Origin: Halomicroarcula saliterrae
Lineage (GTDB): Archaea > Halobacteriota > Halobacteria > Halobacteriales > Haloarculaceae
Length of the DNA: 64,000 nt
Assembly: GCF_031624395.1 (NCBI RefSeq)
Contig: NZ_JAMQON010000001.1
Location: forward strand, 186,001-250,000
Direction: 5' to 3'
Under the pieces are notes generated by a model. That model saw only the letters and a list, made by a program, of their open reading frames with translations, was not told where the DNA came from and did not search any database. A program made the translations under genes and the position numbers. Positions 1-64,000 of the stretch are shown here, piece after piece (the stretch's first letter is position 1; each line of letters begins with the position of its first letter).

Positions 1-3000
1 TCCGAGCCGCCGCCGTAGAACTTCCCGGCTTCGAGCGTGTCGCTGACCTCGAACTCGTAGGTCTTTTCGACGTCCTCGGTCTCGTCGACGAGGATAGTGT
101 GCGTGTCGACGTGGTCGGACGGGTCGACCGGCTCGCCGTCGATGAAGACGGTGACGCCTTTCCCCCAGAAGTGTTCCAGCCCGCCGCTGTAGACGTAGGT
201 GTCGGCCTCGCCGTCGACCTGGCCGTCCACAGTGGCACTGTCGACGGTGTCGTTGCGCGTGGCGAATCCGTCCTTCGAGACGTCGCTACCAGCTTTGAAC
301 CCGTAGGGAACCCCGTTCGGGGCCTCGATGCGAAGCGTCGTCCCGACGGACACGGTCTGCGTCGTAGTCGTCGACACGCCGTCGCTGTCAGTCACTGTCA
401 GCGTGACGTCGTACTCGCCGATCGCGTCGTAGCTGTGAGTGACTGTCCGTCCGGTGGCACTGGCGCCATCTCCGAATGCCCAGTCGAAGGTCACCGCGTC
501 GGCGGTTGATCCCGAGGCCCTGAAGCTGACTGGAGCGTTCGGCCTCGCAGTGGTCGGAGCATCGATAGTAATGTACGAGGAGTCCTCGAGAACCATGCCC
601 GGGAGTTTCGGTGGCATCACGTCGCTCCCACGTTCGACGTTAGTCCCTGTCGCCGACGTCTCCCATGCATGGTCGACGAAGTCACTGCGCTCGGCGTCAG
701 CAGGGACCATCTCGCCACCGCCTTTCAGTCCGTACTGTTCGTTCAGTTCCGTGTTCGTTTTGCCGGTGAGCGCCTCCACGTTGTCTTCGATTTCGTTTAC
801 TTCGTCCGGGAGATTCCTCGCCTGACCGAAGTTGAAATGAGAGAGTGTCGAGTTCATACTCTCTGCAACTTCTCGTTCCGAATCGGTGCCGGGGAAGCGA
901 CCGTTCCGTCTGGCGGTCTCCATCGGCTCGCTGTCGGGTTGCTGGTAATCGAAATACAGCTTCTTGTCGTCGACTCGAACGCCGCCCGAGTTCGCGTGAG
1001 TCTGGGCGAACGACGACGGCTCCGAATCGGGTCCCTGACTCAGTAGGATGCGGTAGTCGAAGAAGGCTGGGAACCCTATTGTCCTGAGGTCGTAGTGGTG
1101 CCATAGGTTCCGGTCAGCCCGCCTGTAGGTGTTGTTGTTTAGCCACAGCATAGAGCTCTTATGTATCGTCCCAGCCGGTGCGCTGACGTTCGTTCGCTCG
1201 TTGTCCAGCGTACAGTTGGTTACGATGGTCGTCGGTCCGGTACTAACTGCGATGCCGACGGCGAAGTTCTCGACCGTCGTATCTTGGTACATGCAGTTGG
1301 CGATCTGATACAGGTTGCTACCCCTGTTGATACCGTACCCGTTGCCGTCGCCGACGAGCCGACAGTCCTTGACCCAGCAGTGGCTCGACCAACTGATGCC
1401 GATGCCGTTGCCCCCGGTGAGCCAGTGACCGTCATCACGGTGGATACCGTAGGCAGTGAATCCCTCGATCTTGTTGTAGTCCTCGTACTTGTTGTGACGG
1501 AGTTGTCCGGAGTATCGTTGTGGTTTCATCCAGCGGGTTCCGACCCCTGATCCGACCGCGTACGCGGTGTTGTTGGCAAACGAGCGGATGGTAACGAAGC
1601 CGTGTGCGACGTGTGTGTCCGTCTCGCCCACGTCCGCGCTACGACCGTCGTTGCGGTTGAACGTCGCCTGTTCTTTGGGGTAGTTCGCCGGAATCATGAT
1701 ACCGTCGCGCATCACGCTGCCCCGGTCGATGCCCGTCTCGTCGAGTGGCATCCCCCAGTAGAAGAACCCGTAGTCCGCGTGGCCCGCGGCGACGTTGTCG
1801 TCGACGACGACGCCGGGGCTGTGCATCCAGAAGCCGTGTCCCGAGTGACCGAAATCGTCGATCGGATTCTCCGTGACTTCTGTCTGTCCGCCTTCGTCGG
1901 CCCTGTGGGCGACGTGTTGCCCGCTGCCCTCGCTCTTGATGGCGATGTTGCGCTCGAAGGAGCCCTGCTCGTCGCCGGCCTCGGTGACGAAGCCGGCACC
2001 GAGGACGTCGTAAGAGACGCAGTCGGTGATGTGTGCGTACGAGTGGTGGTTGACGAACCCCCAGCCGGGCGAGCCGTCGACGGCGCAGCCCCGCACTTCG
2101 TGGGGCTCCTTCGAGCGGTCGGCCCCGGTGACGTGAAAGTGCAGGGCGTACCGCGCCTTGGGGTTGGTCCCGGCCGGGTCGTCGACGTGTGGGTTGGTAA
2201 ACGGCTTCGATTTGTCGGTCCGGCCGAGGTCGTAGAGGCCGGCGTTCTCGACGACGACGCCCTCGCTGGTCATGAGCATCAGGTGGCCACGACGGGGGAT
2301 ATCGGTCGATTCGGACTGGAAGCGGACGCTCCGGGAGAGGTTGGCGACGTGGACGGGGAGGTCGTCTTTCGGCGGGACGTGGTCGTGTTCGAGGCCACTC
2401 GCCAGCGAGACCGTGCTCCCGTCGATACCCGTGACAGCCTTTACTTCGTCGGTGTCGGGGTCGTCCACGGGCGCGACGACCACGCGGTCGCCGGGCTGCC
2501 AGCCCTCGGGGGCGCTGGCGAGTTCCAGCCGGTCGTCGCCCGACGTCGGGAACGCGGCGAGTTCGGTCCACTCGGTCTTCTCGGCGCCGTGGATCGCCAC
2601 CTCGCCGACGGTAAGCAGGCCGCGGCTGCGACGGCCGGGGTCGTAGTCGGTGTCGATAGGGCCGCGGTCCAGAAAGGTCGTCGTCGCGGTCGCGTCCGGG
2701 CCCACCCGCGACTCCGCGGTCCCGACCTCGAATCGGCTCGCCTCGGTCGTCACGACGGTTTCGACGCGCAGGTGTGAGTCACTGCTCGGGTCGACCCGGT
2801 ACGTCCCGTCGACGCGGAGCCAGTGGAGCCGGTCGGTGGTGTCCGCGAGCGTGACGGTCACACCGCTCGGGATATGGACTCTGGCGTCCGCACCGGGGAC
2901 GCCGTTGTCCCAGACGTCCGGGTCCGTCCAGTCGCCGCTGCCGGTCGCCCTGTGGGTGGCCCGCTCGGTCGGGACGAGGTCGATCGCGGGACTGTGGGCG

Positions 3001-3149
3001 TCTTCACCGGTCTCGACCGCCCGCGACACCCCGACAGTGTCGTCGAACCCGACCGCTCCCATCGCCCCGACGCCGAGCAGTGTACGCAGTACGTCTCGCC
3101 GCGAGGTCGGCCCGATACGGCTCGGGCGGCGCGAGTCGCCGTCGGTCAT
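1..3149 (-). CDS. Tat-exported G8-domain parallel beta-helix protein with PKD domain (partial, C-terminus beyond window)
   Basis: The frame stays open from an ATG at 3149 to base 1, so about 1049 residues are seen and the C-terminus is missing. The N-terminus has a twin-arginine signal (SRRDVLRTLLGVG, residues 16-28). Residues about 71-160 match the G8 domain (SGDWTDPDVW, then VPGADARVHIPSG and later EVGTAESRVG). Residues 180-300 continue as in CEMIP/TMEM2-like G8 proteins (WTELAA, WQPGDRVVVA). A right-handed beta-helix follows, with repeated His/Asn-rich turns such as ARYALHFHVTG. A PKD domain (WAFGDG) lies at about 862-935, and then a domain common at the ends of haloarchaeal secreted proteins. 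It probably acts outside the cell on a polysaccharide or as an adhesin; the ligand is unknown. It is divergent from egsA. Confidence 0.85.
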   Translation of the reverse strand, partial: MTDGDSRRPSRIGPTSRRDVLRTLLGVGAMGAVGFDDTVGVSRAVETGEDAHSPAIDLVPTERATHRATGSGDWTDPDVWDNGVPGADARVHIPSGVTVTLADTTDRLHWLRVDGTYRVDPSSDSHLRVETVVTTEASRFEVGTAESRVGPDATATTTFLDRGPIDTDYDPGRRSRGLLTVGEVAIHGAEKTEWTELAAFPTSGDDRLELASAPEGWQPGDRVVVAPVDDPDTDEVKAVTGIDGSTVSLASGLEHDHVPPKDDLPVHVANLSRSVRFQSESTDIPRRGHLMLMTSEGVVVENAGLYDLGRTDKSKPFTNPHVDDPAGTNPKARYALHFHVTGADRSKEPHEVRGCAVDGSPGWGFVNHHSYAHITDCVSYDVLGAGFVTEAGDEQGSFERNIAIKSEGSGQHVAHRADEGGQTEVTENPIDDFGHSGHGFWMHSPGVVVDDNVAAGHADYGFFYWGMPLDETGIDRGSVMRDGIMIPANYPKEQATFNRNDGRSADVGETDTHVAHGFVTIRSFANNTAYAVGSGVGTRWMKPQRYSGQLRHNKYEDYNKIEGFTAYGIHRDDGHWLTGGNGIGISWSSHCWVKDCRLVGDGNGYGINRGSNLYQIANCMYQDTTVENFAVGIAVSTGPTTIVTNCTLDNERTNVSAPAGTIHKSSMLWLNNNTYRRADRNLWHHYDLRTIGFPAFFDYRILLSQGPDSEPSSFAQTHANSGGVRVDDKKLYFDYQQPDSEPMETARRNGRFPGTDSEREVAESMNSTLSHFNFGQARNLPDEVNEIEDNVEALTGKTNTELNEQYGLKGGGEMVPADAERSDFVDHAWETSATGTNVERGSDVMPPKLPGMVLEDSSYITIDAPTTARPNAPVSFRASGSTADAVTFDWAFGDGASATGRTVTHSYDAIGEYDVTLTVTDSDGVSTTTTQTVSVGTTLRIEAPNGVPYGFKAGSDVSKDGFATRNDTVDSATVDGQVDGEADTYVYSGGLEHFWGKGVTVFIDGEPVDPSDHVDTHTILVDETEDVEKTYEFEVSDTLEAGKFYGGGS

Positions 3150-3492
3150 CAGTTTCGCCTCCGGACGAGGGGCCGCTCTTTCGATGTAGGTGTTCGTTCA
3201 CTCCTCAACACACTGTCCGCCAGTACCGCAATGAGATTTCCGTGCATAGTCGCTTGTCTCCCTGTCGCCGTTCGTCGCGGCCGCTCCCCAGCCCCCCCGA
3301 GCTGTGACCCCCACTGGCCCGCGCGATAGTCTCGGCGCGGTTATACGTAATTTAATGTGCTTTATGCAGCAAGTAACTTTCCCCTGTTTTAACAAGCCCC
3401 GTCCGGTCGCCTGAACCGGCCACCCAGCGATTTCGGCGGCGGACAGCCGGATAGGACAAACCGTTTTCCCATCCCGGCGAGGAGGTGAGGAT
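3150..3492. other. Divergent intergenic region between the beta-helix gene and egsA
   Basis: This 343-base gap separates two divergently transcribed genes. It contains an AT-rich island at about 3341-3366 (ttatacgtaatttaatgtg) that could hold promoter elements for either gene. The egsA start is preceded by a strong Shine-Dalgarno match. I see no convincing small gene or RNA here. Confidence 0.4.
3481..3487 (+). promoter_or_regulatory. Shine-Dalgarno site of egsA
   Basis: GGAGGTG lies five bases before the ATG at 3493. Most genes in this window lack such a motif and look leaderless. The site fixes the egsA start and implies a 5' leader, which agrees with the AT-rich island lying well over 100 bases upstream. 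Confidence 0.7.
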
Positions 3493-4551
3493 ATGTTCGA
3501 TAAATCGACGTGGATTCGCCTTCCGCGCAACGTCGTGGTGGGCCACGGCGTCCTGCCGGAGACACTCGACGCCGTCGAGGAGCTCCATCTCACCGGGCGG
3601 CCGCTGGTCGTCTCCAGTCCGACGCCGTACGACGTGGCGGGCACTCGGGTCATCGAGCAGTTCGCCGACGCGGGGTACGACCCGGACAAGATCATCATCG
3701 ACGAGGCCAGTTTCGACGCCGTTCAGGCGGTCATCGCCTACGCCGAGGAGACCGACGCCGGCTTCCTGCTGGGCGTCGGCGGCGGGAAAGCCATCGACAT
3801 CACGAAGATGGCGGCCGATCACCTCGGCCTGGGGTTCGTCTCGGTCCCCACGGCGGCCAGCCACGACGGCATCGTCTCGGGCCGAGGTTCGGTCCCCGAG
3901 AAAGACACCCGCCACAGCGTCGCCGCGGAGCCGCCACTCGCCGTGGTCGCCGACACCGAGATTCTCGCACAGGCCCCCTGGCGGCTGACGACGGCCGGCT
4001 GTGCCGACATCATCTCGAACTACACCGCCGTCCGCGACTGGGAACTGGCCCACCGGCTGAAGAACGTCCACTACTCCGAATACGCCGGCGCGCTCTCCCA
4101 GATGACGGCGGAGATGCTCGTGGAGAACGCCGACTCGATCAAGCGGAACCTGGAGGAGTCGTCGTGGATCGTCGTGAAGGCGCTCGTCTCCTCGGGCGTG
4201 GCGATGTCGATTGCGGGCTCCTCGCGCCCGGCCAGCGGCGCGGAACATCTCTTTTCTCACCAGCTGGACCGCATCGCCCCCGGCGCGGCCCTGCACGGCC
4301 ACCAGGTCGGCGTCGGCGCCATCATGACCGAGTACCTCCACACCGGACCGCAGGGACGCTGGCGAGACGTGCGCGACGCGCTGGCGGCCATCGGCGCACC
4401 GACGACGGCGGCGGACCTGGACATCGACCGCGAGACGGTCATCGAGGCACTGACGACGGCCCACGAGATACGCGACCGCTACACCATCTTGGGCGACGGG
4501 ATGAGCGAAGAGGCCGCCATCGAAGCGGCGACGGTGACGGGCGTCGTCTAG
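3493..4551 (+). CDS. egsA: sn-glycerol-1-phosphate dehydrogenase (NAD(P)+)
   Basis: The enzyme reduces dihydroxyacetone phosphate to sn-glycerol-1-phosphate, the archaea-specific glycerol backbone of membrane ether lipids. The 352-aa length fits the family. Visible features are the nucleotide-binding loop GVGGGKAID (94-102), the SVPTAASHDGI segment (117-127) and likely zinc ligands Asp172 (GCADIISN), His252 (GAEHLFSH) and His268 (ALHGHQVG). The start is set by the Shine-Dalgarno site at 3481. The last four bases overlap the convergent Nudix-like gene. The protein is cytosolic and expected to be essential. Confidence 0.96.
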   Translation: MFDKSTWIRLPRNVVVGHGVLPETLDAVEELHLTGRPLVVSSPTPYDVAGTRVIEQFADAGYDPDKIIIDEASFDAVQAVIAYAEETDAGFLLGVGGGKAIDITKMAADHLGLGFVSVPTAASHDGIVSGRGSVPEKDTRHSVAAEPPLAVVADTEILAQAPWRLTTAGCADIISNYTAVRDWELAHRLKNVHYSEYAGALSQMTAEMLVENADSIKRNLEESSWIVVKALVSSGVAMSIAGSSRPASGAEHLFSHQLDRIAPGAALHGHQVGVGAIMTEYLHTGPQGRWRDVRDALAAIGAPTTAADLDIDRETVIEALTTAHEIRDRYTILGDGMSEEAAIEAATVTGVV

Positions 4552-5033
4552 ACGAACTCGCCGACGGCGTCCGGGTTGGCGTCCCAGCGGACCTCGTCAC
4601 CGTCCGGTTCGTCGGTGTCGACGACCTCGGCGGTAAACACCACGCTGAGTCGGTACACCGTCGACGCGGCCTCGTCGTCGCTGTTTCTGATGCCGTGGAT
4701 GTTGGCGCTGACGGCGTCGGTCACGGTGCAGTCGACGTCGGCGGCGTCCCTGACGATACGTTTGACCGCCGCCGAGAGCCGTTCGTCCGGCTCGGTCTGT
4801 CCGTGCGGGACCATCCACTCGCCGTCGCCCTCACGCAACAGCACGGCGCCGTCGTCGTCGCGGACCACCGCCCGAACGTCGAGCTGGCCGTCCTGTGATT
4901 TCTCCAGTGCCCGCTGGTACCGCTCGCTCCCCACCTCGAAGGTCGTCTGTGTGACCTCCGGCGGGCCGAACTCCTCTTCGAGTCGCGTCAACCGCTCCTC
5001 GACTCGCGACCGAGAGCGGCTGGCTACGTCCAT
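4548..5033 (-). CDS. Nudix-fold protein with degenerate Nudix box
   Basis: The 161-aa protein has an N-terminal helical segment (SRVEERLTRLEEEFGPP) and then a Nudix-like core. The Nudix box should read GX5EX7REUXEEXGU. Here residues around GQTEPDERLSAAVKRIVRD keep the first Gly and Glu but replace the catalytic RE..EE with RI..DA. Hydrolysis is therefore doubtful and a binding or regulatory role is possible. I chose the ATG at 5033; an in-frame upstream start at 5120 would add 29 basic residues unlike the family. It is convergent with egsA and follows the S9 peptidase gene on the same strand. Confidence 0.75.
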   Translation of the reverse strand: MDVASRSRSRVEERLTRLEEEFGPPEVTQTTFEVGSERYQRALEKSQDGQLDVRAVVRDDDGAVLLREGDGEWMVPHGQTEPDERLSAAVKRIVRDAADVDCTVTDAVSANIHGIRNSDDEAASTVYRLSVVFTAEVVDTDEPDGDEVRWDANPDAVGEFV

Positions 5034-5141
5034 GCCTGCCCGTCGCTTCCGACTGATATAAAGCCAGCCACTCGTTTTCAGCGTCTGAAGCCGCCGCTCG
5101 TAGCCGGTAGCGCCCCTCACTCGCGATAGCCGACGGCGAGT

Positions 5142-6938
<1,797 letters not shown>

Positions 6939-7020
6939 GCTCGCTCGAAGGGGTGGCGAGAGCAAAACGCTTTGCCGGCGAACGGGTGGGTTTTTGAGCA
7001 CACCCGTCGTGTACTGCGGT

Positions 7021-8070
7021 ATGCGTGTCGCGGTCGTCGCTATGGAGACGAGTCACCACCGGGACACAGCGGGCCGGCGACACCTCGACCGGCTCGCCGC
7101 GAACCTCGCCGACGCCGGCCACGAGGTGTCCGTCTTCTGTGCCCAGTGGTGGGGCGGCAACGCGACGCAGTTCGCACCCGACGATATCACCTACCGCGCG
7201 GTCACCGTCTCGCCGACCGAGCCCTCGTTCTGTACGCGCCTGCCGGCGTTGCTGGCGAAGTACCGCCCCGACGTCGTCCACGCCGTCCCGACGCCGTCGT
7301 CGGTGCTGCGCGCGGCCAACGCCGGCGCCAAACTCGCCCGCGCACCGCTGGTCGTCGAGTGGTACGGCGACCACGAGCGGACGGTCTCCGACCGCGCGCT
7401 CGGGACCGCAGACCGGTTCGTCACCCCCTCGGAACTCGTCCAGACGCGGCTCTGGGAGGCCGGCGCGGGGAGCGACCGGACGACGGTCATCCCGGAGAGC
7501 ATCGACATGGACCTCGTTCGCGAAGTCGAGCCCGCCGAGGAGGTCGACGTGGTGTACGCCCACCCGCTGGACGAGAGCGCCAACATCGAATCGCTGTTTC
7601 TCGGGCTGGCCGAACTCCGACAGCGGGGCTGGTCCGCGACGGTCGTCGGCGACGGCCCCGAACGCGGGGCCTACGAGCAGGAGGCCGCCGATCTGCGCAT
7701 CGAAGACCGCGTCGAGTTCGTCGGCGAGTGTGACCGCGAGCGCCGCCTCGCTATCTACAAGGGCGCGCAGGTGTTCGTCCAGACGGCCTTCCGCGAACAG
7801 TTCGCGACGGAGCTGCTGTGGGCGCTGGCCTGTGGCTGTATCGCCGTCGTCGAGTATCAGGCCGAGTCGAGCGCCCACGAACTCGTCGAACACCGCGACC
7901 GGGACTTCCGCGTGACGACGCCACAGGAGATCGCCGACAGCATCGTCGAGTCCGCCGGGATGGACCACCGCACCGTCGACGAGTCGCTGGCCGAATACGA
8001 CCACGCGGCGGTGACCGAGCGGTACGAGGCGCTCTACGAGCGACTGGTCGACGAGCGAGGGCTGTTCTGA
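7021..8070 (+). CDS. Glycosyltransferase family 4-like protein
   Basis: The 349-aa protein has the two Rossmann-like halves of a GT-B glycosyltransferase. The N-terminal half has RHLDRLAANLADAGHEVSVF and a DVVHAVPTP motif. The C-terminal half has VVGDGPERGAYE and VEFVGECDRERRLAIYKGAQVFVQTA. The usual EX7E sugar-nucleotide motif is altered (FREQFATELLWALACG), so donor binding may differ. No acceptor can be inferred; envelope glycoprotein or glycolipid glycosylation is the likely context. The ATG at 7021 is the only good start. It is divergent from the S9 peptidase gene. Confidence 0.8.
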   Translation: MRVAVVAMETSHHRDTAGRRHLDRLAANLADAGHEVSVFCAQWWGGNATQFAPDDITYRAVTVSPTEPSFCTRLPALLAKYRPDVVHAVPTPSSVLRAANAGAKLARAPLVVEWYGDHERTVSDRALGTADRFVTPSELVQTRLWEAGAGSDRTTVIPESIDMDLVREVEPAEEVDVVYAHPLDESANIESLFLGLAELRQRGWSATVVGDGPERGAYEQEAADLRIEDRVEFVGECDRERRLAIYKGAQVFVQTAFREQFATELLWALACGCIAVVEYQAESSAHELVEHRDRDFRVTTPQEIADSIVESAGMDHRTVDESLAEYDHAAVTERYEALYERLVDERGLF

Positions 8071-8080
8071 GGGGCGCAGC

Positions 8081-8242
8081 TCACTGCAAATACAGGTAGA
8101 GGACAGAGAACGCGATTCCGGCCAGCCCGGCCTGCAGTACCGCCTCGAACAGCCCGCCGTCGAAGAGAAGCAGCTGGATCGCCCCCCAGACGAGGACCCA
8201 CGCGACGGTGGTTACGGTGGTGAAAACCCAGGGGTTCCGCAT
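8081..8242 (-). CDS. Small two-helix membrane protein
   Basis: A 53-aa protein (starting MRNPWVFTTVTTVAWVLVWG) with two predicted transmembrane segments (about 7-27 and 32-51) split by a short FDGGLFEA turn. It lies convergent to the glycosyltransferase gene with a 10-base gap and is divergent from the downstream helicase. This arrangement and the composition resemble the many small haloarchaeal membrane proteins of unknown function. No function is assigned. Confidence 0.65.
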   Translation of the reverse strand: MRNPWVFTTVTTVAWVLVWGAIQLLLFDGGLFEAVLQAGLAGIAFSVLYLYLQ

Positions 8243-8371
8243 GGATAGCTCGGGCACAGCGGACCGTTGTCGAGCGACCGGGAAAACTCCGGGGTCGACG
8301 CGGCGCGAGCGCTCGGTGACCGACCCGGGCAGACGAAACTCGTTTTGTCCGTCCGGCCCCAGACGCCTGTA

Positions 8372-10204
8372 GTGACCACCGACACCGACGACGCCCGCCT
8401 CGAACTCGACGCGGTGTACGACGCCATCGACGCTGTTGGCCGCCCCCATCTGACGGCGACCGAACTCTCCCGCAAGACCGACCTCACGCCCGACGAGGCC
8501 CGCGACGCGCTGGAAGCGCTGGCCGAGACCGGCGAGATACAGCGCCAGGACGTGACCGAGGTCGAGTCGGTGTGGTACCCGACCGACGTGGCGGAAGTGA
8601 CCGACCGCGAGCGCGTGGTTCTGTTTCCGGACCGTCGCGAGGTCGTCGTCGAGCACCCCGACCAGTTCACGCGGGCCCAGCTCTCGCAGTTCGCCCGACT
8701 GGGGGACAGCAATCGCTCTGGCGGCTACGTCTACGAGCTGCGCGAGGCCGACATCTGGGCCGCGCCCCACGAGAGCCTCGACGACCTGCTCGCCACCATG
8801 CGGGACGTGCTGGGCGAGCGGTCGACCCATCTGGAGGAGTGGGTGACGAGCCAGTGGGAGCGGGCCCGGAAGTTCCGCCTCTACACGCACGAGGACGGCT
8901 ACGTCGTCCTCGAAGCCGAGAGCGACGAGCTGATGGGCAACGTCGCCCGACCGAAACTCGACGACGACCTCCTCCGGGCGCCCATCTCCGACTCGGAGTC
9001 GTGGGTCGACGAGGACGCCACCGCACAGGTCAAGCGGACGCTGTACGAGGCCGGCTACCCGGTGCGTGACGACCGCGAGCTGGCGACGGGCGAACCGCTC
9101 GACGTGGAGCTTCGCCTCCGGCTGCGGGACTACCAGGCCGACTGGGTCGAGCGGTTCACCGAACAGGGCTCCGGCGTGTTCGTCGGCCCGCCGGGGTCCG
9201 GCAAGACGGTGGCGGCGATGGGCGCGATGGCCGCCGTCGGCGGCGAGACGCTGATTCTGGTCCCCTCGCGCGAGCTGGCCACGCAGTGGCGCGACGAACT
9301 CGTGCGCCACACGACCCTCTCCGACGACGACATCGGCGAGTACCACGGCGGCGAGAAGGAGATTCGACCCGTCACCATCGCGACCTACCGCACGGCGGGG
9401 ATGGACCGCCACAGGAAGCTGTTCGACCAGCGCAAGTGGGGGCTCATCGTCTTCGACGAGGTCCACCACGTCCCGGCACCCATCTACCGCCGGAGTGCGA
9501 ACCTCCAGACCAAACACCGACTCGGGCTGACGGCGACGCCAACTCGCGAGAGCGACGACGAGGAGGAGATTTTCACGCTCGTCGGCCCGCCCATCGGCAC
9601 CGACTGGGGGAAGCTGTTCGACGAGGGGTACGTCGCCGAGCCGGAGGTCGAGATACGGCTGGTGCCGTGGGGCACCGACGGCGAGCGCACCGAGTACGCC
9701 GCCACCTCGGGCCACGACCGCCGGCAGGCCGCGGCCGGGAACAGCGGGAAGATAGACGAGATACGCTACACGCTGGCCGAGCATCCCGAGGCCAAAGCCC
9801 TCGTCTTCGTCGAGTATCTGGACGACGGCGACGCCATCAGCGAGGCCATCGACGCGCCCTTCGTCAGCGGCGAGACGCGCCACGCCGAGCGCGAGCGGCT
9901 GTTCGACGCGTTCCGTCGCGGCGAACAGGACACGCTGGTGGTCTCCCGCGTGGGCGACGAGGGTATCGACCTGCCCGACGCCGAACTCGCCGTCGTGGCC
10001 TCGGGACTGGGCGGCTCCCGCCGACAGGGCGCCCAGCGGGCCGGCCGGACGATGCGGCCCGCCGGCGACGCGAAGATGGTCGTGTTGGCGACCCGCGGGA
10101 CGACCGAAGAGGACTTCGTCCGCCGGCAGATGCGCCATCTCGCCTCGAAGGGGATTCAGGTCACCGAACAGGAGGCCGCGGCGGTGGAGTCGGGGACCGA
10201 CTGA
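8372..10204 (+). CDS. XPB/Rad25-type superfamily 2 DNA helicase
   Basis: A 610-aa helicase likely to unwind DNA during repair. An N-terminal winged-helix-like part (ELDAVYDAIDAVGRPHLTATELS) and a family-specific region precede the core. Helicase motifs are Q-like RDYQADWVERF, Walker A GPPGSGKT, DEVHH (motif II), LTATPTRE (III) and QRAGRTMRP (VI). The DEVHH form and overall order are typical of XPB. The start is taken as GTG at 8372 (VTTDTDDARLEL); the open frame extends upstream to 8267 but that part is Arg/Ser-rich and unlike the rest. A second, shorter XPB lies at 60139, so this chromosome segment carries two paralogues. Confidence 0.85.
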   Translation: MTTDTDDARLELDAVYDAIDAVGRPHLTATELSRKTDLTPDEARDALEALAETGEIQRQDVTEVESVWYPTDVAEVTDRERVVLFPDRREVVVEHPDQFTRAQLSQFARLGDSNRSGGYVYELREADIWAAPHESLDDLLATMRDVLGERSTHLEEWVTSQWERARKFRLYTHEDGYVVLEAESDELMGNVARPKLDDDLLRAPISDSESWVDEDATAQVKRTLYEAGYPVRDDRELATGEPLDVELRLRLRDYQADWVERFTEQGSGVFVGPPGSGKTVAAMGAMAAVGGETLILVPSRELATQWRDELVRHTTLSDDDIGEYHGGEKEIRPVTIATYRTAGMDRHRKLFDQRKWGLIVFDEVHHVPAPIYRRSANLQTKHRLGLTATPTRESDDEEEIFTLVGPPIGTDWGKLFDEGYVAEPEVEIRLVPWGTDGERTEYAATSGHDRRQAAAGNSGKIDEIRYTLAEHPEAKALVFVEYLDDGDAISEAIDAPFVSGETRHAERERLFDAFRRGEQDTLVVSRVGDEGIDLPDAELAVVASGLGGSRRQGAQRAGRTMRPAGDAKMVVLATRGTTEEDFVRRQMRHLASKGIQVTEQEAAAVESGTD

Positions 10205-10262
10205 CACGGGTGCCCGTGGGAGGAGCGCCACTCGCGTGGTCCCGTCGGTGGCGACCGCCCGC

Positions 10263-11030
10263 TCAGACGGCGGGGCTCACCTCTATCCCGAACCCGACCT
10301 CATCGATATCAGTCTCCAGCGGGAAGCTGTTGTACTCCCCCTGGAAACTGACCGTTCGTGTCTCGCCGCCGTCTATCTGGACGGTCTGTTCGTCGAGAAC
10401 CGTCCCGTCACCGGTGCCACCGCTCTGTACCAGTTCCACGTCGACGTCGCCGCTGCCCCCCTCGTTCGTCACGTCTGCCTCCACCTCGGCGGGCCACAGA
10501 CGGAACCCGTACGCCCGATACCTGTCCTCTCTCGTCGCGCTTATCTCCACAGTTCGGCGCTCGTTCTCGTCGAAGTAGAGGCGCTGCTGTCCGGCCTGCG
10601 TAGCGTTGAACGACCACGGAGAGGTCGAGGTGTCCGGCATCAGTACAAGGGTGATCCCGACGTTGCCGGCCGTCCCCGTGTTCTGTACTGTGGCGGAGAA
10701 GTCGTAGAAATCACCGCTCCGTTGCTCGCTATCTATCGAGACGGCCTCTGGCTCAGGCATCCGCTCCGCCGAAACGACGGGGTCGACGGTGAGCTCGCCG
10801 AAGTCAAATTCCGCGTCCTCTGTGCTGTCGGTGGTCGGACCGGTAGTCACGTCACTCGCGTCCTGCACGTCGGGGTCCTGTGGGGCGTAGTCCTGACTGT
10901 CGACCACGCCGTCGCCGTCCGAGTCCTGTACCTCGTCCTCGCCGCTCGAACAGCCAGCGACGCCCGCCAGGCCCACGCCTGCTGCCGTAGATAGCATCTG
11001 TCTCCGGGTTACAATGTAGTCATCTGCCAT
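10263..11030 (-). CDS. Tat lipoprotein with Asp-rich calcium-type repeat
   Basis: A 255-aa exported protein. The N-terminus has a twin-arginine signal ending in a lipobox (TRRQMLSTAAGVG, then AGVAGC), predicting a lipid-anchored surface protein. Next is an acidic stretch with a thrombospondin-3-like calcium motif (DSDGDGVVDSQD), then two beta-sandwich-like halves (FYDFSATVQNTGTAGNVGI and the C-terminal GGETRTVSFQGEYN). The beta-sandwich pattern resembles CARDB-like adhesion or binding modules. An AT-rich promoter sits just upstream. The function is unknown. Confidence 0.75.
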   Translation of the reverse strand: MADDYIVTRRQMLSTAAGVGLAGVAGCSSGEDEVQDSDGDGVVDSQDYAPQDPDVQDASDVTTGPTTDSTEDAEFDFGELTVDPVVSAERMPEPEAVSIDSEQRSGDFYDFSATVQNTGTAGNVGITLVLMPDTSTSPWSFNATQAGQQRLYFDENERRTVEISATREDRYRAYGFRLWPAEVEADVTNEGGSGDVDVELVQSGGTGDGTVLDEQTVQIDGGETRTVSFQGEYNSFPLETDIDEVGFGIEVSPAV

Positions 11031-11395
11031 ATGGTGTACTCACTCCGATTTTATTTACAGTTTTCTGTGATAACTGAGAAATAGGAGGATATTATATTTA
11101 TATGATAAATCTGCAAAATGCGAAACCGCTCCGAAAGTGTTCTACTCGTCGAATGTAGCAACCGGTTCAAATTATATAGTATTACTTGAAATAAAAGAAT
11201 GCATAGATAATCCGGTCCCGTGGGATATCACGACCACTACCCCGCCGCAAGTGCGGGGCACAGGTGGGTGATGCGACCTGGTGACGGGTCGCCGCGTCCA
11301 TCGATTCGCGGTCAGCGACGCTCGCATCGGCCTCGACCGAGCGGACACAGTCACCGTCTGGCACTGCGGGAACTGCGAACTCGGCGTGCCCCAGG
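11031..11395. other. AT-rich intergenic region with possible decayed zinc-ribbon fragment
   Basis: Bases 11031-11215 are strikingly AT-rich for this genome. They include a TATA-like box at 11048-11058 about 20-28 bases before the lipoprotein start. Bases 11250-11395 return to high GC. On the plus strand, from about 11272, one frame encodes VTGRRVHRFAVSDARIGL and then WHCGNCELGV. An adjacent frame just upstream encodes RRKCGAQVGD, so two CxxC-like halves lie in different frames. This could be a broken small zinc-ribbon gene, but a chance frame is equally possible. Confidence 0.3.
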
Positions 11396-13834
11396 TTACT
11401 CGCCGACCCCGTCGGGGTTCGCCGCCGCGTTCGCGACGTTGACCGCGGCGACGTTCTCGGCCACGTCGTGGACCCGTATCACGTCTGCCCCCCGCTCCGT
11501 GGCCATGGTCGTCCCCGCTATCGTCGCTTCCAGACAGTCACCGGGTCGCTCCCCGACCAGCCCGAACAGCGACTTGTGGGAGTGGCCGACCAGAATCGGA
11601 CAGCCAAGCGCCCGGAACTCCCCGATGCGGTCGAGCAGCTCGAAGCTCTCGGCGGGGGACTTCCCGAAGCCGATGCCGGGGTCGACGAGAATCTGCTCGC
11701 GGTCCAGCCCGGCTTTCTCCGCCAGCAGGACCCGCTCGGTGAGTTCGTCGATGACGTCCCCGACCACGTCGTCGTAATGGATGTCGCTGTCCGGATCGAC
11801 GGGGGTCTCGATGGAGTGCATCACGACGACCGGCACGTCGTGGTCGGCGGCGACCAGTCTCATCTCGGGGTCTTCCAGCCCGGACACGTCGTTGAGGATG
11901 TCCGCACCGGCGTCGAGGGCCGCCCGGGCGACCGCGGCCTTCCGGGTGTCGACGGAGACGGCCACGTCGGTCTCGGACAGCGCCTCGATGACCGGGACGA
12001 CCCGCTCGATTTCGTCCTCGACCGGGACCGGGTCGGCGCCCGGGCGCGTCGACTCCCCGCCGATGTCGAGGATGTCCGCGCCGTCTTCGACCATCGACTC
12101 GGCGCGTGCGACCGCGTCCTCGACGGCGTTGTACTCCCCGCCGTCGTGGAAGGAGTCGGGCGTGATGTTGAGGATGCCCATCACCGCGGTGCCGTCGCTC
12201 CACGGGTAGTCGGCCCCGGCAGCCGGCTGCCGGATGTCCAGCGCCTCCCTGAGCTCGTCGGAAAAGGTCGAGAGCCCGTAGGGCTGGCCGTCCAGCTTGT
12301 CCGCGAGGCGTTTGAACTGCGCCATCGTCCCCATCATGACGATGTCGACGCGTTCCTCGGCCTGGTCGTTCAGGCCCGAGACGGCACACTCCCCGCCGAG
12401 CGAGAGGAGTTCCTCCTTGAGATACTGGGCCTGTCGGGGCTGGACGCGGGTCCGCAGCACTCGGTGGACGGCCTTCCCCCGCATCCGCCACGCGCCGGCG
12501 CTGGTGACGTGGGCGGCCTCGATAGTCTCCCTGGCTTCGGGAATCGAATCCACGTCCTTGGGCACCACCGGCCGTGTCCAGCGGGTCCGCGCCTCGCGAA
12601 CGGCGTACAGCGAGCCGGTGACGAGAACCGCGTCGCCCTCGTCGGCGGCGTCGAGGGCCATCCCGACGGCGCCGGCCACGTCCGAACGAGTCCGCACCTC
12701 CGCGTCGGTCCCCTCGCGCAGCGCCTCGGCCAGCACGTCGGGGCTCTCGGCCCGGTCGACGTTCGGACGACAGGCGACAGCGTGGCCGGCGTCGGCGAGT
12801 TCGGCGGCGATGGCCGCGTGGTCCTTGTCCACCATCGCGCCCAGCACGACGTGGAGGTCGTCGTAGTCGAAACTCCCCAGCGTCTCCACGGTCCGTTCGA
12901 GCCCGCCGGGGTTGTGCGCCCCGTCGAGCACCACCAGTGGCGACTCGCCCATCACTTCGAAGCGGCCGGGCCAGTGGGCGTTTCGCAGGCCGCGCTCGAT
13001 GTCGGTTCGGGACACGTCGGCGACCTGTCTGGCGAGCGTCGCGGCGATACCCGCGTTGTGGGCCTGGTGTGCCCCCAGCAGCGGGAGATGCGTGTCGACG
13101 GCCCAGTCGGGCCCCTCGATGCCGACGGCGGCCTCCAGTCCGTCACGGCCGCCGTAGCTGACGTGGACCTCCGACTCCTCGCCGTCGCCGACGGTAACCA
13201 CGTCGCCGGCCTGTTCGCGGACGGCGGCGAGCGCGTCGCCGGTCGCGCCGGTCACCAGCGGTCGGTCGGCGGGCGCGACGTGGGCCTTGTCCGTGGCGAT
13301 CTCCTCGACGGTATCGCCCAGAATGTGGGTGTGTTCGAGCGTGACACTGGTCACCGCGCTGGCGACGGGGTCGACGACGCTGGTGGCGTCGTACTTCCCG
13401 CCGATGCCGACTTCGAGGACGGCGACGTCGACGTCCTGTCGGTCGAACTCCCAGAAGGCGAAGGCGGTCAGCGTCTCGAAGAAGGTCGGCGACGCCCCCT
13501 CGGCGCCACAGTCGGTGATGTACTCGCGGACCCCCTCGACGAACTCGACGACGGCGGCCTCGGGCACCTTGCGGCCGTTCACGCGGATGCGCTCGCGGAC
13601 GTCGTCGAGATGCGGCGAGGTGTAGAGGCCGACGTCGAGTCCGGCCTCCCGGAGCGTGCGTTCGAGCATCCGGGCGGTCGACCCCTTCCCGTTGGAGCCG
13701 GCGACCTGTACACAGCGTGGTCCCTCCTGTGGGTCGGACAGCGCAGACAGCAGGCTCCGCGTGGCGTCGGTGCCGGCCCGCGAATCGAACCGGCGCAACT
13801 CGAAGAGGAAGTTCGCGGCCTCGTGGAACTCCAT
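11396..13834 (-). CDS. folCP: Bifunctional folylpolyglutamate/dihydrofolate synthase - dihydropteroate synthase
   Basis: An 812-aa fusion of two folate-pathway enzymes. Residues 1-430 are a Mur-ligase-type FolC with ATP loop GSNGKGS (about 46-52), SPHLDDVRERI and LEVGIGGKYDATS. Residues about 430-545 form a linker domain (RMRGKAVHRVLRTRVQPR). Residues 552-812 are dihydropteroate synthase with MGILNITPDSFHDGG, DIGGESTRPG, DILNDVSG and GHSHKS. FolP joins the pterin to p-aminobenzoate and FolC adds glutamate, so both reactions are in one chain. A FolCP fusion has been described in Haloferax volcanii. The ATG start at 13834 is well supported. Confidence 0.94.
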   Translation of the reverse strand: MEFHEAANFLFELRRFDSRAGTDATRSLLSALSDPQEGPRCVQVAGSNGKGSTARMLERTLREAGLDVGLYTSPHLDDVRERIRVNGRKVPEAAVVEFVEGVREYITDCGAEGASPTFFETLTAFAFWEFDRQDVDVAVLEVGIGGKYDATSVVDPVASAVTSVTLEHTHILGDTVEEIATDKAHVAPADRPLVTGATGDALAAVREQAGDVVTVGDGEESEVHVSYGGRDGLEAAVGIEGPDWAVDTHLPLLGAHQAHNAGIAATLARQVADVSRTDIERGLRNAHWPGRFEVMGESPLVVLDGAHNPGGLERTVETLGSFDYDDLHVVLGAMVDKDHAAIAAELADAGHAVACRPNVDRAESPDVLAEALREGTDAEVRTRSDVAGAVGMALDAADEGDAVLVTGSLYAVREARTRWTRPVVPKDVDSIPEARETIEAAHVTSAGAWRMRGKAVHRVLRTRVQPRQAQYLKEELLSLGGECAVSGLNDQAEERVDIVMMGTMAQFKRLADKLDGQPYGLSTFSDELREALDIRQPAAGADYPWSDGTAVMGILNITPDSFHDGGEYNAVEDAVARAESMVEDGADILDIGGESTRPGADPVPVEDEIERVVPVIEALSETDVAVSVDTRKAAVARAALDAGADILNDVSGLEDPEMRLVAADHDVPVVVMHSIETPVDPDSDIHYDDVVGDVIDELTERVLLAEKAGLDREQILVDPGIGFGKSPAESFELLDRIGEFRALGCPILVGHSHKSLFGLVGERPGDCLEATIAGTTMATERGADVIRVHDVAENVAAVNVANAAANPDGVGE

Positions 13835-13873
13835 GCCCGGAGTTTCGGAGCCGCCCGCTTTAGGTTGTCGGAC

Positions 13874-14521
13874 CTACGCCTCGCCCTCGCCGCCCTGCAC
13901 CCAGCGGACGACGGCACCGGTCACCGCGAGGAAGGCGACCCCCAGCAGCGGTGCCGCGTCGACCGACTCGCCCGGCCGCGGTTCCGCGTCGCTCGGCTCG
14001 GCCTCCTCGGCGGCCGTCTCCGGCTCGCTCGTCGGCGTCGTCTCTCTGGTCGTCCACTCCACGTCCGACCGGTCCTCGGTCCGGCCCCGCGGCTCCTCGG
14101 TGGCCGACTCCGGTTCGACGGCGGTCGGGTCCGTCGGCGGCGCTGGCGTCGACGGCTCCGTCACAGCCGGTTCGTCGACGGTGTCGAGACCGGTCGCGGG
14201 CGGCGGCGTCTCTGCCCCCTCGTCGTCGCCCTTCCGGCGCAGATACACCCAGATACCGACCGTCGCGATGCCGAGTGCGACCATCGAGACGCCCAGACCG
14301 AGCAGGCCGTAGGTCTTCACCATCGAAGCCTTCTCCTCGTCGACGACATCCGTATCCGGAACCCTGTCGAGCAGGCCGCCGTCGTCTGCCGTCGTCGGCG
14401 GCGCTGTCTCGTCGCTGTCGGCATCGCCGTCCCCGGCGACCTCGACGCCCGGTACCGCGCCCACGAGGCGCGCGAGGCGGGGCGACTCGACGTCGGCCCG
14501 GTAGAGAGTGACTCTGCTCAT
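13874..14521 (-). CDS. Membrane protein with two distant transmembrane segments and Pro/Glu/Thr linker
   Basis: A 215-aa protein. The N-terminal 50 residues are soluble and acidic (YRADVESPRLARLVGAVPGV). A transmembrane helix at about 70-92 follows (YGLLGLGVSMVALGIATVG), then a basic KKG-like stop (RRKGDDE). About 90 residues are low-complexity and rich in Pro, Thr, Glu and Ser. A second hydrophobic segment lies near the C-terminus (APLLGVAFLAVTGAVVRWV). It lies 39 bases before the folCP start on the same strand. No family was recognised. Confidence 0.6.
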   Translation of the reverse strand: MSRVTLYRADVESPRLARLVGAVPGVEVAGDGDADSDETAPPTTADDGGLLDRVPDTDVVDEEKASMVKTYGLLGLGVSMVALGIATVGIWVYLRRKGDDEGAETPPPATGLDTVDEPAVTEPSTPAPPTDPTAVEPESATEEPRGRTEDRSDVEWTTRETTPTSEPETAAEEAEPSDAEPRPGESVDAAPLLGVAFLAVTGAVVRWVQGGEGEA

Positions 14522-14567
14522 ACCCGAGGTGACGGCCGGCCGAGATAAAAAGCCGCCTGCTGTGGGG

Positions 14568-15095
14568 CTACCGCTCCCGCTCGACTTCGCGTTCCGATGG
14601 GGACTCGGCGTCGCCGCGGTCAGCGGACCCGATGTCCGGAACCCGTCGGTCGGTCTCTTCGTCCAATAGCCGGTGGAGCTTCGCTTCGAGCTCCCGCTCG
14701 GAGAGCTCCCCCTCGACGTAGCGCTCGGTGAGCGCGGCCCGCTTGTCCTCGACCGTCGGCTCCAGCCGGTCGCCGAGGCCGAGCGCTCGGAGCGGCGGCA
14801 CGGCGGCCTCCAGCCCGTACAGGACGTTCGCCGCGCGCTGGCTTCGCGGGAGCGAGGGGAGCGACGCCCGGCTGGCGAGCGTCGAGAGGAGCGCGGCGGC
14901 GGCGACGAGCGTCAGTCCCCCGAGGAGGAGCGTCCCGAGCAGGAACCCGCCGACGGTGAGGACGAGCGGCCCACCGGTCACCAGCGTGGAGACGGTGGCG
15001 AGGACGCCGACGACGGCGACGCCGACGGTCCCGAGCCCGGACAGCACCGTGGCGGCAAACAGCAGCCAGTGGCGGTTGTCGGAGAGCCAGCTCAC
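14568..15095 (-). CDS. Membrane protein with C-terminal SHOCT-like domain
   Basis: About 175 aa. Two or three transmembrane helices in the N-terminal half (LLFAATVLSGLGTVGVAVVG and LLGGLTLVAAAALL) precede a soluble tail containing ALTERYVEGELSERELEAKL. That segment matches the short SHOCT oligomerisation motif. I take GTG at 15095 (VSWLSDNRHW) as the start; a TTG at 15116 is the in-frame alternative. It sits between the FNT channel gene and the preceding membrane protein, all on minus, suggesting co-transcription. The role is unknown. Confidence 0.65.
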   Translation of the reverse strand: MSWLSDNRHWLLFAATVLSGLGTVGVAVVGVLATVSTLVTGGPLVLTVGGFLLGTLLLGGLTLVAAAALLSTLASRASLPSLPRSQRAANVLYGLEAAVPPLRALGLGDRLEPTVEDKRAALTERYVEGELSERELEAKLHRLLDEETDRRVPDIGSADRGDAESPSEREVERER

Positions 15096-15134
15096 AGCCG
15101 TAGTAGCCCGTGTCAACTCAAATGCGTTTGGACA

Positions 15135-16079
15135 TCACTCGCGGTCCCTTCGGGAGGGGACGTACGACCTGTCGCCGCCGAGCCCGCCCAGCAGCCACTC
15201 GCGAGTCGAGAGCGGGCGAATATCGCTGACGCGTGCCGTCGCCACCCGGCGTTCGGTCGTCTGGAAGTAGTTGACGACCGTCACGAGCACGACACCGCCG
15301 ATGGAGTTGCCGAGCAACACCGGCAGGACGAACTCGGTGACGCCGACCGCGAGCGCGAGCTCCCCCTCGAAGACGAGAAACAGCATCTCGGTCCAGGAGA
15401 CGACGACGTGATAGAGGCTCCCGAAGGGGATGGCGAGAAAGGAGAGGTACACCATCGTGATGCGCGCGATACCGTCCCGCAGCGAGTAGTCGACCCAGAC
15501 GACGCCGGCGACGATGAGCCCGGCGAACACCGCCTTTGCGAACAGCGCCCACCACGGCGCTTCGATGGCTTCGACGGCGAACCCCTCCGCCGCCGTCGCC
15601 GCGGCGGGCGAGAGGACGCCCGTCGACGAGAGCGCGGCCGCGCCCAGTGCGCCCCCCAGAAAGTTCCCCAGAAGTACGAGCCCCCAGATACGGGCCAGCG
15701 TGGGGAAGCTGGCGATGCGTTCGAGGACGAGCGTGACCGGCGGCAGCGTGTTCTCCGTGTACAGCTCGTAGTCACCGAGGATGATGAATATAAAGCCCAG
15801 CGGGTACAGCAGCGCGCTCAGAATCGGGTCCCCGCCCGTACTCGCCGTCAGCGAGGCATAGAGGAGGAAGGTGACCGTGATGGCAAAGCCCGCGGCGAGC
15901 CCGCCGGCCACCAGCTTCCGGGGTCGTGCGGTAATCTCGTCGTCGGCCGCCACGACGATGCGCTGGAATATCTCGTTCGAGGAGAAGCGGTCGCGGATAA
16001 CGTGGCCGCCAGCCGGCGCGCCGCTTTCCGAGTGGTCCGCGGTACCGCGGAGACGCGACTCGCCGTCGGTGTCGTCCAT
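15135..16079 (-). CDS. Formate/nitrite transporter (FNT) family channel
   Basis: A 314-aa membrane protein with six transmembrane helices separated by the FNT repeat signatures (GNFLGGALGA and GNSIGGVVLVTVVNYF). An 80-residue N-terminal cytosolic part (SSNEIFQRIVVAADDEI) precedes TM1. FNT proteins are pentameric channels for small monovalent anions such as formate, nitrite or hydrosulfide. This one resembles the YfdC-like branch, whose substrate is unclear. No formate or nitrite enzyme genes are adjacent, so the substrate cannot be told from context. Confidence 0.88.
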   Translation of the reverse strand: MDDTDGESRLRGTADHSESGAPAGGHVIRDRFSSNEIFQRIVVAADDEITARPRKLVAGGLAAGFAITVTFLLYASLTASTGGDPILSALLYPLGFIFIILGDYELYTENTLPPVTLVLERIASFPTLARIWGLVLLGNFLGGALGAAALSSTGVLSPAAATAAEGFAVEAIEAPWWALFAKAVFAGLIVAGVVWVDYSLRDGIARITMVYLSFLAIPFGSLYHVVVSWTEMLFLVFEGELALAVGVTEFVLPVLLGNSIGGVVLVTVVNYFQTTERRVATARVSDIRPLSTREWLLGGLGGDRSYVPSRRDRE

Positions 16080-16149
16080 GCCGCATTATTGACATTCAAA
16101 TGACAACTGTCTTTCGAGTGGTTGCCCCGGTGTGGTACGGACTCGTGGT

Positions 16150-17418
16150 TCAGCGCTCGAAGACGCTCTCTTCGGGGATCTCTGACTCCCGGCCGGGCCG
16201 TTTCGAGACGAGGCGTTCCAGCACTGAGAGCTCCGACGGGTTCGCCTTGTCGACTTCGTCGTACTCCACGAGTACTGCCCCGTCTTCGGCCCTGAGACGG
16301 ACGTAGCTCAGTCTGAACGACGGGTGGAACACGGGCGGGAGGAGCCCGAGCCGGGTGGCTGTCGGCGTGAACCGCTTGAGCCACGTCCCGGTGTTGATGA
16401 CCGCACGACCGTCGAGCCGCCGGACGGACGCACGGTGCGTGTGGCCGTAGACGAACGCCGCCACGTCGGGGTTCGCCTCGAACACCGACCGCGCGCGGTC
16501 GAGATACGGGTCGGTCCGTTCCGGGAGTCCGAACAGGCCAAACCGGCCGAGCGTCGTCCGAACGTCGCGGACGTAGACGTACAGCGGCACCGCGAGAACG
16601 GCAAGCAACGCGGTGACCGCGATGTTGACGGCGATGACCGCATCGAGGAGCGAGCCGACGACGCCGAGCTCGAACAGCAGGTCGTGGACCGCCAGCAGCG
16701 GCGCCGACCAGACACCAGTCACGGCGAGCAGGACCACCAGGAGATAGCCCAGACTGACGTTGAACGTGAGCAGGAACGGGAGCGAGGCGTAGCGCAACAG
16801 CGGGTTCATCTCCCGGTAGAAGTAGTTCGAGACGACCCACTCGGGAATCCGCTCCATGGGCGTCACGGACTGGATATCCCTGAGCCAGTTGTACCGCCCA
16901 CGGTCGGACAGCTGCCCGGCTTTGCTCGTGAAGTGCCGGTTGACGAAGTAGCCCAGCGGGTTCGCGTAGGGGTTCCCGAAGTCCGGAATCCGATTGTGCC
17001 CGTCCTCCTGCATCCCGTGTTCGATCCAGACGTCGTGCTCGCCGACAGAGCGGGTGATAGTCACGTCCTGTTCGAGGGTCACGTTCCACTCGGCGAGCCG
17101 CTCGACGTACTCGTCGTGTGCTGCCAGTTCGTAGTCGTGGTTCCCCGGGATGATGGTAATCTGGACGTTCTCGCCGGTCGCCCGCAGCTGCTCGAACAGC
17201 TCGGGGTAGCGCTCCAGCAGCGCGTCGAACTTCGCCATCCCCTCGAGCTCGGTGAACTCCCAGAGGCCGAACGTGTCGCCGTTGATGATGAGCTCGGCGT
17301 CCTCGTCGGTTGTTTCGAGCCGTTCGAGAAACCCGAGGAGCTCCGGCTCGAACTGCACGTCGCGCAACGCCTCGTCGCCGCCGATGTGCAGGTCGCTGAT
17401 GAAGTAGTAAGTCGTCAT
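16150..17418 (-). CDS. Calcineurin-like metallophosphoesterase with membrane insertion
   Basis: A 422-aa protein with a complete set of metallophosphoesterase motifs: SDLHIGG (8-14), INGDTFG (about 45-51), PGNHDYE (about 89-95), a His motif IEHGMQ and YGHTHRAS near residue 320. This most resembles the UDP-diacylglucosamine hydrolase/LpxH-like branch. Unusually, about 80 residues between the GNHD and GHTH motifs hold two to three hydrophobic helices (SLPFLLTFNVSLGYLLVVLL and IAVTALLAVLAVPLYVYV). The catalytic domain is therefore interrupted by membrane segments. Archaea lack lipid A, so the substrate must differ. Confidence 0.85.
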   Translation of the reverse strand: MTTYYFISDLHIGGDEALRDVQFEPELLGFLERLETTDEDAELIINGDTFGLWEFTELEGMAKFDALLERYPELFEQLRATGENVQITIIPGNHDYELAAHDEYVERLAEWNVTLEQDVTITRSVGEHDVWIEHGMQEDGHNRIPDFGNPYANPLGYFVNRHFTSKAGQLSDRGRYNWLRDIQSVTPMERIPEWVVSNYFYREMNPLLRYASLPFLLTFNVSLGYLLVVLLAVTGVWSAPLLAVHDLLFELGVVGSLLDAVIAVNIAVTALLAVLAVPLYVYVRDVRTTLGRFGLFGLPERTDPYLDRARSVFEANPDVAAFVYGHTHRASVRRLDGRAVINTGTWLKRFTPTATRLGLLPPVFHPSFRLSYVRLRAEDGAVLVEYDEVDKANPSELSVLERLVSKRPGRESEIPEESVFER

Positions 17419-17565
17419 CGGACGGTCCGTCTCCGCGGTGCTGTCGGCACTGAGCGCCGTCTCGATATTAGGCGTACTGACCGGGTTCGTACCAGCTCCC
17501 TACGCCGGAGAGACCCGACCGCCGATACAAACCGTCGTTCGCGAGACGCCGTAGCGTGGTCGGGG

Positions 17566-18141
17566 TTACCCGGCCGCTTCCGCGGGCGTCTCGGCGCTGG
17601 TCGCTTCTCGGGTCGTCCGGCCGTGCATAATCATCGAGAGGCCGGTGACCAGCAGATCCACGCCGAAGAGGACCCCGACGGCCCACAGCGCCGACGCCGG
17701 AAATCCGACCAGCAACATCCCGGCCAGCAGCAAGGAGACCACGCCGCTGATGCCGAGCCAGACGCGGCTCCCCTCGCCGGTGACCGCCCAGACCAGCTGG
17801 AGGATACCCTCGGCGGCGAAGAAGGCGATGACGAGGACCGTCAGCGTCGTCAGTCCGAGTATCGGGTTCGAGAGAATCGAGATGCCGACGAAGCCGTAGA
17901 CGACGCCCAGCAGGACCTGCCAGACGACGCTTCTCGCACTGCCCGCGGAGAACGCCGCCGCGACGTGGACCAGTGCGCCCACGACCAGCGCCGCCCCGAG
18001 CAGGATGGAGAGGGCGATTCCCGTAATGAAGGGCGTAAACAGCGCGAGTACCCCCAGTAGCGCCAACAGGGCACCACCCACGATACCGCCTCGCTGTAAC
18101 TGTGCCTGCATCGACTCGTTGGTTGTAGATTCTGTAGCCAT
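17566..18141 (-). CDS. HdeD family (DUF308) membrane protein
   Basis: A 191-aa protein with six short hydrophobic helices arranged as three repeats of the HdeD/DUF308 module (GALLALLGVLALFTPFITGI, GVVYGFVGISILSNPILGL, GVVSLLLAGMLLVGFPASAL). HdeD is linked to acid resistance in enteric bacteria, but the role in haloarchaea is unknown. I chose the ATG at 18141; a GTG three codons upstream (18150) is possible. It stands alone between the metallophosphoesterase and purNH genes. Confidence 0.82.
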   Translation of the reverse strand: MATESTTNESMQAQLQRGGIVGGALLALLGVLALFTPFITGIALSILLGAALVVGALVHVAAAFSAGSARSVVWQVLLGVVYGFVGISILSNPILGLTTLTVLVIAFFAAEGILQLVWAVTGEGSRVWLGISGVVSLLLAGMLLVGFPASALWAVGVLFGVDLLVTGLSMIMHGRTTREATSAETPAEAAG

Positions 18142-18314
18142 TGGGACCACTAGGTGGTACTGAGGGCTATCCGACAGGAAAAGCGTAGTCTCGGAGTTCG
18201 AGCGGGATGCTACCAGTTCACGCTCGGTGTGACTGCCGGAACTGTTCGGTTCGGGCCGGTCTGAGTGCCACCGAGTGGAGTGGCCCCGCCTTCACGCGAG
18301 CGCACGCGCTCCCG

Positions 18315-19895
18315 TCAGTCGTGTCTGAAGGACCGCTGACCGGTCATGACCATCGCCATGTCGTGTTCGTCGGCGGCCTCGACGACGCTCTCGTCGTTTT
18401 TCGAGCCGCCGGGCTGGATGACGGCCTCGATGCCCGCTTTCGCCGCCTCCTCGATACCGTCCGGGAACGGGAAGAAGGCGTCCGACGCCATCACGGCGCC
18501 CTCGGCGTCCTTGCCCTCGGCGTGTTCGTCGGCTTTCATCGCGGCGAGTCGGACGGCGTCGACGCGGGAGACCTGGCCCATTCCGATGCCGACCGTCTCG
18601 GTGCCTTTCGCGAAGAGGATGCCGTTCGATTTGACGTGTTTCAGCGTGTGCCAGGCGAAGAGCATCGATTCGAGCTGTTCGTCGGTCGGAACCCGGTCGG
18701 TGACGACTTCGAGGTCGTCGACGGTGAGATGCTGGGTGTCCCGTTGCTGGACCAGCCGGCCCCCGACGAGAGGCTTCTCGGTCAGCGTGTCCGTCACCTC
18801 GAAGTTGTCGTTCACGTCCAGCACCCGGAGGTTCTCCTTCTCGAAGAGCACGTCGAGCGCGGCGTCGGTGTAGCCCGGCGCGACGACGACTTCCTTGAAC
18901 GAGTCGGTAATCTGCTCCGCGGTGGCGGTGTCACACTCGCGGTTGAGGGCGACGATACCGCCGAAGGCGCTCATCGGGTCCGTCGAGAGGGCCTTGCCGT
19001 AGGCCTCGGCCACGGAGTCGGCGGTCGCACAGCCCGCGGGGTTGGTGTGTTTGATGACCGCGGCGGCGGGCTCGTCGAACTCCTTTATCAGGTTCAGCGC
19101 GCCGTCGGCGTCGTTGTAGTTGTTGTAGGACAGCGCCTTCGCGCCCTCGTTGAGCTGGTCGGCGTGGACGACGCTGGCCTCTGATACCGTGGTGTCGGCG
19201 TACAGCGCGGCGTCCTGATGGGGGTTCTCCCCGTAGCGGAGGTCCGCCGCCCGGTCGTCGGAGACGAGCCGTCGCGCGGGGAACTCCCCGCCCTCGTCCC
19301 CGTCGACGTCGACGGTGCCGGTCTCCCAGTCGACCTCGACGCGGTCCTCGGTGAACCACTTGACGACACGGGGGTAAGCGGTGAACTCGCCCTCGTAGAG
19401 GACGCGTTCTTTCAGCGCGTCGACGTCGTCGCCCTCGACGACCGGAATCGGTTCCTGCGTGACGATGGGGCCGCCGTCGACCGTCTCGTCGACGACGTGG
19501 ACCGTACAGCCCGTCACCTTCACGCCCGCCTCCAGTACCTGCTCGTGGGTGTCCATCCCCGGGAAGTTCGGGAGCAGGGAGGGGTGGACGTTCAGCGTCG
19601 TCGGCGCGCCCTCGATGAACGTCTCGCTCAGAATGCGCATGTATCCATCGAGCGTCACCAGTTCGAAGTCGTAGTCGGCCAGCGCGTCGAGGACCCGCTC
19701 CTCGTGGGCCTCGCGGGACTCGTCGTCGCCCCGTTCGACGACCTCGGTCGGGATGCCACGCTCCGCTGCCGCCTCCAGGACGGGCGCGTCGGCGTCGTTC
19801 GTCAGGACGACGGCGAACTCGGCGCCACCCGGTGCGCGGTCGGCGATGTTCAGGAGATTCCGGCCACGGTTGCTGGCCATACCGGCGAGTTTCAT
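18315..19895 (-). CDS. purNH: PurN-PurH fusion: GAR formyltransferase plus AICAR formyltransferase
   Basis: A 526-aa bifunctional purine-synthesis enzyme. Residues 1-195 are PurN (GASNRGR-like start KLAGMASNRGR, catalytic NVHPSLLP and DETVDGGPIVTQ). Residues about 215-526 are the AICAR transformylase half of PurH (DLRYGENPHQ, AAVIKHTNPAGCA, SAFGGIVALNRE, DAFFPFPDGIE). The IMP cyclohydrolase domain that opens bacterial PurH is absent, consistent with archaea using PurO or another cyclohydrolase. So one protein carries out both formyl-transfer steps. The start is the ATG at 19895; the 25 residues upstream are non-homologous. Confidence 0.93.
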   Translation of the reverse strand: MKLAGMASNRGRNLLNIADRAPGGAEFAVVLTNDADAPVLEAAAERGIPTEVVERGDDESREAHEERVLDALADYDFELVTLDGYMRILSETFIEGAPTTLNVHPSLLPNFPGMDTHEQVLEAGVKVTGCTVHVVDETVDGGPIVTQEPIPVVEGDDVDALKERVLYEGEFTAYPRVVKWFTEDRVEVDWETGTVDVDGDEGGEFPARRLVSDDRAADLRYGENPHQDAALYADTTVSEASVVHADQLNEGAKALSYNNYNDADGALNLIKEFDEPAAAVIKHTNPAGCATADSVAEAYGKALSTDPMSAFGGIVALNRECDTATAEQITDSFKEVVVAPGYTDAALDVLFEKENLRVLDVNDNFEVTDTLTEKPLVGGRLVQQRDTQHLTVDDLEVVTDRVPTDEQLESMLFAWHTLKHVKSNGILFAKGTETVGIGMGQVSRVDAVRLAAMKADEHAEGKDAEGAVMASDAFFPFPDGIEEAAKAGIEAVIQPGGSKNDESVVEAADEHDMAMVMTGQRSFRHD

Positions 19896-19986
19896 ATCTG
19901 TGTGGGTGCGGTCGGCGCGCAAAGTAGTTGCGAAACGGCCACTGGCCGGCGCGGGTATCAATATCGACAACGGCCAGAAGTGGCAG

Positions 19987-19995
19987 TATAATTAA
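19987..19995 (+). promoter_or_regulatory. TATA-like promoter box of the wHTH gene at 20021
   Basis: TATAATTAA is centred 30 bases before the ATG at 20021 in otherwise GC-rich DNA. This spacing fits an archaeal promoter with a short or absent leader. Confidence 0.5.
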
Positions 19996-20020
19996 CTACA
20001 CCTGTGGTAAATTAAGCGCC

Positions 20021-20350
20021 ATGCCGCCGAAATCCTGTTATCCGGACAAGGCACCCGTCGTCGACCAGCTGCTAGACACTCTCTGTCACGCCATACGGCG
20101 CGAGGTAATACACTACTTCGAGAACTGCACCGGGTCGGAGACGGCGTCGCTGGCCGACCTGGCCGAACGGCTCACCAGCCGCGTTCCGTCCGCGACCGAC
20201 CAGTCGATACGGGTCGAACTCAGTCACGTCCATCTCCCGAAACTCAGTCAGCGAGGCTGGCTCGACTACGACGGAGACACCGGGCACATCGAGTATCACG
20301 GGCACGCGGATGCGAAACAGTTGCTGGGTGAGGTACGTACCGTCTTCTGA
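20021..20350 (+). CDS. Haloarchaeal winged-helix DNA-binding protein (DUF7344-like)
   Basis: A 109-aa cytosolic protein. It has the pattern VDQLLDTLCHAIRREVIHYFEN, then SLADLAERL, then a VELSHVHLPKLSQRGWLDYD recognition region and a short wing. This is the usual order of the haloarchaeal DUF7344 winged-helix regulators. The start is the ATG at 20021 with a TATA box 30 bases upstream. It is divergent from purNH (gap 125 bases) and could regulate it, but this is only positional. Confidence 0.75.
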   Translation: MPPKSCYPDKAPVVDQLLDTLCHAIRREVIHYFENCTGSETASLADLAERLTSRVPSATDQSIRVELSHVHLPKLSQRGWLDYDGDTGHIEYHGHADAKQLLGEVRTVF

Positions 20351-20419
20351 CTCGGCAGACGGCCCGGCGGGCGGTACACAGTCCGATGTCCATTAGTAGC
20401 GCGGCGACCACTCGCCGGT

Positions 20420-20968
20420 ATGTCGAAGCTTCGCTGTCAGCGCGCTGGACTGGTCGGCGCCGCCGGCGGACTCGTGTGGCTCGCGTGGGCCGTCGCGCTC
20501 GGTCTGACCGGTCGCGAGAGCGACGCGGTCCTGACCGTCGTGGCTCTCTCGACTGTGGCCCTCGTCGTCGGGCACTACGCCGTCGAGAGCTTCTACGGGG
20601 CGCGCATGAAGCGGCCCGGTACCGCCGGCGCGTGGCTCGGTGCCATCGGCGGGGTCGTCTTCGCGCTCGGACAGGGCCTCCGTGTGGCGACTGGCGGCGG
20701 CGAGATCGTCGTCGGTCTCGGTGTGCTCGCCTTCGTCAGCGGCTCCCTGCTGGTCAGTGTCGGCCTCGTCAGGACCCGTATCCAGCCGCCGTGGCTCGGG
20801 GTCGTGCTCCTCGTGGGGACGCTCCTCTTTCTCGGGTTCGACATCTCGCCGTGGGCCGCGGTGCCCTACGGCCTGGCCTGGGTGGCACTCGGCGGGGACC
20901 TCTACCGCTACGACCCGCCGGACGGCCGGTTCGGGGAGGCGAGCGGCGACTACGGGTGGCTCTCCTGA
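20420..20968 (+). CDS. Multi-pass membrane protein, unknown function
   Basis: A 182-aa protein with five to six predicted helices (GLVGAAGGLVWLAWAVALGL, VLTVVALSTVALVVGHYAV, WLGAIGGVVFALGQGL, VVGLGVLAFVSGSLLVSVGL, WLGVVLLVGTLLFLGF). The short C-terminus (GGDLYRYDPPDGRFGE) is cytosolic-like. No residues suggest transport or catalysis. It lies between the wHTH gene and the DsrE-like gene, all on plus, with 50-70 base spacers. Confidence 0.65.
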   Translation: MSKLRCQRAGLVGAAGGLVWLAWAVALGLTGRESDAVLTVVALSTVALVVGHYAVESFYGARMKRPGTAGAWLGAIGGVVFALGQGLRVATGGGEIVVGLGVLAFVSGSLLVSVGLVRTRIQPPWLGVVLLVGTLLFLGFDISPWAAVPYGLAWVALGGDLYRYDPPDGRFGEASGDYGWLS

Positions 20969-21020
20969 GCCGACGCACACCGCCCGTGGCTATTTGTCGG
21001 TTCCGCCGAGAACAAGAGCC

Positions 21021-21380
21021 ATGAGCAGCCACAGTTCGATTCTGGTACACGTCTCCGCCGACGATATCGGCGACTGGCAGATGGCGCTGCGGAACCTCGC
21101 GAACCTCGTCAACGACGACTCCGTCGAGACGCCGCCGGAGCTGATGGAAGTCGTCGTCAACGGGCCCGGGGTCCGCTTTCTCCTCGGAACCAGCCCCGAG
21201 GCCGCGAAGGTGACGCGGATGGCGGAGGCGGGCGTCGAAATCGCCGCCTGTGCGAACTCGCTGGACCGATTTGGCCACGCCCCACAGGAGCTCGCGACCG
21301 GCGTGACGACCGTCAGGTCCGGCGTGGCCGAGGTCGTGCGCGTCCAGCAGCGGGGCGACACCTATCTGAAGCTGCCCTAA
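21021..21380 (+). CDS. DsrE/DsrF-like family protein
   Basis: A 119-aa protein with the DsrE fold pattern: ILVHVSADDIGDWQMALRNL, VVVNGPGVRFLL, and MAEAGVEIAACANSL in which the conserved cysteine position (Cys near 79) is kept. DsrE-type proteins relay sulfur or act as small oligomeric regulators. With no partner sulfur-transfer genes nearby, the substrate is unknown. The ATG start is preceded by an ordinary spacer after the membrane-protein gene. Confidence 0.75.
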   Translation: MSSHSSILVHVSADDIGDWQMALRNLANLVNDDSVETPPELMEVVVNGPGVRFLLGTSPEAAKVTRMAEAGVEIAACANSLDRFGHAPQELATGVTTVRSGVAEVVRVQQRGDTYLKLP

Positions 21381-21422
21381 CGGGGACACTACCGACTGAT
21401 AGTGATTCGCGTAGCGATTTAC

Positions 21423-21455
21423 CGGTATGCACCGACCCCAGGGTCGGTGCTACCG
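21423..21455. promoter_or_regulatory. Strong hairpin between the DsrE-like gene and purB
   Basis: GCACCGACCC and GGGTCGGTGC form a perfect 10-bp stem with a two-base loop. Outside it, CGGTA and TACCG add five more pairs across a single bulged T. No T-run follows on either strand, so it is not a classical terminator. It lies about 135 bases before the purB start. Confidence 0.6.
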
Positions 21456-21588
21456 TCCATAATCTACGATAATCACTGTGATACATCTCGGAAACAGCCG
21501 CCACGGATACGCTCGCGGACGTGTTTTCCACCGTCCCGCCGGCAGTGTGAGTCGACACGCTTTTTCGGGTCTCCGGCAACTCTCCGGT

Positions 21589-22971
21589 ATGACTGACAGA
21601 GGGCCACTCGCCGCCGTCTCGCCGCTGGACGGCCGGTACGCCCGCTACACCGAGCCGCTCGTCCCGTACGCCAGCGAGCGGGCGCTCATGCGCGCCCGCG
21701 TCGAAGTCGAAGTGGAGTATCTCCTCGCGCTGGCCGACCTCGACGCCACGCCGCTGACCGTCTCCGACGACCAGCGAGCCGCGCTTCGCGACCTGTACGA
21801 CGCTTTCGACGACGAGGACGCGAGCGTCGTCAAGCGACTGGAGACGGAGGGGTACGGCGAGTACTCGGCAACGAACCACGACGTGAAAGCCATCGAGTAC
21901 TTCATCCGTCTGGGGATGCCCGACGGGCTGGACGCCGACCACTGGATTCACTTCGGGCTCACGAGCGAGGACGTGAACAACCTCGCTCACCGCCTGCTGG
22001 TCAAACCCGCCGCCGAGGACGTGCTGGTGCCCGAACTCCGCGCCATCAGGGACACGCTGGTCGAGATGGCCCACGACTACGGCGACCTGGCGATGCTCGC
22101 CCGGACCCACGGCCAGCCCGCGACGCCGACGACCTTCGGCAAGGAGATGGCCGTCTACGCCTCACGGCTCGGACAGGCCATCGCGCGAATCGAGCGCGCG
22201 GCCGACGCCCTCTCCGGGAAACTCGCTGGCGCCTCGGGGACCTACGCGGCCCATCACGCCGCCTACCCGGACGTCGACTGGCCCGCCTTCGCCCGCGAGT
22301 TCGTCGCCTCGCTCGGGCTGGACCACGAACCGCTGACGACGCAGGTCAACCCCTGTGACGACCTCGAAGTCCTCTTCGATGCGGTGCGGGGCGCGAACAA
22401 CGTCCTGCTGGATATGGACCGGGACATGTGGCTCTACGTCTCCGACCGCTACCTCGGGCAACAGACCGTCGAGGGCGAGACCGGCTCCTCGACGATGCCA
22501 CACAAGGTCAATCCCATCGACTTCGAGAACAGCGAGGGGAACCTCTCGAAGGCGAACTCGGACCTCGTCTTCCTTGGCGATTACGTCACCAACTCCCGGC
22601 TCCAGCGGGACCTCTCGGACTCGACGGTCAAGCGAAACGTCGGTTCGGCCTTTGCCTACTGTCTCATCGCGTACGGGAAGTGCCAGAACGGGCTGGCGAA
22701 GGTCGTCCCGAACGAGCAGGTGATGGCCGAGGAACTGGCCGACACGCCCGAGATAATCGGCGAGGCCGTCCAGACTATCCTGCGGCGCGAGGGCCACGAC
22801 GACGCCTACGAACAGGTCAAGAAGGCCACGCGGGGCAAGGACGTGACTATCGAGGACTTCCGTGCGATGTTCGCGGAGCTGGACGTGAGCGACGACGTGC
22901 GGGCGGAGCTCGACGCGCTGACGCCTGCGGGATACACCGGTCTCGCGGCGCAGCTGGCGGAGCAAGCGTAG
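21589..22971 (+). CDS. purB: Adenylosuccinate lyase
   Basis: A 460-aa enzyme that removes fumarate from SAICAR and from adenylosuccinate in purine synthesis. Family motifs are VSPLDGRYARYTEPL (N-terminus), TSEDVNNLAHRL, ARTHGQPATPTTFGKE and the signature GSSTMPHKVNP containing the mobile catalytic loop. Length is typical. The ATG at 21589 begins the conserved part; the frame is open further upstream without homology. It lies 1.7 kb from purNH on the opposite strand. Confidence 0.96.
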   Translation: MTDRGPLAAVSPLDGRYARYTEPLVPYASERALMRARVEVEVEYLLALADLDATPLTVSDDQRAALRDLYDAFDDEDASVVKRLETEGYGEYSATNHDVKAIEYFIRLGMPDGLDADHWIHFGLTSEDVNNLAHRLLVKPAAEDVLVPELRAIRDTLVEMAHDYGDLAMLARTHGQPATPTTFGKEMAVYASRLGQAIARIERAADALSGKLAGASGTYAAHHAAYPDVDWPAFAREFVASLGLDHEPLTTQVNPCDDLEVLFDAVRGANNVLLDMDRDMWLYVSDRYLGQQTVEGETGSSTMPHKVNPIDFENSEGNLSKANSDLVFLGDYVTNSRLQRDLSDSTVKRNVGSAFAYCLIAYGKCQNGLAKVVPNEQVMAEELADTPEIIGEAVQTILRREGHDDAYEQVKKATRGKDVTIEDFRAMFAELDVSDDVRAELDALTPAGYTGLAAQLAEQA

Positions 22972-23041
22972 CCGTGTGTCAACACTAACGTCGCTTCGTC
23001 GAACCGCCCTACTCGCAGCTGGGCCCCGACGGACCGGCCGC

Positions 23042-23266
23042 TCACTCGACAGACGGTTCGAGCGAAACGTCGCCGTCGCTGCTGACAGTCACCTCGTAGC
23101 CCTGGTACTCGAAGGTGACGTGGCCGGTCGTGTCACGGAAGAGTCGGTCGAGCGCGTCACCGTCGAGCGCGTCGAACAGCGGCTCCCTGAGTGCTGCCGG
23201 CTCGATACCTTCTGAACGCGCCACGGCCAGGACGACCGCCCGCTCCAAACCCACATTATCTTTCAT
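23042..23266 (-). CDS. HalOD1-type output-domain protein
   Basis: A 74-aa protein (or up to 118 aa if an upstream start is used) matching the short haloarchaeal HalOD1 domain. It has VVLAVARSEGIEPAALREPL, then DALDGDALDRLF and a closing beta-hairpin VTFEYQGYEVTVSSDG. HalOD1 occurs as a free-standing module and as the output part of response regulators. I chose the ATG at 23266, which sits in an AT-rich stretch likely to be the promoter. It is divergent from the MFS remnant. Confidence 0.65.
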   Translation of the reverse strand: MKDNVGLERAVVLAVARSEGIEPAALREPLFDALDGDALDRLFRDTTGHVTFEYQGYEVTVSSDGDVSLEPSVE

Positions 23267-23376
23267 GTTTTTTAGAAATTCGTCATCGTATGAATATCTG
23301 GTCCCAAATTGTTTCGGCCCACTCGAACGGACCGCTAACGCAACTCTCAGGGTTCTTCCGACCAACCGGTCGGTAG

Positions 23377-23625
23377 ATGGTTCTGGACACTGACTCACGC
23401 GTGCTGACGCTGGCGTTCGCCCGCATGGCCGACGCGCTGGGCAACTTCTTTCTCATCATCGTCCTGCCGCTGTCCATCGCCAGTGGCCGGGTGACTCTCT
23501 CCGGTATCGCCGTCGCGCTCGTGTTCGCCCCGTCGCTGGCGCTCGCGGGTGACCTCGCGGGCGAGCGCGGCTCCGGGACGACTCTCTCGGTCGACGCGGA
23601 CGGGCCGGCCACGCCACAGGACTGA
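23377..23625 (+). pseudogene. Remnant of an MFS transporter gene (internally deleted)
   Basis: The 82-aa frame opens like a haloarchaeal MFS transporter (LTLAFARMADALGNFFLIIVL, first helix). After SIASGRVTLSG it jumps to a segment that resembles a much later MFS region (ALVFAPSLALAGDLAGERGSGT) and ends after 25 more residues. A functional MFS protein has about 400 residues and twelve helices. The likely explanation is deletion of about ten helices, leaving joined N- and C-proximal pieces. It could still be translated as a one- or two-helix peptide. Confidence 0.55.
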
Positions 23626-23674
23626 CACCGGCCCGACCGCAGGGATTAACTCCGGGACAGTCGTATCTGTTGAC

Positions 23675-24295
23675 ATGTTCACGGACCGCACGGACGCCGG
23701 TGAGCAACTCGCCGCGGAGCTCCGTCGGCTGGACCTCGACGCCGATATCGTGCTGGGGATTCCACGCGGCGGGCTCCCTATCGCCCGTCCCGTCGCGGAC
23801 GCCCTCGACGTGCCACTGGACGTGGTCGTGGCGAGCAAGGTCGGCGCGCCGGGGAACCCGGAACTGGCGGTCGCCGCCGTCGCCGACGACGGGACCACGT
23901 GGCGAAACGACTCGCTCATCGGGTCGCTCGACCTGCCGATGGGGTATCTGGAGGACGAAACCGAGCACGAACAGCGGGCCGCCCGGGAGAAGCGCCAGCG
24001 CTACCGCGACGGGCGACCCCCGCTCGACCTCGCCGGCGAGGACGTTCTCATCGTCGACGACGGGCTGGCCACCGGCGCGACGATGTTCGCCTGCGTCCAG
24101 CGCGTCCGTGCGGCCGGCGCCGCGAGCGTCGTCGCCGCGGTCCCGGTCGGCTCGCCCCGGACCGCCGAGGAACTTGACCGCATGGTCGACCGGCTTGTCG
24201 TCCTTGCGACGCCACAGCGGTTCTCCGCGGTCGGACAGTTCTACCGGGACTTCTCGCAGGTCACCGACGAGCAAGCGATGGCGCTACTCGACTAG
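23675..24295 (+). CDS. Phosphoribosyltransferase domain protein
   Basis: A 206-aa protein of the type I PRTase fold. It has the early motif DIVLGIPRGGLPIARPVADAL and the PRPP-binding loop DVLIVDDGLATGATM (about 122-136). Acidic residues at Asp127-Asp128 and the Gly/Thr-rich loop would bind the ribose phosphate. The substrate base is unknown. Such proteins are often annotated as predicted phosphoribosyltransferases, sometimes fused to hydrolases. The start is the ATG at 23675. It ends 12 bases inside the convergent dapE coding region. Confidence 0.82.
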   Translation: MFTDRTDAGEQLAAELRRLDLDADIVLGIPRGGLPIARPVADALDVPLDVVVASKVGAPGNPELAVAAVADDGTTWRNDSLIGSLDLPMGYLEDETEHEQRAAREKRQRYRDGRPPLDLAGEDVLIVDDGLATGATMFACVQRVRAAGAASVVAAVPVGSPRTAEELDRMVDRLVVLATPQRFSAVGQFYRDFSQVTDEQAMALLD

Positions 24296-25489
24296 CCGCG
24301 CGACGGTCTCACGCACCGCGCGGGCGGCGGTGCGGACCTCGGAGAGCCGGACGTACTCGCGTTTCGAGTGGGCGACCGCGCCGACCTCGTCCGTCAGGAC
24401 GCCCGGGCCGAAGACGACGGTCGGCCCGTGGGGCGCGAAGTAGGAGGCCTCCGTCGCGGCCTCGAAGGGCCGGACGGCGCCGCCGCTTGCGGCCCCCAGT
24501 AGCTGCACCAGCTCGGCGTCCTCGTCCGTGGCGAAGGCCTCGGGGAAGGGCGTGTCGGGGCGGATGAGCGCCACGTCCAGCGACATCGACCCGGGGAGCC
24601 ACTGGGAGAGGTGCGTTTCGAGGGCCCCACAGAACTCCTCGCTGGTCTCCGGCGGCACCGAGCGCCGGTCGAACGTGATGGTACACTCGGCGGGTATCTG
24701 GTTGGTCGCCTCCCCGCCCTCGACCATGGAGGGTGTCAGGATGGGGCGACCCAGCGTCTCGTGGTCGTCGGGGCCCTTGGTTTCGTCGTAGCTCTCCATC
24801 GCCTGCAGAATCGGGGCAGCCGCCCGGACGGCGTTCAGGCCGCTGCCCGGGTCCGCGGCGTGGGCGCTCTCGCCGTGAATCGTCACTGTCCCCTCGAACT
24901 GCCCCTTCGCGGCGGTACAGACGTCGAGCCCGGTCGGCTCGCCGACGATGTAGCCGTCGGCGTCGATGGTCTCGGCGAGGTGTGCGCCGCCGGTCTGGGT
25001 CGTCTCCTCGTCGATGGACACCGCGAGGGTCACCGCGCCCGCGTCCGGCTCGACGGTGAGGAAGGCGTCGAGCAGCGCCGCGAGGGGTCCCTTCGCGTCA
25101 CACGACCCCCGGCCACAGACGACGTCGCCGGTGAGTCCGTCGCTGTCTCGCGGTTGTGCCGCCTGGCTGTCCGAGGCGCTTCGCGCCGGGCCGGTCCCGT
25201 CGATCCGCTCGTCGCCCGGGGGCTGCTCGCGGCGCTCGTAGGGGAGGTGGGGCGGCACCGTGTCGATGTGGGTGTTCAGGACCAGGTGGGTCCCGTCGGC
25301 GGCGGCCGCGGCGTCGGGGTCGCTCGCGCCGACGGTGGCGACGACGTTGCCGAGGTCGTCGACCGACGGGGTCACGCCCGCACGGTCCAGCGTCGCCACG
25401 AGGAGGTCACGCATCGGTCCCACGTCCGCTGTCGAGTCTGTCTCGACGGCCGTCCGGTGAAACGCCGTCAGGTCGAAGCCGACGCTCAT
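24284..25489 (-). CDS. dapE: M20 peptidase, probable succinyl-diaminopimelate desuccinylase
   Basis: A 401-aa zinc hydrolase of the M20 (ArgE/DapE/ACY1) family. Metal and catalytic residues are seen in LNTHIDTVPP (His, Asp), CGRGSCDAKGPLAA (Asp), SIDEETTQTGG (Glu-Glu) and VFGPGVLTDEVGAVAHSKREY (C-terminal His). The dimerisation-lid part is GQFEGTVTIHGESAHAADPG. The position directly after lysA, with a four-base ATGA overlap, supports DapE rather than ArgE. A non-conserved 35-residue insertion (GDERIDGTGPARSASDSQ and onwards) lies between the first His and the bridging Asp. Confidence 0.85.
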   Translation of the reverse strand: MSVGFDLTAFHRTAVETDSTADVGPMRDLLVATLDRAGVTPSVDDLGNVVATVGASDPDAAAAADGTHLVLNTHIDTVPPHLPYERREQPPGDERIDGTGPARSASDSQAAQPRDSDGLTGDVVCGRGSCDAKGPLAALLDAFLTVEPDAGAVTLAVSIDEETTQTGGAHLAETIDADGYIVGEPTGLDVCTAAKGQFEGTVTIHGESAHAADPGSGLNAVRAAAPILQAMESYDETKGPDDHETLGRPILTPSMVEGGEATNQIPAECTITFDRRSVPPETSEEFCGALETHLSQWLPGSMSLDVALIRPDTPFPEAFATDEDAELVQLLGAASGGAVRPFEAATEASYFAPHGPTVVFGPGVLTDEVGAVAHSKREYVRLSEVRTAARAVRETVARLVE

Positions 25490-26721
25490 CGTTCCATGCG
25501 GGTCACGTCGGCCAGCGTCTCCCGCTCGCGGACGACGCGGCTCTCGTCGCCCTCGATGGCGACCTCCGCGGGCCGGGGCTGGGAGTGGAACTGGTTCGCC
25601 AGCTCGTAGCCGTAGGCGCCGGCGTTGCCGATGGCCAGCAGGTCCTCCCGTTCCGGGCGGGCGATCGGCCGGTCGGTACAGAACACGTCGGCGCTCGTAC
25701 AGCAGGGGCCGCCCACGGAGACCGGCTCCGCCTCCCGGTCGGGGGCCGTGACGTTCCGAATCGGGTGGTAGGAGCCGAACATCGCCGGGCGGATGAGCGT
25801 CGCCAGCGACGCGTCGACGCCGACGACGGTGGCCGCGGGGGCCTCCTTGACCGTGTTGACCTCGCTGAGGATGAGCTCCGCGTCGGCGACCACGTAGCGG
25901 CCGGGTTCGAGCTTTATCTGGGCGTCCAGTCCGCCGACGGCGTCGCGGACCTTCTCGCCGACGACGTCCATCTCCAGTGGCGCCTCGTCCTCGCGGTAGG
26001 GCACGCCGAAGCCACCGCCGAAGTCCACGAAGTCCAGCGGTGTCACGCCGGTCTCGACCGTGCGCCCCATCTCCGCGACCTTCCCGATGGCGCGACAGTG
26101 GTCGTCGAGGTCGTCGTGCAAGACGCCGCTGCCGGCGTGGGCGTGGATGCCCACGAGGTCGAAGCGGTCGGCCACGTCTTCGGCCACCTCGGGCACCTGC
26201 TCGTATGGGATGCCGAACTTGGCGTCCTTCCCCGTGGCAACCTTCTCGTGGTGGCCGGTGCCGATACCGGGATTGATGCGGACCGCCACGCGGCCGTCGT
26301 ACCCCCGTTCTTCGAGGCGGTCGAAGGTGTCGCGCGCGCCGCCGGTGATAGTGAGGCCGGGGTTCTCCCCGGCCAGCTCGACGGCGTAGTCGAGGTCCGC
26401 GTCCGGCGGGTTCACGGCGGTGTACTGGAGCGTGCTCGGGTCCGCGCCGGCCTGCACTGCCCGCTGGAGTTCGCCGGCGGCGGCACACTCGATGTCCGCG
26501 CCCGTCTCCAGCAGCGTTTCGAGCACGGCGCGGCCGGTGTGGGCCTTCGCGGCGTACATGACGTGGGCGTCGGGAAACGCCGACGCGAAGCGCTCGTAGT
26601 TCCGTGCGACCCGGTCCAGGTCGACGACGTACAGCGGCGTCCCGTGGTCGGCCGCCAGCCGACCGAGCCGGTCGTGGTCCCAGTCCGCGAGGCGACGGAC
26701 CGGCGGCGAGTCCTGACTCAT
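25486..26721 (-). CDS. lysA: Diaminopimelate decarboxylase
   Basis: A 411-aa PLP enzyme that makes lysine from meso-diaminopimelate. The PLP lysine is in MYAAKAHTGR (about 60). HAHAGSGV, GGGFGVPY, EPGRYVVADAEL and the C-terminal GAYGYELANQF (with GPCCTSADVF) follow as in alanine-racemase-fold decarboxylases. The ATG at 26721 is preferred; upstream in-frame codons give a non-homologous extension. Its stop overlaps the dapE start by four bases, so the two are co-translated. Confidence 0.94.
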   Translation of the reverse strand: MSQDSPPVRRLADWDHDRLGRLAADHGTPLYVVDLDRVARNYERFASAFPDAHVMYAAKAHTGRAVLETLLETGADIECAAAGELQRAVQAGADPSTLQYTAVNPPDADLDYAVELAGENPGLTITGGARDTFDRLEERGYDGRVAVRINPGIGTGHHEKVATGKDAKFGIPYEQVPEVAEDVADRFDLVGIHAHAGSGVLHDDLDDHCRAIGKVAEMGRTVETGVTPLDFVDFGGGFGVPYREDEAPLEMDVVGEKVRDAVGGLDAQIKLEPGRYVVADAELILSEVNTVKEAPAATVVGVDASLATLIRPAMFGSYHPIRNVTAPDREAEPVSVGGPCCTSADVFCTDRPIARPEREDLLAIGNAGAYGYELANQFHSQPRPAEVAIEGDESRVVRERETLADVTRMER

Positions 26722-26903
26722 TGGCCCAACAACAGCGGTGGCGGCTAACAAGCGTTCCGTTTCGGGCGACGCTGTCCGCGCGGCCGTCTGCTCTCTCCCG
26801 GGAACGGCCACGCTAATCGGGCTGACGGGACCGACCCGCACCCAAACCTATTTTTGCTCCAACAATAGACTCTCCGAACGAACGGGGTGGTACCAGATAT
26901 ATC

Positions 26904-28247
26904 ATGCAACCGGACATCCCACGACGGCCGCCGCTGGAACTCGTCAAGCAGAGGAGCCTCTGGGTCGTCGAGGACTACCGCAAGGGGTCGCGGACGGGCA
27001 AGACACACGCCACGCTCGACTCCCGACTGAGCGCACTGCGATACGCGAAATCGAAGATGGAGGCCGACCGCCACCCGTGTCTCGTCCGCTGGGACACGCC
27101 CCGCAGCGTCGGCGGGCTCTACTGGAATCCGCTGTTTGACTGCCTCACAGTCAGACGCGACGACCTGGTCGGCGGGTGGACCGTCGTCCCGCAGGCGGGG
27201 ACCTGTGCGATGACCGCCGCCGAGTCGCGCGAGGCGGCCGCGGACCGCGCCAAGAAGCTCCAGCGACTGTACGACTTCAAACAGCTGCGCGTCTACGACG
27301 GCCGGGACGAGGAGTACGAGGCGCGCGACCACCGCTTTCTGCGCAACGACATCACGCGGTCGGGCGTTCGCTTCGACGCGGAGGCGGTCGCCGAGCCCGC
27401 GGCACCGGACGAACCCGACCCCGGGACGGCGTCGGCAGCCGAACCGGCGGGTCCCTCGGACGTCGGAACGGTCGGACCCGCCAGCCCGGGTCAGCTCGGG
27501 GCCTCCGTCCCCGACGTGACGCAGGTCGAGTTCACCGACACCGACGGCGCGGTCCATCTGTACTCGACGCCCTGGAGCGGCGGCACTCGGGCCCAGATTG
27601 TCACAGTCTCGCGGAAGCACGCGACCGACGACGGCGTCCCCGAGGCCTTCGCTGGTGTGTTCGAGCGCTGGCAGGCTCACGACGATGCGCCCCACGTGGC
27701 CTCCATCTACGAGTCCGGCACCGACCCCACGTCGTGGGTCGCCTACCGAGTCGGTCGGCACACGCTCGCCGATATCGGGACCGAGCTGCCGGCTCGCTCC
27801 CGGCTGGAGATTCTCGGCCACGTCGCCGACGCCGTCGGGACGGTCACCGCCGGCTCTGCGCCGACCTGTGGCGTCTCCCCCGATACCATCCACCTGCTGG
27901 AATCCGACGGGAGCCGCCGCGCCACGGTCGCGGACTGGGGTATCGAGTGGACCGTTAGAGACGCTCTCGGTCTGGATACCAGCGGCCCCTACACCGCGCC
28001 GGAACAGCTCGACGGCCGACTGACGCCGACGACGCCGGTGTACCAGCTCGGCGCCGTCGCCTACTGGCTCCTCTGTGCGTCGACCCCGCCCGACCGTCCG
28101 TCGCCGGACGTCGGGTCGATTCCGCGTCCGATTCAGGGCATCTCCAAGCGCGTCAAACCCCATCTCGCGCGGGCGCTTCTGGCCGACCCCGACGAGCGGT
28201 TCGACACCGCCGAGGCGTTCTACGGGGCGCTGGTCGACGCGGCGTAG
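26904..28247 (+). CDS. Protein-kinase-like protein lacking the catalytic Asp (putative pseudokinase)
   Basis: A 447-aa protein with two parts. Residues 1-130 are a basic, Trp-rich domain (ELVKQRSLWVVEDYRKGSRT) of no known family, followed by an Ala/Pro-rich linker. Residues about 210-447 follow eukaryotic-like kinase order: PHVASIYESGTDPTSWVAYRV (hinge), GVSPDTIHLLE in place of the HRDxKPxN loop, VADWGIEW in place of DFG, GPYTAPEQLDG (APE), and VYQLGAVAYWLL. The catalytic Asp of HRD is missing, so phosphotransfer is unlikely. It lies between lysA and dapD but on the opposite strand. It is expected to act in signalling as a scaffold. Confidence 0.7.
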   Translation: MQPDIPRRPPLELVKQRSLWVVEDYRKGSRTGKTHATLDSRLSALRYAKSKMEADRHPCLVRWDTPRSVGGLYWNPLFDCLTVRRDDLVGGWTVVPQAGTCAMTAAESREAAADRAKKLQRLYDFKQLRVYDGRDEEYEARDHRFLRNDITRSGVRFDAEAVAEPAAPDEPDPGTASAAEPAGPSDVGTVGPASPGQLGASVPDVTQVEFTDTDGAVHLYSTPWSGGTRAQIVTVSRKHATDDGVPEAFAGVFERWQAHDDAPHVASIYESGTDPTSWVAYRVGRHTLADIGTELPARSRLEILGHVADAVGTVTAGSAPTCGVSPDTIHLLESDGSRRATVADWGIEWTVRDALGLDTSGPYTAPEQLDGRLTPTTPVYQLGAVAYWLLCASTPPDRPSPDVGSIPRPIQGISKRVKPHLARALLADPDERFDTAEAFYGALVDAA

Positions 28248-28272
28248 CGGGATATCGACCCCGCCGCTGCTC

Positions 28273-28330
28273 GCGGGTCGCTCCGCTCCCCGCTCGCAAT
28301 CCGAGACGTCTCGCTTCGCTCGACGTCTCG
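28273..28330. terminator. Two hairpins with the 11-base GAGCGAAGCGA-type loop
   Basis: 28273-28293 is GCGGG, loop TCGCTCCGCTC, CCCGC. 28302-28330 is CGAGACGTC, loop TCGCTTCGCTC, GACGTCTCG, a perfect 9-bp stem. They fill the gap between the convergent kinase-like and dapD genes and end one base before the dapD stop codon. On the dapD transcript the second loop reads GAGCGAAGCGA. The likely role is a bidirectional terminator or 3'-end stabiliser. Confidence 0.6.
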
Positions 28331-29170
28331 CTAGTCCCGAAGCGCGTCTTCTCGCTCCGTCGCTTCGAGCGTCTCCTCTTCGACGTCGGTCGCGACGACT
28401 GCGGGCTTGTAGGCGCCGCCGGGGATGAGGTCGTGCTCGCCGACCGACGAATCGACGAACCGCTGGAAGGCCCGCCGCTCCGGCGGGAGTTCGCCGTACA
28501 GCACTTCCTCCTCGACGAGGTCGTAGACGGGAATACGCGGCGTCAGCAGCGTGTTCTCGCCGACGACGGACCCTTCGCCGACGACGAAGCCGCTGGTGAC
28601 GCGACAGCCGGCGCCCAGCGACACGTCGTCCTCGACGATGACGGGCGCGCTCTCGACCGGTTCGAGGACGCCGCCGATGAGCGTGTTCGCGCCGAGCTTG
28701 ACGTTCTCGCCTATCTGTGCACAGGAGCCGACGGTGTCACAGGAGTCGATGAGAGTGCCGTCGCCGACGTGTGCGCCGATATTGACGAAGGAGGGCGACA
28801 TCATGATGCAGTCCTCGCCGAGGTACGCGCCCCGGCGGATAGTCGTCCCGTCGGGCGTGTTGCGGGTCCCCCGGTCGCCGAGGTCACCGGTGTCACGCAG
28901 CGGGAGCACGTCGTGGTACGTGACGCCGCCGTGTTCGCGCTCGTGGGTCCGCCGGAAGGCGAAGTTCAGCAGGATACCCTGTTTGACCCACTCGTTTACC
29001 GTCCACTCACCGTCTTCCTTCTCGGCGGCGCGGACGTCGCCGTTTTCCAGCGCCGTCAGGAAGTCGTCGAGCGTATCCAGTTGCGGCGGCTCGATGTCCT
29101 CGACGGTGGCGCCCTGTTCGTACGCTGTCCAGAGGTCTCCGACGTTGCGCTGCAGGTCCTGTCCGAGCAT
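28331..29170 (-). CDS. dapD: Tetrahydrodipicolinate N-succinyltransferase
   Basis: A 279-aa left-handed beta-helix acyltransferase of the diaminopimelate pathway. The helical N-terminus is followed by hexapeptide repeats: RRGAYLGEDCIMMSPSFVNIGAHVG, GTLIDSCDTVGSCAQIG, KLGANTLIGG, VSLGAGCRVTSGFVVGEGSVVG. These are typical of DapD. I chose the ATG at 29170 (MLGQDLQRNV); an ATG at 29221 would add 17 residues. It is followed downstream by GAGCGAAGCGA hairpins and preceded by a small zinc-ribbon gene on the same strand. Confidence 0.93.
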   Translation of the reverse strand: MLGQDLQRNVGDLWTAYEQGATVEDIEPPQLDTLDDFLTALENGDVRAAEKEDGEWTVNEWVKQGILLNFAFRRTHEREHGGVTYHDVLPLRDTGDLGDRGTRNTPDGTTIRRGAYLGEDCIMMSPSFVNIGAHVGDGTLIDSCDTVGSCAQIGENVKLGANTLIGGVLEPVESAPVIVEDDVSLGAGCRVTSGFVVGEGSVVGENTLLTPRIPVYDLVEEEVLYGELPPERRAFQRFVDSSVGEHDLIPGGAYKPAVVATDVEEETLEATEREDALRD

Positions 29171-29297
29171 CTTGCTCGGCGGTACCGCCTCCGAACGTAT
29201 AGCGCCACTGGATTCGGCCAAAGCGGACGGCTACTCGTCGGTCGGCCAACGGAGAACTGGTTGGCTGGTCGGGTGGCTGTGCGGACCGTCGGCGGTC

Positions 29298-29420
29298 TCA
29301 GTCGGCGCCCTGGCCGGGGATGTAGCCGCAGTCGGGACAGTGTGTCACTGTCTGTGCCGGCTTGAACTCCCCGGAGCAGTGCGGGCATCTGGACGCTGGC
29401 CTGCGGTGTGTCGTAACCAT
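29298..29420 (-). CDS. 40-residue double-CxxC zinc-ribbon protein
   Basis: A short frame starts MVTTHRRPASRCPHCSGEFK and ends CPDCGYIPGQGAD. CPHC and CPDC are spaced about 15 residues apart, a complete zinc-ribbon ligand set. Small zinc-finger proteins of this size are widespread and expressed in haloarchaea. It sits between dapD (127 bases) and dapB (77 bases) on the same strand. It is therefore likely transcribed with the lysine cluster, but no function can be stated. Confidence 0.7.
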   Translation of the reverse strand: MVTTHRRPASRCPHCSGEFKPAQTVTHCPDCGYIPGQGAD

Positions 29421-29497
29421 ACCCGACGCTGGGGAGTCAGCGCGTATAAGGGTGTGCGTTATATTGACAAGACTATATTAGGAAGATGAGATATGTT

Positions 29498-30253
29498 TTA
29501 GGACGAATCGACGACTTCGCCGAAGTCGTACTGGCCGGCCCCGCGCCCGGCCAGGAACGCCGCGGCGTCCAGCGCGCCGGCAGCGAAGACCGCCCGGTCC
29601 TCGGCGTGGTGAGAGAGGGAGAGCACCTCGTCGTTGCCCGCGAGGATGAGCTCGTGCTCGCCGCGGATGTCGCCGGCCCGGCGGGCGAACACGCCGATTT
29701 CGTCGTCCGCGCGGGGCGCGTGACCCTCGCGGCCGTACACCGGCTCCACGTCGCGCTCGGACTGGACGACCTCGAGCAGGGTCTTGGCGGTGCCCGAAGG
29801 GGCGTCTATCTTCCCGTTGTGATGGCTCTCCATCAGTTCGAGGTCGTAGTCGTCGAGCGCGCGGACGGCCTCCCGGACCGTGCGCTGGAGCACCTGGATG
29901 CCCCGCGAGAAGTTCGTCGCCTTCAACAGCGGGACCGACTCGCTCGCCGAATCGAGGGCGGCCAGCCCGTCCTCGTCGAAGCCGGTCGTCCCGACCACGA
30001 GGCCGACGCCGGTCTCGACACAGGCCTCGGCGAGCGCCAGCGTCGCCTCGGGGACGGCGAAGTCGACCACGACATCGGCGTCGTGTTCGGCCAGCGCGCC
30101 GGCCACGTCCTCGGTGACAACCGGGACGCCCCGTATCTCGCCCGCTTCCGTGCCGAACCCGACGACGACCGACACGTCATCGCGGTCGGCCGCCGTCTCG
30201 ATGACCGCACGGCCCATGCGACCCGCCGCCCCGTTGACCGCGACCCGTGTCAT
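29498..30253 (-). CDS. dapB: 4-hydroxy-tetrahydrodipicolinate reductase
   Basis: A 251-aa oxidoreductase with N-terminal nucleotide loop VAVNGAAGRMGRA (3-15), VVDFAVPEATLAL, GTTGFDEDGL, and the substrate-binding ELMESHHNGKIDAPSGTAKTLLE. It reduces the DapA product with NAD(P)H. Its ATG overlaps the dapA stop by four bases, consistent with translational coupling. Downstream on the same strand are the zinc-ribbon gene and dapD. Confidence 0.96.
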   Translation of the reverse strand: MTRVAVNGAAGRMGRAVIETAADRDDVSVVVGFGTEAGEIRGVPVVTEDVAGALAEHDADVVVDFAVPEATLALAEACVETGVGLVVGTTGFDEDGLAALDSASESVPLLKATNFSRGIQVLQRTVREAVRALDDYDLELMESHHNGKIDAPSGTAKTLLEVVQSERDVEPVYGREGHAPRADDEIGVFARRAGDIRGEHELILAGNDEVLSLSHHAEDRAVFAAGALDAAAFLAGRGAGQYDFGEVVDSS

Positions 30254-31176
30254 CGTTCGACCTCGGCGTATTCGTCTTCCAGGTCCTCCGTTTCGAGGGC
30301 GGCGAGCACGCCACGTAAGTCGTCGAGATACTCGTCGGCCAGTCGCGACAGCGGCTGGCGAAGGTGGGCCGGGCCGTAGCCGCGGATGCGCATGGCCTCC
30401 TTGACCGGAATGGGGTTGGTCTCGACGAACAGCTCGCGAAAGAGCGGGCCGAGCTCGTGGTGAATCGCCCGCGCTCGCTCGTAGTCGCCGGCCAGCCCGG
30501 CGCCGACCATCGCACAGGTCCGCTCGGGCTCGACGTTGGCGGCCACGGAGATACAGCCCGCCGCGCCGACCGAGAGCATCGGGAGCGTCATCCCGTCGTC
30601 GCCCGAGAGGACCGCGAACGCCTCGTCGCGCGTGCGCTCGATAATCTCCGAGATCTGGTTCATGTCGCCGCTGGCGGCCTTGAACGCCCGGATGTTCTCG
30701 TGGCTCGCCAGGGAAACGGCGGTGTCGGGGTCGATGTTGCGGCCCGTGCGCGAGGGGACGTTGTAGACGATCTGCGGGCAGGAAACGGCGTCGGCGATAG
30801 TCTCGTAGTGGTCGACCAGCCCGCGCTGTTCGGGCTTGTTGTAGTACGGGGAAATCAGGAGGAGGGCGTCGGCGCCGGCGTCGGCGGCTCGATGGGAGAG
30901 CGAGAGGGCCTCACGGGTGTTGTTCGACCCGGTGCCGGCGATGACGGGGACGTCGTCGACGGCGTCGATGACCGCTTCGACGACCTCTATGTGTTCGTCG
31001 TGGGTCATCGTCGCCGACTCACCGGTCGAGCCGGCCGGAACCAGCCCGTCGACGCCGGCGGCCTCCAGCCGCTGGGCGTCCCGCCGGAGTGTCTCGAAGT
31101 CGATACTGCGGTCCTCGTCGTCGTGGAACGGCGTGCACATCGCGGGGTAGACGCCGTGGAAGTCGATTGCTGTCAT
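30250..31176 (-). CDS. dapA: 4-hydroxy-tetrahydrodipicolinate synthase
   Basis: A 308-aa TIM-barrel aldolase condensing pyruvate with aspartate semialdehyde, the first committed step of the pathway. Motifs are GLVPAGSTGESATMTHDEH, AGTGSNNTREALSL, SPYYNKPEQRGLV, IVYNVPSRTGRNI (Tyr of the proton relay) and IRAFKAASGD with the Schiff-base Lys (about 162). It is the first gene of a minus-strand group dapA-dapB-zinc ribbon-dapD. Confidence 0.95.
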   Translation of the reverse strand: MTAIDFHGVYPAMCTPFHDDEDRSIDFETLRRDAQRLEAAGVDGLVPAGSTGESATMTHDEHIEVVEAVIDAVDDVPVIAGTGSNNTREALSLSHRAADAGADALLLISPYYNKPEQRGLVDHYETIADAVSCPQIVYNVPSRTGRNIDPDTAVSLASHENIRAFKAASGDMNQISEIIERTRDEAFAVLSGDDGMTLPMLSVGAAGCISVAANVEPERTCAMVGAGLAGDYERARAIHHELGPLFRELFVETNPIPVKEAMRIRGYGPAHLRQPLSRLADEYLDDLRGVLAALETEDLEDEYAEVER

Positions 31177-31390
31177 TGCTGAGTGGTGTGGTGTCGCTGT
31201 GGGATATGTCGTCCGGTTGCAGTCGATACCGCGGAGAAAGCGACCCTTGACGGGTGTGCCATGCCCGCCGAGAGTCAGACGTACGGCTTCGGTTTGGGGA
31301 CGACGTTGCGGACGCTGGCTCCCGACCGTACCGTGGCCCGACGTCGTCGCATAGCAGGGGACGCGTCCGTGAGCGACTTAGCCCTTTTGC

Positions 31391-31426
31391 TCCCGGCGAA
31401 CCCCGAAAACCTATCGGGGTTCGGGA
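31391..31426 (+). promoter_or_regulatory. Leader hairpin before the NYN-domain gene
   Basis: GAACCCCGA and TCGGGGTTC form a 9-bp stem around a 7-base loop (31398-31422). TCCC and GGGA extend it across a 3-base bulge. It ends 13 bases before the ATG at 31440, where it could hinder ribosome access or be a processing site. It is alternatively the 3' end of an unrecognised RNA in the 263-base gap after dapA, which otherwise shows nothing clear. Confidence 0.45.
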
Positions 31427-31439
31427 GAGAAATCCCCGT

Positions 31440-31937
31440 ATGACTGTATCGCATCCGGGACAGCGCGTGGCCGTCCTGGCCGACGCGCAGAACCTCTATC
31501 ACACGGCCCGGAGTCTCTACACGCGTAATATCGACTACTCGGAACTGCTCGAGGCGGCGGTCGACGGTCGGGAACTCACTCGCGCTATCGCCTACGTCAT
31601 CCGCGCCGACTCCCCGGAGGAGGAGACGTTCTTCGAGGCGCTGACCGACATCGGCTTCGAGACCCGCATCAAGGACATCAAGACGTTCCAGGACGGTTCA
31701 CAGAAGGCTGACTGGGACGTGGGGATGAGCCTCGACGCGGTCACGCTGGCGAAACACAACGACGCTATCGTGCTCTGTACCGGCGACGGTGACTTCGCCC
31801 GCGTCTGTCGCTACGTGCGCCACGAGGGGTGTCGCATCGAGGCGATGGGGTTCGAGGAGTCCTCATCCGAAGACCTCAAATCCGCCGTCGACGGCTTCGT
31901 CGACCTGAGTAGCGACTCGGAGAAGTTCTTGCTGTAA
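31440..31937 (+). CDS. NYN-domain (LabA/DUF88) putative ribonuclease
   Basis: A 165-aa PIN-like protein. The three acidic clusters that bind metal are visible: LADAQNLYH (about 14), ADWDVGMSLDA (about 95) and LCTGDGDFARVCRY (about 118). The spacing and the GDGDF motif are diagnostic of the NYN/LabA branch, predicted to be an endoribonuclease. The ATG at 31440 fits the family start. A stable hairpin lies just before the start codon. Confidence 0.88.
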   Translation: MTVSHPGQRVAVLADAQNLYHTARSLYTRNIDYSELLEAAVDGRELTRAIAYVIRADSPEEETFFEALTDIGFETRIKDIKTFQDGSQKADWDVGMSLDAVTLAKHNDAIVLCTGDGDFARVCRYVRHEGCRIEAMGFEESSSEDLKSAVDGFVDLSSDSEKFLL

Positions 31938-31959
31938 GGAGAACGGCGAACGCACCTGT

Positions 31960-32154
31960 TCAGACCGGGCGACCGTCCTCGGACGTGCCGACCAGCAACG
32001 CGCCGGCGGCCATCCCCAGCGCCGCGACGCCGGCGGCGATTCCAGCCGCGGTGGCCGAGATGCCGAGACTGAACGGCCCGCTGACGAAGATGAGTATCGA
32101 ACTGACGACCAGCAACAGCGCGCCGAACCACACCTTCCGCTTGTCTGTAGCCAT
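31960..32154 (-). CDS. Small membrane protein with two helices
   Basis: A 64-aa protein with a basic N-terminus (MATDKRKVWFG) and two transmembrane segments (ALLLVVSSILIFVSGPFSL and a Gly/Ala-rich second helix AAGIAAGVAALGMAAGALLVG). The C-terminus is a short charged tail. It is divergent from the PUA protein and convergent with the NYN gene. No function is assigned. Confidence 0.6.
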   Translation of the reverse strand: MATDKRKVWFGALLLVVSSILIFVSGPFSLGISATAAGIAAGVAALGMAAGALLVGTSEDGRPV

Positions 32155-32284
32155 TGTACCTCCGTCTAACGCGCCATCGGGTATAAATTTCCCCAAAGCC
32201 GGCCGGAATTATGACAGAGAACCTCACACATGGTGCGGCCGTCGGACCGAAAACGGGTTACTCCCGCACGCGACACCACAGACA

Positions 32285-32752
32285 ATGAGTGACAGCGAGT
32301 TCCGTGGCCTCTGTCGCGCGGCCGACTACCAGTTCGGCCGCGGCGCGGGCGCGGCGTTGTTCCCCGCCGAGTCCGCTATCGAGATCACACGCACCAGCTC
32401 GGGGCGGCCGCGCCAGCTCCACGCCCAAGACGGCCGGGTGGCCACCTACGCCACCGACGGGCGATTCGTGCTGGGGCTGGCCGGCGGCCGACGTCTGCTG
32501 GCGTCCTCCGAGACGCCGCGCCACCGGGTCGTTGTCGGCGACGAGAGCGAACCGTTCGTCCGCGACGGCCGCAACGTCTTCGCAAAGTTCGTCCAGGAGG
32601 TGGACCCGGCCATCCGGCCCGGCGACGAGACGCTCGTCGTCCACGAGAACGGCGACCTGCTCGCCGTCGGACGCGCCGAACTCCCCGGGAGCGGTATGGC
32701 CGACTTCGAGACGGGGATGGCAGTCAAAGTCCGGCAGGGCGCGGATAGCTGA
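32285..32752 (+). CDS. PUA-domain protein
   Basis: A 155-aa protein. The C-terminal half matches a PUA RNA-binding domain (DGRNVFAKFVQEVDPAIRPGDETLVVHENGDLLAVGRAEL), like that of archaeosine tRNA-guanine transglycosylase. The N-terminal half (CRAADYQFGRGAGAALFP and ITRTSSGRPRQLHAQDGRVA) resembles the domain next to PUA in arcTGT-related proteins. It probably binds structured RNA, perhaps tRNA or rRNA. No catalytic module is present. Confidence 0.78.
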   Translation: MSDSEFRGLCRAADYQFGRGAGAALFPAESAIEITRTSSGRPRQLHAQDGRVATYATDGRFVLGLAGGRRLLASSETPRHRVVVGDESEPFVRDGRNVFAKFVQEVDPAIRPGDETLVVHENGDLLAVGRAELPGSGMADFETGMAVKVRQGADS

Positions 32753-32788
32753 CCGAACACACTTAGCTCGCCACCCGGAAGGGGCGCT

Positions 32789-33193
32789 ATGCGCCGCCGC
32801 ACGTACCTCTGTGGACTCGCCCTCTCGACGCTCCCGCTTTCCGGGTGTGCGGGCGACAGTTCGTCGTCACCGCCGACCGTGACGCCCGACCCCGACGACC
32901 CGGTTCTGTTCGTCGTCACCAACCAGCAGGGGGCCGCTGCCACGGTTCAACTGACGCTCGCCCTCGACGACGGCGCGACCGTCCTCGATGAGTCGGTGAC
33001 GCTCGACGCCGGCGCGTCACGGGAGTACGACCCCGGAATCGACCGGCCGGGTCAGTACGAACTCACGGCGGCTATCGAGAACGGACTGCAGCGGACGCTG
33101 ACGCTCAACATCGGCTCGGGTGATATCCGTACCGGCTCGAACTACGACGTTATCCTCCGGGACAACGGCGTACAGGTGACGTGGGAGGAGTGA
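32789..33193 (+). CDS. Putative lipoprotein with a beta-sandwich domain
   Basis: A 134-aa exported protein with an RR-type signal (MRRRTYLCGLALSTLPLSGC) ending at a lipobox Cys near residue 20. A Ser/Pro-rich tether follows, then about 100 residues of beta structure (DPVLFVVTNQQGAAATVQLTL, ENGLQRTLTLNIGSG). The pattern suggests a small Ig-like or transthyretin-like surface domain. It is 36 bases downstream of the PUA-protein gene, possibly co-transcribed. Its role is unknown. Confidence 0.68.
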   Translation: MRRRTYLCGLALSTLPLSGCAGDSSSSPPTVTPDPDDPVLFVVTNQQGAAATVQLTLALDDGATVLDESVTLDAGASREYDPGIDRPGQYELTAAIENGLQRTLTLNIGSGDIRTGSNYDVILRDNGVQVTWEE

Positions 33194-33583
33194 TTACTCG
33201 TAGGCGTCGGCGAAGACCCGCTCGCGCCGCAGGAGCTCTTCGACGCCGTAGTCGAGCAGTGCCTCGCCAAGCGCCGTCGTCCGGTAGTAGGAGTAGAGCC
33301 CCTCGCTCGTGGGTTCGTTTCGCTTGCGGTTCTCGACGAGACCCACGTCGACCAGCGTATCGAGGTGGTGATGGAGCGTGTTGCCCGGCAAGTCCAGGGC
33401 CTCGCGCAGCTCCTTCGCGCTCATCGAGCCGTCGCGGTTGAGCCGGTAGAGCACCCGGAACCGGGTCTCGTTGCCGATGGCCCGCTGCATGGCCACGTAC
33501 TCCTCGAAGGTGAGGACGCTCCGTTCGGGGAGGAGGTCGGCCGGCTCCGCCGGGCCGGTCCCCTCCTGTGGCTCGCTTCCCAT
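33194..33583 (-). CDS. ArsR-type winged-helix transcriptional regulator
   Basis: A 129-aa regulator. RAIGNETRFRVLYRLNRDG, SAKELREALDLPGNTLHHHLDTLVDVGLVENRKR and SYYRTTALG give the classical winged-helix order. No cysteine metal site is present, so the effector is unknown. The stop is immediately next to the lipoprotein stop (convergent). It is divergent from the gene at 33682, with an operator-like palindrome between their promoters, so it probably controls itself and that gene. Confidence 0.85.
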   Translation of the reverse strand: MGSEPQEGTGPAEPADLLPERSVLTFEEYVAMQRAIGNETRFRVLYRLNRDGSMSAKELREALDLPGNTLHHHLDTLVDVGLVENRKRNEPTSEGLYSYYRTTALGEALLDYGVEELLRRERVFADAYE

Positions 33584-33608
33584 CCTACCCCTAACTCGTC
33601 GTCGGACC

Positions 33609-33662
33609 GGTATAACCGTTGCTGAGTCAGCTAACGCTGAGTATCGCCGTCATTTAAATATA
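33609..33662. promoter_or_regulatory. Back-to-back promoters with palindromic operator candidate
   Basis: A minus-strand TATA-like box (33609-33617, ggtataacc) sits about 25-34 bases before the regulator start at 33583. A plus-strand box TTTAAATATA (33653-33662) sits 20-29 bases before the ATG at 33682. Between them is the palindrome GCTGAGTCAGC (33621-33631) and a repeated half GCTGAGT (33636-33642). The placement fits autoregulation by the ArsR-type protein. Confidence 0.5.
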
Positions 33663-33681
33663 ATCCGTGTGTGGTCCCGGT

Positions 33682-34281
33682 ATGCGCGCCCGGATCAAGT
33701 CCGCTCTCGGCGAGGTCGCCTACGGGGATTTCCTCGTCTACCTGATGGGGCCGTACACGACCTTCGACGTCGCGGATATCGTCCCCGAGGGCGTCGACCC
33801 CGAGTCGGTGTCACTCTCCGCAGCGTCGGCGTCGGACGGCGAGCTCGACGCGATGCTCTCGACGCTGCGCTCGATACAGGGCACGCTCCGCGAGGACCCC
33901 GGGGTCAACGCCTTCCTGGCCATCGACCCGGACATCCCCCTCTCGGAGATGGACGCCGCCAGCCAGAGCATCCGGTTCGCCCGCGCGAGCAACGCGACGC
34001 TCTTCGTCGTCCCGGCGATGGGCGACAAACTGGGCGTCGGCATGGAAGTCGGGTCAGTGCTCGAAGACCTGGACGACCCGGACCGCGAGCGGGTGCTGTT
34101 CGCCCACGAGGACGCCGTTAGCAGCGCGATGATACGAGCCATCAGCCAGCGCTGGGACGCCCGGGTCGTCAGCTACGAGACCGAGGCGGAGCTGGTCGAC
34201 GCCGTCAGGCAGTTCGTCGCCGACCTGATGAACCGCGAGCTGTACGGCGACCTGCCGCGGAAGACGACGCGTGACGGATAA
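33682..34281 (+). CDS. Haloarchaeal conserved protein (DUF7509-like)
   Basis: A 199-aa cytosolic protein beginning MRARIKSALGEVAYGDFLVYLMGPY, with LREDPGVNAFLAIDPDIPLSEMDAA, TLFVVPAMGDKLGVGMEVGSVLE and RWDARVVSYETEAELVDAVRQF. The core looks like a Rossmann-type fold similar to nucleotide or deoxyribosyltransferase-like proteins (the YLMGPY and GVGMEVG parts), but catalytic residues cannot be named. My recollection is that it belongs to DUF7509. It is divergent from the ArsR-type regulator. Confidence 0.6.
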   Translation: MRARIKSALGEVAYGDFLVYLMGPYTTFDVADIVPEGVDPESVSLSAASASDGELDAMLSTLRSIQGTLREDPGVNAFLAIDPDIPLSEMDAASQSIRFARASNATLFVVPAMGDKLGVGMEVGSVLEDLDDPDRERVLFAHEDAVSSAMIRAISQRWDARVVSYETEAELVDAVRQFVADLMNRELYGDLPRKTTRDG

Positions 34282-34596
34282 CTCGACGGAGACGGCCGGC
34301 GTCGCGCTGGCTGTATTGACCGGTGTCTGTGCGTCCCTTCGCGCGGTTCCCCGGAATCTCACTTCGTTTGCTCCGGCCCTTTCGCCACCGTCAGCGCACG
34401 CTCTGACTGGCCTTGCTTCGCTGTGTTCAGCAAGACCACGTTTTCGCCGGGGGAGGCGCACGCAGTCGACCCGCGACCGAACGACGTGTGGGTGAAACCG
34501 CCACGCTGGCCCGCAGCGAGCGACGGGAGCGAGGAACTCCGACCGTGAAAACGGTGGGTCGCTAGCCTTTTTTATCCAGAACGCGCACCCACGGAC
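34282..34596. other. Intergenic region with hairpins and a possible gene fragment
   Basis: A GTG at 34271, overlapping the preceding stop, opens VTDNSTETAGVALAVLTGV, which looks like the start of a small membrane protein. The frame then runs into Arg/Ser-rich noise, so it may be a truncated gene. 34412-34434 is a hairpin (CTTGCT, loop TCGCTGTGTTC, AGCAAG). 34542-34555 is ACCGT-GAAA-ACGGT. 34568-34576 is a T-rich TATA-like box about 25 bases before nac. I see no complete gene. Confidence 0.4.
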
Positions 34597-34983
34597 ATGT
34601 TCGGAGGAGGCGGCGGGATGAACCCGCGCAAGATGCAGAAGATGATGGAACAGATGGGCATCGACATGGCGGATATCGATGCCGAGGAAGTGATTATTCG
34701 GACGCCCGACGAGGAGCTCGTCTTCACGGACGCCGAGGTCCAGCTGATGGAGGCACAGGGCCAGAAGACCTACCAGGTCGTCGGCGAGCCCGAGAGCCGC
34801 GACCGCGGGGAGTCCACTGCGGCTGTCGAGGCCGGTGACGAGCCGTCCGGCGACGACAGCGGCGTCGACGAGGACGACGTGGAGCTCGTGGCGATGCGAG
34901 CCGGTGTCGACGAGGACACCGCACGCGAAGCGCTGGAAGCCAACGACGGCGATCTGGCGGACGCGGTCGACGAACTGGAGTAG
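34597..34983 (+). CDS. nac: Nascent polypeptide-associated complex protein (archaeal NAC)
   Basis: A 128-aa ribosome-associated chaperone that forms homodimers at the nascent-chain exit. The N-terminus is [21 protein letters not shown], then the NAC beta-barrel part [23 protein letters not shown]. An acidic linker leads to a C-terminal UBA domain ([20 protein letters not shown]). The T-rich box 25 bases upstream suggests a leaderless transcript. The trmI start lies one base after its stop. Confidence 0.93.
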
Positions 34984-34984
34984 C

Positions 34985-35704
34985 GTGTACCTGTTCGTCA
35001 ACGAGGACCGCGAGTACCTGCTCTCGCCCGGCGAGCGATTCGAGTCCGACCTGGGCATTCTGGAGGTGCCCGAGGACGTGGCACCCGGCGACGTGGTCGA
35101 GACGCATCTGGGCACCGCCTTCACCGTCCGTCGGCTGCGCGGGCCGGATCTCTTTACCCATCTCGAACGCACCGGCGCGCCGATGATGCCCCGCGACGTG
35201 GGGCTCGTCGTGGGCAAGACCGGCGTCGCCGCGGGCGACCGCGTGCTGGACGCGGGGACCGGCACCGGCATCCTCAGTTCCTACATGGGACGGCTGGGCG
35301 CCGACGTGGTGACCTACGAGATCGACCCCGACTTCGCCGAGGTGGCCCGCGGGAACATGGACATCGCGGGCGTCGCCGACGCCGTCGAGGTCCGGACCGG
35401 CGACGTGACCGACGACCTCGACGAGCTCTCGGGCTTCGACGTCGTCACCCTCGACACCGAGGACGCGCCGACCGTCGTCGAACGGGCCCCGACGCTCCTC
35501 TCCCGGGGCGGGTCGCTGGCCGTCTACTCCCCGTTCGTGGAGAACACGCGCGAGGTCGTCGCTGCGGCCCGCGAGGTGGGGCTCGACGACATCGAGACCC
35601 TCGACACCATCCAGCGGGAGATGGACTTCGACGACCGCGGCTCCCGACCCTCGACCGGTGGCGTCGGACACACCGGGTATTTGACGTTCGCCCGGCGGCC
35701 ATAG
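34985..35704 (+). CDS. trmI: tRNA (adenine-N1)-methyltransferase, TrmI family
   Basis: A 239-aa SAM-dependent methyltransferase that modifies the T-loop/A57-58 positions of tRNA. An N-terminal beta-barrel (VYLFVNEDREYLLSPGERF) precedes the Rossmann core with GDRVLDAGTGTGILSSYMGR (SAM loop), VVTYEIDPDFAEVARGN and FDVVTLDTEDAP. The start is GTG at 34985, one base after the nac stop. A hairpin and 63-bp tandem repeats follow the gene. Confidence 0.93.
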   Translation: MYLFVNEDREYLLSPGERFESDLGILEVPEDVAPGDVVETHLGTAFTVRRLRGPDLFTHLERTGAPMMPRDVGLVVGKTGVAAGDRVLDAGTGTGILSSYMGRLGADVVTYEIDPDFAEVARGNMDIAGVADAVEVRTGDVTDDLDELSGFDVVTLDTEDAPTVVERAPTLLSRGGSLAVYSPFVENTREVVAAAREVGLDDIETLDTIQREMDFDDRGSRPSTGGVGHTGYLTFARRP

Positions 35705-35739
35705 CGAGGGTTTCGGGAGCGAAGCGACCGAAACCCTCG
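35705..35739 (+). terminator. Terminator-like hairpin of trmI with GAGCGAAGCGA loop
   Basis: Starting one base after the trmI stop, CGAGGGTTTCGG and CCGAAACCCTCG form a perfect 12-bp stem around the loop GAGCGAAGCGA. No T-run follows. The loop is the same 11-mer found near dapD and in the repeats just downstream. Confidence 0.6.
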
Positions 35740-35893
35740 AAAGCGACGCGGGGAGCGAAGCGACCCGCGGAGCAGTTGTGAGCGAAGCGACCGAAACCCT
35801 CGAAAGCGACGCGGGGAGCGAAGCGACCCGCGGAGCAGTTGTGAGCGAAGCGACCGAAACCCTCGAAAGCGACGCGGGGAGCGAAGCGACCCT
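35717..35893. repeat. 63-bp tandem repeat, about 2.8 copies
   Basis: Units begin at 35717, 35780 and 35843, and the last is cut short after 35893. Each unit holds GAGCGAAGCGA twice, so the 11-mer occurs at 35717, 35753, 35780, 35816, 35843 and 35879 (spacing 36, 27, 36, 27, 36). In each unit CGCGGG and CCCGCG flank the second copy as a hairpin (the third unit keeps only part of it). The period is 21 codons, so reading frames stay open through it, but none looks like a real protein. Confidence 0.85.
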
Positions 35894-35964
35894 CGAAGTA
35901 GCAGCGATACACTATCTTCCGAGAGCCGTGGTTTCAAGCCCCAGTGATGCGTATGCCCTGCTGC

Positions 35965-36168
35965 ATGAGCGACGCTCCCGACGAGACGACGACGTGGCCC
36001 GAGCTCGCAATCGGCCTGTACGACCGGCTGACCGGACGGAACGCCGAAATCACCTACGAGTTCGAGGATATGGAGGTCGACGTCCCGAGCACCACGGGCG
36101 AGGACCCCGAGTACGCATACTGGCGTGTCGACGGCACGCTCACCGTCAAGGCCCGCGAGAAGGAGTGA
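35965..36168 (+). CDS. Small conserved haloarchaeal protein
   Basis: A 67-aa acidic protein (MSDAPDETTTWPELAIGLYD, then RLTGRNAEITYEFEDMEV and YWRVDGTLTVKAREKE). The closing beta segments suggest a small beta-rich fold. I chose the ATG at 35965; upstream starts at 35944 or 35947 would add MRMPCC, which looks foreign. Its stop overlaps the next gene start in a four-base GTGA overlap. No function is known. Confidence 0.6.
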   Translation: MSDAPDETTTWPELAIGLYDRLTGRNAEITYEFEDMEVDVPSTTGEDPEYAYWRVDGTLTVKAREKE

Positions 36169-36569
36169 CGACGATAGCTACGCGACAGCACGGCGACCCG
36201 CCCGAGACCCTCGCGGAGCTGCTGGACGACCTCGAACAGCGGCCGTCGCTGTCGGTCGAAGCCGACCTGACCCTCCAGCTGGACGGCCACACGGCGACTG
36301 TCGTCGGCTACGACGACCTCGTCGCCATCGACCTGCCGTCGCTGCCCGCCGCGGTCTCGCTGTGGCGCAACCGCCCGGTCGCGGTGATGGACGCGGCGGC
36401 AGTGCTCTCCTCGGTGGGGCTGACAGTCGAGCTCCGGGTCCGGGGGGCTCCGGTCGCCCGAATCGGCGACGCGGCCGCCCCCAGCGGCGTGGCCCGCCGG
36501 CTGGGGCTGGGCCCCGTCGAACTCGTCCCCGAGGGAGCGGTGCTCGCGCTCACTCGACGGCGCGGATGA
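36165..36569 (+). CDS. Conserved haloarchaeal protein, translationally coupled to the preceding gene
   Basis: A 134-aa protein starting at GTG 36165 inside the stop of the previous gene. It contains DPPETLAELLDDLEQRPSLSVEADLTLQLDGHTATVVGYDDLVAIDLP (two helices and a beta-sheet), then AVMDAAAVLSSVGLTVELRVRGAPVARIG. It looks like a compact alpha/beta fold without catalytic motifs. Its 3' end overlaps the convergent gene at 36550 by 20 bases. Confidence 0.6.
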   Translation: MTTIATRQHGDPPETLAELLDDLEQRPSLSVEADLTLQLDGHTATVVGYDDLVAIDLPSLPAAVSLWRNRPVAVMDAAAVLSSVGLTVELRVRGAPVARIGDAAAPSGVARRLGLGPVELVPEGAVLALTRRRG

Positions 36570-37161
36570 GCGCGAGCAGTTCGTCCCGATAGGCCTGCGG
36601 CGAGCGCTGCAGTGGTTCGTCGGGCTCGTCGAGCGCAAGTATCTCAGCGAGCGACCGGTCCGGATACGCGCCCGCGGCGATGCGAAAGCCGTCGCCGTGC
36701 CAGACGGCGACCCAGCCGGTAATCGACAGTGTGGTTCCCACGCTATCGAGCGGCAGTTCGGCCGCGTAGGTCCGCAGGTGCGCCCGGTCGCCGCTGTCGG
36801 TCCGAACGCGTTCGCGCCGACCCCGAGAGACGTCCTCGAAACCCCGTTGGCGAAGCTCGCTCGCGAACGTCGACCCCGCCTCGGAGCGGACCGTCGGCAG
36901 TATCATCGCCGGACCGATACCCGGGGCCAGCGACGGGCGGAAGGTCAGCGCCGTCGCGAAGAAGAAGCGCCACTGCTGGTCGATACCGGTGGCCGCAGCG
37001 ACGGCCTCGCGCGTGCGAGCGTCGTCGTAGAGCTTCGTCGCGCCGGCGACGCTGGCGGTGGGCAGCTTGAAGACGGTCTCGACGCGTTCGTCCGTCAGGT
37101 CCCAGCCACCGCGGGCCAACCGCGACTCGGGGACGACCGGGAACGCGGCGTCGGAGGTCAC
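36550..37161 (-). CDS. Conserved haloarchaeal protein of unknown function
   Basis: A 203-aa protein with no signal or membrane segment. It has WDLTDERVETVFKLPTASVAGATKLYDD, FFFATALTFRPSLAPGIGPAM and LSITGWVAVWHGDGFRIAAGAYPDRSL. The pattern (a helical N-part, then VTGW-type beta strands near the end) recalls the haloarchaeal DUF6517 group, but it lacks their lipobox. It is downstream of tfs on minus with a six-base gap, so probably co-transcribed. It is convergent with the gene at 36165. Confidence 0.6.
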   Translation of the reverse strand: MTSDAAFPVVPESRLARGGWDLTDERVETVFKLPTASVAGATKLYDDARTREAVAAATGIDQQWRFFFATALTFRPSLAPGIGPAMILPTVRSEAGSTFASELRQRGFEDVSRGRRERVRTDSGDRAHLRTYAAELPLDSVGTTLSITGWVAVWHGDGFRIAAGAYPDRSLAEILALDEPDEPLQRSPQAYRDELLALIRAVE

Positions 37162-37167
37162 GATGGC

Positions 37168-37491
37168 CTAGTGGTCGTCCTCCCGCCACTTGTGCTCGCA
37201 CTCGGTGCAGGTGAAAAAGCGCGTCTCGGACTCGTCGGCGGCCCGAATCTGTTTCATCTCGTAGAACGCCCGCTCGTTGCCACACTCGGGACAGCGGGCG
37301 CCGGTCGTCGGGCCCATGTCCTCGACGTCGACCTCGGAGGTGTCGACGACCTCGGAGGACTCCTGGCCCTGTGTCGTGACGGCCATCTCCTCGGATTCGG
37401 CGCTGCGTGCCTTCTCGGCGCCGCAGCTGCTACAGAGCCACATATCGCCCTCTGTTTTCATCATCGAACCGCAGTCGTCGCAGAATTCCAT
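37168..37491 (-). CDS. tfs: Transcription factor S (TFIIS/RPB9-like)
   Basis: A 107-aa factor that rescues stalled RNA polymerase by stimulating transcript cleavage. The N-terminal zinc ribbon is MEFCDDCGSMM...WLCSSCGAE. The C-terminal ribbon is RCPECGNERAFYEMKQIRAADESETRFFTCTECEHKWRE. The acidic pair in AADESETRFFTC (Asp-Glu) is the catalytic hairpin that enters the polymerase. The acidic linker is Ser/Glu-rich. It heads a two-gene unit with the gene at 36550. Confidence 0.94.
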   Translation of the reverse strand: MEFCDDCGSMMKTEGDMWLCSSCGAEKARSAESEEMAVTTQGQESSEVVDTSEVDVEDMGPTTGARCPECGNERAFYEMKQIRAADESETRFFTCTECEHKWREDDH

Positions 37492-37696
37492 TGTTGTCCC
37501 ACCCTAAGCCGCCCGTCTGTGTTAAACGCCGGGGTTCCTGCCCGTACACCGAGCTATAGTACGGTGAATAGCAAAGCAAGCACGGCCGGAAAGCCCGCGC
37601 TCTCGACCCACGCACAGCGAGTCGCGGAAGTGCAACTGGCCGGGGCGTTCTGACTGTGAAACGCGCGGTTCTGCGGACCCAGATAGCGACGAGGGG

Positions 37697-38707
37697 TTAT
37701 CCGTTGTCGACCCACGCGGAGCAGGCGTCCATGTCGTCCATCGTCTCCTCGTGGAACGAACAGTAGGGGGCGACGTCGTCGCCGTCCATCACGTACTGGA
37801 AGTGTCGGCAGTTCCCGCAGTAGCTGTCCGGCTCGCCCCGGTGGACCGCCGTCTCGGTGATTGGGTCCCGCCCCGTCGCGGGCGTGGTGCCGCCGTCGGT
37901 GGTCGGGGCGGATTCGGGCCCGGCGTTGGCCAGCTTCGGGTCGAGTTCGTGTTCGGACGGACCGGTCGCGTGAGCGGTGCGGTCGGACCGACCCGACCCG
38001 CGTGGCTGGTCGGGCTCTGGCGACGAGTCGAACACTTCGCTGCCGTCGCCGCCCGACGCCGCCGAGGCGCGCGTGGTCTCGCCGCCGTCGCTCGTTGTCG
38101 CACGGCCGCCCTCGTGGCGGTTGGTCTGTGTCTCAACCGCGCCGTCGGGGTCCTGGCCGAAGAAGCCGATGCCGCCCAGCCCGGGAATCGAGCTGGACTC
38201 TTCGACGAGCTCGATGGTTCCTTCCTCGGTGACTTCCATGCGGGCGGTGCCGCCGGGGTCGTTGCGGGTGTTGAACGTGGCCAGCGCGACGAACAGACAC
38301 CAGAACGTCGTCAACACGCCGGCGAAGTAGAGCGCGCTCACGCCCAGGGCGAGCATCGGTGCGTTGGCCATCCAGTTGTACGGGTAGATCTGCCGGAAGG
38401 CGGCCACGCCGACGCCGGCCACCGCAGCGCCGCCGACGGCGGTCAGGCGCGTCCGCCGGCCAGCGGGCAACACGGCGAAGATACCGAGCACGACCGCCGG
38501 TAGACCGATGCCGGCGACGGTGCCGGCCACCTCACGCGCCGCGTAGTCGTCCAGTCCGAGCGTGGCCCCGACGCCGGTCGTCGCCAGCGCGATGGCGCTG
38601 ACGAGCCCCGCGGCACCAGTCAGGAACAACCCGGTCCCAACGAGTTGCTGGCGCCGCGTCGCCACGCGGCCGACCTCCCCCTCGTACACGTCCGTCAAAC
38701 TGGTCAT
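37697..38707 (-). CDS. Membrane protein with C-terminal Cys-rich motif (DUF7139-like)
   Basis: A 336-aa protein. The N-terminal 160 residues carry four helices (LVGTGLFLTGAAGLVSAIAL, VAGTVAGIGLPAVVLGIFAV, LTAVGGAAVAGVGVAAF, LALGVSALYFAGVLTTFWCL). The middle 130 residues are disordered, Ser/Glu/Pro-rich. The end has a zinc-type YCGNCRHFQYVMDG...YCSFHEETMDDMDACSAW. This layout fits the haloarchaeal DUF7139 group. The cytosolic Cys cluster could bind zinc. The function is unknown. Confidence 0.72.
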   Translation of the reverse strand: MTSLTDVYEGEVGRVATRRQQLVGTGLFLTGAAGLVSAIALATTGVGATLGLDDYAAREVAGTVAGIGLPAVVLGIFAVLPAGRRTRLTAVGGAAVAGVGVAAFRQIYPYNWMANAPMLALGVSALYFAGVLTTFWCLFVALATFNTRNDPGGTARMEVTEEGTIELVEESSSIPGLGGIGFFGQDPDGAVETQTNRHEGGRATTSDGGETTRASAASGGDGSEVFDSSPEPDQPRGSGRSDRTAHATGPSEHELDPKLANAGPESAPTTDGGTTPATGRDPITETAVHRGEPDSYCGNCRHFQYVMDGDDVAPYCSFHEETMDDMDACSAWVDNG

Positions 38708-38829
38708 AGACGTACTAGAACGGCGTTCCTCAAAACTACCCGTCAGACACGCGCATGACACGCGTGCACACAGGCGACCGCTCGACACCATTCCGAAAGC
38801 ACTAATCGGTCCGGCGGGCACGTTCGGGT

Positions 38830-39111
38830 ATGAGCGACGACGACAGCGACGACGAGCCGGCCGTCGAACTCGGTGAGGGGCCTGCCGTCGAGGGCGCCCC
38901 GCTCTCGCGAGTGACCGCGCGGCTCACGTGGGGAATCGAGCACAGCACGGTCGTCGAGCGCGAGGGCGACACCACGATACGGACGCCCGACGGCCCGCGG
39001 GAACTGGCCGCGGTGATGGACGGGGTCGACGAGACGTACTTCGCGGACCGACACGAGTTCGAGGCGGCGGTGCGCGACGTCATCGGCACCGGGCCGGTCC
39101 CGACCGAGTAA
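38830..39111 (+). CDS. DUF5789-like haloarchaeal protein
   Basis: A 93-aa acidic protein: EGPAVEGAPLSRVTARLTWGIEHSTVVEREGDTTIRTPDGPRELAAVMDGVDETYF, ending in ADRHEFEAAVRDVIGTG. The GIEHSTVVEREGDTTIRTPDG stretch and terminal helix match the small haloarchaeal DUF5789 family as I remember it. It is divergent from the DUF7139-like gene and convergent with the next small gene. No biochemical role is known. Confidence 0.7.
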   Translation: MSDDDSDDEPAVELGEGPAVEGAPLSRVTARLTWGIEHSTVVEREGDTTIRTPDGPRELAAVMDGVDETYFADRHEFEAAVRDVIGTGPVPTE

Positions 39112-39116
39112 CGGTT

Positions 39117-39290
39117 CTACCGCATCGATTCGAGGGCGGTGACCGTATCGGAGATGAGCCACGCCTGTTCGTTCTCGGGGGATTCGATGCTGAGTGCGCA
39201 AAACGAGTCCGCACCGTCGTCGACGGTGATGTGGTAGGCCTCGCTCTGCAGCTCCGCACTGGGGGGCGTGTCTGCTGGCTGTGGGGGCAC
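39117..39290 (-). CDS. 57-aa haloarchaeal protein (DUF7331-like)
   Basis: The frame begins at GTG 39290 (VPPQPADTPPSAELQSEAYH), continues with HITVDDGADSFCALSIESPE and ends QAWLISDTVTALESMR. An in-frame stop lies four codons before the GTG, so that GTG is the only possible start. The pattern AYHITVDDG..FCALSIESPENEQAWLIS is characteristic of a small haloarchaeal family that I recall as DUF7331. It is convergent with the DUF5789-like gene (five-base gap). Confidence 0.65.
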   Translation of the reverse strand: MPPQPADTPPSAELQSEAYHITVDDGADSFCALSIESPENEQAWLISDTVTALESMR

Positions 39291-39404
39291 GTTCGGTGTT
39301 CAACGGACTCGGAAGGGTAAACCCGTCGGTTCGGTAGATAGCAGGCTTGAGACGCTGAATTAAAGCCGATAAGTCGGGGCCGGCGCGGGGGTGTCGGGGG
39401 TCGC

Positions 39405-40700
39405 TCAGAAGTCAGAAAGCTGTGACTGCAGGCCCGCGACCAGTTCGGACTTGCGCCGGAGCGCCCCCATGGGCACCGGTAACTGGTCTGCCACCGCGTC
39501 CAGCGTCTCGCTGAAGCTCTGGCCGACACCGGGCTCGCCCTCGAAGGCGTTCCGGACGCCCTCACGGACCTGCCAGACGCCGACGGGGGCCCAGTAGTCG
39601 TCCGTTATCTCCCGGAGGACGAGACACTTCGCCTGCCGGCCCCGCGTTTCGAGGTGTTCGAGCGCGCCGAGCCGTGCGGCGTAGTACGCGCCGGCGGTCT
39701 CCTCGACGTAGCCGGTCCGGCCCTCGTACCCCTCGTAGGCGCTCGACATGTAGTAGCCCGTCCCCGGTCGGGGGTTCCAGACGCTCTCGGGCGCTTTCAT
39801 CTCGACGAGCTCGAACTCCCAGCGGCCGGGCGCGAGGACGACCCAGTAGCGGTTCCCCATGTACTCGTTGTACCAGAGCTCGGGTTTGTCGATGGTGTCG
39901 CTGTTTCGCAGCGTGCCACGGAGATACTGGCCGACGGTGTCGTCGACGGCGGTGATAGACCAGCGGGTCGGTACCAGCGACCGTTCGCTGGCCTGCCCCA
40001 GTGCGCCGGCCGAGAGGATGGTGTTGATGTCGTAGACGTCGAACCCCCGGCGGTACAGGTAGGTCATCGCCCCCTGAGCCTGCCAGTCGTCGTCCGAGAG
40101 CGTCTTCTCGACGGCCCGGGGGACGTGGGGGTTCTCCGCGAGGTCGGCGCCGGTCGCCGTCGCGCGCGGGCCGGTCGGCGTGCCCACGTCGTCGAAGGCC
40201 ACGTCGAGGTCGGGTTTCCCGTCGAGCCCCACTTCGACGTCGACCGGGTGGTCGGCGATGGCGACCTCGCGCTGGACGCCGACGAACCCCTCCCACACGT
40301 CGTAGGCCCCGCCCGCGTCGCTCCCGCGGCGGCGACCCGTCTGGACGGAATCGACGGCCGTCTGGCGCGTCGAATTCAGCATGCCCGTCCGGCGCTGGAG
40401 CACGTCCTCGATACCCAGCCCCTCGCTGTACCAGTCGCTGCTGGTGGCAAAGCCCTCGGCGGCCGCGTCCCGGTCGACCGGCGAGAGCAGCCCCGTCGAG
40501 ACGGTCGGATAGCCCGAGCGGCCGACGAAAATCTCGGGGGCGGTCGAGCCAAAGAGCGCGTCGCCCTGCAGGGCCTCCTCGAACTGGCGCTCGACGTCGT
40601 CGAGGTGGTCGGTGATGGCGTAGGACTTCTCGGCGGCGAGGCGGCGCTTCTCGGCCGCTTCGTCGCGCTCGAACCCCTCGATGAACTCGTCGAGTCGCAT
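39405..40700 (-). CDS. nreA: DNA repair protein NreA
   Basis: A 431-aa archaeal Nre-family protein, linked to repair of mitomycin-type DNA damage and to PCNA. N-terminal features are MRLDEFIEGFERDEAAEKRR and GSTAPEIFVGRSGYPTV. GLLSPVDRD, RRGFDVYDINTILSAGALGQASER and STGYYM-type segments follow. The C-terminus LQSQLSDF fits the PCNA-interacting pattern QxxLxxF. The metal cysteine motif of some Nre proteins is not seen, consistent with the NreA branch. Start at ATG 40700. Confidence 0.9.
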   Translation of the reverse strand: MRLDEFIEGFERDEAAEKRRLAAEKSYAITDHLDDVERQFEEALQGDALFGSTAPEIFVGRSGYPTVSTGLLSPVDRDAAAEGFATSSDWYSEGLGIEDVLQRRTGMLNSTRQTAVDSVQTGRRRGSDAGGAYDVWEGFVGVQREVAIADHPVDVEVGLDGKPDLDVAFDDVGTPTGPRATATGADLAENPHVPRAVEKTLSDDDWQAQGAMTYLYRRGFDVYDINTILSAGALGQASERSLVPTRWSITAVDDTVGQYLRGTLRNSDTIDKPELWYNEYMGNRYWVVLAPGRWEFELVEMKAPESVWNPRPGTGYYMSSAYEGYEGRTGYVEETAGAYYAARLGALEHLETRGRQAKCLVLREITDDYWAPVGVWQVREGVRNAFEGEPGVGQSFSETLDAVADQLPVPMGALRRKSELVAGLQSQLSDF

Positions 40701-40797
40701 CTGTGGCCGCTTGGCTCCTGTCCGACAAGAAGGTGTCCCTGCCGAACGTCACCAACTATTAGGTACCTCGAACGAGTAACAACAGGTGATATAAACA

Positions 40798-41184
40798 ATG
40801 GTAAACCTCACGAAGTGGTCGGGACTCGTCGCGACAGTCGCAAGCCTCGTCGTCATTCTCCTGCCGGCGTTCTTCCGGGTGACACACCCGCAGGCCCTGA
40901 CGAGCCTGCTGGTGGGTGAAGTCGCCGCCATCGCGCTCGCTCACTCCGCGTACCGGGCCTCGTCGGGGAAGCAGGCGAGCCCGCTGTCGGTCGTGGCGGC
41001 TATCGTCTCGGGACTGATACTGCTGGTGTCGCCGCTCTTGCTGTCGCCCTTCGACCCGTTCCTGACGCTGATGCTCGGCACCAGTCTGGTCGTCCTCGTC
41101 GGCGGGATACTCGCGGGCGTCGACCGAATCCGCGGCGGTGCGGCGGGCCGACAGACCGGCGCCGAACGCCTCGCCGGGCACTGA
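40798..41184 (+). CDS. Four-helix membrane protein, unknown function
   Basis: A 128-aa protein with four hydrophobic helices (GLVATVASLVVILLPAFF, SLLVGEVAAIALAHSAY, LSVVAAIVSGLILLVSPLLL, FLTLMLGTSLVVLVGGILAG) and a short basic C-terminus. It is divergent from nreA and followed 49 bases later by rnhA. An AT-rich stretch (gatataaaca) directly precedes the ATG. No conserved polar residues suggest a transport mechanism. Confidence 0.62.
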   Translation: MVNLTKWSGLVATVASLVVILLPAFFRVTHPQALTSLLVGEVAAIALAHSAYRASSGKQASPLSVVAAIVSGLILLVSPLLLSPFDPFLTLMLGTSLVVLVGGILAGVDRIRGGAAGRQTGAERLAGH

Positions 41185-41233
41185 CACCCCGGGACCACAA
41201 CCCCTTTTGCGACTGGCCGGTCTCCCTCGAACA

Positions 41234-41830
41234 ATGCCCGTTATCGAGTGCGACGTTGGGGCGGCCCGCGAGACGCTCGCCGAGGCCGGCGTCACCGTCG
41301 CGGACGGCAACACCGACCACGAGCGCTGGCGCGCGGAGTACGGCGGGGCGACCGCCGTCGCCTACGACGACAAAGTGGTCGTCCAGGGCGGCGACACCGC
41401 ACAGCTGGAAGCGCTGCTACGCGGTGACGACGGCGGCCGAGTGCACGTCTACTTCGACGGGGCCTGTCGTGGCAACCCGGGCCCGTCGTCGGTCGGTTAC
41501 GTGCTGGTCGACGACGGCGGTATCGTCACCGAGGGTAGCGAGACCATCGGCCGAGCGACCAACAACCAGGCCGAGTACGCCGCACTGGTCAAAGCGCTCG
41601 AAGTCGCCGCCGACTACGGATTCGACGAGGTCCACGTTCGGGGCGACTCCGAGCTCATCGTCAAACAGGTCCGCGGCGAGTGGGACACGAACGACCCCGA
41701 CCTGCGCGAGCAGCGGGTGCGCGTCCGGGAGCTGCTCATGACCTTCGACGACTGGCAGCTCGAACACGTTCCGCGGGAGATAAACGACCGCGCCGACGAC
41801 CTCGCAAACGACGCACTGGACAATGCCTGA
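41234..41830 (+). CDS. rnhA: Ribonuclease HI with N-terminal extension
   Basis: A 198-aa enzyme that degrades the RNA strand of RNA:DNA hybrids. The catalytic acidic residues are visible: VYFDGACRGNPG (Asp, about 73), NNQAEYAAL (Glu, about 113), RGDSELIVKQ (Asp, about 138) and NDRADDLAND (last Asp, about 189). The first 65 residues form an added domain (ECDVGAARETLAEAGVTVADGNTDH) of unknown role, typical of haloarchaeal RNase HI. The stop overlaps the start of the next gene by eight bases. Confidence 0.93.
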   Translation: MPVIECDVGAARETLAEAGVTVADGNTDHERWRAEYGGATAVAYDDKVVVQGGDTAQLEALLRGDDGGRVHVYFDGACRGNPGPSSVGYVLVDDGGIVTEGSETIGRATNNQAEYAALVKALEVAADYGFDEVHVRGDSELIVKQVRGEWDTNDPDLREQRVRVRELLMTFDDWQLEHVPREINDRADDLANDALDNA

Positions 41831-42368
41831 CCTCCCGACCGACACGGTAGACGAAGTGGAACGGCTCACCCGACTGGCCCGCGAAGCGGTCGACGAGGGC
41901 GCGGCGGCCGCCTATCGCGAGCAGCGCGACTCGCTGCTCGACGACCACGGGTACGAGGCCCGCATCCGCGAGGAAGACACCGGGGACGTGCTGGTCTGTT
42001 ACCCGTCCGAGTGGGTCGACGACGGCGTCATCCGGCCCGACCGGGTCGAGGACACGGACCGCGGCGTCGAGGTCCGGCTCTCCGGGCCCGGCGACCCCGA
42101 GAAGTGGGAGGACGTCGAGGCCCGGAACCGGGCGGTCGTCGCTGCCGTCCGGGACGAACACGGCGAGGTCCACGCCGCGACGGCGCGCAGCCTCGCGGAC
42201 TTCATGGGGAACCATTACGCAAAGCCCATCGCCGAGGCCACGCCCGACGAACTGGCCGAGTTCCGCGAGGAGTACTTCCGACGAAACGCCTGGCCGACCG
42301 ACCGGCAGCGGGCGCTGCTGGACGACTCTGTTCGGTTAACGGTCAAAAAAGCCGAAACGTCTCGTTAG
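41823..42368 (+). CDS. Haloarchaeal rnhA partner protein (DUF7108-like)
   Basis: A 181-aa acidic protein whose ATG lies eight bases inside rnhA, so the two are translationally coupled. It has VDEVERLTRLAREAVDEGAAAAYREQRDSLL, DVLVCYPSEWVDDGVIRP and SLADFMGNHYAKPIAEATPDELAEFREEYFRRNAWPT. The conserved WP near the end and the coupling to RNase HI suggest a role with nucleic acids. No known catalytic motif is seen. Confidence 0.68.
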   Translation: MPDLPTDTVDEVERLTRLAREAVDEGAAAAYREQRDSLLDDHGYEARIREEDTGDVLVCYPSEWVDDGVIRPDRVEDTDRGVEVRLSGPGDPEKWEDVEARNRAVVAAVRDEHGEVHAATARSLADFMGNHYAKPIAEATPDELAEFREEYFRRNAWPTDRQRALLDDSVRLTVKKAETSR

Positions 42369-42375
42369 GGGTCGC

Positions 42376-42735
42376 TTACGCCTGGCCGTCGACGAGGTCG
42401 TGGAGCTCGTCGGCGCGGTCGCCGCCGGTGACGAACTTCGAGAACTCCCAGCCGAGCTGGTCGAGCACCGCTTCCTTGCCGTCCTCCGTCAGGGAGTACT
42501 GGTTGGTTCGCTTGTCGAGTTCGCTCTTCTCGACGAGCCCCATCTCGACGAGGTCGTCGAGGTTCGGGTAGAGCCGGCCGTGGTTGACCTCGTCGCTGTA
42601 GTACGATTCGAGTTCTCGCTTGATAGCGAGCCCATACCGGGGCTCCTCGGCGAGGATAACGAGGATGTTCTGCTGGAACGCGGTCAGGTCTTTTGCAACA
42701 CCGGGACTGCTCGCTACGGATTGTGCCTCTGACAT
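42376..42735 (-). CDS. PadR family transcriptional regulator
   Basis: A 119-aa winged-helix regulator. The PadR pattern is clear: DLTAFQQNILVILAEEPRYGLAIKRELESYY, NHGRLYPNLDDLVEMGLVEKSELDKRTNQYSLTEDG. A short C-terminal helix (LGWEFSKFV) may dimerise. A TATA-like box CTATTTAAAA (42757-42766) lies 22-31 bases before the ATG at 42735. It is convergent with the rnhA partner. The target is unknown. Confidence 0.87.
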   Translation of the reverse strand: MSEAQSVASSPGVAKDLTAFQQNILVILAEEPRYGLAIKRELESYYSDEVNHGRLYPNLDDLVEMGLVEKSELDKRTNQYSLTEDGKEAVLDQLGWEFSKFVTGGDRADELHDLVDGQA

Positions 42736-42756
42736 GGTTAGCCAAATGTCATCAAG

Positions 42757-42766
42757 CTATTTAAAA
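42757..42766 (-). promoter_or_regulatory. TATA-like box of the PadR gene
   Basis: CTATTTAAAA (read on plus) lies 22-31 bases before the minus-strand ATG at 42735, consistent with a leaderless or near-leaderless transcript. The 287-base gap between padR and ppa is AT-rich over its first 100 bases. I see no gene in it. Confidence 0.5.
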
Positions 42767-43022
42767 CTTGTTAACTCCAGCGTATGTTACAGTAATACCA
42801 GCCGATGGTGGCCGATATATCGGAAGCCAGTAATTATTAGAAATACGGCTAATGGTGGTATCGGCCTCCAACACCCCATCCCCAGACGGGAGTTTTAGGC
42901 CCGGCTTACCTGCCCGTAGCGTCTACCTTCGCCTGAGCGACCCGTCAATAAGTAGTTTATGCCAAATAGGTGGGCGACACATTACGAAACTCCTTTTTGA
43001 CACCCCGACGCAGTCGCGGGTG

Positions 43023-43556
43023 ATGACGAACCTCTGGGAAGACCTCGAGACCGGACCGAACGCCCCCGAAGAGATCTACGCCGTCGTGGAGTGTCTCAAG
43101 GGAGAGCGCAACAAGTACGAGTACGACAAGGACATCCCCGGCGTCGTGCTGGACCGAGTGTTGCACTCGAACGTCCACTACCCGTCGGACTACGGCTTCA
43201 TCCCGCAGTCGTACTACGACGACGAAGACCCCTTCGACGTGCTGGTGCTGGTCGAGGACCAGACGTTCCCCGGCTGTGTCATCGAGGCGCGCCCGGTCGC
43301 ACTGATGAAGATGGACGACGACGGCGAACAGGACGACAAGGTCATCGCCGTCCCCACTGAGGACCCCCGATACGACCACATCGAGGACCTCGACGACATC
43401 CCACAGCAGACCCTCGACGAGATAGACGAGTTCTTCTCGACCTACAAGAACCTGGAGGAAGGCAAGGAAGTCGAGACGCTGGGCTGGGAGGACAAACAGG
43501 CCGCGATGGACGCTATCGAGCACGCCCAGGAACTCTACGACGAGCACTTCAACTGA
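43023..43556 (+). CDS. ppa: Inorganic pyrophosphatase (family I)
   Basis: A 177-aa cytosolic enzyme hydrolysing pyrophosphate, driving biosynthesis. Metal-binding aspartates are in the family I core YYDDEDPFDVLVLVED (consensus DxDPxDV), and KYEYDKDIPGVVLDRVLHSNVHYPSDYGFIPQS holds the substrate pocket. Length is typical. The ATG at 43023 is the family start; the frame is open upstream without homology. A strong terminator hairpin follows. Confidence 0.96.
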   Translation: MTNLWEDLETGPNAPEEIYAVVECLKGERNKYEYDKDIPGVVLDRVLHSNVHYPSDYGFIPQSYYDDEDPFDVLVLVEDQTFPGCVIEARPVALMKMDDDGEQDDKVIAVPTEDPRYDHIEDLDDIPQQTLDEIDEFFSTYKNLEEGKEVETLGWEDKQAAMDAIEHAQELYDEHFN

Positions 43557-43599
43557 CCCAGACGGGTTGGTTGTCACGGGTCGGCCGTCTCGCTGCAGC

Positions 43600-43623
43600 T
43601 AGCCGCCACCGGCGGCTATTTTT
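43600..43623 (+). terminator. Intrinsic-type terminator after ppa
   Basis: TAGCCGCC and GGCGGCTA form an 8-bp stem with a three-base loop (ACC). A run of five T follows at once. This is the clearest bacterial-style terminator in the window and lies 43 bases after the ppa stop. Confidence 0.7.
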
Positions 43624-43915
43624 ACCGGTAATATCGGCATGCGTTGCCGATTATGTATGAGCATGGGTAATCCTTTCACTGTGCGGATCGTTGTTACGTT
43701 CGACGATGGCTCCTGATCGATCCGACCAACCGACGGAGGACTGTCCCATCGGACCCGACAGAGGGCCGCCACAGCTGCCGGCTATCGCGCATCTCACAGT
43801 CGTTCCGGAGAACGCCGACCCGTCGACCTGAGGACCGGGGTCGGAGCGTTTTGCCGCTTTCGGTGACGCGACTACGAAAAGAAGCTTCTTGTTCCCGACC
43901 TGTATACACGCTCGC
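43624..43915. other. Intergenic region after ppa with a possible 41-aa frame
   Basis: A plus-strand frame at 43706-43831 starts MAPDRSDQPTEDCPIGPDRG and ends after 41 residues (HLTVVPENADPST). It is acidic and Pro-rich and has no family match by eye. The GC-rich codon use is not diagnostic. Apart from this doubtful frame I see no gene. Confidence 0.25.
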
Positions 43916-45259
43916 ATGGGACTATTCGACCGTTTGAAAGGAGACGACGCGCCCCGCGTAGCGTTCTTCGGTATCGACGGCGTGCCGTACAGCCTCATCG
44001 ACGAGCATCCTGACGTGTTCCCGAACCTCACCGAGATGAAGGAGTCGGGCGCCGCCGGCCCCATCGACAGCATCGTGCCGCCGGAGTCGAGCGCCTGCTG
44101 GCCCGCGCTGACCACCGGCGTCAACCCGGGCGAGACCGGCGTCTACGGCTTTCAGGACCGTGAGGTCGGCTCCTACGACACCTACGTTCCCATGGGTCGG
44201 GACGTACAGGCCACCCGGCTGTGGGACCGCATCACCGACGAGGGCCGCGACGCCACCGTGTTGAACGTCCCCGTCACCTTCCCGCCACAGCGCAACGTCC
44301 AGCGGATGGTCTCGGGCTTTCTCTCGCCCGGCGTCGACAAGGCGGCCTACCCCGACGACCTGCGGGACCACCTGCAGGCCAACAACTACCGCATCGACGT
44401 GAACGCGAAACTCGGCCACGACGACGACAAGTCCGACTTCGTCGAGGACGCTCACAAGACGCTCGAACGGCGCTACGAGGCGTTCTCCCACTACGTCGAA
44501 CAGGACGACTGGGACCTCTTTTTCGGCGTCTTCATGACCACCGACCGGGTGAACCACTTCCTGTTCAAACACTACACGCAGGACGGCGAGTACCAGCAGG
44601 AGTTCTTCGACTTCTACGAGAAGGTCGACGAGTACCTCGGCAAGCTCCGGGCACAGCTCGACGACGACGTGACCATGGTCGTCGCCTCCGACCACGGGTT
44701 CACCACGCTCGAATACGAGGTCCACTTCAACGAGTGGCTCGAACAGGAGGGGTGGCTGGACTTTGCCGAGGACGACCACTCGGAACTGGGCGACATCAGC
44801 GAGGACGCGACGGCGTACTCGCTCATCCCCGGGCGGTTCTACATCAACCTCGAGGGACGCGAGCCAAACGGCGGCGTCCCCGAGGCGGAGTACGAGTCGG
44901 TGCGGGCCGACCTCAAGGCGAAACTCGAAGAGCTGGAAGGCCCCAACGGTAACAAGGTCGCCGACCGCGTCGTCACCCGCGAGGACGCCTTCCGGGGCGA
45001 CCACACCGACATCGCCCCCGACCTCGTCGTCGTTCCGAACCACGGCTTCGACCTCAAGGCCGGCTTCAAGGGCAGCGAGGAGGTCTTCGACGTCGGCCCG
45101 CGCAACGGGATGCACTCGTTCGACAACGCGACGCTGCTCATCGACGACGAGGAGGCCCGCATCTCCGACGCCGACCTCTACGACATCGCGCCGACCATCC
45201 TCGACCTGATGGACCACGACTACGACCGGACCGAGTTCGACGGTAGTTCGCTGGTCTAA
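43916..45259 (+). CDS. Alkaline-phosphatase-superfamily phosphodiesterase/nucleotide pyrophosphatase-like protein
   Basis: A 447-aa protein with no signal peptide. The metal-binding core is DAPRVAFFGIDGVPYSLID (first Asp, about 19) with Ser-centred PPESSACWPALTTGVNPGETGVYGF (nucleophile region), FMTTDRVNHFLFKHY, ASDHGFTTLEY (Asp-His pair) and GDHTDIAPDLVV and MHSFDNATLLI near the end. This matches the type I phosphodiesterase family. The substrate is unknown; in archaea relatives act on nucleotide or glycan phosphodiesters. Confidence 0.87.
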   Translation: MGLFDRLKGDDAPRVAFFGIDGVPYSLIDEHPDVFPNLTEMKESGAAGPIDSIVPPESSACWPALTTGVNPGETGVYGFQDREVGSYDTYVPMGRDVQATRLWDRITDEGRDATVLNVPVTFPPQRNVQRMVSGFLSPGVDKAAYPDDLRDHLQANNYRIDVNAKLGHDDDKSDFVEDAHKTLERRYEAFSHYVEQDDWDLFFGVFMTTDRVNHFLFKHYTQDGEYQQEFFDFYEKVDEYLGKLRAQLDDDVTMVVASDHGFTTLEYEVHFNEWLEQEGWLDFAEDDHSELGDISEDATAYSLIPGRFYINLEGREPNGGVPEAEYESVRADLKAKLEELEGPNGNKVADRVVTREDAFRGDHTDIAPDLVVVPNHGFDLKAGFKGSEEVFDVGPRNGMHSFDNATLLIDDEEARISDADLYDIAPTILDLMDHDYDRTEFDGSSLV

Positions 45260-45278
45260 CAGACCTTTCTCCGACTCG

Positions 45279-45378
45279 GGTGAGCGCTCCGCGTTCACCA
45301 CTCGCCGCAAAAATCTACGCGAGAAGGCCGAATCCCAACAGCGTGAGGATTCGGTACGACCGTTCGCTCCGCTCACGG
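45279..45378. terminator. Three hairpins with 11-base loops between convergent genes
   Basis: 45279-45299 is GGTGA, loop GCGCTCCGCGT, TCACC. 45328-45354 is CCGAATCC, loop CAACAGCGTGA, GGATTCGG. 45360-45378 is CCGT, loop TCGCTCCGCTC, ACGG. All have loops of exactly 11 bases. The last differs by one base from the TCGCTTCGCTC loop near dapD. They lie between the convergent phosphodiesterase and cetZ genes. Confidence 0.5.
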
Positions 45379-45439
45379 GACGCTCGACGGGACTGCCGTC
45401 TCTCCCTCGTCGGAGCGGCCCGGAGGCCGCTCGCGGCCG

Positions 45440-46513
45440 TCACATCAGGCTGTCGAGGTCGTCGTTGGTGAACTCGTCGGGGTCGGAGTCTTTGCCCTGT
45501 GACTGAGCGGCCTGCTTGGCCTTCTCCATGAATTTGTCGACGCGGCCGGAGCGCTCGACGCCCGAGAGGACGACCAGCGCGGCGATCTTGTCCGAGCCGA
45601 GCGGGAAGTCACCGCCCCGTACTTTCATGCTGCCCGTCTCGTCTTCGACCCAGCGCCGGGCGCGTTCGACGCCCTTTCGCGAGAGGCGCTCCGGGTCGCC
45701 CGCGATGACCAGGAGGGCCGACTCGGCGTCGGTGGCGTTGGGGAGGCTCATGCTCGTGAGGAGGGCGTTGCGGGTGACGCTGGTGATGGTGTTGACGTTC
45801 TCTTCGGCGTCTTCGCTGGCTTTGGCGGCGGCGTAGCCGACCGCCGAGATGCCGCCGCTGCGGAGGGTGTTGATGATTTCGGAGGAGTCCACGACGCTCT
45901 CGCCCACGCCCTCGACGGCCTCGCCGGAGGCGAGGAGCAGGCCGATGCGCTGGGCGATGGCGTCGTTGATTCGCTTGTACCCCTCGGCGACGCTGTCGCC
46001 GGAGCCGCGCCAGGCGTCGTTGTCGACCAGGAGGACGGAGTCGGACTCGCGGATGGCGGTCTTCAGCGACCGGCCGGCGTTGGCCTGGTACAGCCCACCC
46101 TCGTCGTCGCCCGGGAGGATACCGAGGGTGTAGACGGGCATCTCGTAGATGCGTTTGAGCTCGCGGACGAGCATCGGCGCGCCACCGGAACCGGTGCCAC
46201 CGCCCAGTCCGGCGACGACGACGACCGCCTCGGCCTCGGTGGTGATGCGGCCGTCCATGTTGTCGAGCACTTCCGTCGCGTTCTCCTGCATTATCTGTGC
46301 ACCGAGTTCGTTGTCGCCGCCGACACCGTGGCCTTTCACGCGGTCCTGGCCGATGAGGGCGGTATCGACGTCGAGGTTCTGGAGGTCTGCTTTAGCGGAG
46401 TTGACCGCGAGGGCGCCGCGGACGGCGTTGAAACCCATGTTGTAGTCGAACTCAGCGAGGGACTGGGTAACCTTTCCCCCGGCTTGACCGACACCTATCA
46501 GGACGACTTTCAT
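45440..46513 (-). CDS. cetZ: CetZ tubulin-like cytoskeletal protein
   Basis: A 357-aa tubulin-superfamily GTPase of the CetZ branch, which controls cell shape in haloarchaea. N-terminal MKVVLIGVGQAGGKVTQSLAEF, KGHGVGGDNELGA and VVVVAGLGGGTGSGGAPMLVREL (tubulin signature GGGTGSG) bind GTP. LVDNDAWRGSGDSVAEGY and INTLRSGGISAVGYA follow. The acidic C-terminal tail ends DEFTNDDLDSLM. It lacks the FtsZ C-terminal peptide. ATG at 46513. Palindromes about 50-100 bases upstream may be operators. Confidence 0.95.
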   Translation of the reverse strand: MKVVLIGVGQAGGKVTQSLAEFDYNMGFNAVRGALAVNSAKADLQNLDVDTALIGQDRVKGHGVGGDNELGAQIMQENATEVLDNMDGRITTEAEAVVVVAGLGGGTGSGGAPMLVRELKRIYEMPVYTLGILPGDDEGGLYQANAGRSLKTAIRESDSVLLVDNDAWRGSGDSVAEGYKRINDAIAQRIGLLLASGEAVEGVGESVVDSSEIINTLRSGGISAVGYAAAKASEDAEENVNTITSVTRNALLTSMSLPNATDAESALLVIAGDPERLSRKGVERARRWVEDETGSMKVRGGDFPLGSDKIAALVVLSGVERSGRVDKFMEKAKQAAQSQGKDSDPDEFTNDDLDSLM

Positions 46514-46563
46514 ACGAAACGTCATAGTCCCGGCACTAATCAACGTTACCCCGGATGAGACGC

Positions 46564-46614
46564 TGTGACACTGTTACAGGCGCTGTCGCCGGCTGAGTAG
46601 CACGTGTTCACGTG
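46564..46614. promoter_or_regulatory. Operator-like palindromes upstream of cetZ
   Basis: 46564-46578 is TGTGACACTGTTACA, a near-perfect palindrome of two TGTNACA boxes. 46601-46614 contains CACGTG twice, separated by two bases. Both lie in the 144-base gap upstream of cetZ and just after the wHTH gene at 46658, which is on the same strand. They are candidate binding sites for that or another regulator. Confidence 0.4.
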
Positions 46615-46657
46615 TCGGGGGCGGGCGTCGACGAGAAGGTCTAGCGGGCTGACTATT

Positions 46658-46927
46658 CTACTCGATAGTCAGCGTGTAGATGCGCTTGCGCGCGTCCGAG
46701 AAGGAAAATCTGGAGCCGACGACGTCGACGTCTTCCAGACGGGTCAACGCGTACCGGACGGTGCGGGGCGGCAACAGCGTCTCCTCGGCGAGTTGGCTCT
46801 GGGTCAGGCTGTCGTTGTACTCCAGTACCTTCGCGACGAGCTTCGCGCTGGGCGGCAGGTCCTTGACGGCCTCCCAGCCCACGTGCTCGTTGTCGCCCTC
46901 GGCTTGCTGGACGTCGGATGCGCTCAT
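46658..46927 (-). CDS. Small MarR-type winged-helix regulator
   Basis: An 89-aa regulator: WEAVKDLPPSAKLVAKVLEYND, then SLTQSQLAEETLLPPRTVRYALTRLEDVDVVGSRFSFSDARKRIYTL. The recognition helix (PPRTVRYALTRLE) and wing are clear. The ATG at 46927 lies 24-33 bases after a TAATAATATT box (46951-46960). It precedes cetZ on the same strand, so it is a candidate regulator of it, but this is only by position. Confidence 0.83.
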   Translation of the reverse strand: MSASDVQQAEGDNEHVGWEAVKDLPPSAKLVAKVLEYNDSLTQSQLAEETLLPPRTVRYALTRLEDVDVVGSRFSFSDARKRIYTLTIE

Positions 46928-46950
46928 ACTCACCCGTATCGCATACAGGA

Positions 46951-46960
46951 TAATAATATT
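46951..46960 (-). promoter_or_regulatory. TATA-like box of the MarR-type gene
   Basis: TAATAATATT (as read on plus) is 24-33 bases before the start at 46927. It stands out as the only AT-rich stretch in this gap. The distance suits an archaeal promoter with a very short leader. Confidence 0.5.
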
Positions 46961-47055
46961 TCTTGTTCTGTCTCATGCATAGCGGGAATCTTCCGGCAAT
47001 TTCTGGCCGTCGTAGGGGCCGAAAGCTTACAGTGGGAACCGACCCCTTGGTTCGT

Positions 47056-47568
47056 GTGGACGAAATCGAGGCCCGCACGGTCGTCTACGCGCCCCCCGAC
47101 GAGTTGTACGATTTCCTCGTGGACTTCCCGGGCTATGCGCGCTACTCGGAGTATCTCGACCGGGTGACACAGGACGGCGACGGCACGCTCGGGACGAGAT
47201 ACGCACTCCAGTTCTCGTGGTGGAAGCTCGCTTACACGGCCCGTTCGGAGGTGACCGCTGTGGACCCGCCAGAGCGCATCGACTGGCGGATAATCAAGGA
47301 CATCGACGCCGAGGGCTACTGGCAGATAACGCCGACCGAGCCGCCCGACGGTGTCGAGACCGCCACGGAGGTCGTCCTCCACATCGAGTACGACGCCAGT
47401 TCGGCCTCGTCGAGCGCCGTCGACCTCCCGAAACTCGTCTCTATGGGATGGGTCATCGAGAAAGTCAAACCGCTCGTTCGCAAGGAAGCGACCCGTATCG
47501 TCAGACGCGTCGTCGACGACATCGAGGGGGAGCCACGGGACGCGGACGTCGAGATACGGAGCGCGTGA
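47056..47568 (+). CDS. SRPBCC (START-like) family protein
   Basis: A 170-aa protein of the START/Bet v1 ligand-pocket fold. It has IEARTVVYAPPDELYDFLVDFPGYARYSEYLDRVTQDG, LQFSWWKLAYTARSEVTAVDPPERIDWRIIKDID and a long C-terminal helix (LVSMGWVIEKVKPLVRKEAT). I take GTG at 47056 (VDEIEARTVVYA) as start; the open frame upstream is not conserved. It is divergent from the MarR-type gene. The ligand is unknown; such proteins bind lipids or cofactors. Confidence 0.82.
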   Translation: MDEIEARTVVYAPPDELYDFLVDFPGYARYSEYLDRVTQDGDGTLGTRYALQFSWWKLAYTARSEVTAVDPPERIDWRIIKDIDAEGYWQITPTEPPDGVETATEVVLHIEYDASSASSSAVDLPKLVSMGWVIEKVKPLVRKEATRIVRRVVDDIEGEPRDADVEIRSA

Positions 47569-47571
47569 CCG

Positions 47572-48306
47572 CTATTCGTCGGCCGGAACGTCGTAGTCGC
47601 CGCCGTACCGCATGAAGACGTAGGCCAGCCCGAGCGTCGCGACCATCACCACCGAGGTGGCGACGCCCAGCATCTTCGCGCTCCCGGGGACGCCGAGGGG
47701 CCCGGTACTGGAGCTGCCGCCGGTGCTCACTGTCGGGTAGTCCGTGCCGACGACGATGGATCCTTTCATCTGATTCGCCTCGTGGGGGGAACAGTAGTAG
47801 TTGTAGATGCCGTCCTCCTCGAACGTGTACTCGTACTGGACGCCGCTGCCGCCGACAGCGCTCCCCGAGTCTAGCGGGCCGTCGCCGTCCGAGACGACGT
47901 TGTGATTCCCGTTGCCGGTCCACTCGAACTGGACCGTCGCACCGTTGTCGACGTGGATGGCGGCCGGGCCGAAGCCGAACGGTCCGTCGTTTGCCTCCAC
48001 CCCGACCTCGACCGTCGCGGTGTCCTGTCCGCGGGCGTCAGTGACGCTCCCGGAGAAGTTCCCGACCTGGTCGAGATAGCCGCCGAAGTCCGGCGGGCCG
48101 CCGCCACCGCCGCCACTCGCGGTGCCGGATTCGGTGCCGGCGGCTGTCCCGGACTCGGTACCGGTGGCTGTCCCGGACTCAGTCCCACTTTCGGTCGCCG
48201 TCCCCTCCTGTGCGGCCGCGGTTCCGGTGGCGGCGGCTGCGGCCGTCGCCCCCGTTGCGGTCCGCATAAAAGCCCGACGAGACACGTCCGTACTACCGTC
48301 TGTCAT
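47572..48306 (-). CDS. Halocyanin-type blue-copper protein
   Basis: A 244-aa membrane-associated electron carrier. A Tat signal (VSRRAFMRTATGATAAAAAT) is followed by a Thr/Glu/Ser/Gly repeat region (several TESGT units). The plastocyanin-like domain has copper ligands His in TGNGNHNVVSDG, and Cys, His and Met in YYCSPHEANQMKG. A C-terminal helix (AKMLGVATSVVMVATLGLAY) anchors it. Halocyanins carry electrons in the respiratory chain. It is convergent with the SRPBCC gene and divergent from the aldo/keto reductase gene. Confidence 0.9.
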   Translation of the reverse strand: MTDGSTDVSRRAFMRTATGATAAAAATGTAAAQEGTATESGTESGTATGTESGTAAGTESGTASGGGGGGPPDFGGYLDQVGNFSGSVTDARGQDTATVEVGVEANDGPFGFGPAAIHVDNGATVQFEWTGNGNHNVVSDGDGPLDSGSAVGGSGVQYEYTFEEDGIYNYYCSPHEANQMKGSIVVGTDYPTVSTGGSSSTGPLGVPGSAKMLGVATSVVMVATLGLAYVFMRYGGDYDVPADE

Positions 48307-48406
48307 GGTTCGTCGTTTGGACTCGCCTGTCCTGAATATGTCGGTTTCCAGTTGGTCCCCACGTCCGGTTCCCGGCCGCTTTTCAGCCCTGAACACGACT
48401 GTTCCT

Positions 48407-49249
48407 ATGATGTCTCAACAAACGCCGACAGCCGATAGCGTCCCGCGCGCCAGCGGCATGCCGATGCTCGGGCTCGGAACGTGGCAGAACGACGAAGCCG
48501 ACGCGTGTGCGAACAGCGTCGAGACCGCCCTGGAGATGGGGTATCGACACGTCGACACCGCCCAGGCCTACGGGAACGAGGACGCCGTCGGCGACGGTAT
48601 CGCCGCGGCCGACGTGCCACGCGAGGACATCTTCCTCGCGACGAAGGTCTGGAACTCGAACCTCGCAGCCGAGGACGTCCACTCGACGACCGAGGGGAGC
48701 CTCGACGACCTCGGCGTCGACGCCGTCGACCTGCTGTACGTCCACTGGCCGGCCGGCGCGTACGACCCGGAGGCGACTCTGGGCGCGCTCGACGAGCTCT
48801 ACGACCAGGGGAAGATACACAACGTCGGCGTCTCGAACTTCGAGCCCCACCACGTCGAGGAGGCCATGGAGATTCTCGACGCACCGCTGTTTGCGAACCA
48901 GGTCGAGATGCACCCGTTCCTCCCGCAGGAGGAACTGCGCGAACACGCCGCCGAGCACGACTACGAACTCGTCGCGTACTCGCCGCTGGCCCGCGGCGCG
49001 GTGTTCGACAGCGACGTGCTGACCGACATCGCCGACGACCACGACGCGAGCGCCGCGCAGGTCAGCCTGACGTGGTTGAACGAGAAGGGCGTCACCGCCA
49101 TCCCGAAAGCCACCGGCCGCGACCACATCGCGGACAACTGGGCGAGTCTCGACCTCGAACTCGACGACGCGGAGATCGACCGCATCGACGACATCGACCA
49201 CCGCGACCGGAAGGTCGACCCGGACTTCGGCCCCGACGCCTGGGACTGA
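48407..49249 (+). CDS. Aldo/keto reductase
   Basis: A 280-aa NADPH-dependent TIM-barrel oxidoreductase. GLGTWQNDEADACANSVETALEMGYRHVDTAQAYGNEDAVG holds Asp and Tyr of the catalytic tetrad (DTAQAYGNE), TKVWNSN holds Lys, and VDLLYVHWPA holds His. The cofactor region is AIPKATGRDHI near the end. It belongs to the 2,5-diketogluconate reductase-like group. The start is the first of two adjacent ATGs (48407 or 48410). Confidence 0.93.
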   Translation: MMSQQTPTADSVPRASGMPMLGLGTWQNDEADACANSVETALEMGYRHVDTAQAYGNEDAVGDGIAAADVPREDIFLATKVWNSNLAAEDVHSTTEGSLDDLGVDAVDLLYVHWPAGAYDPEATLGALDELYDQGKIHNVGVSNFEPHHVEEAMEILDAPLFANQVEMHPFLPQEELREHAAEHDYELVAYSPLARGAVFDSDVLTDIADDHDASAAQVSLTWLNEKGVTAIPKATGRDHIADNWASLDLELDDAEIDRIDDIDHRDRKVDPDFGPDAWD

Positions 49250-49357
49250 CTCGGCAGCGCGACGCGAGGACCGCAGCGCGGCCCGGAACTCTCTTCTCGC
49301 TTATATTTTCTGCCGTGGCCTGAAAGCTTTACCACCGGGAGGGGTAAACTGGCACGT

Positions 49358-50098
49358 ATGTCAGTCGGGAGCGAAGGGGTCATCGGCGGTCTCCGAATCG
49401 ACCTCCGGCGGTTACACGAGACGTGGATGGAGCTCGTCTACCCCCGCCAGCGAGGCGCAGGCGACACCGTGCTGGGGACCTGGCGGCCGGACACACAGCT
49501 GGGGATGGCGCTCTACCGCGTCTGGTCAGCGCTGGGGGTCCCGGTCATCGGAGTCGTCTACCCGCTGGTCCTGCTGGGCGCGTTCATCCGGTTCCAGACC
49601 CGCCGCATCGGTCGGACGGCGACCAGCCTCGGGCTGCTCGGTGTCGTCGTGCTCTCGCTCGTCGTCTGGGGCGCCCTCGCCGCGCTGGCTCGGTTCCAAC
49701 TCGACCTCATCACCGGTGGCTTCCTCGCCATCGCGCTCGCCGGCGGGGTGGCGACCGTCTCGGCCGCACTCGCTATCGGGGCCCGCGCGGCCGGCGGCCG
49801 AGCCACGACCGTCCTGCTCGCCTACCCCTTCGCCATGACCGCTATCTTCCTCCCGCCGGTCGTGGCCGCGCTGTTCTCGAAGACGCTCGCCGCCGTCGTG
49901 CTCCCGAACAGCACCGCGCTGGCCCGGTGGCTACTCGCGAACGCGCTCGCCCCTATCGGCCTCGCCGAGACCTTCTCCAGGACCTTCGAGCTCGAAGGCG
50001 TCGGCTACGTCATCATGTGGCTCGCCATCTCCTTCCCCATCGGCTGGGTGCTCGGCTCGCTGGTGACGCTTGCCGACCTCGTCCGGCCCACAGAGTAA
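49358..50098 (+). CDS. Polytopic membrane protein, unknown function
   Basis: A 246-aa protein with a 55-residue soluble N-terminus (RRLHETWMELVYPRQRGAGD) and about five transmembrane helices (VPVIGVVYPLVLLGAFI, LGLLGVVVLSLVVWGALAAL, LAIALAGGVATVSAALAIGA, LAYPFAMTAIFLPPVVAALF, GYVIMWLAISFPIGWVLGSL). Helices rich in Gly, Ala and Ser suggest a YIP1-like or bile-acid-like fold, but I cannot assign one. The next small gene lies 34 bases downstream. Confidence 0.65.
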   Translation: MSVGSEGVIGGLRIDLRRLHETWMELVYPRQRGAGDTVLGTWRPDTQLGMALYRVWSALGVPVIGVVYPLVLLGAFIRFQTRRIGRTATSLGLLGVVVLSLVVWGALAALARFQLDLITGGFLAIALAGGVATVSAALAIGARAAGGRATTVLLAYPFAMTAIFLPPVVAALFSKTLAAVVLPNSTALARWLLANALAPIGLAETFSRTFELEGVGYVIMWLAISFPIGWVLGSLVTLADLVRPTE

Positions 50099-50132
50099 CG
50101 GTTTTGCGCCTCCACTCCTAAGCCGCGCTCGT

Positions 50133-50318
50133 ATGGAACTAGACGCGCTGAAGACGGCGGTGGCGTTTCTCGTCCTGTTCGGCGTCCTCGCGGTCGGGAC
50201 GCTGATGAGTCCGATGACGACCAGCACAGTGATGATGGTCCTCGGCGGGCTGCTCGTGTTCGGTGTGGTGACGCTGTTGCTGGGCGTCAAACACGGGGAG
50301 TACCGCGCTTCACACTGA
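50133..50318 (+). CDS. Small two-helix membrane protein
   Basis: A 61-aa protein, MELDALKTAVAFLVLFGVLA, with two helices (TAVAFLVLFGVLAVGTLM and TTSTVMMVLGGLLVFGVVTLLLGV) and a short charged tail (KHGEYRASH). It lies 34 bases after the polytopic membrane gene on plus, probably in one operon. The tail overlaps the convergent ANL-like gene by nine bases. No function can be named. Confidence 0.62.
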   Translation: MELDALKTAVAFLVLFGVLAVGTLMSPMTTSTVMMVLGGLLVFGVVTLLLGVKHGEYRASH

Positions 50319-51062
50319 GATATCGCCCGGTCGAACCACCCGATTTTCCGGTACGTCGTCCCCGTCAGCGACGGCCACGTCGCTTGCCGCGTCGTCGCCA
50401 AAGCGGACCGTGGCACCCGCCCGCATCGGCGCGAGCAGGCCCGCGACGACGGCCCCGGCCGAGGTGACCGGCGCTCGCAACGCGACCGTGGTCTCCGCGT
50501 CGATGTCGTGCTCCTCGATTACCCGCTCGCCCGCCCTCAGCAACTCGCTGTGTGCGTAGGTGCCCCCGCTGTCGGCGATGGCGGGGTCGTCGGGGCCGAC
50601 CTCGCCCGGTGGCTGGAGCGGGTTCTCGCTCCACAGCTCCCGCTCGAACCCCGCGACCGTCGGGTCGTCGCTGGGACCGCCGTAGGCCAGCGCCTTCGTC
50701 CCCGGCGCGAGCTCGTATCGGTCGAGCCACGCCGCGGGCGCGACCAGCGCCGTCGCCTCGATCTCCCTCGGCGGGTCGAGGTCCGCGACGGCGCCGTCGA
50801 GCGTGGCGGCGAGCACGGCGAGGAGCCCGTCGGGTGCGTCCCGGAGATAGCCCGGTTCGTCCCCCTCGCTCGGGTTCTTGGGCCCGACGACGACGGCGAC
50901 CGCCATTCCCGAACGGACGCCGTAGTGACGCATCAGGTTCCCGCCTTTCCAGACGTTCGTACAGAAGTCCCGGTAGCTGTACGGCGCTGACCGCTCCGGC
51001 GTCGAAAAGAGCACCCCGTCGCGCTCGCGGCCCGCCGCGACGAGCTCTCCCAGTACCTGCAT
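50310..51062 (-). CDS. Truncated ANL-superfamily (acyl-CoA/AMP-ligase-like) protein
   Basis: A 250-aa protein resembling only the N-terminal part of acyl/acetyl-CoA synthetases: SYRDFCTNVWKGGNLMRHYGVRSGMAVAVVVGP, DGLLAVLAATLDGAVADLDPP. The AMP/ATP-binding loop (normally TSGTTGxPKG) is reduced to AIADSGGTYAHSELLRAG. The adenylation core and C-terminal lid (about 300 residues) are absent. It is unlikely to be active alone. It may be a haloarchaeal regulatory offshoot. It lies just downstream of dnaJ on minus (42-base gap). Confidence 0.65.
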   Translation of the reverse strand: MQVLGELVAAGRERDGVLFSTPERSAPYSYRDFCTNVWKGGNLMRHYGVRSGMAVAVVVGPKNPSEGDEPGYLRDAPDGLLAVLAATLDGAVADLDPPREIEATALVAPAAWLDRYELAPGTKALAYGGPSDDPTVAGFERELWSENPLQPPGEVGPDDPAIADSGGTYAHSELLRAGERVIEEHDIDAETTVALRAPVTSAGAVVAGLLAPMRAGATVRFGDDAASDVAVADGDDVPENRVVRPGDISV

Positions 51063-51104
51063 ACGGTGTTGTTGGGCGTGACCGACCAAAAGACAGGCGA
51101 AAGC

Positions 51105-52253
51105 CTACAGCGAGTTCTTGAGCTTCTCGAAGAACCCTTCCTCGACGTCGACCTCCTCGCCGCCGGCCTCCGCGAACTGTTCGAGCGCCTCCTTCTGTTC
51201 GCTGTTCAGGTCGTCGGGCGTGACGACCTGCACCTGCACGTAGAGGTCGCCGCTGCCGCGCCGGCGCAGTCTGGGCATCCCCTTGCCCTCCAGTCTGAAG
51301 ACCTCGCCGCTCTGGGTGCCGCTTGGCACGTCCACCTCGACCTCCCCGTCCAGCGTCGGCACGGTGATGGTGTCGCCGAAGACCGCCTGCGGGAACGAGA
51401 TGGCGTGATTGTACGAGAGGTCGTCGCCGTCGCGCTCGAAGTCGGGGTGGTCCCGAACGGTCACCTGGATGAGGAGGTCGCCGTTGGGGCCGCCGTTCTC
51501 GCCCGGGGCGCCCTCCCGCTCCATGCGGAGCGTCTGGCCGTCGGCGATGCCGGCCGGGATGTCGACCTCCAGAGTCGCCTCGTTTCGGACGGTGCCGTCG
51601 CCCCGACAGGTCGAACACGTCTCGTCGTACAGCGTCCCCTCGCCCTCGCAGCGTCGGCAGGTCGCCGTCTGCTGGACCCGGCCCATCGGGGTCTGCTGGA
51701 CGCGCGTGGTCTGGCCCTGGCCGTTACACTCCGGACAGGTCTCCGAGTCGGCGTCGGGCGGATGGCCCGCCCCGTCGCAGTCGTCACAGGTCTCCGGCCG
51801 GGTGACGGTGAGTTCCTTGGTCGCACCGTCGTAGGCCTCCTGCAGGTCGATTCGCAGTCGGGTCTGGAGGTCCTGACCCTGGCGTCGGCGCGAGCCACCG
51901 CGGCCGCCGCGACCGCCGCCACCGAAGAACTGGTCGAAGATGTCCTGCATATCGAAGCCGCCGGCGCCACCGACGCCGCCGGCGCCGCCCATGCCCCCGC
52001 CTCCGCCGCCGGCGCCGCCCCGCTTCTCGGCCTGCTCGAACCGGTCGTGGCCCATCTGGTCGTACATCTGCCGCTTCTCCTCGTCGGTGAGGACCTCCTT
52101 TGCCTTCTTTGCCTTCTTGAACTTCTCCTCGGCGTCGGGGTCGTCGCTCACGTCCGGATGGTACTCCCGCGCCTTCTGGCGATAGGCCTCCTGTATCTCG
52201 TCCTCGGAGGCGTCCCGCGAGACGCCCAGTATCTCGTAGAAATCCTGGCTCAT
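51105..52253 (-). CDS. dnaJ: Chaperone protein DnaJ
   Basis: A 382-aa Hsp40 cochaperone of DnaK. The J-domain (1-70) has YHPDVSDDPD (HPD motif). A Gly-rich linker follows. The zinc domain has four CxxCxGxG repeats (CDDCDGAG, CPECNGQG, CRRCEGEG, CSTCRGDG). The C-terminal substrate-binding part includes VTVRDHPDFERDGDDLSYNHAISF. A T-rich stretch about 31-42 bases before the ATG may be its promoter. It is about 3.7 kb from the dnaK start in this window, not adjacent. Confidence 0.97.
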   Translation of the reverse strand: MSQDFYEILGVSRDASEDEIQEAYRQKAREYHPDVSDDPDAEEKFKKAKKAKEVLTDEEKRQMYDQMGHDRFEQAEKRGGAGGGGGGMGGAGGVGGAGGFDMQDIFDQFFGGGGRGGRGGSRRRQGQDLQTRLRIDLQEAYDGATKELTVTRPETCDDCDGAGHPPDADSETCPECNGQGQTTRVQQTPMGRVQQTATCRRCEGEGTLYDETCSTCRGDGTVRNEATLEVDIPAGIADGQTLRMEREGAPGENGGPNGDLLIQVTVRDHPDFERDGDDLSYNHAISFPQAVFGDTITVPTLDGEVEVDVPSGTQSGEVFRLEGKGMPRLRRRGSGDLYVQVQVVTPDDLNSEQKEALEQFAEAGGEEVDVEEGFFEKLKNSL

Positions 52254-52364
52254 TGGTTGTTTGAGGGATACTGGCTTGCGCTACTTGAAAAGAACGGGTC
52301 CGGGACACACAACAGGAGCGTGGTACCGGGGCGCTTATTTTTCCCCCGGGAGACAGTCCGCTCA

Positions 52365-52868
52365 ATGAGTGGCACGTCGGACGCCCGCGCGGCCGTGACC
52401 GTCGAGCGCATCGCAGTCTGGGGAGTGGCGGTGCTGGCAGTCGCCGGGTTCGTCGCGCTCGCCGTGGGGCCGGGCGCGCAGTTCCGGACTGCCACACCGA
52501 CGGCCGACTTCGAGGCGACGTACGACAACTCGACGGGGGCGGTCACGGTGAGCCACGCCGGCGGGGACGATCTGACCGGCGAGTCCGTCGCCGTCGTCGT
52601 TACCGACGCCGACGGCGGCACGACGACGCGACTCCTGTGGGCCAACGGGTCCACGCTCCCGGTCACCGAGGGCGACTCGGTCACCGTGGACGACCCGCGC
52701 GTCGACACCGACGGCGACGGGAACTACCTCGACGCCGACGGGTCGGTCGGCTTCTACCTCGAACCCGGGGACACCGTCGACGTGGTCTGGACGGGACGAC
52801 GCCTCGGCGCGCCGGCCACCCAGACCGAGACGATCGGGACGGTGACGCTCGGTAACACGACCGGCTGA
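52365..52868 (+). CDS. Pilin-like single-helix exported protein
   Basis: A 167-aa protein with an N-terminal hydrophobic segment (ERIAVWGVAVLAVAGFVALAVGPG) and an extracellular part (ADFEATYDNSTGAVTVSHAGGDDLTGESVAVVVTDADGG). The latter matches the domain after the helix in haloarchaeal type IV pilins. The prepilin cleavage motif is not obvious. A calcium-type repeat DTDGDGNYLDADGSVGFYLEP lies near the end. It is probably a surface pilin-like or membrane-anchored protein. Confidence 0.6.
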   Translation: MSGTSDARAAVTVERIAVWGVAVLAVAGFVALAVGPGAQFRTATPTADFEATYDNSTGAVTVSHAGGDDLTGESVAVVVTDADGGTTTRLLWANGSTLPVTEGDSVTVDDPRVDTDGDGNYLDADGSVGFYLEPGDTVDVVWTGRRLGAPATQTETIGTVTLGNTTG

Positions 52869-53025
52869 GTTCGGGGCGAACGGTCGCAAGGTCCAGAAAC
52901 CGCCGGCGGTCACTCCGGCGAAGGTGACTCCGGGGTCTCCGGCCAAGCGGTCGTCGCTCCTACCACGGACGGTAGTTTTTGGCCGAAAACACGATTCGAC
53001 TGCCACTATTTCGGCGTGGCGAGAC

Positions 53026-53454
53026 TCACCCGCTCGTCAGTTTCCCGGCCAGATACGTGGCTACCTGGTCGCTTGGCTCCCCCAGTGAGAGCTTCCCCGT
53101 TCCGGCCACGGCGATACCCAGACAGCCGAGCACCACTGCCACGCTGGAGACGTGCGGTCCCGTGAGTGCGATGGCCACCACCATTATCGGCAGGACCGCC
53201 ACGGCGCTGAGGCGGCCAGCGACCCCCATCCCCACGAGAGCTCCGCCGAGGAGTTCGACGACGCCGACGAACAGCACCATGACACCGGCGACCGGTATCC
53301 CCAGTTCCGCGAACTGGCTGGCGGACGACCCGTAGTTCAGCAACTTCGTCGCCCCCGCGGGAACGAGCAACACGGCGACAATCCCTCGGAACAACAGCGG
53401 GCCCCACTCGACGAGCGCTGTGGTGGCCGCCTGACCTCGGTTCTCGCCCGTCAT
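53026..53454 (-). CDS. DoxX family membrane protein
   Basis: A 142-aa protein with four helices (VEWGPLLFRGIVAVLLVPAGATKLL, AELGIPVAGVMVLFVGVVELLGGALVG, LSAVAVLPIMVVAIALTG, VAVVLGCLGIAVAGTG), a DoxX/DoxD-type topology. The conserved AGATKLL and GVVELLGG match the family. DoxX proteins are linked to redox or sulfur chemistry but the exact function here is unclear. Start ATG at 53454; the upstream frame is Arg-rich. It is convergent with the pilin-like gene. Confidence 0.8.
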   Translation of the reverse strand: MTGENRGQAATTALVEWGPLLFRGIVAVLLVPAGATKLLNYGSSASQFAELGIPVAGVMVLFVGVVELLGGALVGMGVAGRLSAVAVLPIMVVAIALTGPHVSSVAVVLGCLGIAVAGTGKLSLGEPSDQVATYLAGKLTSG

Positions 53455-53938
53455 CGGCTTTTCCCGTACGGGCTCGCTTCCACAGCCGCCGCGAAGGCAC
53501 CGGTCACGCTGCGTGCCTCCCGGTAGTCGGACCATCGACCGCTGCGAGGGCACCACTGGCGGGACCGCCGACGGGCGCACTGGGCACTGCTGGGGCGAGT
53601 GTCACGGGCACCGTCTCGGTCCGGCGACGCGCTGTGACAGCTCCGCCGCCGGTTGCCACTCCCCACTGCGATCTCTCTGCGCGATTCCATGCCGTAGCCG
53701 GTAGTGAGCCCACCGGCGCTGACCCGGCTATCTCGCATGCCGCCTCAGTATAGCAGTCCCTCGGATAAATATCACTAGGTATTAATTTAATATATGAACT
53801 TACGCGCTTGAACGTCGGCGGTTCGTTGGCCACAGCGCGGTACGCGTCGAGCACGACCGACCCGGCGCGCGAGCCGACGGCTCGCGGTACCGTTCTCTTC
53901 GAGAAGGGCGCCGCTGTACTCGTCTTCCGAACAGCAGA

Positions 53939-53969
53939 AGCCGACGAGGACGACTCGTCCTTTCAGTCC
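53939..53969. repeat. Direct repeat, 31 bp (copy 1)
   Basis: An exact 31-base match to 54034-54064, offset by 95 bases. It contains the inverted repeat GGACGA-C-TCGTCC. Copy 2 includes the last dnaK codons and stop, so this copy looks like a duplicate of the dnaK 3' end. Confidence 0.8.
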
Positions 53970-53970
53970 C

Positions 53971-54033
53971 CTCAGAAAGCTTCCTTCGGTCGCTTTCTGA
54001 GACACCGATAGACTTCGCTACGCTCGTCTATCG
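53971..54033 (-). terminator. Two hairpins downstream of dnaK
   Basis: 53971-54001 is CTCAGAAAGC, loop TTCCTTCGGTC (11 bases), GCTTTCTGAG. 54006-54033 is CGATAGAC, 12-base loop TTCGCTACGCTC, GTCTATCG. The second loop is one mismatch from TCGCTTCGCTC, so the dnaK transcript reads GAGCGTAGCGA. They lie between the two 31-bp repeats. Confidence 0.55.
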
Positions 54034-54057
54034 AGCCGACGAGGACGACTCGTCCTT

Positions 54058-54064
<7 letters not shown>
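54034..54064. repeat. Direct repeat, 31 bp (copy 2, over the dnaK stop)
   Basis: The second copy spans the stop codon and last two dnaK codons (54058-54064) and 24 bases downstream. The sequence also contains GGACGA-C-TCGTCC as a short hairpin. See copy 1 at 53939. Confidence 0.8.
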
Positions 54065-55953
<1,889 letters not shown>

Positions 55954-55980
55954 CTTACCATGTCGTACCGGACTCGGCCG

Positions 55981-55989
55981 GTTAAAAGT
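55981..55989 (-). promoter_or_regulatory. TATA-like box of dnaK
   Basis: GTTAAAAGT (as read on plus) lies 28-36 bases before the dnaK ATG at 55953. It indicates that dnaK has a promoter separate from grpE, 207 bases downstream of the grpE stop. Confidence 0.45.
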
Positions 55990-56168
55990 TGCTAGATGGG
56001 ACGACTCCCAAACCGTGAGGAGTGGCCGCCTGCCGTCGGTTTTCACCGGGTAACGGTTGGCCGACCGGTGCGTATTTACAGTACCGCAATTTCACCGCTC
56101 ACAGCAGCTCGCTGTCGATTTAAGCGGGGGCGGTGTCCGCGGTTCCGACGGTCACTGCTCGCCTGTTC

Positions 56169-56196
56169 GGCGACAGCTCGCTTCGCCCGTGTCGCC
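56169..56196 (-). terminator. Hairpin at the grpE 3' end
   Basis: GGCGACA and TGTCGCC form a 7-bp stem with a 14-base loop that contains TCGCTTCGC; its last base overlaps the grpE stop codon. The grpE transcript thus reads GCGAAGCGA in the loop, like other members of the family. Confidence 0.45.
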
Positions 56197-56870
56197 TACT
56201 CCTCGCTGACCGTGACCTGTGCCTCGCGCAGTACCTTGTCGGCCATCTCGTAGCCGGGGCGGTGGACCTCCGCGATGGCACCGGGTTCCTCCTCGCTCTC
56301 GACGTTCGCGAGCACCTGGTGCTGTGTCGGGTCCACGTCTTCGCCGGGCTCCGGGTCGATGACGGCCACGTTCTCGGCCTGGAGCACGTCGTCCAGCTGG
56401 CGGAGCGTCGACTCGACGCCGCTGCGTATCTCCGTGTCCTCGTCCTGTTCGAGCGCGCGTTCGAGGTTGTCCCGAACGTCCAGAATCCGACCCACGAGGT
56501 CTTCCGTCGCGCGCTGTTTCTCCTCCTCCCGGCGCTTTTTCATCCGCTTCTTGTAGTTCTGGAACTCCGCCTGCTTGCGCTTTAGCTTGTCTCCCAGTTC
56601 TTCGGTCTTGTCTTCGAGTTCCTCGACTTCGGTCTCCAGCGTCTCGTTCCGGCTCCGCAGCGCCGCGAGCTCGCGGGCGATCTCCTCGGGGTCGGACTCG
56701 GCGATTCGGTCGACGAGGTCCGCGTCGGCCTCGCCCGCGACGTCGTCGAGGTCTATCTCGTCGGTGTCGACGTCCTCTGGCGCGCCCTCGATATCGACGT
56801 CGGCCGCCTCGGTGTCGGCATCCCCGTCGTCGGATGTCGTCGCCTCCTCGGCTGCGTCCTGCTCACTCAT
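56196..56870 (-). CDS. grpE: GrpE nucleotide-exchange factor
   Basis: A 224-aa cochaperone that releases ADP from DnaK. An acidic N-terminal 70 residues precede a long coiled coil (AELREL-type heptads, LAALRSRNETLETEVEELEDKTEEL) and a C-terminal GrpE signature (VLEQALEQ-like DNLERALEQDEDTEIRSG, VESEEEPGAIAEVHRPGYEMADKVLREAQVTVS). It is upstream of dnaK, on the same strand. A GAATAAAAG box (56892-56900) lies 22-30 bases before the ATG. Confidence 0.96.
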   Translation of the reverse strand: MSEQDAAEEATTSDDGDADTEAADVDIEGAPEDVDTDEIDLDDVAGEADADLVDRIAESDPEEIARELAALRSRNETLETEVEELEDKTEELGDKLKRKQAEFQNYKKRMKKRREEEKQRATEDLVGRILDVRDNLERALEQDEDTEIRSGVESTLRQLDDVLQAENVAVIDPEPGEDVDPTQHQVLANVESEEEPGAIAEVHRPGYEMADKVLREAQVTVSEE

Positions 56871-56891
56871 ACCCGAACGGAGTGGTCACGC

Positions 56892-56900
56892 GAATAAAAG
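56892..56900 (-). promoter_or_regulatory. TATA-like box of grpE
   Basis: GAATAAAAG (as read on plus) is 22-30 bases upstream of the grpE ATG at 56870. It is one of only two AT-rich stretches in the gap. The other, at 56927-56938, faces the opposite gene. Confidence 0.45.
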
Positions 56901-56926
56901 GATTCAGAAACGCGGTGCTCGCCAAG

Positions 56927-56938
56927 AAAATATATATC
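56927..56938 (+). promoter_or_regulatory. TATA-like box for the SRPBCC-DoxX operon
   Basis: AAAATATATATC lies 85 bases before the ATG at 57023. If used, it gives a leader of about 60 bases. An in-frame ATG at 56951 lies too near to this box for a normal promoter, so 57023 is favoured as start. Confidence 0.4.
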
Positions 56939-57022
56939 GGCGCCCCATCGATGAAAACATATGCATCAGACACCGTCGCTGGCGGCGCGGAACATGACTG
57001 CTGTGCTGTGTGGACCCGTCGT

Positions 57023-57925
57023 ATGAGCCGGGACGCGATATACGTCGAGCGGCTGGTCAGCGGGCCGCTGGACGCGGTGTGGGAGCGCACTCAGGAGCCC
57101 GACGAGCACGAGCGGTGGGACCTCCGGTTCTCGGAGATTGACTACCTCCCACGGGCGGAGGGCGAACCACAGCGGTTCACCTACGCGACCCGCATCGGCT
57201 TCGGGTTCGGTGTCGAGGGGACCGGCGAGTCGGTCGCGACCAACGAGGACGGCGAGGAGACGACCTCGGTGCTCTCCTTCCGGAGCGACCAGCGCCGCTC
57301 GCTCATCAGCGAGGGGCGGGGGTTCTGGCGGTACGTCGAGACCGACGACGGGCTCCGGTTTCTCACCGAGTACAACTACGAGACCCGCTGGGGCCCTGTC
57401 GGGGCGCTCGTCGACCGACTCGCGTTCCGGCCGCTGCTGGGGTGGGCCACCGCGCTCAGCTTCGACGTGCTTGCCCGCTGGGTCGAGGACGGGACACCGC
57501 CGGCGGCAAGCTACCGGGCCTTCTTCGCCCACGCCGTCGCCAGGGTCGGCCTGGCGCTCATCTGGGTGTATCAGGGGCTCGTTCCGAAGCTGCTCGTCGG
57601 CCACCCGGCGGAGCTCGCCCCGTTCCGCCGCGCCGGCCTCGGCAGCGTCGCGGGCGAGGCGGTCGTCGCGCTCGGGGTCGCCGAACTGGCCGTCGGCGTC
57701 GCGCTCCTGGTCTGGTGGCGCTCCTCGTGGCTCGCCTATCTGGCGGGGCTGGCCCCCGTCGCGCTGACCGCCGGTGCCGTGGCGACCGACCCGGGTGTCG
57801 CGCTCGGGCCGTACAACCCCGTCGTGACGGCCGTCGGGATGGCCGCGCTGGGCCTCGTCGCCGGACGGCTGGCCGGGCGCGTCCCCACAGCGTCGAACTG
57901 CCTGCGGACTGCTCCCGACGGATGA
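57023..57925 (+). CDS. SRPBCC domain fused to DoxX-like membrane domain
   Basis: A 300-aa protein. Residues 1-150 form a START-like ligand pocket (YVERLVSGPLDAVWERTQEPDEHERWDLRFSEIDYL and FRSDQRRSLISEGRGFWRYVET). Residues 165-295 hold four helices of DoxX/DUF4267 type (VGLALIWVYQGLVPKLL, VVALGVAELAVGVALLVWW). It is the first gene of a three-gene unit with overlapping frames: its stop overlaps the next ATG by four bases. A joint role in modifying or sensing membrane components is likely. Confidence 0.75.
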   Translation: MSRDAIYVERLVSGPLDAVWERTQEPDEHERWDLRFSEIDYLPRAEGEPQRFTYATRIGFGFGVEGTGESVATNEDGEETTSVLSFRSDQRRSLISEGRGFWRYVETDDGLRFLTEYNYETRWGPVGALVDRLAFRPLLGWATALSFDVLARWVEDGTPPAASYRAFFAHAVARVGLALIWVYQGLVPKLLVGHPAELAPFRRAGLGSVAGEAVVALGVAELAVGVALLVWWRSSWLAYLAGLAPVALTAGAVATDPGVALGPYNPVVTAVGMAALGLVAGRLAGRVPTASNCLRTAPDG

Positions 57926-58584
57926 ACAGCGTCTTCCAGCGGGCGCTCGGGCCGGCGTACGACGAGCTCCACCCGGCCATCGCCGAGCGGTACGCGCTGA
58001 CCAGCGCGGACGGCACGCGCTGTGTCGGCCGGGGCCGGATGTACTCGGTCCGTCACAACCCGCTGGCGCTCCCGGTGCTGTGGGCCGGCACCCGCCGGAA
58101 CCTGCTCTTTCCCGAGCAGGGGGCAGACGTCCCCTTCGAGGTCCGGACGACCCCGTTCGACGACGACGGCGTCGAGACAGTCGCGTACGTCCGGCAGTTC
58201 GACCTGGGGCGCGAGCGGCGGTTCGACGCCTACATGCGGTACGACGAGCGTCGGGACTGCGTCGTCGACGCGCTCGGGACCCATCGGAACCCGGTGACAG
58301 AGCTCCACTTCACGGTTACCGAGGGGGACGCGCTCCGCATCGGCACCGGCGCACAGTGGGTTCGCCTCGGCGACCGGCAGGTACCGGTACCGCGGCCGCT
58401 CCGGGCCGCCGTGACCGTCGTCGAGCGCTACGACGACGAGCTCGACCGCTTCGAGATCAGCGTCTCGGTGGCCAACCCGCTCCTGGGGCCGGTGTTCGCC
58501 TACGACGGCTGGTTCACCGTCGAGTTCGAGCCCGTTCCCCGCCTGCCCGAGACGGACGCCCCGGCGGACCGGGACCTCGGTTGA
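57922..58584 (+). CDS. DUF4166 family protein
   Basis: A 220-aa cytosolic protein. It has VFQRALGPAYDELHPAIAERYAL, GRGRMYSVRHNPLALPVLWAGTRRNLLFPE and a later DRFEISVSVANPLLGPVFAYDGWFTVEFE, which match the DUF4166 pattern. Its ATG overlaps the first gene by four bases and its stop shares a base with the next start (TGATG). DUF4166 is often found with SRPBCC/DoxX and YndJ proteins. The function is unknown. Confidence 0.72.
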   Translation: MNSVFQRALGPAYDELHPAIAERYALTSADGTRCVGRGRMYSVRHNPLALPVLWAGTRRNLLFPEQGADVPFEVRTTPFDDDGVETVAYVRQFDLGRERRFDAYMRYDERRDCVVDALGTHRNPVTELHFTVTEGDALRIGTGAQWVRLGDRQVPVPRPLRAAVTVVERYDDELDRFEISVSVANPLLGPVFAYDGWFTVEFEPVPRLPETDAPADRDLG

Positions 58585-60095
58585 TGTCGCCCCCTGCCAG
58601 GACGGCGACCGACGACCCGGCTCGGGCGTGGCTCCCGACGCTCGCCGACGCCAGCGCCGCTGCCGGCGCCGTCGCCTGGCTGGTCGTCGTCTCGGCCGCC
58701 GAGCTGGACACCGACCGGGCGCTGGCCGCGCTGGGTATCCTGGTGGTGGTCCCGCTGGTGTTGCGGCTGGCCGACACGCCCCGCCGGGACGGCAGCCGCT
58801 CGCGGTGGTACGCGCTCGCGGTTCTGAGCCAGCCGCTGACAGCCGTCCCGGCGGTCGGCTCGCTGACCCTGGGGACCGGGCCGACGGCGGCGGCCGCCGC
58901 CGTCCCCTGGGCGCTGGCGGCGCTCGCCGCCGGCGGTTTCGGCCTGTGGCGGCTGCTCGGTCGCGGTCCCTGGCCGCTCGCGGAACTGGCCCTCGACGCG
59001 GGGCTGGGGTACGTCGCCGCGGGCGGGGTCGTCCTGCTGCTGAACCGCGCCGGCGCCGCTGTGGTGGCTCCGCCGGTCGCCGCCCCGCTCGCTGTCGGCC
59101 ACGTTCTCGCCGCCGGCACGGGTCTCACGACGGTCGCCGGGCTCGCCGGTCGGTGTGGCCCGGACGGACGACTCGGCACGGTGCTGTGGGTGACGACCGC
59201 CGTCGTCGCCGTCGGGCCGGCCGGCGTCGCTCTCACGGCGAGCGGGTCGGCCCTCGGCCCGTGGTCGGTCGGTGTGAGCGCAGCCGCTCTCGGCGTCGCC
59301 GTGGCGGCGCTGGCCGGGTGGCGGTTCGCCATCCCCGACTCGCCGGCCCGGCCGCCGGGCATCCCGTTCAGTCGGCTGGGAGCCGGGTGGCGCGTCGGTG
59401 CGGATTTCCTCGACCGTCGGGGCCTGACGCGGGAGACGGCCGTCGCCGGGATGGTCGACTCGGTCGAGGCGTACGCCTGCCGGGGGTTCGACCCCGCTGC
59501 CGTCGCCCCGCCGGTCCGCCGGTTCTACGAGCGAACCGGCGAGTACGCCCTTGCGGTCGAGCCCGACTGGGCGCCCCCCTGGGGGTGGCTCGCTCGGCTG
59601 TACCGCCCCGTCGCGACGCGAATCGGGCAGCTCTCTATCCCGCTGGCGCCCGTCGCCGGGGACGCCGCGCTGACCGGTCGGGTGGTCGGTGTCGGCGGCG
59701 CGGACCCTGCGACGGGCGACCACGCCTGGATTCGGTCCAACGCCGACCGCGTGACCGACGCCCGGCGGATGACGTACGTCGGCGTCTACGACCGGTACGT
59801 CGGTGACGACCGGCCGTTCCTGCGCGTGGTGTTCCCGCTCCCGGGGGCGAACCTGACCGGCATCCTCCGCGTCGAAAACGACGGCGACGGGCTGGTCCTG
59901 TCGTCGTTCCCGGCCCGGGACAACGCCGACGACGCCGGCCTCTACCTCGTCGTCGGGGGCGCCGGCGTCCGGCTCCCGCTAAACGAGACGCTCGTCGTCC
60001 ATCCGGACGGGGAGGCGGTCGGGGCGACACACCGCGTCGAGGCGCTGGGGGTCCGGCTGTTCACCCTCCGGTACGACATCACTCGTTGCACGTAG
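58584..60095 (+). CDS. YndJ-like multi-pass membrane protein with soluble C-terminal domain
   Basis: A 503-aa protein. The first 260 residues hold about eight helices (AAAGAVAWLVVVSAAEL, ALGILVVVPLVLRLAD, AALAAGGFGLWRLLG, VTTAVVAVGPAGVALTA). Residues about 290-503 are soluble: PPVRRFYERTGEYALAVEPDWAPPWGWLARLYRPVATRIGQ, RDNADDAGLYLV, VRLPLNETLVVHP. This arrangement is like YndJ of Bacillus. As the third gene in an overlapping operon it probably works with the SRPBCC-DoxX and DUF4166 proteins. Confidence 0.7.
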   Translation: MSPPARTATDDPARAWLPTLADASAAAGAVAWLVVVSAAELDTDRALAALGILVVVPLVLRLADTPRRDGSRSRWYALAVLSQPLTAVPAVGSLTLGTGPTAAAAAVPWALAALAAGGFGLWRLLGRGPWPLAELALDAGLGYVAAGGVVLLLNRAGAAVVAPPVAAPLAVGHVLAAGTGLTTVAGLAGRCGPDGRLGTVLWVTTAVVAVGPAGVALTASGSALGPWSVGVSAAALGVAVAALAGWRFAIPDSPARPPGIPFSRLGAGWRVGADFLDRRGLTRETAVAGMVDSVEAYACRGFDPAAVAPPVRRFYERTGEYALAVEPDWAPPWGWLARLYRPVATRIGQLSIPLAPVAGDAALTGRVVGVGGADPATGDHAWIRSNADRVTDARRMTYVGVYDRYVGDDRPFLRVVFPLPGANLTGILRVENDGDGLVLSSFPARDNADDAGLYLVVGGAGVRLPLNETLVVHPDGEAVGATHRVEALGVRLFTLRYDITRCT

Positions 60096-60138
60096 CGACC
60101 GCGAAACCGTTATCCACGGCGTCGCCGAACTCCCGACG

Positions 60139-61473
60139 ATGCTGGAGCTGACGTTCGAGGAGGGCACCGTCCGAATCACGGGCGACGTGCCGGCGGACCT
60201 GCCCGGTGTCGCGACGGACAGCCGCTCGAAATCCGCGCGCGCACCGGCCTACCGCTACGCCGACCTCCGCGCCGCACTGGACGACCGCGGGCTCGACTAC
60301 GCCGACCGCGTCCTCGACACCGCGCCGGTCGACCTCTCGACGACGTACGAACTCCGCGAGTACCAGCGGGCGGCCCTCGATAGCTGGCGCGGCGCCGACG
60401 ACCGCGGCTGTCTGGAACTCCCGACGGGCAGTGGCAAGACCGTCATCGGCATCGCGGCGATGGTCGCGCTCGGGACGCCGACCCTCGTCGTGGTCCCGAC
60501 CATCGACCTCCTCGAACAGTGGCAGCGCGAGCTCGAAACCGAGTTCCAGCGGCCTATCGGCCGGCTGGGCGGCGGCGAGCAGCGCGTGGAAGCTGTCACG
60601 GTCGCCACCTACGACTCGGCGTATCTCCGGGCCGACGAACTGGGCGACCGGTTCGGGCTCGTGGTCTTCGACGAGGTCCACCACTTGGGCGGCGAGGGGT
60701 ATCGTGACATCGCCCGGCTGCTCGCGGCTCCGGCACGGCTGGGCCTCACCGCGACGTTCGAGCGGCCCGACGACGCTCACGAGGTCGTCGAGGAGCTCGT
60801 CGGCCCGCTCGTCCAGTCGGTCGCGGTCGACGATTTGGCGGGCGAACACCTCGCCGACTACGACATCAAGCGAATCGCGGTCGAGCTGACCGACGACGAG
60901 CGCGAACGGTACGAGGAGCACCAGGGCACCTTCACGGACTACCTCAAACGGTCGAACATTTCGCTCCGCTCGGGCAGCGACTACCAGGAACTCGTGAAAC
61001 GGTCGGGCACCGACCCGAAGGCACGCGAGGCCCTGCTGGCCAAACAGCGCGCCCGCGAGGTGATGATGAACGCCCAGCGGAAGGTCGAGCGGCTGGCGGA
61101 CATCTTAGAGCGCCACCGGGGCGACCGCGTCATCGTCTTCACGGCGTACACCGACCTCGTCTACCGCCTCTCCGAGCGGTTCCTGCTCCCAGCCATCACC
61201 CACGAGACGGGCGCGGCCGAGCGCCGCGAGATACTCGACCGGTTCCGCGACGGCACGTACTCCCGGGTCGTGACCGCGAATGTCCTCGACGAGGGGGTCG
61301 ACGTGCCCGACGCCAACGTCGCCGTGGTGCTCTCGGGCAGCGGCTCGGAGCGGGAGTTCACCCAGCGGCTGGGCCGGATTCTCCGGCCGAAGTCGGACGG
61401 TTCGCGGGCGCTGCTGTACGAACTCGTCACCGAGGAGACCGCCGAGGAGCGGGTGGCTCGGCGGCGGCGCTAG
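60139..61473 (+). CDS. XPB helicase with damage-recognition domain
   Basis: A 444-aa superfamily 2 helicase. Residues 1-65 form a damage-recognition-type domain (LELTFEEGTVRITGDVPADLPG). The helicase core has TTYELREYQRAALDSW, LPTGSGKT (Walker A), DEVHH, GLTATFERPD, and C-terminal QRLGRILRPK (motif VI). It is the XPB that pairs with Bax1 in archaea, here two genes downstream. Smaller than the 610-aa paralogue at 8372. It unwinds DNA in repair, with Bax1 providing the nuclease. Confidence 0.9.
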   Translation: MLELTFEEGTVRITGDVPADLPGVATDSRSKSARAPAYRYADLRAALDDRGLDYADRVLDTAPVDLSTTYELREYQRAALDSWRGADDRGCLELPTGSGKTVIGIAAMVALGTPTLVVVPTIDLLEQWQRELETEFQRPIGRLGGGEQRVEAVTVATYDSAYLRADELGDRFGLVVFDEVHHLGGEGYRDIARLLAAPARLGLTATFERPDDAHEVVEELVGPLVQSVAVDDLAGEHLADYDIKRIAVELTDDERERYEEHQGTFTDYLKRSNISLRSGSDYQELVKRSGTDPKAREALLAKQRAREVMMNAQRKVERLADILERHRGDRVIVFTAYTDLVYRLSERFLLPAITHETGAAERREILDRFRDGTYSRVVTANVLDEGVDVPDANVAVVLSGSGSEREFTQRLGRILRPKSDGSRALLYELVTEETAEERVARRRR

Positions 61474-61516
61474 CCGGCGACCAACATCTATACGCGGGGA
61501 CGCTCTAGTAGACGAC

Positions 61517-61912
61517 GTGACAGATACCGACGACACACCGGCGCTCAGCGAGGCCGAACTGGCGGCGCTGCACGAGGCCGAACTCGGTGTCGAGTGGATG
61601 CGACGAGCCCACGGCAGCCTCGTCGAGGTCCACCACGCGACCGGGCACGCGATGGACCACCTCCACGAGGCCGAGGCGACGCTGCGGGAGCACGGGCACA
61701 CGGAGCTTGCCGACCAGTTGCGGGACGAACTACTCCCCAGCGGGGCCATCGAGGACCGCTGGACCTACGACCTGCTGGAGACGTTCGAGTCCGGCATCCT
61801 CGCGGACGTGACCGACTACGAGCGGCTGGTCCGCGAGCAACTCGCCGACGGCCGGCGCCACCTCACCGAGCGCCGCCAGGAGCGCGAGTGGAAACGCCGC
61901 GCGGGGGAGTAG
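61517..61912 (+). CDS. 131-aa helical protein between XPB and Bax1
   Basis: An alpha-helical protein: AALHEAELGVEWMRRAHGSLVEVHHATGHAMDHLHEAE, LRDELLPSGAIEDRWTYDLLETFESGILADV and a basic C-terminus (HLTERRQEREWKRRAGE). It starts at GTG 61517, 43 bases after xpb, and ends 74 bases before bax1. The histidine-rich stretch HHATGHAMDHLHE could bind metal. It may be a third component of the repair module. No family was recognised. Confidence 0.65.
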   Translation: MTDTDDTPALSEAELAALHEAELGVEWMRRAHGSLVEVHHATGHAMDHLHEAEATLREHGHTELADQLRDELLPSGAIEDRWTYDLLETFESGILADVTDYERLVREQLADGRRHLTERRQEREWKRRAGE

Positions 61913-61986
61913 CGAGGGAGCGGTCCCGCAGCGCGACGGGGAGCCGGCACGGACGATTTTTGTACCGTGCTCTCCCACTGTCGCCC

Positions 61987-63531
61987 GTGCTGACGAAGGA
62001 CCTGCTTCGCGTCTCGCGGGCCGGCGGCGGCTACCACCCGCAGTTCGCCGACTCGTCCCACGAGGCGCTGGCCGCGCGGGTTCTCGGCGTCTATCAGGGC
62101 CACGTCGGCGAGCCCCGGGCACGGCTCCAGCGGGCGCTCACCGACCTCGAAGGCGAGGCAGACGACTTCAAGCTCGTCCGGGGCTTTGCGAAGCTCGTCG
62201 AGCGGGAGGCGACCGTCGAGACACGGGCGCCGATTCCGCCGGAACGTGCGCGCAAGCGGGTGTTCGAGGCCGCCCAAGCGGTCGGCGTCGTCACCGAAGC
62301 GGAGCGCGAGACGGCCCTGACCCGGGCGGCCGACCGGCTCGGTATCGACGCCGACGCGCTCGAATCGTCGCTGTACGCCGACCTGGCCGACCGGCAGGTG
62401 CTGGCTGCGGTCGACGCCCGCTGGTCGCCGGCCGAGCTGGTGACCCAGTACAACCTCTCGCTGGCTCAGACCGCGCTGTTCGACGCCACCGAGGTCCGCG
62501 TGCGCTCCTCGGACCCGAAGGCGGTGGTGTCGGCGGTCAAGCGACTCCGATTGATGTACGAGATCCGCCGGACGCCACAGGGACGCGAAGTGGTCGTCAC
62601 CGGCCCCGACGCCGTCTTCTCGAAGACGCGACGGTACGGGACCCGCTTTGCCCGGTTGCTGCGGACCGTCGCCGGGACGAGCGAGTGGACGCTCTCGGCG
62701 ACCGTCGACGACCGCGGGACCGAGCGGGAACTGCGCCTCACCGACGCGGACGTGTCCGTGCCCGGCGTCGACCCCGTCGCCGAGGTGAGCTACGACAGCG
62801 GCGTCGAGGCCGACTTCGCCGCTCGCTTTTCGTCGCTCGGTCTGGACTGGGAACTGATCCGCGAGCCAGAACCGCTCGAAGCGGGCGAACACGTCGTCAT
62901 CCCCGATTTCGCATTCGACTGGCGCCCCGGCGGGGCTGGGGAGGTCCGGGACACCGCGAGCGGTGACACCGAGCTCCGGCTCTTCTTCGAGGTGATGGGC
63001 TTTTGGACGCCCGAATACGTCGCGAAGAAGCTCGACCGGCTGGCCGACGTCGACGACGTGACGATGCTCGTTGCCGTCGACGAGTCCCTGGGCGTGGGGG
63101 CGGACATCGAGGCGCGGGACCACCGCGCAATACCGTACTCGGGGACCATCCGGGTCAAGGACGTACGGGACGCCCTGCGGCCCTACGAGGACCAGCTGGT
63201 CGCGTCGAGCGCCGCCGATATCCCCGAGGAGTTCCGGCCCGAGGCCGACGTGGTGTCGCTCGCCGCCCTCGCGGACGAGTACGGCGTCAGCGAAGCTGCC
63301 CTCGCGGACAAGACCGTCCCCGACCACGAGCGCGTCGGGCGCACCCTGATTCGGCCGTCGGTACTCGACGACCTCGCCGAGCGTATCGAGGCCGGCCAGT
63401 CACTCGCGACTGTCGAGGAACTGCTGGACGAGCACGGTATCGACGACGACGGCGCCGTCCTCTCCCGGCTGGGCTACCGAATCGAGTGGGACGGACTGAG
63501 CGGCGGTACGGTTCGAGCGCGGTCGGAGTAG
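61987..63531 (+). CDS. bax1: Bax1 (DUF790), XPB-associated nuclease
   Basis: A 514-aa nuclease that forms a complex with archaeal XPB and incises damaged DNA. N-terminal helical region: LLRVSRAGGGYHPQFADSSHEALAARVL. The PD-(D/E)xK-type core is VVIPDFAFDWRPGG (Asp), RLFFEVMGFWTPEYVAKKL (Glu, Lys) and VDESLGVGADIEARDHRAIPYSGTIRVKDV. The last 90 residues are winged-helix-like and Asp/Glu-rich. Start at GTG 61987. Co-directional with xpb and the small intervening gene. Confidence 0.92.
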   Translation: MLTKDLLRVSRAGGGYHPQFADSSHEALAARVLGVYQGHVGEPRARLQRALTDLEGEADDFKLVRGFAKLVEREATVETRAPIPPERARKRVFEAAQAVGVVTEAERETALTRAADRLGIDADALESSLYADLADRQVLAAVDARWSPAELVTQYNLSLAQTALFDATEVRVRSSDPKAVVSAVKRLRLMYEIRRTPQGREVVVTGPDAVFSKTRRYGTRFARLLRTVAGTSEWTLSATVDDRGTERELRLTDADVSVPGVDPVAEVSYDSGVEADFAARFSSLGLDWELIREPEPLEAGEHVVIPDFAFDWRPGGAGEVRDTASGDTELRLFFEVMGFWTPEYVAKKLDRLADVDDVTMLVAVDESLGVGADIEARDHRAIPYSGTIRVKDVRDALRPYEDQLVASSAADIPEEFRPEADVVSLAALADEYGVSEAALADKTVPDHERVGRTLIRPSVLDDLAERIEAGQSLATVEELLDEHGIDDDGAVLSRLGYRIEWDGLSGGTVRARSE

Positions 63532-63613
63532 CCCGGGAATAACCGACTCCTACCCGCTGGCGGCGGGGCTAGCCTCTCCATAGTTAGGCCGCTCCGGCGA
63601 CGAGCCAATCGCT

Positions 63614-63823
63614 ATGACAGCAGTCAAAATCGTCAAGATACTCGGCACATCGACGGAGTCGTGGGAAGACGCGGCCCACGAGGCCGTCGCGGAGGCCACC
63701 GAGACCATCGACGACATCCACGGCGTCGAAGTCGAGAGCTGGACGGCGGAGGTCGAGGACGGCGAGATAACTGAGTACAAGGCCACCGTCGAGGTCGCCT
63801 TCCTCATCCACCGCGGGCGGTAG
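63614..63823 (+). CDS. Dodecin (flavin-storage protein)
   Basis: A 69-aa protein that forms dodecamers and binds riboflavin or lumichrome. Sequence pattern: TAVKIVKILGTSTESWEDAAHEAVAEATETIDDIHGVEVESWTAEVEDGEITEYKATVEVAFLI; the Trp of VESWTAEVED stacks on the flavin. Haloarchaeal dodecin is well described. The ATG at 63614 is the only start. It is a single gene in a 100-base window between bax1 and the last gene. Confidence 0.95.
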   Translation: MTAVKIVKILGTSTESWEDAAHEAVAEATETIDDIHGVEVESWTAEVEDGEITEYKATVEVAFLIHRGR

Positions 63824-63850
63824 GCACCGAGACGAGACTGGTGTCGTGTC

Positions 63851-64000
63851 CTATGTATCCAGGTCCCGCCGCCGTCCTTTCGGGACCTGCGAGCGGAGTT
63901 CGCCGTAGACGTATAGTCCCACCCCGACCGGTTCGCGGCGGCCGGCGAGGTCGTGAGTGACGACGAGGTAGCCCCAGTCGCCGTCCCAGTCGAGTTCCTG
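63851..64000 (-). CDS. Partial gene, C-terminus of an unknown protein
   Basis: The frame enters from the right edge and reads QELDWDGDWGYLVVTHDL, AGRREPVGVGLYVYGELRS, QVPKGRRRDLDT then a stop (about 49 residues). It is acidic then basic at the C-terminus, with a short beta-rich segment (WGYLVVTHDL, VGVGLYVYGEL). The start lies beyond 64000. No family can be named. Confidence 0.55.
   Translation of the reverse strand, partial: QELDWDGDWGYLVVTHDLAGRREPVGVGLYVYGELRSQVPKGRRRDLDT

Follow-up and report, generated by a model that had tools for sequence, protein, structure and literature searches.

The first gene of the window (the whole stretch of 64,000 nucleotides that was analysed, G000:C1:186001-250000 of a 4.2-Mb haloarchaeal genome) raises the question of what a haloarchaeon would do with a relative of CEMIP and TMEM2, animal proteins that matter in hyaluronan turnover and in cancer. 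The gene lies on the minus strand, with its ATG at window position 3149 and a reading frame (3-3149) that is open past the window start. Its product, P0001, has a full length of 1164 amino acids (L003:9655-13149), of which the window holds residues 1-1049; the last 115 residues are outside, the gene extending about 345 bp past the window start. A second G8/CEMIP-type protein, P0002, is coded on another contig of the same genome.

P0001 begins with a putative twin-arginine (Tat) signal (residues 15-34; 3048..3107, on the minus strand as are all P0001 features below). Its Pfam TAT_signal match is weak (16.9 bits against a cut-off of 22.7), and the twin-arginine pair, R17 and R18, is invariant among the aligned haloarchaeal relatives. 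The G8 domain (PF10162) occupies residues 80-198 (2556..2912), with E 1.4e-12 and 48.0 bits in hmmscan (cut-off 22.9) and 53.4 bits in a profile search of the genome. Downstream of it lie the CEMIP_beta-hel domain (PF24606; residues 330-465; 1755..2162; E 2.4e-14, 54.0 bits, cut-off 27.3), the C-terminal coils of a right-handed beta-helix, matched by Beta_helix above the Pfam cut-off (residues 559-673; 1131..1475), and a PKD domain (residues 861-934; 348..569; E 7.7e-18; PKD_4 64.8 bits, cut-off 27). The G8 and PKD domains had both been named in a sequence-only reading of this DNA and are confirmed here, as are the two motifs which that reading had singled out, WQPGDRVVVA (residues 217-226; 2472..2501; WKPGDQIVVA in TMEM2 according to the profile alignment) and LEHDHVPPKD (residues 253-262; 2364..2393): W217, G220, D221 and H257 are kept through to human TMEM2. 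The proposed “GG/beta-helix region” is reduced to its second half. A Pfam scan found no GG/lectin/ILEI domain anywhere in P0001, and TMEM2 skips from chain residue 164 to 335 where the prokaryotic profile moves from 198 to 205, which leaves P0001 with a short loop at the site of the TMEM2 lectin insert; the region is thus beta-helix only. With GG absent, the claimed agreement with the domain order of CEMIP covers only G8 followed by the beta-helix, and the PKD domain is not a CEMIP feature.

Behind the PKD domain a duplicated beta domain begins, recognized by eye (residues 940-1049 in the window; 3..332), which has no Pfam match and is common to L026 and to one other locus of the same genome. 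The copy at this other locus (L112, G000:C1:1191920-1192432) belongs to a PKD-like protein and its matched frame has one in-frame TAG. The last ~50 residues of P0001 (L003:9655-9802, minus strand) form a dockerin-like acidic tail with the look of a duplicated calcium loop, a tail also found in L026; identity as a dockerin was considered and dropped, Pfam giving it no support.

Is the likeness to the animal proteins one of descent? Searches of the PDB with single sequences returned PKD domains only for full-length P0001 and no match for its paralogue P0002, TMEM2 remaining unseen, so that a profile was needed. A 30-sequence family profile run against all PDB chains matched TMEM2 (8c6i) as the sole sequence, with an E value of 1.8e-44 and colinearly across G8 and the helix; identity between P0001 and TMEM2 is 23% over 354 core columns. 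The AlphaFold model of the core (residues 50-700, 55 sequences; pTM 0.92, mean pLDDT 86.9) consists of a succession of strands between residues ~65 and ~670, which form one continuous right-handed beta-helix including G8. The best structural match of this model in the PDB is TMEM2 (E 1.7e-14, TMq 0.56), which is again the first match of the full-length model. The next fold matches, with lower scores, are phage capsule depolymerases, the K1 capsule lyase and GH110 and GH87 enzymes; these are right-handed beta-helices like P0001, but their TM-scores reach up to ~0.40 against 0.56 (query-normalised) for TMEM2, and no sequence relationship with them was found. As judged from the profile and the model, P0001 is a lectin-less prokaryotic member of the homologous family of the animal CEMIP/TMEM2 proteins (CEMIP itself being compared via its Pfam profile), and the relationship claimed earlier is upheld. 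G8 is, in the model, no separate module and constitutes the first coils of a helix that runs from residue ~60 to ~680.

The TMEM2 ectodomain (8c6i) and its paralogue CEMIP/KIAA1199 have, like P0001, a continuous right-handed beta-helix starting with G8, and TMEM2 shares with P0001 the WxxGD motif, R273, RYxxHFH, H368, E390 and FW. P0001 differs from TMEM2 in the lack of the lectin-like insert after G8, in its putative Tat rather than eukaryotic export, and in its C-terminus, which carries the PKD and other domains whereas TMEM2 carries domain X and a second lectin domain. The lectin-like domain of TMEM2 interrupts the helix after its third turn and harbours all three substitutions reported to abolish activity (R265, D273 and D286); an active site could not be assigned in the structure study (PMC10206443). 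The hyaluronidase activity of TMEM2 is itself disputed (PMC12254123), the human ectodomain being devoid of it in vitro in one careful study (PMC10206443). We consider it highly improbable that P0001 is a true haloarchaeal hyaluronidase or glycosaminoglycan depolymerase with the function reported for CEMIP. The homology as such would agree with this role, as would the existence of Haloarcula strains that grow on hyaluronan; however, the hyaluronan degradation of those strains was assigned to a plasmid-borne PL8 lyase, in a paper that makes no mention of G8 (PMC13260240), hence the label “hyaluronidase” is not supported for P0001. P0001 also lacks the lectin-like domain that bears the activity-linked residues of TMEM2, and it belongs to the subfamily more distant from TMEM2 (see below). 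A Lyase_8 (PL8) profile search gave no match in the genome of P0001, and none in the control genomes either, so that this negative does not count as evidence of absence.

The family is widespread and patchily distributed: profile searches found G8 in 12 of the 146 genomes of the taxonomic family and CEMIP_beta-hel in 17 of the 292 genomes of the class. Across 84,980 species genomes, a scan with a single peptide pattern built around HFH gave 39 loci, a lower bound, in haloarchaea, Pseudomonadota, Planctomycetota, Myxococcota, Bacteroidota, Cyanobacteriota, Campylobacterota, Verrucomicrobiota, Armatimonadota and the candidate division WWE3; the bacterial distribution is that of this motif scan. 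With relatives in about nine bacterial phyla and in many haloarchaea, G8 is not the mainly animal domain that it had been taken for. The bacterial G8/beta-helix proteins (Roseovarius, Planctomycetota, Campylobacterota, Flavobacteriaceae, Cyanobacteria) have the P0001 core at ~28-36% identity with the same invariant residues, but differ from P0001 in their accessory domains and in their exosortase/EPS-gene neighbours. A relative of the core, with 26% identity, is also coded on a viral-classed contig (IMGVR_UViG_3300036859_000142; L109:5001-5993). A phage origin of the family was rejected, as this weak match is the one viral relative and the structural matches to phage spikes are due to a common fold. 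Tandem duplicated G8/CEMIP-type genes occur in Halobacteriaceae archaeon SHR40 (L072:808-3747 and 4734-9968), where the pair adjoins rml genes, and at L099 and L088.

Which prokaryotic proteins are closest to the animal ones? In a maximum-likelihood tree (419 columns) P0001 and P0002 fall within a haloarchaeal clade of 21 rows (support 100/99) nested in a broad prokaryotic group, while human TMEM2 clusters with six other haloarchaeal proteins (support 100/99), its long branch and unusual composition making its exact placement unsure. The grouping agrees in part with the identities (31-34% over ~350 columns between TMEM2 and this second haloarchaeal subfamily, 23% for P0001), with the CEMIP_beta-hel scores (130-157 bits for the second subfamily versus 54 for P0001) and with a stretch of ~18 residues ahead of RYxxHFH that is missing in TMEM2. 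Subject to the long-branch caveat, it is therefore the second haloarchaeal subfamily, and not that of P0001, that looks closer to TMEM2, contrary to the idea of P0001 as the archaeal protein closest to CEMIP. The second subfamily includes proteins of Haloarcula amylolytica (L107), Natrinema altunense (L106), Halosimplex carlsbadense (L108) and their kin. Like P0001, its members have the same core, a putative Tat-type N-terminus and the invariant residues; unlike P0001, they group with TMEM2, some have a split G8, and one is coded between chitinase genes. G8 is split in four of these proteins (L108, L035, L036 and L037) by an insert of ~200 residues, and in the sole split case scanned, that of Halosimplex carlsbadense (L108:3945-6515, plus strand), two CBM5/12 modules of the chitin-binding type lie inside G8.

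Conservation points to a small set of residues. Y334, H337 and H339, all within RYALHFH (residues 333-339; 2133..2153), together with H368 (2046..2048) and E390 (1980..1982), are identical in 59/59 prokaryotic rows and in human TMEM2, an invariance that for YxxHFH is partly ascertained, the motif having been used to find the 39 loci; about 27 of the rows also came up in separate Pfam profile searches, and the motif pattern did not include H368 or E390. R333, D221, E235, H257 and R273 are present in 58 of the 59 prokaryotic rows and in TMEM2. Superposition of the coils YALHFHVTG, WGFVNHHSY, AGFVTEAGD and HGFWMHSPG places H339, H368 and E390 at one position in three consecutive coils. This coil position is hydrophobic in 6% of the cells, 81% holding a charged or amide residue, and the position three residues before it is 84% hydrophobic, the strands being those of the model and the sixth coil being misregistered by one residue in the count. 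Residues at the same coil position of a parallel beta-helix stack about 5 Angstrom apart. From the alignment and the model we infer that the H339-H368-E390 row is a candidate active site of P0001. The TMEM2 counterparts of the five invariant residues are at sequence positions 465, 468, 470, 503 and 526 of 8c6i, which correspond to about Y547/H550/H552/H585/E608 of full-length TMEM2 when an offset of +82 is applied; the unpaired Cys554 (PMC10206443) bears out this offset, as it falls at 8c6i position 472.

The surroundings of the P0001 gene say little of its function: read by eye, both P0001 and P0002 have housekeeping-type neighbours, with no polysaccharide genes and nothing indicative of function in the P0001 neighbourhood. 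Several relatives are placed differently. In Haloarcula amylolytica (L025:2121-13592, G007:C74) two GH18 chitinase genes flank the TMEM2-like G8 gene, and an S8 protease and another CBM5/12-PKD protein are encoded close by. A genome-wide link of G8 with GH18 was rejected, since the two occur in 12 and 17 of the 146 family genomes with one genome shared versus ~1.4 expected by chance; as there is no family-wide association, the chitin link is local to the second subfamily. Both Natrialba asiatica and genome G363 have a malectin/GH16 gene next to their gene of the P0001 subfamily; Pfam confirmed a TrmB regulator and an oligo_HPY ABC ATPase at the Natrialba asiatica locus, and the G363 locus has similar reading frames. 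In two haloarchaea relatives of P0001 adjoin rmlC- and rmlA-type genes, one of these loci also having an rmlB-type gene, and rmlC-, rmlA- and rmlB-type genes adjoin a relative in Ruegeria. An exosortase is coded near the relative in three Roseovarius, in one of them along with a sulfotransferase, and Wzz-type genes stand beside bacterial relatives. Among the accessory domains of the relatives are CBM6, CBM35, malectin, PA14, PKD, CBM5/12 and bacterial cadherin/Ig. Neighbours and accessory domains of the relatives indicate work on extracellular polysaccharide, in degradative as well as in surface-glycan settings.

We propose, with moderate confidence, that P0001 is a Tat-exported modular right-handed beta-helix protein predicted to act on, and most likely to cleave, an extracellular glycan. 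Homology, domain order, coil register and conservation through to human have been demonstrated, as have the carbohydrate-binding modules and polysaccharide-gene neighbours of the relatives; the reaction of P0001 would be glycan cleavage, by hydrolysis or beta-elimination, taking place outside the cell on environmental polysaccharide or on that of its own surface. Secretion and action on extracellular polysaccharide, both suggested by the sequence-only reading, thus draw support from the profile, the fold, the domain partners and the neighbouring genes of relatives. P0001 would be exported by the Tat route and fold outside the cell, and the polysaccharide would be bound and cleaved in a groove of the helix, on the face where successive coils each contribute one residue to the row H339-H368-E390, flanked by H337, Y334 and R333. 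The PKD domain and the two further beta domains may serve as spacer or attachment modules. The substrate probably differs between the subfamilies.

A non-catalytic role is credible, though we think it unlikely: P0001 could serve as an adhesin or matrix protein that binds glycans, with the beta-helix as a rigid stalk that attaches to exopolysaccharide or S-layer and the conserved row as a structural, metal or ligand site. The inactivity of the TMEM2 ectodomain in vitro (PMC10206443) would fit such a protein, as would the PKD, PA14, malectin and bacterial cadherin/Ig partners (PKD, PA14 and cadherin-like domains suit adhesins too) and the exosortase and rml neighbours, which suggest matrix assembly over digestion. 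However, strict retention of charged solvent-side residues from archaea through bacteria to human is more typical of catalysis, and the GH16/TrmB/ABC and GH18 neighbours look catabolic. An enzyme that works on the producer's own exopolysaccharide during its assembly or release, as a trimming lyase or hydrolase or as an epimerase, is a special case of the glycan-cleaving protein proposed above, and one to which we give a rather low probability. Beta-helix enzymes act on the own exopolysaccharide in alginate systems, and the rml genes near the two haloarchaeal relatives and that of Ruegeria would accord with this role, as would the exosortase, sulfotransferase and Wzz-type genes of the bacterial loci. 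AlgE4 and AlgG are among the fold matches of the P0001 model as well, but these epimerase matches are weak (E > 1e-3), the P0001 locus has no such assembly genes, and other relatives are in catabolic settings.

A broader proposal, tentative and in our view doubtful, is that all of the CEMIP/TMEM2 family uses the YxxHFH...H...E row as its active site, inherited from prokaryotic polysaccharide enzymes, and that the animal branch arose from a chitin-associated (GlcNAc-polymer) lineage resembling that of Haloarcula amylolytica and Halosimplex, its lectin domain being a later acquisition. A possible ancestral substrate is suggested by the chitin-linked haloarchaeal subfamily, which seems to be nearer to TMEM2. 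Since the prokaryotic form is free of the lectin domain and amenable to expression and mutagenesis, and since five residues have stayed the same from archaea to human, the dispute over TMEM2 is open to direct experiment. The P0001 family is not new, as G8 and CEMIP_beta-hel are already Pfam families whose profiles detect the prokaryotic proteins. A literature search covering few subscription journals found no description of the lectin-free architecture, the combination of PKD and putative Tat export in haloarchaea, the chitin-linked sister subfamily or the invariant row; for archaea with the G8 domain it retrieved only an unrelated flagellate paper, and the literature searched attributes no activity to any of the prokaryotic members. 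Elsewhere in the window, at 11396-13834 on the minus strand, an ORF of 812 amino acids appears by eye to code for a fusion of folylpolyglutamate synthase and dihydropteroate synthase.
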